Shown piece after piece: positions 1 through 21,193 of a stretch of 21,193 nucleotides of DNA (position 1 is the first letter of the stretch; every line of letters begins with the position of its first letter). The position numbers were made by a program, and so were the translations under genes. The stretch comes from a virus. The notes beneath the pieces are model-generated. The model did not search any database, was not told where the DNA came from, and saw only the letters and a list, made by a program, of their open reading frames with translations. The stretch lies in IMG/VR virus record IMGVR_UViG_3300047557_003611, positions 1 through 21,193 of that record. One strand, written 5' to 3'.

Positions 1-26
1 CGGCCAAGGGAAATAAATTAGTTATA

Positions 27-52
27 GTGGGGACATTAATTAGTGTCCCCAC
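27..52. promoter_or_regulatory. Perfect inverted repeat abutting the lysozyme start codon
   Basis: GTGGGGACA (27-35) and TGTCCCCAC (44-52) pair perfectly around an 8-nt loop. The ATG of the lysozyme gene begins at the next base, so the hairpin lies where a ribosome-binding site would be. No T-run follows on either strand, so it is a poor intrinsic terminator. It could be an operator or a translation-controlling hairpin; the role is inferred. Confidence 0.6.
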
Positions 53-718
53 ATGAAAAACAATAAGCAAGCAATTCAGCTTATTTGTAAATATGAGGGG
101 TACAGCGAATCTGCATACCCGGATCCAGAAACTGGTGGCGCTCCATATACGATCGGGTATGGCACCCAGGTTTATCCGGATGGTGTCCCTGTGTGCGCAG
201 GACAAAAATGCACAAAGCAAAAAGCCTTGCAGTATTTAGCACACGAAGTTGAAAGCATTGATAAAAAGCTGGATACAATTAATTTGATCCTGGATGCTTC
301 CATGCGTGAAGCTCTTATTTCTTTTATTCATTCCATTGGTTGGCAGTCTTTTTTATACAGCGAATTAATTGATTGCATTGCTAATGAAAATTGGTATGGT
401 GTTGCAGCAGAGATTTCTCGCTGGATCTTTGATGAAAACTATCGCGTTATTGGAAGTTTGATTGATCGCCGCAGAGAAGAAATAAAGCTTTTTCTTTTAG
501 ATGTAAATAGTTGCCCATGGAGTTCCACAGAAGTTCTCCTTAAAGCGTTCCGAGATTACACTGCTGCCCCGCACCAAGTACAGGCAATTAGACACCTGGA
601 GGAAACCATCAATCCTTACGTCTTAGCTGAATTTGCCAATAACTACAGCCTGCAAGAAGATCCCTGGGAATTAACCGAAGCTGAAGAAAAAGCTGTATTC
701 CCTGAAGACTGGGAGTAG
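53..718 (+). CDS. Phage lysozyme / endolysin, GH24 (T4 lysozyme-like)
   Basis: This is probably a muramidase that cuts the host peptidoglycan glycan chain at lysis. The N-terminal motif has the GH24 arrangement Glu15 (in KYEGY), Asp24 (YPDPETGG) and Thr33 (PYTIGYGT), matching the Glu-Asp-Thr triad of T4 lysozyme with a short insertion between Asp and Thr. The GH24 domain covers about residues 1-150. The remaining 70 residues are acidic and unrecognised. There is no signal peptide or membrane anchor, so it would need a holin to reach the wall. The ATG at 53 is needed to keep the start of the domain, yet a 26-nt hairpin sits directly before it and no Shine-Dalgarno is visible. It is followed by the NblA-like gene on the same strand. 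Confidence 0.85.
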   Translation: MKNNKQAIQLICKYEGYSESAYPDPETGGAPYTIGYGTQVYPDGVPVCAGQKCTKQKALQYLAHEVESIDKKLDTINLILDASMREALISFIHSIGWQSFLYSELIDCIANENWYGVAAEISRWIFDENYRVIGSLIDRRREEIKLFLLDVNSCPWSSTEVLLKAFRDYTAAPHQVQAIRHLEETINPYVLAEFANNYSLQEDPWELTEAEEKAVFPEDWE

Positions 719-747
719 AATAAAATCACCAAAGATTGGTCATTGTG

Positions 748-1035
748 ATGGAGAGGTCTGTTACGCCCAAGGAATTTGAGCTTCCATTGGAGCTTCAGTT
801 CTCAATGCGTAAAGCAGAACTCCAAGCCCAAGAAATGACTTGGGAAGAGCTGCATGCCGCATTGCTCAATCTTTATTACCAGCGGATGATGGAATGGCAG
901 GCCGTAAAGGAAATCCTGGCGGACGAAAACATTCAATTAGATTTTGATGTACCAACTGATTTAGAACTAGCAGAACTCGCCGCCGCCTGCATGGCAGACG
1001 ACGACGAAGATGATGACGAATTACAACCGTTTTAG
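748..1035 (+). CDS. NblA-like phycobilisome degradation protein (probable)
   Basis: A 95-residue protein from ATG 748; an in-frame TTG at 736 would add four residues. Residues 12-56 align without gaps to the NblA/Ycf18 pattern: LPLELQFSMR, then an xQAQEM element, then LLNLYYQRMM and a VKEIL helix, comparable to cyanobacterial NblA (LSLEQQFSIR...QVQNM...LVKLYEQM). NblA proteins are small helical adaptors that deliver phycobiliproteins to the Clp protease. A phage copy is known in the Microcystis phage Ma-LMM01. This copy is longer than usual NblA (about 60 aa), with an acidic tail (ADDDEDDDEL) after residue 82. The family call is from memory of the pattern, not a search. Its stop codon overlaps that of the opposing DUF3310 gene. 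Confidence 0.6.
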   Translation: MERSVTPKEFELPLELQFSMRKAELQAQEMTWEELHAALLNLYYQRMMEWQAVKEILADENIQLDFDVPTDLELAELAAACMADDDEDDDELQPF

Positions 1036-1346
1036 TTTTCGTCTAAATCAATAAGGCGCTCCAGGTACCACTGAGCTTTTTTCAGGGATTCTGTACCGCC
1101 TTTATGGCGTTCCCGCCAAATATATTTGGCAATACAACCTTTTAGATATCCTCGGTATTCTTCCGAAGTCAATTGCGCTTCGATTGCTTCAATTGCTTCG
1201 ATTCCGCCGTCAGTATAATGAGGCGGATGGTTTACCATATCAGGCTGCAAATTTGGACGACCAGGAATCGTAGCCCATGGTACAGGGCAAACTCCACCAG
1301 GACAATCCGTAACCTCTGTCTCTGTTACCGGATCAAACCACGGCGT
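1032..1346 (-). CDS. DUF3310 domain protein (3' part, after a probable -1 frame change)
   Basis: The last 68 residues, from an internal ATG at 1238, carry the DUF3310 signature: VNHPPHYTDGGIEAIEAIEA, then YLKGCIAKYIWR and a LKKAQWYLERLI helix. This is a small domain of unknown function common in phages, sometimes listed as a nucleotide-kinase-like protein. Coding-like sequence in this frame (TPWFDPVTETEV..GGVCPVPW) continues upstream to about 1346 with no ATG, GTG or TTG except a TTG at 1250. The frame stays open to 1631, but that stretch is Arg- and Gly-rich and looks like a shadow of the other frame. Either the gene starts at 1238 or it is fused to the upstream ORF by a -1 shift at the A6 run (1346-1351), giving a 216-aa product. 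The stop overlaps the NblA-like stop. Confidence 0.7.
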   Translation of the reverse strand, partial: TPWFDPVTETEVTDCPGGVCPVPWATIPGRPNLQPDMVNHPPHYTDGGIEAIEAIEAQLTSEEYRGYLKGCIAKYIWRERHKGGTESLKKAQWYLERLIDLDEN

Positions 1347-1681
1347 TTTTTGGACTCCACCAGAGCCATCGTCGCGTCCGCTGGGGGCAGCACCACCAGC
1401 TTCTGCTTGGGCATCGGTACCGTCCCAGGATACCGCCCCTCCAGAGCCTCTTCCACGCTCGGAATATAGCCGGTCTTCCCTGGACGTTCCATCCCCTCCA
1501 GCTGTAAGTTCTGCCGTTCCAGACCTTGTTCGCATGCTGCTAATCCGCGATTGTACATATCGTACAGCGGAACATCGTTCTCTGCGTTGTCTAAAGGAGC
1601 GCCAAAATCTTCTAACGAAAGACAACGGCATTTAACTTCGTCTTGCACGAAGCTATCTAAAAACCCTGCTGCGCCGTGCAT
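1325..1681 (-). CDS. Unrecognised 118-aa ORF, probable 5' part of the DUF3310 gene
   Basis: Starts at ATG 1681 and runs to a stop at 1325. The sequence is acidic and coding-like (FGAPLDNAENDVPLYDMYNR, then LEGRYPGTVP and KLVVLPPADATMALVE). Its last eight residues (KKRRGLIR) change character abruptly just after the AAAAAA run at 1346-1351, while the -1 frame picks up natural protein sequence leading into DUF3310. The simplest reading is a single gene interrupted by programmed slippage, transcriptional slippage or an assembly indel. It is transcribed away from the plus-strand gene at 1723, with 41 bp between the two starts. I do not recognise the N-terminal domain. Confidence 0.6.
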   Translation of the reverse strand: MHGAAGFLDSFVQDEVKCRCLSLEDFGAPLDNAENDVPLYDMYNRGLAACEQGLERQNLQLEGMERPGKTGYIPSVEEALEGRYPGTVPMPKQKLVVLPPADATMALVESKKRRGLIR

Positions 1682-1722
1682 GGAATATAAGTGGTTTATA
1701 TATCTTCAACTACAATATTATC

Positions 1723-2094
1723 ATGGCGAATGTGTACAACTCTAACTACGATAGTCGACAGCTCTCTGGTACATCCGGAGCTGAAGTATCTGATTTACGT
1801 CCGGAACAGGCTTACGACACAGACCTGCGACGAATTGATGCAGACGCCAGGAGTTCTGTTGAACCAATTAACGACAATCAAAAAAGAGTCGCCAAGTTTT
1901 TAAAAGCTGCAAAAACTGCCGGAAAGTTTAAACAAAAAGCAGCAATTGACGAGCCAACAATTCGTGGCAAAACACCAAGAACGGAAGCGTCGATTGGTGG
2001 TTCGACAATTCCGAGTCTTGGTGACAGGTTTGGCAGGGGCGGTGGAACTAATTACGCCAACAAACCCCAACCAAGATTTGGGGCTTCGTTCTAG
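1723..2094 (+). CDS. Unrecognised 123-aa basic, polar protein
   Basis: Starts at ATG 1723 (MANVYNSNYDSRQLSG). The protein is rich in Asn, Gly, Arg, Lys and Thr and looks largely disordered, with a basic middle (QKRVAKFLKAAKTAGKFKQK, about residues 48-67) and a Gly-rich tail (RFGRGGGTNYANKPQPRFG). It has no membrane segment or enzyme motif. A TACAAT box lies a few bases upstream, close enough for a leaderless or near-leaderless transcript, but this is weak evidence. The composition would suit a small virion or nucleic-acid-binding protein; that is a guess. Its TAG stop shares the palindrome CTAG (2091-2094) with the stop of the opposing dCTP deaminase gene. Competing frames here are less protein-like. 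Confidence 0.6.
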   Translation: MANVYNSNYDSRQLSGTSGAEVSDLRPEQAYDTDLRRIDADARSSVEPINDNQKRVAKFLKAAKTAGKFKQKAAIDEPTIRGKTPRTEASIGGSTIPSLGDRFGRGGGTNYANKPQPRFGASF

Positions 2095-2678
2095 GCCCTG
2101 GAGAACACAACCTCTTTTTCCTGGTTTTGATACTTACCTTTACGGTCTTGGTAAGTAACTTCACAGGGATTACCGCGATAGAACAGCAATTGGGTAATAC
2201 CTTCATCAGCGTAAATGCGATTGAAAAGCCCAGTACAATTGCTGATTTCCAGGGTTAGATAGCCTTCCCATCCAGATTCTGCTGGTGTGATATTTACCAG
2301 AATCCCAGAGCGGGCATAGGTTGACTTGCCGACTGCAACTACAGTCACATCACGAGGAAGCTTCAGACGTTCTTGTGCTACGCCCAGGCAATAGCCATAA
2401 GGTGGGAGCAGAAAATATTGGCCTTTCTCATCCTCTAGTAGTTCGGCAGGTTTTAGAATTTCCGGATCAAAATTTTTGGGATCACAATCGCCAGCCTGGA
2501 CTTTACCAAAAATTAAGCATTGTTTTGGCGAGAGGCGAATGTCATAACCATAAGAACTCAGTCCATAACTGAGAATTTTTTTGTTGTCTTTTTGGCTGAT
2601 TAAACGATCGGAAAAAGGAGTGATCATCTCCTCTTCTTCTGCAAGTTTTTTGATTTCCCAATCGGCCAGAACAGACAT
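2091..2678 (-). CDS. dcd: dCTP deaminase
   Basis: Deaminates dCTP to dUTP in pyrimidine deoxynucleotide supply. From ATG 2678 the protein has 195 residues, the usual size; an upstream in-frame TTG at 2690 would add four. Family motifs are clear: SSYGYDIRLS (41-50), VGKSTYARSGI (116-126) and TPAESGWEGYLTLEISN (131-147), where Glu144 matches the catalytic Glu of E. coli Dcd. A nucleotide-binding element (ADEGITQLLF) and a YQNQ segment follow. The DUT-type homolog shares this fold, and bifunctional DCD-DUT enzymes exist, so dUTPase activity cannot be ruled out from sequence. It is the last gene of the minus-strand operon from 4561, consistent with early nucleotide metabolism. Confidence 0.9.
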   Translation of the reverse strand: MSVLADWEIKKLAEEEEMITPFSDRLISQKDNKKILSYGLSSYGYDIRLSPKQCLIFGKVQAGDCDPKNFDPEILKPAELLEDEKGQYFLLPPYGYCLGVAQERLKLPRDVTVVAVGKSTYARSGILVNITPAESGWEGYLTLEISNCTGLFNRIYADEGITQLLFYRGNPCEVTYQDRKGKYQNQEKEVVFSRA

Positions 2679-2709
2679 GATTTTTAGCAATCCAAATCAG
2701 TATAGGAAA

Positions 2710-3300
2710 TTACGCAAGCACCCGACCACGGGTGGAATAGATTTTAATAAATTTTTCGGTGGCCTCTGCGCAGCTGTCTTTTGGTTGAAGATATACCAAA
2801 AACGACGTGCAAGTCCTGTGGTACGCGATACCTTTGCTTGTGTTTTTTAAAAGTGATGGGGCAGTTTTTAAAATGCACACAGGAAAATCAAACAGCTTTT
2901 GCTCGTAACGAAACATGTCAGGACAATTGCTGAAATAAAGTCCTTGCTCAATTTCACCACTCCACCAAGACTTGTAAAGCTTTCTGAACCAGACAGCGTG
3001 AGATGATGTGAGAGATGGAGAGGATGCTCTAGTCAGTTTCCAACGTTCGTTTTTGGCGTCCCAGAAGTATGCGCCATGTGGGGGAAATAAGTAAACACTA
3101 CCAAACCACTGTTGTGCATTCAACCCATCATCCAATGGAGTAAAAAAATTATCTGCATTTACATGGTCATTGGCAACCTTAGAGCTTGCGGGATCAAGTT
3201 GAATGCCGCCAAGAAGTTCGTTAGCACAAGCAATTAGATCGTAGTTAGTGATCAACTCAAAATCTTCACTGCTTCCCTTGCGGATATTTTGGAGTCCCAT
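2710..3300 (-). CDS. Phage Dam-like N6-adenine methyltransferase with altered catalytic motif
   Basis: The 196-aa protein matches the phage-type DNA N-6-adenine methyltransferase family: an LDPASS element (35-40), then ANDHVNADNFFTPLDDGL (43-60), then a Gln-Trp-Phe-Gly strand leading into the position of the catalytic (D/N)PP(Y/F). Here that position reads LFPPHG (71-76), so the first residue is Phe and the fourth is His. Other family landmarks remain: a Trp-Phe-Arg-Lys helix near 104 and the CILKTAPSL strand. It may be inactive or may use an atypical active site. It overlaps the upstream gene by one base (TAATG), so translation is probably coupled. If active it could protect phage DNA from restriction. 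Confidence 0.65.
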   Translation of the reverse strand: MGLQNIRKGSSEDFELITNYDLIACANELLGGIQLDPASSKVANDHVNADNFFTPLDDGLNAQQWFGSVYLFPPHGAYFWDAKNERWKLTRASSPSLTSSHAVWFRKLYKSWWSGEIEQGLYFSNCPDMFRYEQKLFDFPVCILKTAPSLLKNTSKGIAYHRTCTSFLVYLQPKDSCAEATEKFIKIYSTRGRVLA

Positions 3301-3686
3301 TATTTTTCAGAAGCCTGGTTGTAATCAATTTCAAAATACCGAATACCTTCCTCGTCATTAATGACGTAACCAGCCTTTTCTACTGGATCAATTTTTTGTG
3401 CTGCCTGAAGAATGCGACGAAAACTTTCAGCTAGGTCGCCATTATTTTCTCGCTCACATGCTTCTTCTGCAGAATGAATCTCTTTTAGTGTCCAATAAAA
3501 CATGGAGCGATCTTTATTTTTAGGTTGAAAGACCATGACTCCAGGTCCTTCAGCTTCCCACATTTTGCAATAGTGCTCTCCCATGTCACCAAGAATTAAC
3601 TTGATGGTTGCATCCAGCATCTTGGCCTTTGTGTCATCAAGCTCTGGACCAATTACCGAAGCAATTAATTTTTCACGCCTATTCAT
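3300..3686 (-). CDS. Unrecognised 128-aa operon protein
   Basis: An acidic, mostly helical soluble protein with no signal peptide or membrane segment. It starts MNRREKLIASVIGPELDD and contains the central hydrophobic segment GPGVMVFQP, then a helical stretch (SAEEACERENNGDLAESFRR) and an acidic C-terminus. I recognise no family. The ATG overlaps the end of the upstream gene by 8 nt and its stop overlaps the methyltransferase start by one base, which supports it being a real gene in a translationally coupled operon. Confidence 0.75.
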   Translation of the reverse strand: MNRREKLIASVIGPELDDTKAKMLDATIKLILGDMGEHYCKMWEAEGPGVMVFQPKNKDRSMFYWTLKEIHSAEEACERENNGDLAESFRRILQAAQKIDPVEKAGYVINDEEGIRYFEIDYNQASEK

Positions 3687-4140
3687 GTTCTAACAGATTT
3701 TGCCTGGAAAGAGATTCTAATAGTTTTGGTAGTGGTTTGTAAATAACAACAAGTTTCCCTAGGTTGCCACGTTTTTTCACCAGTCTTCCCTTTGCATCTT
3801 TTAACTTGTCGAACTCGCCTGACCTAATTAAATATTCGGCAACACAACGCAAACGTCTTTTTAAGGGCAACTCGGCCTGGGGAAATTTACCACAGATTGT
3901 ATCTGGTTCCATATCTTTGAAGGCTATTCGCAAGCGATTGGCTAATGTCATATTTGAATTAGCATCTTCTTCTTCATAAGCCCAGATATTTTCTAGGTAT
4001 CTGCGCAAGCATCCATCATCAAACGATCCAAAGGGAGGAAGAAATTCGGCAATTTGTTTAACCAATGACAACGGCAAAATTTCTTCATGGTTTTCTATTG
4101 TTACGGATTTAATATCAATTCCCGCTAATCGGTGGGTCAT
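3679..4140 (-). CDS. Unrecognised 153-aa operon protein, possibly DNA-binding
   Basis: Soluble protein with a basic C-terminal half (PLKRRLRCVAEYLIRSGEF, then DAKGRLVKKRGNLGKLVVIY, about residues 92-135). That half resembles a winged-helix segment: a helix pair followed by a basic beta hairpin. No specific family is recognised. It overlaps the HTH gene upstream by 26 nt and the next gene downstream by 8 nt. Position beside a clear HTH protein makes a regulatory role possible, but this is inference only. Confidence 0.72.
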   Translation of the reverse strand: MTHRLAGIDIKSVTIENHEEILPLSLVKQIAEFLPPFGSFDDGCLRRYLENIWAYEEEDANSNMTLANRLRIAFKDMEPDTICGKFPQAELPLKRRLRCVAEYLIRSGEFDKLKDAKGRLVKKRGNLGKLVVIYKPLPKLLESLSRQNLLEHE

Positions 4141-4561
4141 TGTCTAGCTTTCCTGGTGTGCTGGACCGATAAAGTTTAGAGTTTTTCCAAAAATCTTCTT
4201 CTTTTAGTTTGCGATTTTTGGCGAACGCTTGAATTAATGCGTTCCATGGAATTCGAATTATAGCTTTTCTTTCTGCGTCTGGTGCAATATTGATATAATG
4301 CACGCCTTCTTTCCAGCCTTTATCTCCTTTATTTTTTCCTACAGCAATCCAGTTTCTAATTGTTTGGTCTGATACGCCTAGGCGGCGGCCACATTCTTCG
4401 GTTGAAATATATTCATCTGCGTACGCCTCTGGATTCAAGGCAAGAGATTCATCGTTTTTATATTGACTGTGCCAAATGGAGTTAAGGACAGTTCGAATGC
4501 CTTTAAGCTCTGAAGCAATATCTTCAAGTCCTTTCCGAAGACCGTAATTCATTTCTGCCAC
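4115..4561 (-). CDS. Helix-turn-helix DNA-binding protein (MerR/excisionase-like fold)
   Basis: The centre of the protein (about 50-110) reads EYISTEECGRRLGVSDQTIR followed by NWI, a typical helix-turn-helix in which a turn glycine separates two short helices. A wing-like hairpin (GWKEGVHYINI) and an IRIPWNALIQAF helix follow, as in MerR-type and excisionase-type winged-helix proteins. The N-terminal 45 residues look helical and could dimerise. The start is GTG 4561 or ATG 4552; neither has a good ribosome-binding site. It is first in the minus-strand operon that ends with dcd and is divergent from the structural operon at 4606, a good position to control both. With no integrase present, an excisionase role is not supported. 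Confidence 0.7.
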   Translation of the reverse strand: MAEMNYGLRKGLEDIASELKGIRTVLNSIWHSQYKNDESLALNPEAYADEYISTEECGRRLGVSDQTIRNWIAVGKNKGDKGWKEGVHYINIAPDAERKAIIRIPWNALIQAFAKNRKLKEEDFWKNSKLYRSSTPGKLDNDPPISGN

Positions 4562-4605
4562 GCTATTAATAAAATGCTAGTGTATAGAAAAATTTTTGGT
4601 TGACA

Positions 4606-4980
4606 ATGGAAAACCAACCTAATTACTTGGGCACTGAGCCGGTACAGGCAGTTTCCCCTTCTGTTTCCCCTGTGCCAATGGGTTCTGCAATCGCAGATCC
4701 TTCTATGCCTCGTCCAGAGTTGACACCGGAAATTCTTGCATCACTCAAAGCACGTGCAAAGCAAGACGCCATTCAACAGGTCCTGGAGCAACGGATGGCA
4801 GCTCCTGCTCCCGTAACTCAATCCCAGGCGCCGCCAAAAGTTGTTTATGTGCGTCGCAACCTTACAGTTGCTGAATTAATTTTAATTTTTGCGTTGTCAT
4901 GTGGCAGTGTACTTGGTATCCAAGCTGTGTGGAATTTTGCATCTACTGTTCTTCCATCTATTGAAATTAAAGTGAAATGA
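4606..4980 (+). CDS. Small single-pass membrane protein
   Basis: From ATG 4606 the protein has 124 residues; a TTG at 4600 is also in frame. Residues 1-80 are polar and Pro/Ala/Gln-rich with a short helix (ASLKARAKQDAIQQVLEQRM). Residues about 87-112 form one hydrophobic segment (LTVAELILIFALSCGSVLGI), followed by a short tail ending in IKVK. No family is recognised. A one-helix protein beside tail genes could be a holin-like or virion membrane protein, but it lacks the two or three segments of most holins and the topology is not diagnostic. It leads the plus-strand structural operon. Confidence 0.65.
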   Translation: MENQPNYLGTEPVQAVSPSVSPVPMGSAIADPSMPRPELTPEILASLKARAKQDAIQQVLEQRMAAPAPVTQSQAPPKVVYVRRNLTVAELILIFALSCGSVLGIQAVWNFASTVLPSIEIKVK

Positions 4981-4995
4981 GCTGAATCAGGTTCG

Positions 4996-5015
4996 CCTAT
5001 AATTCAAATTATAGG
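4996..5015. repeat. Near-perfect 20-nt palindrome before the tail-fibre gene
   Basis: CCTATAATT (4996-5004) and AATTATAGG (5007-5015) are perfect inverted arms separated by only CA. TTTT follows at 5016. It lies in the 51-nt gap between the membrane-protein gene and the tail-fibre start. It could be an operator-like dyad or a weak terminator; the AT-rich arms and minimal loop fit a protein-binding dyad better. Confidence 0.55.
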
Positions 5016-5031
5016 TTTTGTGGTTTAATAG

Positions 5032-7308
5032 GTGGCTAATAGGCGGATCACCGAGTTACCTGCAATTTCGGCGTCAAGCATTAATGACGACGATCTTTTA
5101 ATGGTCGTTGACGTTGCGGAGGTTGATCCTGGTTTAAAGAATAAAAAACTTACTTTTATTGATACTCGGCAATATTTAAATACTTATTACCTTCAATTAA
5201 GTGGAGGAACCATTGCCGGTTCGCTAACAATTGCGAACGACCTGGTTGTTAGCGGTAACTACACGCAAACAAATTTAACGGTAACCGGTAGTGGTTTCTT
5301 TGGCCAGATTTTAGTAACCGGAAATTTACAAACGTCAGGTACTATTTCTGGCGCTGTAATTACCGGTGATTCAATTCAAGGTTTAAATATTAATGCAACC
5401 ACTGGTAACTTTACTAATTTTATTGTCGGCACTCAAACTGCCGGTACAGGTAATTTTACCCGGGTTAGCGGTACAACTATTACAGGAAATACTGTAACTA
5501 TTGGCACCGGTACTGCACTGAGTTTTAGTGGCACAAGCGGTAATTTCAGTTCTTTATCCGGCACCAATGTCACAGGTGTAACCATTGTCGGCACAACTCA
5601 AATTTCTGGTGCAATTATTAGTGGTGATGCCGGAAGATTTGCAAACATTACTGGCGTCTCTGGTGTCTTTACCACCAGGCTTTCAGGTTTAACTATTACC
5701 GGCGCCACTGGTTTATTTGCAACATTAACGGGTGTTTCCGGAACTTTTACAAACGTTTCAGGCAACACCGTAACTGGAGCAACTGGTTTATTTAGTCAAA
5801 TCACAGGTGGTTCTGGAACGTTTACACGGGTTTCTGGTACCACAATTACGGGTGCAACCGGTTTATTTACAAACATTACCGGTAGCCTGGGCACTTTTAC
5901 CAACCAAATTTCCGGTGCAACAATTACCGGAAATAATGGTCAGTTTTCAAATATTACCGGCGTTTCTGGTGTCTTTACGACACAGATTTCCGGCACGACA
6001 ATCACTGGCGCAACGGGCCTGTTCAGTCAAATTACAGGAGGCTCTGGGACATTCACTCGAATTTCAGGTACAACGGTAACTGGAGCAACTGGTTTATTTA
6101 GCCAGATAACAGCTTTATCTGGTACATTTACAAACTCAATTAGCATTCCGTCTATTGCTACTACAGGCAATATTACAGCGCAAGGCGATTTAATCATTAG
6201 TGGCAACGGAACAATTTCTTCCGGTTTTGTTGTAAGCGGAAGAATTTCTGGCGGAACGGTTACTGGTGTTACAGGTGCATTTGGTGAGCTAACCGCAAAC
6301 GAAATCTGGGGATTAACACAGATTTCCGGTCAAACAATTACTGGTGTCTCTGGTAATTTTACAAGATTAAACGGTGTCACTGGGGTTTTTACTAGTTCTT
6401 TAAGCGGTGCAACAATTACAGGTAATCGTGTTAATGGAACCAGCGGCACATTTGTCAGCGGTATCTTTACGGGCATTTCTGGAAATATTGTCACTGGTAA
6501 TACTGGTTTATTTGCAAACTTAACTGGTGTATCAGGTGTTTTTACCACTGAGCTTTCCGGATTATTTATTACAGGAAATACAGGCTCTTTTGGCACACTA
6601 ACTGGTGTAACTGGCGTATTTACCAGTTCTTTATCTGGTGCCACAATTACTGGCAATACCGGTTTATTTGAGCAATTAACAGGTGTTTCTGGAGCATTTA
6701 CAACCGTTTCTGGATCTACCGTAACAGGTACATCCGGCGAGTTTTCAAATCTTACTAGTGTTAGTGGTACTTTCACCACGCGTATTTCTGGTAACACAAT
6801 CACTGGAAACAATGCATCGTTTACAAACGTTACTGGTGTTTCCGGCATCTTCACATCGCAACTTTCTGGCGATACCGTTGTAGGCGAGTCTGCAACATTT
6901 GATTACGTCACTGGTAATACTCGAATTGAAAGCCCACGCATTTCAGGCACAACAATTGTTGGTGCAACAGGTCAAATTAATTTTGTTAGTGGCGCAACTG
7001 GTATTTTTACCAATAATATTTCTGGCACTTACATCACTGGCACTACAATTGAAGCGGTAACAGTTAATGCAACAACAGGTAATTTTACCGTTGCCAACTT
7101 TGTTGAAACAACCACTGGTGCAATTATTGTCAGTGGCTATGGTTTCTTTGGCGGAACACTTCAAGGTTTAATTATTCAGAGCAAGGCTGTTATTACAAGT
7201 AGTGTTGTGTTAAGCGGTGGTTACAATGGTATGTCAGCAGGACCCGTTGAAATTGCAACAGGAATTGTTGTTACAGTTCCCAGTGGTTCTTACTGGCGTA
7301 TTGTTTAA
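5032..7308 (+). CDS. Repetitive phage tail fibre protein
   Basis: Starts at GTG 5032. The first 50 residues (RITELPAISASSINDDDLLM, then VDVAE) are the common N-terminal module of phage tail fibres, probably the part that attaches to the tail. Residues about 191-662 hold roughly sixteen units of 25-26 residues of the form SG-TITG-TGLF--ITG-SGTFT, rich in Gly, Thr and Ser, expected to form a trimeric beta-helical shaft. A non-repeat interruption lies near residues 366-430. The C-terminus (MSAGPVEIATGIVVTVPSGS) resembles the end cap of other phage fibres. No chaperone or cleavage site is visible. It probably contacts the host surface together with the propeller proteins downstream. The long minus-strand ORF inside it is a repeat artefact. 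Confidence 0.88.
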   Translation: MANRRITELPAISASSINDDDLLMVVDVAEVDPGLKNKKLTFIDTRQYLNTYYLQLSGGTIAGSLTIANDLVVSGNYTQTNLTVTGSGFFGQILVTGNLQTSGTISGAVITGDSIQGLNINATTGNFTNFIVGTQTAGTGNFTRVSGTTITGNTVTIGTGTALSFSGTSGNFSSLSGTNVTGVTIVGTTQISGAIISGDAGRFANITGVSGVFTTRLSGLTITGATGLFATLTGVSGTFTNVSGNTVTGATGLFSQITGGSGTFTRVSGTTITGATGLFTNITGSLGTFTNQISGATITGNNGQFSNITGVSGVFTTQISGTTITGATGLFSQITGGSGTFTRISGTTVTGATGLFSQITALSGTFTNSISIPSIATTGNITAQGDLIISGNGTISSGFVVSGRISGGTVTGVTGAFGELTANEIWGLTQISGQTITGVSGNFTRLNGVTGVFTSSLSGATITGNRVNGTSGTFVSGIFTGISGNIVTGNTGLFANLTGVSGVFTTELSGLFITGNTGSFGTLTGVTGVFTSSLSGATITGNTGLFEQLTGVSGAFTTVSGSTVTGTSGEFSNLTSVSGTFTTRISGNTITGNNASFTNVTGVSGIFTSQLSGDTVVGESATFDYVTGNTRIESPRISGTTIVGATGQINFVSGATGIFTNNISGTYITGTTIEAVTVNATTGNFTVANFVETTTGAIIVSGYGFFGGTLQGLIIQSKAVITSSVVLSGGYNGMSAGPVEIATGIVVTVPSGSYWRIV
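5602..7017 (+). repeat. About sixteen 25-26-codon repeats in the tail fibre
   Basis: Each unit encodes (I/V/L)SG-x-T(I/V)TG-xTGLFxxxTGxSGxFT. The units are diverged at DNA level (synonymous differences are plentiful), unlike the propeller repeats downstream, so this array looks older or more constrained. A break between units 7 and 8 (about 6127-6320) contains non-canonical sequence. Confidence 0.8.
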
Positions 7309-7333
7309 GTTAGACTAGAAAATAAAAAATACC

Positions 7334-7678
7334 ATGCCATACGGAACAGTAAAAGCAGACACAATTGCATATACAACTATTACCGGAGAGGCTACGGTAT
7401 CCGTTTCTGGTATTTATAGTGCTGCAAGCACAGTCAGTGTATTTGATCCTGTAACAAAAAATATTTCAACGACTGGCGTTATTTCAGGCAACACTTACAA
7501 AGTTAGTGGCAACGTAACAGTCATTAGCGGATCGGGTGACATCCGCCCTTACGGTCTTTATTCTTTTCCTGCAGCCACTGGTGTTTCTGGTCAGTTTTTA
7601 AGTACCAATGCAAACGGAACAACGAGCTGGGTTACGTTAAATCCAATTACTATTGCAAAGACAATTGCTTTGAATTAA
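7334..7678 (+). CDS. Small virion-like protein, paralog of the next gene
   Basis: A 114-aa Gly/Ser/Thr-rich beta protein. It shares with the next gene the layout DPxTxNI(S/T)TTG(V/A)ISG, then K-SGNVTVI, then G-(I/V)xPYGLYxxP, showing a tandem duplication. The segment FLSTNANGTTSW resembles phrases found in phage tail-fibre tips. No SD is visible before ATG 7334. Probably a tail-fibre accessory or baseplate-associated component; function inferred from position between the fibre and other structural genes. Confidence 0.75.
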   Translation: MPYGTVKADTIAYTTITGEATVSVSGIYSAASTVSVFDPVTKNISTTGVISGNTYKVSGNVTVISGSGDIRPYGLYSFPAATGVSGQFLSTNANGTTSWVTLNPITIAKTIALN

Positions 7679-7679
7679 T

Positions 7680-8027
7680 ATGACGCTGCTAAAAATTGAT
7701 AATATTATTTTTACTGGTGCAACATCCGATGTAACTTTAGAGCTATCGGACATTGCAAGTAGTGGTTCTTACGTTGCTGCAACGGGTCTTATTGATCCAG
7801 CAACAAATAACATCACAACAACAGGGGCAATTTCTGGTGGTATTTTTAAAACCAGTGGGAATGTAACTGTGATTGATGCACAGGGAGGTGTTAGTCCTTA
7901 CGGTTTATATTTTTTACCATCTGGCAACTTGTGGAGCGTGGCTTCAATTGGATATAACGAAAATAATCAATTGACAATCGCTACAATTACAAACACCGCA
8001 TTATCAATTGCACTAGGTAAGTGCTAA
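7680..8027 (+). CDS. Small virion-like protein, paralog of the preceding gene
   Basis: A 115-aa protein starting at ATG 7680, one base after the preceding stop, so translation is probably coupled. It shares the DPATNNITTTGAISG, FKTSGNVTVI and PYGLYFLPSG blocks with the gene before it, but its N-terminus (LKIDNIIFTGATSDVTLELS) and C-terminus differ. Likely a structural protein of the same type; no enzymatic motif is present. Confidence 0.75.
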   Translation: MTLLKIDNIIFTGATSDVTLELSDIASSGSYVAATGLIDPATNNITTTGAISGGIFKTSGNVTVIDAQGGVSPYGLYFLPSGNLWSVASIGYNENNQLTIATITNTALSIALGKC

Positions 8028-8052
8028 TATAAGAAAAAACAGAACGTTAACA

Positions 8053-8388
8053 ATGCCAGAAACGTTTACCAATAGTGGTGTTCAGTTGACGACAACTGGA
8101 ATCACAGATATTTATCAAGCCCCAACAAGTTCAGGCGCTCGTGCCGTTGTTATTTCCTCTTTGGCGGCTAATGTAACTGGCACTGTTTCTGTTCAGTACA
8201 GTGTCGATTTAACAAATAGTTCCAACACATTAGTTGCAACAGTTGCCAAGAATATTTCGGTGCCAGCTGGCGCAACACTGGAATTAATTCCAAACAAGAT
8301 TGTTTTAACATCTGGTCAAAAACTACGTGCTACGGCTGGTGCTGCAAGCGGCATCAACGTAGTGACTTCCGTTCTTGAGATCACCTGA
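8053..8388 (+). CDS. Small phage structural protein (beta-sandwich-like)
   Basis: A 111-aa beta-rich protein: PETFTNSGVQLTTTGITDIY, then ARAVVISSLAANVTGTVSV, and a C-terminal ISVPAGATLELIPNKIVL and TSVLEIT. This pattern (alternating strands, a Pro-Ala-Gly turn, a closing LEIT strand) is familiar from small tail-associated proteins of cyanophage-like genomes, though I cannot name the family. It lies in the structural operon just before the propeller genes. Confidence 0.75.
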   Translation: MPETFTNSGVQLTTTGITDIYQAPTSSGARAVVISSLAANVTGTVSVQYSVDLTNSSNTLVATVAKNISVPAGATLELIPNKIVLTSGQKLRATAGAASGINVVTSVLEIT

Positions 8389-8393
8389 TTGCC

Positions 8394-10070
8394 ATGGCAT
8401 TAGAGACGTTTGAAGCTGGCTATGCCGGTGCTAACCCCCCGCGTTCTGGCACGCAATGGCAGGGGGTGTGGCGTCTCATGCAACAGGTAGATCGTATTAT
8501 TGACGAGAGCTGGCCACAGCCATGGTCGCTTGCTGGTACAAGGACAAAAAACGGATTTTTTTCAACAGGAACTGAACTAACACCAACAGGAATTTTTTTT
8601 AAACCTGACGGAACAAAATTTTATCTTACCGGACAAGCACTTGATTTAGTTCAAGAATATACTTGTGTTAAACCATGGGATATAAATACAGCATTTTTAA
8701 CGGGTTCGTTTAGTATTGCTGCACAAACAAGTACAGTAACAGCTTTGTTTTTTAAAGATGATGGAACTAAATTTTATGTGACAGGTGGTACTTCTGTACA
8801 TGAATACACGTTAAGCACATCGTGGAACATTAACACTGCTGTGTTTAACTTGTCTTTTAGTAATTCAGGACAAGATAGTTCTGTTTTTGGTTTTTATTTT
8901 AAACCTGATGGAACTAAATTTTATTTAGCGGGAGCCGGAAATGACAGAATATATCAGTACTCATGTGCTACCGCTTGGAATCTGGGCACGGCTTCCTATG
9001 ATAATGTGTCTTTTTCTGTAGCAGCTCAAGACGGAACACCAACAGGTGTTTGGTTTAAGCCTGATGGAACTAAATTTTATCTTACCGGACAAATTAATGA
9101 TTCTATTTATGAATATGATTGTTCTACTCCATGGGATATTTCAACGGCTTCCTATACTGTGGGAAATTTTTTAAACGTAGGAAATATTGTTGGCGGTAGT
9201 CCCAGGCAAATATATTTTAAAGATGACGGCACTACATTTTATTGCCTTGATAGTACTAGGACTAATTTAGTCGAACTTTATTGCCGTACTCCATGGCAAA
9301 TTAATACGGGATATACGTATATTTTTAGTACAGGCTCGCAAGATTCACTTGGCAATGATATATTTTTTAGGTCAGACGGAACAACTTTTTATCTTATTGG
9401 TGCCACAAGCGATACAGTGTATCAATACACATGCTCTACGGCCTGGGACCTAAGTACAGCAGCATACACTTCAAAATCATTTAGTGTTACAACGCAAGAA
9501 ACAACTCCGGCGGGATTATTTTTTAAAGATGACGGAACCAGGTTTTATGTTGTAGGGTCCACAAACGACACAGTATATCAATATTCATGCTCTACCGCAT
9601 GGGATGTAAGTACTGCATCATATGACAGTAAATCATTCAGTGTTACAACGCAAGAAAGCGCTCCAAATGGTCTATGTTTCAAAAATGACGGGACTAAATT
9701 TTATATTATAGGAACTGGAAGTGACGCGGTATATCAATACTCTTGCTCTACGGCATGGGACATAAGTACTGCTTTTTATGACTTTAAATCATTTAGTGTA
9801 TTTAACCAGGAGAACGCTCCTTTGGGGATTACTTTTAAAACGGATGGAACTGAATTTTATATTGTAGGACAAACAAATGACACGGTATATCAATACAGAT
9901 GCTTAACTGCCTGGGATATTTCAACTGCGTATTACACAGGCGTTTCTTTTAATATGTCAGCGTTAGACAATGATCCCAGGGGTTTATTTTTTAACCCGGA
10001 TGGACAAACGGTATATCTATTTGGAACTCAAAAAGATTTGATTTATCAGTGTCCTCTTTTATTAGAATAG
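8394..10070 (+). CDS. Beta-propeller-like repeat protein, 10 blade equivalents
   Basis: 558 residues. The first 40 residues are unique and precede the repeats. Then come nine full units of about 50-52 residues, of the form Q(E/D)xxPxGLFFKxDGTKFYxxGxTNDxVYQY, then xCSTAWDxSTAxY. A half unit at each end (PWSLAGTRTKNGFF at the start; DPRGLFFNPDGQTVYLFG at the end) would close a ring in the way WD-type propellers do, giving ten DGT-type and ten W-type motifs. Each canonical blade carries one Cys at the same position. Blades 1-5 are diverged, while blades 6-9 approach the consensus of the next gene. Probably a surface or tail protein that binds host glycans or receptors; binding is inferred. Confidence 0.75.
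   Translation: MALETFEAGYAGANPPRSGTQWQGVWRLMQQVDRIIDESWPQPWSLAGTRTKNGFFSTGTELTPTGIFFKPDGTKFYLTGQALDLVQEYTCVKPWDINTAFLTGSFSIAAQTSTVTALFFKDDGTKFYVTGGTSVHEYTLSTSWNINTAVFNLSFSNSGQDSSVFGFYFKPDGTKFYLAGAGNDRIYQYSCATAWNLGTASYDNVSFSVAAQDGTPTGVWFKPDGTKFYLTGQINDSIYEYDCSTPWDISTASYTVGNFLNVGNIVGGSPRQIYFKDDGTTFYCLDSTRTNLVELYCRTPWQINTGYTYIFSTGSQDSLGNDIFFRSDGTTFYLIGATSDTVYQYTCSTAWDLSTAAYTSKSFSVTTQETTPAGLFFKDDGTRFYVVGSTNDTVYQYSCSTAWDVSTASYDSKSFSVTTQESAPNGLCFKNDGTKFYIIGTGSDAVYQYSCSTAWDISTAFYDFKSFSVFNQENAPLGITFKTDGTEFYIVGQTNDTVYQYRCLTAWDISTAYYTGVSFNMSALDNDPRGLFFNPDGQTVYLFGTQKDLIYQCPLLLE
8571..10067 (+). repeat. Tandem blade repeats in the first propeller gene
   Basis: Nine full units of about 150-160 bp and one partial unit encode the DGTKFY / YQYSCSTAWD blade. 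The 5' units are diverged; the 3' units (from about 9330) resemble those of the following gene closely at DNA level. Confidence 0.8.
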
Positions 10071-10086
10071 AAAAAAAGTTAAAGAC

Positions 10087-12576
10087 ATGAAAGGTAATCT
10101 AATTGGCGCAAAACCTGGCTACGGTTCTTTGCCCCAAGGGCGCCGTGGTGTTTGGGAAATTTATGATCAAGAACAATTTGACCGTAATGGTTTATGGGCC
10201 GGAACACCTTGGGATGTAGATAAAGGGTTTTATACAGATAAAAAATGGACGGTTGGTATTGGTGAGACATCGCCTCAAGATGTAGCTTTTAAGTCTGACG
10301 GAACCAAATTTTATATTATTGGAACTACAAACGACACAGTGTATCAATATTCCTGTTCTACCGCATGGGATGTAAATACTGCCTTCTATGACAATAAATT
10401 ATTTAGTGTTGCAACGCAAGAAAACAGTCCAACAGGATTATTTTTTAAAAATGATGGAACCAAATTTTATGTTATTGGAACTACAAACGACACAGTGTAT
10501 CAATATTCTTGTTCTACAGCATGGGACATAAGTACTGCATCATATGACAGTAAGTCATTTAGTGTTGCAACGCAAGAAAATGGTCCACAAGCATTATTTT
10601 TTAAAAATGATGGCACTAAATTTTATATTATTGGAACTACGAACGACACAGTGTATCAATATTCATGCTCTACCGCATGGGATGTAAGTACTGCATCATA
10701 TGACAGTAAGTCATTTAGTGTTACGACGCAAGAAAATGCTCCAACAGGATTATTTTTTAAAAATGATGGCACTATATTTTATATTGTAGGAATTACAAAC
10801 GATACTATTTATCAATACTCATGCTCTACGGCATGGGATATAAGTACTGCTTCTTACGCCAGTAAACTGTGTAGATTTACTTTTGAAGGATCACCTACCG
10901 GAATTGCTTTTAAAGATGATGGTACAAAGTTATATGCAATTGGAAGTGCAAATACAAGACTATTTGAATTTAATTTATCTGTTGCTTGGGATGTAAGCAC
11001 AAATAACACAGCAGACGGTGGATTTTTTATTGGCACGCAGGAAACGGATGCTGCTGATTTATTTTTTAAATCTGACGGAACTAAATTTTACATTATAGGA
11101 ACTACGAACGACACAATATATCAATATTTATGCTCTACCGCATGGGATGTAAGCACTGCCTCCTATGACAGTAAATCATTCAGTGTTACGACGCAAGAAA
11201 ATGCTCCACAAGCATTATTTTTTAAAAATGATGGCACTAAATTTTATATTATTGGAACTACGAACGACACAATATATCAATATTCATGCTCTACCGCATG
11301 GGATGTAAGTACTGCATCCTATGACAGTAAATCATTCAGTGTTACGACGCAAGAAAATGCTCCACAAGCATTATTTTTTAAAAATGATGGCACTAAATTT
11401 TATATTATTGGAACTACGAACGACACAATATATCAATATTCATGCTCTACCGCATGGGATGTAAGTACTGCATCCTATGACAGTAAATCATTTAGTGTTA
11501 CAACGCAAGAAAATGCTCCAACTGGATTATTTTTTAAAGCCGACGGAACCAAATTTTATATTATTGGAGGTACAAACGACACAGTATATCAATATTCATG
11601 CTCTACCGCATGGGATGTAAGTACTGCATCGTATGACAATAAATCATTTAGTGTTACGACGCAAGAAAATGCTCCACGTTCAATAGTATTTAAATCTGAC
11701 GGAACTAAATTTTATACTGTAGGAACTGCAAATGATACCGTTTATCAATACGATTTACCTCTTGCATGGGATGTTGTTAATGCAGGATTTACCGCTAAAA
11801 ATGTAAATATTCAAATGCAAGATACAGCACCTCAGGATATAACTTTTAAACCAGATGGAACTCGTTTTTATGTAGCTGGAAATACAACAGATTCAATATA
11901 TCAATATGATTGTAGTAATCCCTGGGACATTGCAACAGCTACATTTAACAGGGTGGCCAGCGGTGCTTTTGCACGTGCACGGGTTAGCTTTCAAGATACA
12001 ACACCAGTTGGAATAGTGTTTAAAGATGATGGAACTAAATTCTATATTATTGGACAAACAAATGATACCATTTATCAATACTCATGTTCTACTGCATGGG
12101 ATGTAAGCACTGCATCATATGACAGTAAATCATTCAGTGTTACGACACAAGAAAACACTCCAACAGGATTATTTTTTAAACCTGATGGAACTAAATTTTA
12201 TGTTATTGGACAAATAAACGACACAGTATATCAATATTCATGCTCCACTGCATGGGATGTAAGTACAGCATCATACGACAGTAAATCATTTAGTGTTGCA
12301 ACACAAGAGACTACTCCACAAGGATTATTTTTTAAAGAGGATGGTACTAAGTTGTATGTGGCAGGAATTTCAAGTGACATTATACATCAATATTCTTGCT
12401 CTACGCCATGGGATATAGGCACTGCATCATATGAAAATAAATTTTTAAACGTAGTTGCGCAAACAACAGATAGCAGGGGCGTATGCCTTGGTTATTACGG
12501 AAGCATTTTATACATTATTGATGGCACTGCTTCTGCAACAGTTGTTCCGGGTGTTTATCAGTATTATCTGTCATAA
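10087..12576 (+). CDS. Giant beta-propeller-like repeat protein, 15 blade equivalents
   Basis: 829 residues, 16 nt after the paralogous gene. A short N-terminal leader (MKGNLIGAKPGYGSLPQGRR) precedes a half blade (TPWDVDKGFYTDKKW). Fourteen full 52-residue blades (about residues 58-790) follow, and a terminal half blade (about 791-829) ends the protein, again allowing ring closure. The consensus blade is FFKNDGTKFYIIGTTNDT, then VYQYSCSTAWDVSTASYDS, then KSFSVTTQENAP. Blades 7 and 8 are identical even at DNA level; blades 5, 10 and 11 are the most diverged. There is no signal peptide or catalytic motif. The layout (unique leader, long repeat, tail-gene context) suits a receptor-binding tail appendage or virion decoration; a secreted binding protein is a lesser alternative. 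Confidence 0.75.
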   Translation: MKGNLIGAKPGYGSLPQGRRGVWEIYDQEQFDRNGLWAGTPWDVDKGFYTDKKWTVGIGETSPQDVAFKSDGTKFYIIGTTNDTVYQYSCSTAWDVNTAFYDNKLFSVATQENSPTGLFFKNDGTKFYVIGTTNDTVYQYSCSTAWDISTASYDSKSFSVATQENGPQALFFKNDGTKFYIIGTTNDTVYQYSCSTAWDVSTASYDSKSFSVTTQENAPTGLFFKNDGTIFYIVGITNDTIYQYSCSTAWDISTASYASKLCRFTFEGSPTGIAFKDDGTKLYAIGSANTRLFEFNLSVAWDVSTNNTADGGFFIGTQETDAADLFFKSDGTKFYIIGTTNDTIYQYLCSTAWDVSTASYDSKSFSVTTQENAPQALFFKNDGTKFYIIGTTNDTIYQYSCSTAWDVSTASYDSKSFSVTTQENAPQALFFKNDGTKFYIIGTTNDTIYQYSCSTAWDVSTASYDSKSFSVTTQENAPTGLFFKADGTKFYIIGGTNDTVYQYSCSTAWDVSTASYDNKSFSVTTQENAPRSIVFKSDGTKFYTVGTANDTVYQYDLPLAWDVVNAGFTAKNVNIQMQDTAPQDITFKPDGTRFYVAGNTTDSIYQYDCSNPWDIATATFNRVASGAFARARVSFQDTTPVGIVFKDDGTKFYIIGQTNDTIYQYSCSTAWDVSTASYDSKSFSVTTQENTPTGLFFKPDGTKFYVIGQINDTVYQYSCSTAWDVSTASYDSKSFSVATQETTPQGLFFKEDGTKLYVAGISSDIIHQYSCSTPWDIGTASYENKFLNVVAQTTDSRGVCLGYYGSILYIIDGTASATVVPGVYQYYLS
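10258..12573 (+). repeat. Tandem 156-bp blade repeats in the second propeller gene
   Basis: Fourteen full units, mostly exactly 52 codons (156 bp), plus a partial one. The units between about 10390 and 10850 and between 11100 and 11690 are near-identical at DNA level, while the interrupting units (about 10850-11040 and 11690-12000) are diverged. Confidence 0.85.
11161..11472 (+). repeat. Exact tandem duplication of a 156-bp unit
   Basis: Positions 11161-11316 and 11317-11472 are identical by direct base comparison, and identity continues for about 20 nt into the next unit. With no synonymous change, this is a very recent duplication or gene-conversion event, or possibly an assembly effect in a repeat. 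Confidence 0.9.
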
Positions 12577-12580
12577 GTAC

Positions 12581-12586
12581 AGGAGG
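12581..12586 (+). promoter_or_regulatory. Strong ribosome-binding site AGGAGG
   Basis: AGGAGG lies 7 nt before the ATG of the peptidoglycan hydrolase gene. It is the only consensus Shine-Dalgarno I see among the plus-strand structural genes, which suggests that this product is made at a higher level or with independent timing. Confidence 0.75.
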
Positions 12587-12593
12587 TTTTAAA

Positions 12594-13613
12594 ATGTCTA
12601 TTAAATTACAAGATGCTTTTGTTTATTTTAAAAATTTAAAACATCAGTTAGATGCTGTTGAATGGCTGGATTCAACTTTGACAAAAGAACAACGAGAGGG
12701 ATTTGCAGAACGTTATCGTAACGCGCCTGAACCAATTGATGAATTTTTAAATACATGGGATGGTGTTTTAAACGCAGCTAAAAAAGCAGGGGCTAAATTT
12801 CCAGAGGTTGTAGCTGCGCAGTGGGCACTTGAAAGCTCATGGGGCAAGGCAACTTCTGGCACACATAATTACTTTGGATTAAAGGGAAGCGGTACCACTG
12901 TAAATACCAAAGAATTTATTAATGGTAAATGGGTAACAATTAAAGCTGGTTTTATTGATTTTCCTGATTTATATACTTGTGTTTGTTATCTTGTTGATCG
13001 CTGGTATCGAGACTTTGGTAAATACCAAGGTGTAAACAGAGCAGCTTCAAGAAACGAATGTGCGCAATTACTTGTAAAAGAAGGATATGCCACAGATCCA
13101 AATTATGCAACAAAACTAATTCAAATTATGGATCGTCAGCTTGGTACCAGTGGTAATCCACCTAGTAAACCGACTGATCCTATACAGGCTCAAACTTTTA
13201 ATCCTAAAAGTCCCTTTAGTTACAAAGTTACACCACATATTACTTATGGAGAGTTGACATTAAATCAAGAAGCTCGCAGATTTACACAGCAGCACCAATG
13301 CAATACAGCACTAGAGCTTTGCCGTTTTATTGAAAAAGCACGTACACATTTTGGCGGCAAACCAGTAATTATTACTAGTGCTTCTAGGCCCGAGCCAATT
13401 AATACTCAAGTTGGTGGAGCCAAAAATAGCGAGCATACCTACAGCGCACCAAATAAAGGCGCAATTGATTTTTATATTGAAGGAGTCAATATTTACGTTT
13501 TACAAGATTGGTGCGATAAAAATTGGCCATATTCATTAGGGTATGGCGCTCCAAAAGGGTTTGTTCACCTAGGCATGAGAGAAGGAAAACCTCGGGTCCG
13601 CTGGGATTATTAA
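12594..13613 (+). CDS. Two-domain peptidoglycan hydrolase: GH73 glucosaminidase plus M15 peptidase
   Basis: The N-terminal domain (about 50-183) matches the GH73/FlgJ glucosaminidase fold, with the probable catalytic Glu80 in AAQWALESSWGKATSG and the HNYFGLKG block. A Pro-rich linker (about 186-208) leads to an M15-type zinc D,D-peptidase domain (210-339): TSASRPEPINTQVGG, then His281 (SEHTY), Asp292 (AIDFY) and His325 (GFVHLGMR) as the likely metal ligands. The His-to-Asp spacing is longer than usual. It would cut both the glycan and the peptide parts of the wall. No signal peptide or membrane segment is present. With a separate GH24 lysozyme at 53-718, this copy, encoded beside tail genes, may be a virion-borne entry hydrolase or a second endolysin. 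A strong AGGAGG precedes ATG 12594. Confidence 0.85.
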   Translation: MSIKLQDAFVYFKNLKHQLDAVEWLDSTLTKEQREGFAERYRNAPEPIDEFLNTWDGVLNAAKKAGAKFPEVVAAQWALESSWGKATSGTHNYFGLKGSGTTVNTKEFINGKWVTIKAGFIDFPDLYTCVCYLVDRWYRDFGKYQGVNRAASRNECAQLLVKEGYATDPNYATKLIQIMDRQLGTSGNPPSKPTDPIQAQTFNPKSPFSYKVTPHITYGELTLNQEARRFTQQHQCNTALELCRFIEKARTHFGGKPVIITSASRPEPINTQVGGAKNSEHTYSAPNKGAIDFYIEGVNIYVLQDWCDKNWPYSLGYGAPKGFVHLGMREGKPRVRWDY

Positions 13614-13614
13614 A

Positions 13615-13776
13615 TTGAAAATACGTAAAAATTTAAACACAAAAGTCAATATTTGCTGGGAAGTAAGAGACGAAAAAAAGTGCGTAACCCTCACAAAAGA
13701 AGAGGCTTACGCAACAAAAGATTGGGTAGAAAAAGAAGGGGGAACTGTGTTTTGGTTTCAGCCAATTCAACAGTAA
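13615..13776 (+). CDS. Unrecognised 53-aa protein (TTG start)
   Basis: Begins at TTG 13615, one base after the hydrolase stop, and ends exactly where the opposing gene ends. It encodes LKIRKNLNTKVNICWEVRDE, then KKCVTLTKEEAYATKDWVEK and EGGTVFWFQPIQQ: a plausible small fold of a beta pair, a helix and a strand. No family is recognised. The balanced composition and the exact fit between the two flanking genes support its being real. Confidence 0.6.
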   Translation: MKIRKNLNTKVNICWEVRDEKKCVTLTKEEAYATKDWVEKEGGTVFWFQPIQQ

Positions 13777-13941
13777 TTAACGTTGTTTGGCACGTCCAAT
13801 AACAAGACCGCAAATCTCGATAAGTTTATAAATTTTTCGAAATGCCGCATCATCTTTTGGTGTAGGCGTCAAAGCGCAAATAGCTGAACAAGCCGCATGA
13901 ATAGCCAACGCAACCTCAAGGTATTCATTTAATTTGTGCAT
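13777..13941 (-). CDS. Unrecognised 54-aa helical protein
   Basis: ATG 13941 is preceded by AGAGG at a good distance (AGAGGTTTTATG). It encodes MHKLNEYLEVALAIHAACSA, then a turn (LTPTPKDDAAF) and a second helix (RKIYKLIEICGLVIGRAKQR). This is a two-helix hairpin with a moderately hydrophobic face, not clearly a membrane segment. No family is recognised. It is the last gene of the minus-strand run, and its stop codon directly abuts the stop of the plus-strand 53-aa gene. Confidence 0.65.
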   Translation of the reverse strand: MHKLNEYLEVALAIHAACSAICALTPTPKDDAAFRKIYKLIEICGLVIGRAKQR

Positions 13942-13958
13942 AAAACCTCTTGTTTTTT

Positions 13959-14189
13959 TTATTCTACGTACTTTTTCTTGTAAAAGAAAAAACTCTTGTC
14001 TTCCTCTAAAACATCCCAGTTTTTATCCTCATGTTTTAAAAACCATTTTTTCCACACGCGAAATTGTTTATCTGGTTTTGCCGATTCGCATCTAATAGCA
14101 ATTGAATCTCCAGGGGGAATAAACTCGATCCATTCTCTTAGTATCCGAATGGTAAAAGCTTGGTAAACATTACCTGCTTTACCTGTCAA
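13959..14189 (-). CDS. Unrecognised 76-aa protein, TTG start or frameshifted tail of the gene before it
   Basis: The coding-like part reads KAGNVYQAFTIRILREWIEF, then IPPGDSIAIRCESAKPDKQF and RVWKKWFLKHEDKNW, ending KKKYVE. The frame is open up to an ATG at 14396, but that upstream part overlaps the 14179-14409 gene and looks like a shadow. In the plausible region the only usual start is TTG 14189, which overlaps the upstream stop by 11 nt. Alternatively a +1 (or -2) shift near 14190 would join both ORFs into one protein of about 150 aa. I cannot decide between these from sequence. No family is recognised. Confidence 0.55.
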   Translation of the reverse strand: MTGKAGNVYQAFTIRILREWIEFIPPGDSIAIRCESAKPDKQFRVWKKWFLKHEDKNWDVLEEDKSFFFYKKKYVE

Positions 14190-14409
14190 ATTTGTATCCA
14201 GGTGGCGGGTTCGTTTGTTTTTGCGGCGATTCAACCAATCGTTTACCTGACGGTTTGAACGAGATACGGCCATGCTGGCTAGCCACACACAACCATTCTG
14301 GGTCCGTATCCACGGGATAAGTCGTACCTTGAGGAATGTCCCAGTCTGAAAAGAAATCTTCCCAGTCTTTTTTCGTCGCTTCAGACGTATTGTCATTATT
14401 AATCTTCAT
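14179..14409 (-). CDS. Unrecognised 76-aa polar protein
   Basis: Starts at ATG 14409 (MKINNDNTSEATKKDWEDFF) and contains SDWDIPQGTTYPVDTDPEWL followed by a Pro-rich tail ending PPPGYKFDR. A longer frame starting at 14457 exists, but it would overlap the 46-aa gene entirely. The ATG at 14409 overlaps the end of that gene by 11 nt, in keeping with the local packing. The protein is acidic, polar and short on secondary structure. It may be joined to the following ORF by a frame change. Confidence 0.6.
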   Translation of the reverse strand: MKINNDNTSEATKKDWEDFFSDWDIPQGTTYPVDTDPEWLCVASQHGRISFKPSGKRLVESPQKQTNPPPGYKFDR

Positions 14410-14539
14410 AAATACGACACTCTTTTGCCCATGGGTTTTCTTCGCAATACAACTCAAAATAAGTTTTTGGTTTTACTTTTGATTCCAGTTGGCAACGTTT
14501 AAACAATTTGCAGATCAACCAGTTGTAAATTTTAATCAT
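14399..14539 (-). CDS. Unrecognised 46-aa protein with ATGA overlap
   Basis: The ATG at 14539 overlaps the TGA stop of the 247-aa gene (14538-14536) in an ATGA junction, typical of translational coupling. It encodes MIKIYNWLICKLFKRCQLES, then YFELYCEENPWAKECRIYED: a short hydrophobic-basic N-terminus and an acidic Cys-containing C-terminus (four Cys overall). No family is recognised. It is too short for many ORF callers but fits exactly between neighbouring genes. Confidence 0.65.
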   Translation of the reverse strand: MIKIYNWLICKLFKRCQLESKVKPKTYFELYCEENPWAKECRIYED

Positions 14540-15279
14540 GGTTGGGTTGTTAAAGGAACTAGGTAGTCAGGGAAAGGCGTGCCTTCTTGACGTTCACGTT
14601 TCCATGCTGTATCCCAATCAGAAAGTGAATGGTTGTGCCTGTCATTTTCTTCATAGTTGTCAGTAGTATCAGCAATTACATAGCTTTCAGAAGCATCTTC
14701 GTATAACAAATAATTATAATCTTCAAGAAGAATATCAAATGTTGTTGTGGGGAATTCAACAACAAGACCCACCTCATAATCAAGCCGTTCATTCCTTGTG
14801 GTAGAAACACAGATTAAATAGCTTCCAGTTTCAAGAGGGTAATAGCGTTCATCACCTCGGTCCAGTCGATTGGCAAAAAATTGATTGTATAAATTTGATT
14901 GTTTATTCATTACATGGCCAACATATGGATGATATACGTCGCCATTAATCGCTTGACTTACGCTATCAGCATCAAAAATTGCACGGCCTTCAATGGGAAT
15001 ACGATTTAAATCATATGCAGAAACATTGATATATTTTGGCCTGGGTCCACCTTTTGCAATGATGATCCAGGCGGGAGATTCAATATTAATTTGAAACCAA
15101 TGGTTATACGTGCCGCCGCCAAAACCTCCATTAGAAATAAAGTTTGTATCGGCTTTACCAACAACTTGGTTTTTGGGGCCAAGTGTTCCTTTTAGGCTAC
15201 GAATAGCAAGTTGATTAAAAGAACCCAAAACTAAAGGGCTGTCTTGTGTCCGCTGTCTTTGGGACTGAGAGATACGCAT
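14536..15279 (-). CDS. Unrecognised 247-aa beta-rich protein
   Basis: The protein starts MRISQSQRQRTQDSPLVLGS and contains alternating strand-like segments: NHWFQINIESPAWIIIAKGG (about 60-80), PKYINVSAYDLNRIPIEG, and YYPLETGSYLICVSTTRNER with DYEVGLVVEF. It ends in an acidic stretch with a Tyr-rich segment (LEDYNYLLYEDASESYVI). The middle resembles a jelly-roll or PPC-like binding module, in which a GxYxLxVS-type strand is common, but I cannot name a family. There is no signal peptide. It is the largest gene between the HNH genes and the small downstream genes; it could be a virion or host-surface protein, unproven. Confidence 0.65.
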   Translation of the reverse strand: MRISQSQRQRTQDSPLVLGSFNQLAIRSLKGTLGPKNQVVGKADTNFISNGGFGGGTYNHWFQINIESPAWIIIAKGGPRPKYINVSAYDLNRIPIEGRAIFDADSVSQAINGDVYHPYVGHVMNKQSNLYNQFFANRLDRGDERYYPLETGSYLICVSTTRNERLDYEVGLVVEFPTTTFDILLEDYNYLLYEDASESYVIADTTDNYEENDRHNHSLSDWDTAWKRERQEGTPFPDYLVPLTTQP

Positions 15280-15308
15280 TATTACAGTACAAGTTGTTAT
15301 TTATCATT

Positions 15309-15971
15309 TTACTCGTCTGGTTCTCTGTGCTCCAAGGGGTTGGAGATAACGCTTTTAAAAGAACGTTCAAGAATTAAAGGATTTCCTTTTTGTTTGCTGT
15401 AAAGCATTAATTTTTTTGGTTCAAATTCCAGAACAAGTGGATGGATATTATGCGGTGGGAACAAACGATTCCAGCTGGAAACAAGGTGCAAAGGATTTGC
15501 GCATAAAGAGTTTCCACATATGCGTGTAACAACATGTGTTCCAATATCTCCCCAGGCACATTGATAAATTGCTTTATGGATTGTTACGTTTTCTGATTTT
15601 TGTTTGCTGTAAAACGAGCGGTATGAAGGAAGGCAAACTCGCTTAGGCACGTAAACAGAATTGTTTTTTATCTCCCAGCAGTCGTCCATATCTTTGACAT
15701 TTATTTTGCACCAAAGGCTGTGATATTTAATCTTGTAATCGGTATGAATGTAATTGATGTCAAAACCACAAACGTTTGAAAGAATTTTTTTAACGCAGAA
15801 ATAACACCAATGCTGGGAGGTATCTCTGATTGTATGGTTATGAGGACAAGCAAATCCTCTGTAGTAACCGTTGTTTTCAAGGACATAATCTGAAAGATGC
15901 TGGATATCTGCCAGATATCGAAAGCCAGATTCAACTTCAGCTTCTTTAAGTTTTTGGTGACGGTTTGCCAT
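15309..15971 (-). CDS. HNH-type endonuclease-like protein with zinc motif
   Basis: 220 aa. Two Cys/His clusters stand out. The first is GFACPHNHTIRDTSQHWCYF (39-58), with Cys42, His44, His46, Cys56 and Cys59, a probable zinc site. The second is a C-terminal HNH-like block: Cys99-Trp-Glu, then His132-Lys in the Ile-His-Lys-Ala-Ile-Tyr helix, then CGNSLCANPLHL (152-163), which matches the C-x4-C-x-NP-x-H-L ending of HNH_3-type nucleases. The product may be a free-standing homing endonuclease or a packaging-related nuclease. It is joined to the upstream gene through a TAATG overlap. No intron or obvious interrupted gene is visible nearby. Confidence 0.65.
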   Translation of the reverse strand: MANRHQKLKEAEVESGFRYLADIQHLSDYVLENNGYYRGFACPHNHTIRDTSQHWCYFCVKKILSNVCGFDINYIHTDYKIKYHSLWCKINVKDMDDCWEIKNNSVYVPKRVCLPSYRSFYSKQKSENVTIHKAIYQCAWGDIGTHVVTRICGNSLCANPLHLVSSWNRLFPPHNIHPLVLEFEPKKLMLYSKQKGNPLILERSFKSVISNPLEHREPDE

Positions 15972-16315
15972 TAGTTGAGATCTTCCGGGGTAAGTAGATA
16001 AACAGGTTTGTTCCGTACAACAATCAGTTCCTTACGATTGTCTTTATCTGTGTTGTCGGCTGAATGCCGGACGATGCAACGTGTCAAATCTTCTTCAGTA
16101 CGCATGTACTGCACAAGGCGGTGGGCGAGATAAACCTTGTTGTCTACCCCGATCATGTAGTAACCAGTACGTTTGTTCAGCCTGCCAGCCTGGTCCCCCT
16201 TCTGGTAGCCCGCCTTAGCAATCTTCCATTCCAATCCGGAAGGGTATTGATCCGATAGCAAGAAAAGTTCATGAAGCCTCCAGAGGGAAGGCAACGGCAT
16301 GGAGTCGCGGGCCAC
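15971..16315 (-). CDS. HNH endonuclease-like small protein (degenerate)
   Basis: The segment GDQAGRLNKRTGYYMIGVDN, then KVYLAHRLVQYM, follows the pattern that precedes the HNH core in phage homing nucleases (a Gly-rich turn, then GYxxIxxxxKxYxAHRLVxxM). The core is shifted from the canonical DHxNGxxxDNRxxNL: here it reads RHSADNTDKDNRKELIV, keeping His and DNR but losing other positions. It may be a decayed or divergent nuclease or only a DNA-binding partner for the larger HNH gene downstream. The start is GTG 16315 or ATG 16300. The GTG start immediately follows an AGTGTCATT-type repeat of the upstream noncoding region. Confidence 0.6.
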   Translation of the reverse strand: MARDSMPLPSLWRLHELFLLSDQYPSGLEWKIAKAGYQKGDQAGRLNKRTGYYMIGVDNKVYLAHRLVQYMRTEEDLTRCIVRHSADNTDKDNRKELIVVRNKPVYLLTPEDLN

Positions 16316-16433
16316 AGTGTCATTGAAACCGAGAACAGCCTAGCAGCGTGCAGAGAAACAGAGAATTAGGTTAATTTTTCTTTTATATCAGTTAAATGAC
16401 ACTTTGGGTTAATAGTGTCATTAAAACCGAGAA
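16316..16433 (+). repeat. 20-nt direct repeat pair
   Basis: AGTGTCATTGAAACCGAGAA (16316-16335) and AGTGTCATTAAAACCGAGAA (16414-16433) match in 19 of 20 positions, 98 bp apart. Confidence 0.85.
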
Positions 16434-16583
16434 TATATAGTTACCGTGTGCTCTTAATTAAAAACAATCAAATAAAAGTTTATCCCTTAAATATAAATTC
16501 TTAGAAAACATTACACCCCTATCCCAAAGTGTCATTTTTCCAATAAGGGGTTGAAAAGGGGGTAATTCTCTGTTTCTCTGCAC
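16348..16583. repeat. 21-bp perfect terminal inverted repeats (236-bp span)
   Basis: The left arm (16348-16368, starting GTGCAGAGAAACAG) and the right arm (16563-16583, ending TGTTTCTCTGCAC) are exact reverse complements. Both are flanked outside by AGC (16345-16347 and 16584-16586), which could be a 3-bp target duplication or chance. No transposase is present. Confidence 0.8.
16394..16537. repeat. 15-bp perfect inner inverted repeats
   Basis: AAATGACACTTTGGG (16394-16408) and CCCAAAGTGTCATTT (16523-16537) are exact reverse complements, nested inside the 21-bp pair. They contain the AGTGTCATT element also present in direct orientation at 16316 and 16414. Confidence 0.8.
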
Positions 16584-16595
16584 AGCACCTATCCA

Positions 16596-16622
16596 GCATG
16601 CGTCTCATGATGAGATTCATGC
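16596..16622. repeat. Small interrupted palindrome beside the terminator
   Basis: GCATG (16596-16600) pairs with CATGC (16618-16622), and inside it TCTCAT (16603-16608) pairs with ATGAGA (16610-16615) around a single G. It follows the terminator of the minus-strand operon and could be a second hairpin or a binding dyad. Confidence 0.5.
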
Positions 16623-16628
16623 GGCATG

Positions 16629-16649
16629 AAAAAGCCCCCGGTTGGGGGC
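16629..16649 (-). terminator. Rho-independent terminator of the primase-speD-glycosyltransferase operon
   Basis: Read on the minus strand, GCCCCC, loop AACC and GGGGGC (16649-16634) are followed by five T (16633-16629). The hairpin begins 7 nt after the glycosyltransferase stop codon. It is a strong intrinsic terminator by form. Confidence 0.88.
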
Positions 16650-16655
16650 GAAGGA

Positions 16656-17900
16656 TCAGTCTTTTTTCTTTTTCTTACCTGTCTTAGGTTTGACAATCTT
16701 TGGTTCTTCTTCCCGCTGTGCAAGTGCCTCCTGGAAGACCCCATCAAATTGATCGGCTACCGTGTCCCAGTCAAAGCGCTCTTCTGTTGCTCGCTCATAG
16801 CAGGCATCAGCAACCCGCTGGAGCAGCACACGGTCTTCATACACTGCTGCCAGCAGCTCAGCCAGGTGGTTGTCGTCTGGACATGGCATGATCCGACCGA
16901 AGTTGGTATCCACGTCCGCATGGAGGGAACGGATCAGGAGACCTGCACCCTCAAAGATTTCTTTACAGGACGTATGGTCTGGAACAATTTGTGCTACGCG
17001 GCAGGCGGCATGCTCAAAGTTGACCAGGCCCCAGCCCTCACCCTTACAGGTATTGACGCCGACATCGACTGCGCTGTAGATGGTATTCAGCATCTCCACC
17101 GGCACCGAAGGGGGATGGGCATGGGGAGTTGTCATGATGATCCGGTTGTTGGGATCAAGACCTTGCCGCATCATTTCACGTGCAAACAACGGCATGATGT
17201 CCCAGCCCTGGTCCTTAAGACCCATGTGCAAATACAGTTTTGCATTGGGGCGGTCAACTGCAAACTTGGCAAATGCACTGACAGTAATGTCAATACGTTT
17301 ACGGAACTGGTTGCGGTTGCCATTGAAAACAATGAAATCATCCGGATTTAATCCCAGCTCTTTACGCGCTTCCAGCTTGTCTTTGGGATGGAATTGACCT
17401 CGTGTTACGCCATGGGGAATAACAGTAATTGGTTTGGTGGCACCCGCATTAATGGTTTCTTGCGCCCCAAATTCCGTGTAGCAGATTGCTACATCCCATT
17501 CATTAAGCGTATCTACAAGAGCTGAATACCACTCATATGAATCCATGGGGTAATAACCCACGAATTTAAAATTAAGCTGATCACGAAGATCAGCGATACG
17601 ACGCCACTGTTCGTTGATGATCCAGCTGTCGTTAATAGTGAAAACAATATCCGGTTTAATTTGTTCAACAATTTCACGAATGCGATCTTCACCAAAAGGT
17701 GCCTGCTGGAATCGATTGGATGCTGGGTACATCCGATACTCCTCCTGGAGCGGAGTGTAGTCACCATGCCAGTTGCAACCCAGGACATGGATTTCGTACT
17801 TATCTTTTAGACGACTGAGTACGTTTTCTGTGACACGGGCAAAACCCGTCATGGCGACAATGTCCCCAATCCACAAAAGCTTAGGCTTGTTTTCAGTCAT
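16656..17900 (-). CDS. Glycosyltransferase, GT4 family (GT-B fold)
   Basis: 414 aa. The N-terminal half has a nucleotide-fold start (KLLWIGDIVAMTGFARVTEN, residues 7-26) with the Gly-rich loop typical of GT4 enzymes. The C-terminal half has IPHGV (161-165), the sugar-nucleotide segment FNGNRNQFRKRID (192-204) and the EX7E motif GEGWGLVNFEHA (287-298, Glu288 and Glu296), followed by a TSCKEIF loop. It should transfer a sugar from a nucleotide-sugar donor. The acceptor is unknown; candidates are modified phage DNA bases, virion proteins or host surface glycans. The tail is Lys-rich (KTGKKKKKD). It starts at ATG 17900, 29 nt after speD, and ends 7 nt before a strong terminator. Confidence 0.85.
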   Translation of the reverse strand: MTENKPKLLWIGDIVAMTGFARVTENVLSRLKDKYEIHVLGCNWHGDYTPLQEEYRMYPASNRFQQAPFGEDRIREIVEQIKPDIVFTINDSWIINEQWRRIADLRDQLNFKFVGYYPMDSYEWYSALVDTLNEWDVAICYTEFGAQETINAGATKPITVIPHGVTRGQFHPKDKLEARKELGLNPDDFIVFNGNRNQFRKRIDITVSAFAKFAVDRPNAKLYLHMGLKDQGWDIMPLFAREMMRQGLDPNNRIIMTTPHAHPPSVPVEMLNTIYSAVDVGVNTCKGEGWGLVNFEHAACRVAQIVPDHTSCKEIFEGAGLLIRSLHADVDTNFGRIMPCPDDNHLAELLAAVYEDRVLLQRVADACYERATEERFDWDTVADQFDGVFQEALAQREEEPKIVKPKTGKKKKKD

Positions 17901-17929
17901 TACCGTTTAATTGACTGAAATTACTATAC

Positions 17930-18283
17930 CTATTTACTAGGCGTAACCGATCTAATTAACTCTTTTTCTTCACTGATCTGCGCTTTTAATTTTTTTGTGA
18001 GGAATTCTGCTGCTTTATGCGAATTAGTTGTATCTCCACAGGTATACAGATCGATAGCTGCATAACCAAGCTCAGGCCATGTATGGATAGAGCAGTGTGA
18101 TTCAGCCAGCAGGGCAAGAAGTGTTACACCCTGCGGCTGAAATTTTTGCCCAAATACCCGAAGAATTGTGGCATTGGACATCTGCAGTGCAGTCTCCATG
18201 AGGGACTGAAGGCCCTGGTAGTCATCCAACAACTGTTTATCACAGTCGTAGAGATCCAGAATTAAATGGCGTCCGTTGCTCAA
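17930..18283 (-). CDS. speD: S-adenosylmethionine decarboxylase proenzyme (SpeD)
   Basis: 117 aa, the normal length of bacterial class 1b SpeD. The protein opens GRHLILDLYDCD as in the family and holds the self-cleavage site LLAESHCSIHTWPELGYAAI (58-77). Ser62 should become the pyruvoyl group after cleavage between Glu61 and Ser62; His67 and Cys82 (in DLYTCGD) match the processing and catalytic residues of the Thermotoga enzyme (His68, Cys83). The product, decarboxylated AdoMet, feeds spermidine synthesis. speD is a known auxiliary gene of marine cyanophages. Translation starts at TTG 18283, overlapping the primase TGA stop in a TTGA junction, so the gene is probably coupled to the primase-helicase. 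No ATG is available before the conserved GRHL. Confidence 0.93.
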   Translation of the reverse strand: MSNGRHLILDLYDCDKQLLDDYQGLQSLMETALQMSNATILRVFGQKFQPQGVTLLALLAESHCSIHTWPELGYAAIDLYTCGDTTNSHKAAEFLTKKLKAQISEEKELIRSVTPSK

Positions 18284-20916
18284 AAATCTTCTTCAACTAT
18301 TTCCATTTTTGCATTAGTCTTCCTTGTCAGAACATCTCCATAAAATTGTTGCCACTCTTCTTTGTTGAGACCCACTTCCATGATTGATGGATACTTCTCG
18401 TATTTGGTGGGATTAGATGCGCGAGGGGCAAGGTTGTTGACACGCAGCCCCCTATTAGTATTCATTTTGTACACGTTGATCCCAAGCTGGTGAATACATA
18501 CGTCCATCAGTAGGGATTCAAAACGGCTGCGACCAAGGATATTGCCATTGCTGCCACGAGAGAATTCGCAGTAGCTGGCATAGAGCCACTTGTCCCAGTT
18601 GTTGTACACATACGTTGTACCCCCTGCACCTGTCTTGGCCAAGCCCACAGGAGTTGAAACACCTGGATCAAATACCACACAGTGGCTCATCCAATCAAGA
18701 ATCTGGTTGGATTTAAGGATCTGTTCACGGTGATGCTTGGCAAAGAAGTCAACCTTCTTATTTGTTTCCATCAAGTATTCCCGCATTTCTGCTTCGCTCA
18801 TGTCAAGCACCCAGTTCACAAGCCCTGGCAACAGAGAAGCAAACTCACCAAACGGACGCCCTTTATCATCCATGTCGATAAGAGTCCGTTGCTCAGCACT
18901 GGTGCCAGTAAACGGTTTATCAAAAGGAATGGTTAGACGACGACGAGCAAGACCAGAAGTTGGGTCAGTTGTTTGAATAGGTTCGTTGGCCGTGATCATG
19001 ACCAGGCCATTGAACTTAAACGGCTTCTGGCTCCCAGCCTGGAACTTGCGTTCATTACGAATTAAGTCACGACCGGTAATTGCTTTGAGCACAGAGACCG
19101 ATCCGCCATACCGCTCCACATCATTGAAGAGCAGAAGTTTTTTCTTGTAGAGGTTGGCGGTTTCAAACCGGTTCTTCTCCAGATGCTCCAGCGAGGAGAT
19201 CATGGCATTGTCATCCCCCACCAGTGCATGCGCCAGGTTGGAGTAAGTAGACTTACCCGATTTACCTGGGCCGACAATTTCAACAAACTTTTGGATCTCA
19301 GAGTGACTTAACAGCACAGCTCGAAGCCATGCCCTCAGAACCTGGGTACGTCCCCAGTTATTTTCCTGTGTTTCCTTTAACCATTTAATGATTGGTTCAC
19401 AGGTAGCAAATGGATCGTAATCATATGGAAGATGTTGTGTCATGTACAGCTCCCTGCTGAACGGGGAAATCTGCCGCGTTTCAATATTTAAAACACCGTT
19501 TTTAAATAGCAACAGTTCGTTGCCTTCATACCAGTCATCAAAGATGGTGGAAATTTTGAGCTGCTCTAACACATCGTTGATCAGATTCATGCTGTAGCCA
19601 CTGGGCAACAGCGCGTCTTTAATTTGTTCAAACTTGTTTTTGATATTGCCGCGCATCTCAGATTCAGACAGCTGAGACCACAGTCCTTTACTGGAATGTT
19701 CGTAGATAAAAAACGCTCCGTGCGGCTGGCTGTAATGGAGGTTTCCTTTGTACAGTTTGAGGAGCACATCGGTGACGACATCCGAGGATGGATTTCGTTT
19801 TTTCTGGTCCTTACCTTTTCCAGGTTTTGGTTTCTGCGGTGTTTCAATCCACGGTGATGCTGCCGTCAGCTCTTGAGTCGCCATCATTGTTTCTTTTGTT
19901 ATACCGAGATCCGCTTCTAGTTCTTCCAGAAGTTTGGATACATGATCAAGTGTTGCGTCATCCACAGGCATTGCCTTGTAATCCTGGGATGGTTGCCACC
20001 CATGTTCCTGAGCAATATGAATTAGTGAGCCAAGACCACGGCCACCGCCTTTACTAAAGGAAAGCCAACGCCTGTGACACTCACCTTCCCTATATTTATC
20101 CGACTGTTTAGACCATTCATCCCATTGATCAAGCAGTGATTCATCCAGTGATTGAAGCGACTGACCGATGGTGATCCAAACGTCGTAATCATCCGCAGCC
20201 TCTGGAGGCAATGACCACATTGCTTCAGTGGCCAGCTTCATATCCCGCTCAAGGGATATTTCTGCGTTGATTGCAAAACCTGGACCGACGTACCGCGTGG
20301 TTTCTTTTGCCGGAATACCTTGCTTTACATTTTTATTAATGATGAGTGTTAGCAACCATTCTGGGAATTCAGGAAGGTTTTCTATCCACTCAAAACCCAT
20401 GCCTTCTGCTGTGTAGTATCCTTCCGTTTCCGGATGGAGACCCATCAGCACACCCTGGTGACGCGACCAGAGAATCTCAAGTTTCTCTTTGTTGGTTTCA
20501 GCGTGCCATGTGTATTTGTTACGGACAAAATGTTTTTGTTTATCGCGGCTCAGCTTATATAGCTTGCGTTCACGCCCAGCTTTTCCGCTGCAGATCGTGA
20601 GCGTAGGCGGGAGAGCAACATCAAAATCTTCTTGTTCCGACAGTTCCTTGACAAGGGGATATACACTTAGGCCATCCACGTCTACCCATACCAATCCAAA
20701 GGGATGGTTGTAGACCGGACCACCAAGCAGGCCAATTGCCTTACAATCTCCGGTGATCAGCTCCTCTTCAATTTCCCTGACGCTAAATGGCTTGTTCTGC
20801 CAGCCCTGGATGTAAGGATCTTTGTTGGCACCCAGTGGAGTGAGGGGCCAGTCCAGGGGGATTAGATCGAGACGGATCTCCCCGGGCTTGAGTGCTTGCT
20901 GGTTTTTATTGGTCAT
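18280..20916 (-). CDS. Primase-helicase: AEP-type primase, PriCT-2, SF3 helicase (D5/P4 type)
   Basis: An 878-aa replication protein. Residues about 20-190 look like a PrimPol/AEP primase: a conserved WPLTPLGANKDP start, the metal-binding pair Asp79 and Asp81 in LVWVDVDG, then CSGKAGRERKLY and LEILWSRHQGVLMG. Residues about 229-300 match PriCT-2. The C-terminal half is a D5-type SF3 helicase: Walker A GPGKSGKST (549-557, Lys555), Walker B LLLFNDVE (594-601), the DLIRNERKFQ element (618-627), motif C VMITANEP with Asn644, and an ARRRLTIPF segment holding the likely arginine finger. It should unwind and prime phage DNA, as in P4 alpha and related phages. It overlaps the upstream small gene by 11 nt and speD by 4 nt. 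No DNA polymerase is in the window. Confidence 0.9.
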   Translation of the reverse strand: MTNKNQQALKPGEIRLDLIPLDWPLTPLGANKDPYIQGWQNKPFSVREIEEELITGDCKAIGLLGGPVYNHPFGLVWVDVDGLSVYPLVKELSEQEDFDVALPPTLTICSGKAGRERKLYKLSRDKQKHFVRNKYTWHAETNKEKLEILWSRHQGVLMGLHPETEGYYTAEGMGFEWIENLPEFPEWLLTLIINKNVKQGIPAKETTRYVGPGFAINAEISLERDMKLATEAMWSLPPEAADDYDVWITIGQSLQSLDESLLDQWDEWSKQSDKYREGECHRRWLSFSKGGGRGLGSLIHIAQEHGWQPSQDYKAMPVDDATLDHVSKLLEELEADLGITKETMMATQELTAASPWIETPQKPKPGKGKDQKKRNPSSDVVTDVLLKLYKGNLHYSQPHGAFFIYEHSSKGLWSQLSESEMRGNIKNKFEQIKDALLPSGYSMNLINDVLEQLKISTIFDDWYEGNELLLFKNGVLNIETRQISPFSRELYMTQHLPYDYDPFATCEPIIKWLKETQENNWGRTQVLRAWLRAVLLSHSEIQKFVEIVGPGKSGKSTYSNLAHALVGDDNAMISSLEHLEKNRFETANLYKKKLLLFNDVERYGGSVSVLKAITGRDLIRNERKFQAGSQKPFKFNGLVMITANEPIQTTDPTSGLARRRLTIPFDKPFTGTSAEQRTLIDMDDKGRPFGEFASLLPGLVNWVLDMSEAEMREYLMETNKKVDFFAKHHREQILKSNQILDWMSHCVVFDPGVSTPVGLAKTGAGGTTYVYNNWDKWLYASYCEFSRGSNGNILGRSRFESLLMDVCIHQLGINVYKMNTNRGLRVNNLAPRASNPTKYEKYPSIMEVGLNKEEWQQFYGDVLTRKTNAKMEIVEEDF

Positions 20917-21100
20917 GCGCCTCGACCTGGTTGACAGTTACTCTAAAGTCCCGAGTAGGGAAGTGACCCTCCTTTAGTAATAGATATGCATGTAAATGCA
21001 TGAAGGTGGGCAGACAGAAACAATCCCCATCCGCCGCATTATCCATGCGGGACATAAGGCTGCTCATCCACTCACCCACGGAAACCATGTGGATTTCCAT
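20906..21100 (-). CDS. Unrecognised small protein upstream of the primase; possibly extends past the window edge
   Basis: From ATG 21100 the protein is 64 aa (MEIHMVSVGEWMSSLMSRMD, then DCFCLPTFMHLHAYLLLKEG and FPTRDFRVTV). The frame has a TTG at 21151 and stays open to 21193, so the true start may lie outside the window. The core is a compact helix followed by a CFCLPT strand and a second helix. No family is recognised. The stop overlaps the primase start by 11 nt, placing it first in this operon as far as can be seen. Confidence 0.6.
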   Translation of the reverse strand: MEIHMVSVGEWMSSLMSRMDNAADGDCFCLPTFMHLHAYLLLKEGHFPTRDFRVTVNQVEAHDQ

Positions 21101-21193
21101 AGGAGGTTTGTTTGGTTGTCTATTTATCCTACGGCCCCCAATCCAGGGCAACCGTAAGGATTTTATAAAGCTACTAAGACTCGTTAGATTTAA

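Follow-up and report, generated by a model that had tools for sequence, protein, structure and literature searches.

How the number of blades is set as beta-propellers copy their blades is a standing question, and in very repetitive chains structure prediction may not reveal where the rings end. The question is raised here by a 21,193-base virus fragment (the window), in which two consecutive plus-strand open frames encode protein A (8394..10070, 558 aa), with 10 blades, and protein B (10087..12576, 829 aa), with 15. The best reading takes each as closed five-bladed beta-propeller rings strung in a chain, which is probably borne on the virion and would bind the host surface; this whole reading is given about three chances in four. 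Its architectural part, two rings in A and three in B, is very probably correct.

Blades of proteins A and B

The sequences divide into 10 blade cores of 49-54 aa in A (core-to-core distances 51, 49, 52, 54, 50, 52, 52, 52 and 52 aa) and 15 cores of 51-58 aa in B (52, 52, 52, 51, 52, 52, 52, 52, 52, 52, 58, 52, 52 and 52 aa). A sequence-only reading had reached the same numbers, at the correct coordinates, by counting DGT and W motifs. Its totals hold, partly by luck, but the motifs do not correspond to blades one by one. Of the 10 DGT strings in A, the one at aa 213 lies in a loop, and the final core has DGQ instead; of the 15 in B, the last, at aa 812, falls outside the cores, and the final core has YGS. 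Tryptophans total 14 in A and 18 in B, of which 10 and 15, read from their positions, stand at the blade position. The half-blades that the same reading placed at both ends are borne out: an N-terminal outer W-strand (strand d; W44 in A, W42 in B) precedes the first full blade, and the last blade (10 in A, 15 in B) comprises strands a, b and c only, the chain ending after strand c. The minus strand over this region holds only three short frames (60-63 aa).

That the repeats are real, and not chance, follows from Pfam SGL matches to A (2.8e-19, 70.1 bits) and B (3.9e-28, 99.1 bits) above the curated cut-off of 26.3, from a 156-base unit found by TRF in B in 13.7 copies (10296-12442), and from the near identity of B blades 7 and 8 (100% in protein, 98% in DNA). 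Protein identity among B blades 3, 7 and 8 is 96-100%, and blades 5, 10, 11 and 15 diverge from the otherwise more homogeneous set. The most divergent full blade of A is blade 5, with 32-40% identity to the other full blades, which share 40-67% among themselves. Neither A nor B shows evident similarity between blades i and i+5, which would be a sign of ring duplication; judged from sequence, their blades look to have been exchanged one by one rather than as duplicated rings.

Scores above a curated propeller cut-off and the repeated four-stranded blades of AF2 models together place both proteins among the beta-propellers. Pfam Lactonase also exceeds its cut-off in A and B, so that the two Pfam families could be taken to indicate lactonase-type enzymes. 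The best SGL and Lactonase stretches, however, span one to three blades, and the 6-phosphogluconolactonase model PRK11028 scores 39 bits in B where its cut-off is 370; in place of the seven blades of a lactonase (PF10282), the count, the relatives' spacing and the model give five per ring. An enzyme of this type is therefore highly improbable. A PHROGs search with A and B gave scattered short matches only, and an NCBIfam search gave no match near any cut-off. Within a phage collection B matches 19 records and A 11, including cultured roseophages, Lentibacter phage ICBM2 and Synechococcus phage S-SKS1; Maribacter phages are matched by B. No description of the ring family was found in searches of the open-access PMC literature, and this family, widespread in the genomes of marine phages, has no name in the family libraries searched.

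Blade numbers and ring breaks among relatives

Relatives were drawn from an IMG/VR scan with B (15 loci, a complete listing), from IMG/VR scans with A, a single-ring alignment, a B alignment and a 20-blade protein (the best 80 of each longer list), and from a scan of prokaryote genomes (51 loci). With a one-blade profile, refined on 415 diverse units, cores were counted in complete frames from 344 sources, namely the window and the loci, some of which come from the same contig. The 385 complete frames matched included 381 with at least three cores, which reduce to 268 distinct sequences in 238 clusters. Excluded were 54 incomplete frames, along with 4 complete ones that had under three cores. 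Among the matches listed, the blade number is a multiple of five in 218 of the 238 non-redundant clusters of complete relatives: 5 in 99 clusters, 10 in 86, 15 in 26, 20 in five, and 30 and 45 in one each. The strictest clustering gives 108 of 124. Equally likely remainders would lead one to expect about 48 of 238, a figure to be read with the clusters being related and hence not independent trials. Ranking by similarity to the query biases the lists towards long matches, not towards exact multiples of five. In the complete viral list, with duplicates kept, 21 complete frames have 5 blades (12 frames), 10 (six) or 15 (one), the remaining frames having 14 (L006; 15 in another count) and 8 (L011, whose frame breaks inside a gene that is whole in L009 with 10).

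The 20 clusters off the step of five, ten read by hand and ten by their spacing lists only, remain in the totals. The majority seem to reflect a weak blade that escaped the profile (L025 and L006, for instance, have 15 each in another count), a stray extra match (L191, L188, L222) or a truncated frame (L182, L216). Those left standing are L024, with eight blades, and L181, a Patescibacteria protein (5745-10301) whose six evenly spaced blades are the one clear exception. Since relatives from marine viruses and from bacteria nearly always have a multiple of five blades, these sequences suggest that the whole ring, not the blade, is the building unit of the family, the gene of which would grow and shrink by whole rings. 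The longest chain seen (L234:1729-8784) has 2351 aa and 45 blades at regular spacing.

The positions of the breaks in relatives bear on the same point. In ten-blade relatives (n = 86) the spacing from blade 5 to blade 6 falls outside 49-53 aa in 98%, against 2-9% elsewhere, and blade 5 is the lowest-scoring internal blade (median 45 bits versus 74-85; n = 64). Linkers, defined as core-to-core distances above 75 aa, occur in 52 proteins, in which 103 of 121 linker-separated runs have exactly five blades. Of 216 clusters, 215 lack strand d in the last blade, and in 155 a leading N-terminal half-blade was detected. A itself and its closest kin are among the 2% of exceptions, with a normal 5-to-6 spacing (50 aa), so the ring break in A rests on the divergence of blade 5 and on the model. 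If each protein instead formed one oversized ring, of 10 and 15 blades, the window proteins would look as they do by spacing alone, with half-blades at the chain ends only. Such rings are very improbable given the breaks at blade 5 in relatives, the free-standing five-blade proteins that make up 99 of 238 clusters, the AF2 strand pattern of A and B, and the 4-12 blades that propellers are said to have in the available text of one source (PMC6805158).

A division of B into seven and eight blades has a parallel in KAE9403162.1 from Gymnopus, a 15-blade WD40 protein that AlphaFold predicts as 7+8 according to the available text of Pereira and Lupas (2022, PMC9218822). The divergent blades of B, however, are 5, 10, 11 and 15, its model and structural match ranges give thirds, and the 15-blade relatives with linkers (L160, L150, L003, L128) break at 5 and 10, which leaves such a division with a very small probability. 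Five-bladed rings had been one option of the sequence-only reading, next to 7+8, larger rings and an open solenoid. The multiples of five in 218 of 238 clusters, the break at blade 5 in 98% of ten-blade relatives and the AF2 split at that point strongly favour it, and the relatives' counts and breaks, their five-blade runs and the models argue against the others. Two 15-blade relatives (L045:7776-10178, L079:3410-5815) have odd spacing at 5, 6 and 11 rather than at 5 and 10, a pattern that would fit one ring inserted into the first blade of another.

Seven of nine cultured or complete phage records fit fives. The count is 5+5+5 in each of the cultured roseophages CRP-13, CRP-9 and CRP-2, and 5+5 in CRP-738; ICBM2, S-SKS1 and ctPCi537 have five, the closing blades being weak (at most 2 bits) in CRP-738, S-SKS1 and ctPCi537. 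Molly_1 and S-SCSM2R have four cores each. The five blades of ICBM2 are unlikely to be an assembly artefact, since its genome is a high-coverage PacBio assembly in the available description (PMC6775973). The ring family provides a clean natural series (5, 10, 15, 20, 30 and 45 blades) with ring breaks visible in many members.

Structure prediction, which the sequence-only reading had proposed as a check, yields four-stranded propeller blades arranged 5+5 in A and 5+5+5 in B. The AF2 model of A, made with relatives (pLDDT 87.7, pTM 0.73), runs twice through strand d, four blades and strands abc. Its first ring, A1 (aa 53-296; 8550..9281), consists of a short strand d, four full blades and strands abc of blade 5, as read from AF2 secondary structure and the divergence of blade 5; ring A2 (aa 309-555; 9318..10058), read from AF2 secondary structure, repeats this order and ends with abc of blade 10. 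The model of B (pLDDT 82.5; other four models 77.5, 74.8, 69.1 and 39.3) shows d, four blades and abc three times, the strand d opening ring 2 having two residues only, and with a pTM of 0.47 it does not fix ring-to-ring geometry. Rings B1 (aa 52-297; 10240..10977), B2 (aa 310-557; 11014..11757) and B3 (aa 567-829; 11785..12573) were read from AF2 and from VIA-align matches spanning 49..297, 310..557 or 567..829. The first blade of B3 (blade 11, 58 aa) has a longer c-d loop. As a ring begins with strand d and ends with strands a-b-c, its first strand would complete its last blade (Velcro closure), and the next strand d would open the next ring. Strand order in both models and in relatives fits this predicted closure.

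Six-bladed Pizza proteins lead the VIA-align matches of B (Z 17.3-17.8, rmsd 3.3-3.4, 207-212 residues), and further rows cross several rings at rmsd 11-27. For A some rows correspond to one ring (for example 50..296 and 309..558) and several mix both, including the top row, 6f0t (Z 17.5, rmsd 3.5, 213 residues, 48..555). The BFVD model of a Lentibacter phage protein with a single ring superposes on one ring of A at 0.9 Å over 246 columns; close single-ring BFVD matches to A (ranks 2, 3, 4 and 9) extend over 246-254 columns at 0.9-2.1 Å. Foldseek against the PDB returned long multi-ring proteins first, many of them WD40/LRP, with TM-scores of about 0.2-0.4; it supports propeller character but cannot resolve blade number.

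Gene slots and association with tails

The rings would be anchored to the virion by short conserved N-terminal segments. That of A (aa 1-52; 8394..8549), with much of it below pLDDT 50, is kept in sister phages by tblastn and may serve in virion attachment; that of B (aa 1-51; 10087..10239) precedes the propeller and is likewise kept. Upstream of A lies a plus-strand gene for a 111-aa protein (8053..8388) that adjoins A in sister phages and weakly matches phrog_1276, of unknown function. A plus-strand cell-wall hydrolase gene with glucosaminidase and M15 peptidase domains (12594..13613) directly follows B. In sister phages the slot of A was recognised from the A N-terminal segment together with the small upstream gene and B downstream. 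Its occupant has 10 blades in the window, L021, L022 and L023, 20 in L154, five in L026 and L074, and eight in L024. The L026 and L154 slots are not copies, since they have diverged, to 48% and 67% identity in the A segment. L074 may be a collapsed assembly, as both its ends are common with L021, and L024 may be another, as it carries very similar blades. The slot of B holds 15 blades in every complete copy (L005, L021-L026, L154). With its series of blade numbers, and one gene slot that has 5, 10 or 20, the family makes the question of blade number testable.

Other genes of the window include a 758-aa repetitive protein with VSGTFT and TGATGLF repeats (5032-7308), fibre-like by look, for which Pfam and PHROGs searches gave no match. 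Two neighbouring small proteins (7334-7678 and 7680-8027) look paralogous and cross-match their sister-phage counterparts at about 45% identity. A short protein (17930-18283) presumably resembles S-adenosylmethionine decarboxylase. The promoter/terminator and tRNA scans contributed nothing.

The sequence-only reading had also suggested a host-binding appendage, and fusions in other phages give this indirect support, A and B themselves being putative virion proteins. Pfam scans covered 20 non-blade parts, and PHROGs scans 18 of these. A ring is fused to a baseplate wedge subunit in S-SKS1 (L004; phrog_2885, 1038 bits), to tail fibres in L160 (phrog_38058, 1.6e-40) and L130 (phrog_24456, 8.9e-34), to a T7 tail-fibre N-terminus in L163 (PF03906, 8.6e-8) and to a ConA-like lectin domain in L141 (PF13385, 4.1e-22); the non-blade parts of L109, L080, L151, L100 and L159 gave no match in these scans. 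The S-SKS1 frame (L004:4716-9431), of 1571 aa with the baseplate wedge part and one ring, has no feature in HQ633071. CRP-9 gp42 adjoins a gene annotated as a putative tail structural protein, Molly_1 gp60 is flanked on either side by a gene with a tail-protein annotation, and the L022 contig carries a major head protein and a virion structural protein upstream.

The ring also occurs in bacteria. SAR11 (Pelagibacteraceae) loci L194, L196, L198, L207, L213 and L214 join a signal-like start to one five-blade ring and an autotransporter barrel, the C-terminal barrel being found in all eight tested proteins of the 681-812 aa class from six Pelagibacteraceae genomes. Because of this barrel, the SAR11 ring is probably a secreted passenger on the bacterial surface, as far as sequence can indicate.

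The fusions to tail parts, the tail and structural gene neighbours, the SAR11 surface ring and the precedent of phi11 lead us to read A and B as probably tail-linked binding arms, with two lectin-like rings in A and three in B. The rings would present repeated pockets to glycans or proteins of the host surface, and additional rings may bring avidity. Chains acting as tail or capsid spacers or decorations, without ligand binding, would account for the many near-identical interior blades, as a scaffold would have, and for the fact that no catalytic or binding motif was identified in A or B. The fusions to tail-fibre parts and to the ConA-like lectin domain (L141), and the five-bladed ring of the phi11 receptor-binding protein as given in the available text (PMC4901313), speak against this, and a spacer role is considered unlikely. 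A comparison of loop variability gave no clear binding face for the binding arms, strand a being as variable as the d-a loop, and no virion proteomics of the ring family was found in the portions of the literature available. A wider and quite doubtful idea is that a five-bladed surface ring is common to marine phages and the bacteria they infect and is copied only in whole-ring steps, reaching 45 blades in a single chain, by which phages adjust arm reach and valency, with the SAR11 autotransporter ring as a possible target of the phage rings or their mimic.

Comparison with known systems

The best solved sequence relative, found with a single-ring profile, is PDB 1l0q (E 5.5e-17), the YVTN propeller of an archaeal surface-layer protein, a ring that we take to have seven blades against five per ring in A and B. 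Five-bladed lectins of the tachylectin-2 type bind sugar in each blade. Neither tachylectin-2 nor phi11 Gp45 is among the 13 PDB sequences matched, and absence from that list excludes nothing in the case of tachylectin-2. A cultured example is the hypothetical protein AYP28110 (403 aa) of Lentibacter phage vB_LenP_ICBM2, which lies among tail assembly genes and has the same blade family; it differs from A and B in its single ring with an N-terminal part of about 95 aa.

In the available text on Staphylococcus phage phi11 (PMC4901313), the host-recognition protein Gp45 likewise contains a five-bladed propeller ring, proposed as a sugar-binding platform, in which an N-terminal strand closes the last blade. 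Gp45 is there described as a trimer with one ring per chain and with stem and tower domains, whereas A and B are almost only rings: about 50 residues precede the rings, the chains end with the last ring, and neither a helical stem nor a C-terminal tower of the Gp45 type was found. Amplified propellers, chains of near-identical blades numbering up to 47 and in some cases forming several rings, have been described (Pereira and Lupas, 2022, PMC9218822). Their examples, in the available text, are of WD40 type or have an unresolved partition (7+8; 47 blades fitting mixes of 6 to 9), whereas the step in the family of A and B is nearly always five. Tandem propellers of near-identical blades are thus known already, and what appears to be new is the near-strict step of five throughout a broad family and the serial use of such rings in phages.

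Follow-up and report, generated by a model that had tools for sequence, protein, structure and literature searches.

A nested mirror-symmetric element past the primase operon

The window, by which we mean the whole stretch of viral DNA analysed (21,193 nt; IMG/VR record IMGVR_UViG_3300047557_003611), belongs to a clade of freshwater cyanobacterial viruses for which Synechococcus phage S-EIV1 is the only related isolate that we found. Its minus strand carries, in this order, the genes of a primase-helicase, a SpeD-like decarboxylase, and a glycosyltransferase, a terminator, a dyad-symmetric element, and the genes of two proteins that we call P114 and HNH220. The element lies 3' of the PrimPol-SF3 gene and past the terminator, with speD and the glycosyltransferase intervening in the window. 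The features of the locus are:

18280..20916, minus strand: primase-helicase with Prim-Pol, PriCT_2, D5_N, and DUF5906 (SF3) domains, all above Pfam cut-offs
17930..18283, minus strand: S-adenosylmethionine decarboxylase (speD-like), sharing the primase operon
16656..17900, minus strand: glycosyltransferase, the final gene ahead of the terminator
16634..16649, minus strand: intrinsic terminator closing the primase-speD-glycosyltransferase operon
16348..16583, minus strand: whole dyad-symmetric element, axis at 16465.5, given in the orientation of the neighbouring genes
16563..16583, minus strand: outer arm B, primase-proximal, GTGCAGAGAAACAGAGAATTA, with tandem CAGAGAA half-sites and then CCCCC; compared with relatives
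16509..16536, minus strand: inner palindrome A1, AATGACAC...GTGTAATG, whose outer half is the 15-bp-repeat arm 16523-16537
16409..16522, no strand: AT-rich core between the inner arms, 25.4% GC
16395..16422, minus strand: inner palindrome A2, AATGACACTATTAACCCAAAGTGTCATT, including the 15-bp-repeat arm 16394-16408
16375..16387, minus strand: TATAAAAGAAAAA, an instance of the TAWTAAAGATAAAAA motif that is conserved on the side nearer the genes; putative -10 promoter-like or unwinding tract
16348..16368, minus strand: outer arm B', perfect inverted copy of outer arm B
16316..16324, minus strand: lone A half-site immediately 5' of the start codon of P114
15971..16315, minus strand: P114, HNH_3-like, fold nearest I-HmuI, degenerate metal site; probable outer-arm binder
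15309..15971, minus strand: HNH220, His-Me-finger protein (I-PpoI/NFI/Smad-MH1-like) with Arg in place of the catalytic His; core gene of the clade

The first-pass annotation had described many of these repeats, accurately as far as it went. The perfect inverted repeats of 21 bp (16348-16368/16563-16583) and 15 bp (16394-16408/16523-16537) are there, as are the 20-nt direct repeat at 16316 and 16414 (19/20 identical), the 9-mer AGTGTCATT common to this repeat and the 15-bp arms, and the GAAACMGAGAA of the 21-bp arms, which the direct repeat also contains. The AT-rich core (25.4% GC, compared with 41.7% for the window) and the end of the primase-SF3 helicase operon at the element's border, marked by the terminator, were also borne out. 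Missed were the axis shared by the two inverted repeats (16348+16583 = 16394+16537 = 32931, hence 16465.5), the two palindromes formed by the A motifs, and the two HNH-like genes on the 3' side. Being co-axial, the inverted repeats make up one mirror-symmetric element of ~240 bp and not two separate repeats. Its summed co-axial dyad score (44) is the strongest in the window, the next being 19, and its best inverted repeat, at 21, is far beyond chance: 20 dinucleotide shuffles reached at most 12. In many relatives, a separate GTCTCA-N-TGAGAC-like palindrome recurs in the interval from the terminator to the outer arm (window ~16593-16620; locus L005, 7998 and 11907).

Place, symmetry, and letters in relatives and in unrelated phages

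We collected about 75 related loci from IMG/VR, 59 of them non-redundant, and used 13 near-complete genomes for genome-wide scans. With a co-axial axis score of at least 18 as the threshold, a comparable dyad was recovered in 38 of the 75 loci at the same place, after the terminator of the primase operon and before the two small genes. Most of the 59 non-redundant loci have nested arms on a common axis 5' of P114/HNH220, well above shuffles. The arm letters differ between lineages, while the symmetry is kept: in these comparisons, structure is conserved although sequence is not. A search for the same array in relatives, which the first-pass annotation had suggested, accordingly recovers the architecture but not the motif letters. 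In S-EIV1, the same place (7.7-8.1 kb) holds inverted and direct repeats with entirely different letters, including GGATATGTAAGAT three times and a 16-bp inverted repeat on nearly the same axis. The element is the top dyad of the genome in 5 of the 13 near-complete genomes (61 versus 23 for the next, 44 versus 16, 42 versus 18, 41 versus 16, and 25 versus 18). In the others, among them G002, G003, G004, G006, G008, G012, and S-EIV1, where symmetry is weak, it is not the top dyad and does not stand out. The AT-rich core is not universal among relatives (L055 is an example). Short-term compensation between arms was seen in only one (L061/L062) of seven sister pairs, with 3 double and 42 single changes. 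The case for covariation rests on that clade and on the long-term maintenance of symmetry, because the six other pairs lack compensation.

The position is more constant than the letters. The element is 3' of the primase on the same strand in all 57 loci with the primase in view, at a distance of 0.6-3.3 kb, and in 64 of the 68 loci anchored on HNH220. When the glycosyltransferase is elsewhere in the genome, the element still sits between the SpeD terminator and P114/HNH220. In four loci (L009, L011, L021, and L076), the module of element, (P114), and HNH220 comes after speD and ahead of the glycosyltransferase, not behind the latter, implying that either the module or the glycosyltransferase has moved. 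Elsewhere in the 13 genomes the motifs occur at chance level, leaving a single copy per genome; this rejects a genome-wide regulon, and no second repeat site of the kind seen in phage P4 (ori plus crr) was found in these genomes. The conserved A-rich motif shows no clear genome-wide recurrence as a promoter, and it keeps one orientation in relatives, which rejects an invertible segment.

We also scanned the complete genomes of four phages with BPP-1-like primases (BPP-1, BcepC6B, Acinetobacter 4316, and MR14). Just past the primase lies the top-ranked dyad of BcepC6B and of 4316, and the second-ranked one of BPP-1, whose first is a coding tandem repeat. The latter (BPP-1, 33229-33558) is a periodic coding repeat annotated VR2 and not a comparable true inverted repeat. 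The chance of such placement is small, for a set that is itself small and picked by primase similarity. The arms are tandem 9-bp repeats (TTTGCCTCG twice, GTGACGTTA twice, and GGGACGATA twice), and the cyanophage outer arms are also tandem, with half-sites of 8-10 bp. The three phages, all podoviruses, have homologous primase domains and a small gene following the dyad, DNA-binding where checked or so annotated; in BPP-1 the 78-aa product of this gene matches HTH_38 weakly. Their dyads differ from those of the cyanophages in being shorter (~100 bp) with a small centre, in the HTH-type downstream protein of BPP-1, and in the adjacent terminase genes, which come after the dyad with one small gene between. 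Pseudomonas phage MR14 has no such dyad past its primase, and in phage LR797314 (primase 34% identical) the top dyad is not beside the primase. MR14 carries at 43396-43586 tandem 10-bp repeats (ACAACCTGAG twice and TACAGCTAT-like twice) with a TATCTTTTTA tract, possibly a non-palindromic version of the post-primase dyad.

P114, HNH220, and the outer arms

Both small proteins resemble homing endonucleases of the HNH/His-Me type whose catalytic sites have degenerated. P114 matches the HNH_3 domain in 17 of 36 members (best 1.7e-7), and its model resembles I-HmuI (probability 0.84; Z 6.2, rmsd 7.3 over 89 residues). The metal-binding Asp before the His (position 83) is never D in any member, and position 96, the last Asn of the motif, is E, K, P, T, S, Q, D, or G but never N. 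HNH220 is found in all 15 genomes searched; it matches His-Me homing endonucleases and phage HNH families at their zinc loop and, weakly, I-PpoI by sequence. The zinc Cys/His residues and the Asn of the family motif (C152, C157, H162, and N168) are present in 50/50 sequences. At the position of the catalytic His98 of I-PpoI, 44 of the 50 have Arg and only two, both from divergent loci, have His. From these residues, we infer that catalysis has been lost in both proteins. Structural similarities of the HNH220 model are modest: NFI is nearest (Z 5.0, rmsd 3.9, 96 residues), with I-PpoI (Z 4.4, rmsd 5.5, 95 residues) and Smad MH1 (Z 4.1) behind. Grishin (2001, as cited in PMC4999995) described Smad MH1 as a homing endonuclease that has become degraded. 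Smad MH1 and NFI would be parallels for a fold related to the His-Me finger that binds DNA without nuclease activity; they differ in being eukaryotic transcription factors, the similarity is modest (Z about 5), and DNA binding by HNH220 is putative. In two loci (L056 and L077), P114 and HNH220 form one fused reading frame, and in L043 (7551-8243) HNH220 has an in-frame stop, from either a pseudogene or a sequencing error.

Nine near-identical phages link P114 to the outer arms. Their arms come in two versions, CGATAAAACCCCC and CGAGAATGCCCCC, and both sides always have the same one. Among 615 two-state sites in 3.6 kb, 23 perfectly follow the arm version. The left arm holds 6 of these and the right arm with the leader 4; P114 has 8 in codons 2-23 and another 3 in codons 80-81, and the other 2 lie elsewhere. 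Hence, 21 of the 23 are in the two arms with leader or in P114, and none lies between the arms in these phages. The A1 spacer (ACTG/CAGT) is found with both arm versions, indicating that recombination has reshuffled the core. This co-inheritance of the arms with the P114 N-terminus suggests that P114 is probably the protein that binds the outer arms, with positions 2, 5, 6, 13, 17, 23, and 81 as candidate specificity residues. Encoded beside the element, it appears a likelier arm binder than the N-terminus of the 878-aa protein, which the first-pass annotation had put forward for a binding assay. The co-switching comes from one clade; other clades gave no clean case of a similar switch, their small or clonal clusters making association trivial. 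Across relatives, about 40% of which lack the P114 gene, outer-arm class is associated with P114 presence (Fisher p = 5e-5, computed post hoc and ignoring phylogeny).

A candidate replication origin and its competitors

To our knowledge, the origins of PrimPol-SF3 phages are essentially unmapped. In our view, the element is best explained as a phage replication origin like those proposed in pRN1 and BIP-1 (probability roughly 0.6), a function that we infer from the observations above together with three precedents. In the Sulfolobus plasmid pRN1, replication requires a stem-loop that lies beyond the PrimPol-SF3 gene and its terminator; the letters of this stem-loop are not conserved but its structure is, and restoring the stem symmetry restored replication (PMC4234260). 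A stem-loop was also reported in Bordetella phage BIP-1, with a pRN1-type origin proposed (PMC4234260); it is possibly the BPP-1 dyad described above. In PLE satellites, the DNA-binding domain of RepA co-varies with ori (PMC8263062). The element resembles pRN1 in its PrimPol-SF3 protein, in a dyad past the gene and terminator, and in symmetry kept where sequence is not. It differs in its size (~240 bp, versus about 100 nt for the pRN1 stem-loop) and in the two HNH-derived genes that follow; its arms are nested and separated by unmatched stretches around a long core, even if the strand folds as one long imperfect hairpin, and the pRN1-type stem is nearly continuous with a small loop. The pRN1 origin has a demonstrated replication requirement, while the element is likened to it from sequence. 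As in PLE, a DNA-binding domain and its presumptive array co-vary in otherwise near-identical genomes, although the proteins differ and the PLE origin is proven where ours is a candidate. Phage P4 also has an SF3 primase-helicase beside repeated binding sites, but with a Toprim-type primase and two separate sites, ori and crr (general knowledge; see also PMC4234260), in place of a PrimPol and one mirror-symmetric site.

An origin tied to the primase-SF3 helicase, as already suggested by the first-pass annotation, is the reading with the best support: the element has a conserved post-operon place and a single copy, three of the four unrelated phages with the same primase domains have a dyad just past the primase, and pRN1 offers a precedent. 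The skew expected at an origin was not found: the cumulative GC-skew minimum is elsewhere in 13/13 genomes, and the element lies at a slope break, often a local maximum. As origin evidence the skew is negative, if confounded by transcription. The absence of P114 from many relatives, the weak symmetry of some elements, the non-universal AT-rich core, and the lack of an MR14 dyad also speak against an origin.

Each half of the element has a pair of tandem half-sites on the outside, then a C/T-rich tract, then the inner palindrome, and the two halves mirror each other across the AT-rich core. If the element is an origin, small DNA-binding proteins encoded next door would mark the site symmetrically, P114 on the outer arms and probably HNH220 on the inner palindromes. 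The SF3 helicase could then load as two opposed rings and open the core, where the PrimPol domain would prime. The gene-side half would probably also serve as promoter and operator of P114-HNH220, so that the origin may possibly double as the operator of its own DNA-binding genes. More tentatively, and with some doubt on our side, two nuclease-fold proteins lacking catalysis may have been domesticated for origin recognition and self-regulation, arms and recognition protein switching specificity together. If true, nuclease folds have been reused for origin recognition, and joint switching is what one expects of phages escaping origin incompatibility or origin-directed nucleases.

The strongest competitor is a site that acts as an operator and not as an origin, although the two roles are compatible: P114 and HNH220 would bind arms and palindromes and control their own promoter (the TATAAAGAT motif), perhaps by looping, with no part in replication. 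The element is directly 5' of P114-HNH220 and stays beside them when the glycosyltransferase is elsewhere, the A2 palindrome is just upstream of the conserved, strand-biased, -10-like TATAAAGAT motif, the start codon is bordered by an A half-site, the arms vary together with P114, and the motifs occur nowhere else in the genome. Yet neither a left half held in precise mirror register nor the linkage, seen in unrelated phages, to a PrimPol-SF3 primase is needed for such an operator, and we found no sigma-70 promoter match at the TATAAAAGAAAAA/TAWTAAAGATAAAAA motif; we consider regulation alone unlikely. Still less probable is a site for packaging or for another kind of site-specific DNA processing (cos/pac, resolution), with the nuclease-fold proteins recognising it. 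Their genes adjoin the element, terminase genes follow the dyad and one small gene in BPP-1, BcepC6B, and 4316, and the slope break or maximum in skew suits a terminus better than an origin. However, the S-EIV1 terminase is distant from the element (54.1-56.6 kb versus 7.7-8.1 kb), the catalytic His is missing from HNH220, the metal site of P114 has degenerated, and the S-EIV1 annotation contains no integrase or protelomerase.

A structured RNA (leader or ribozyme-like) transcribed with the P114-HNH220 operon would account for the folding of the strand into one long imperfect hairpin (z = -7.9 as RNA, -5.4 as single-stranded DNA). This reading is disfavoured, and we give it very little credit: among mirrored-arm mismatches on the coding strand of the 59 loci, A-C (299) outnumbers G-U (201), opposite to selection on an RNA helix, so the symmetry is not that of one; the arms are perfect and not G-U tolerant, and there is no Rfam match. 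Noncoding DNA bounded by inverted repeats, with AGC on both flanks, might also suggest an inserted MITE-like mobile repeat or a functionless chance repeat. Its occurrence at the same position in diverged phages with different arm letters, in single copy, vertically kept, and switching together with P114, excludes this for practical purposes.

A dyad origin past a PrimPol-SF3 gene is a kind already proposed, and with the element described here the proposal by Berkner et al. (PMC4234260) can be put to the test in phages. The analysis names a likely arm-binding protein, P114, with candidate specificity residues, and supplies a recognisable signature seen again in several unrelated phages: a co-axial nested dyad just past the primase and beside a small DNA-binding gene. 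As far as we know from a limited literature search, there is no earlier description of such a large layout of nested co-axial arms, of partner proteins whose nuclease sites have degenerated, or of the co-switching.

Elsewhere in the window, two long ORFs (8394-10070 and 10087-12576) consist of FKxDGTKFYIIGxTNDTVYQYSCSTAWDxSTASYDSKSFSV-like repeats. They adjoin a 758-aa ORF (5032-7308) rich in SGTTITGATGLF-type repeats, and all three probably encode tail or adhesion proteins.
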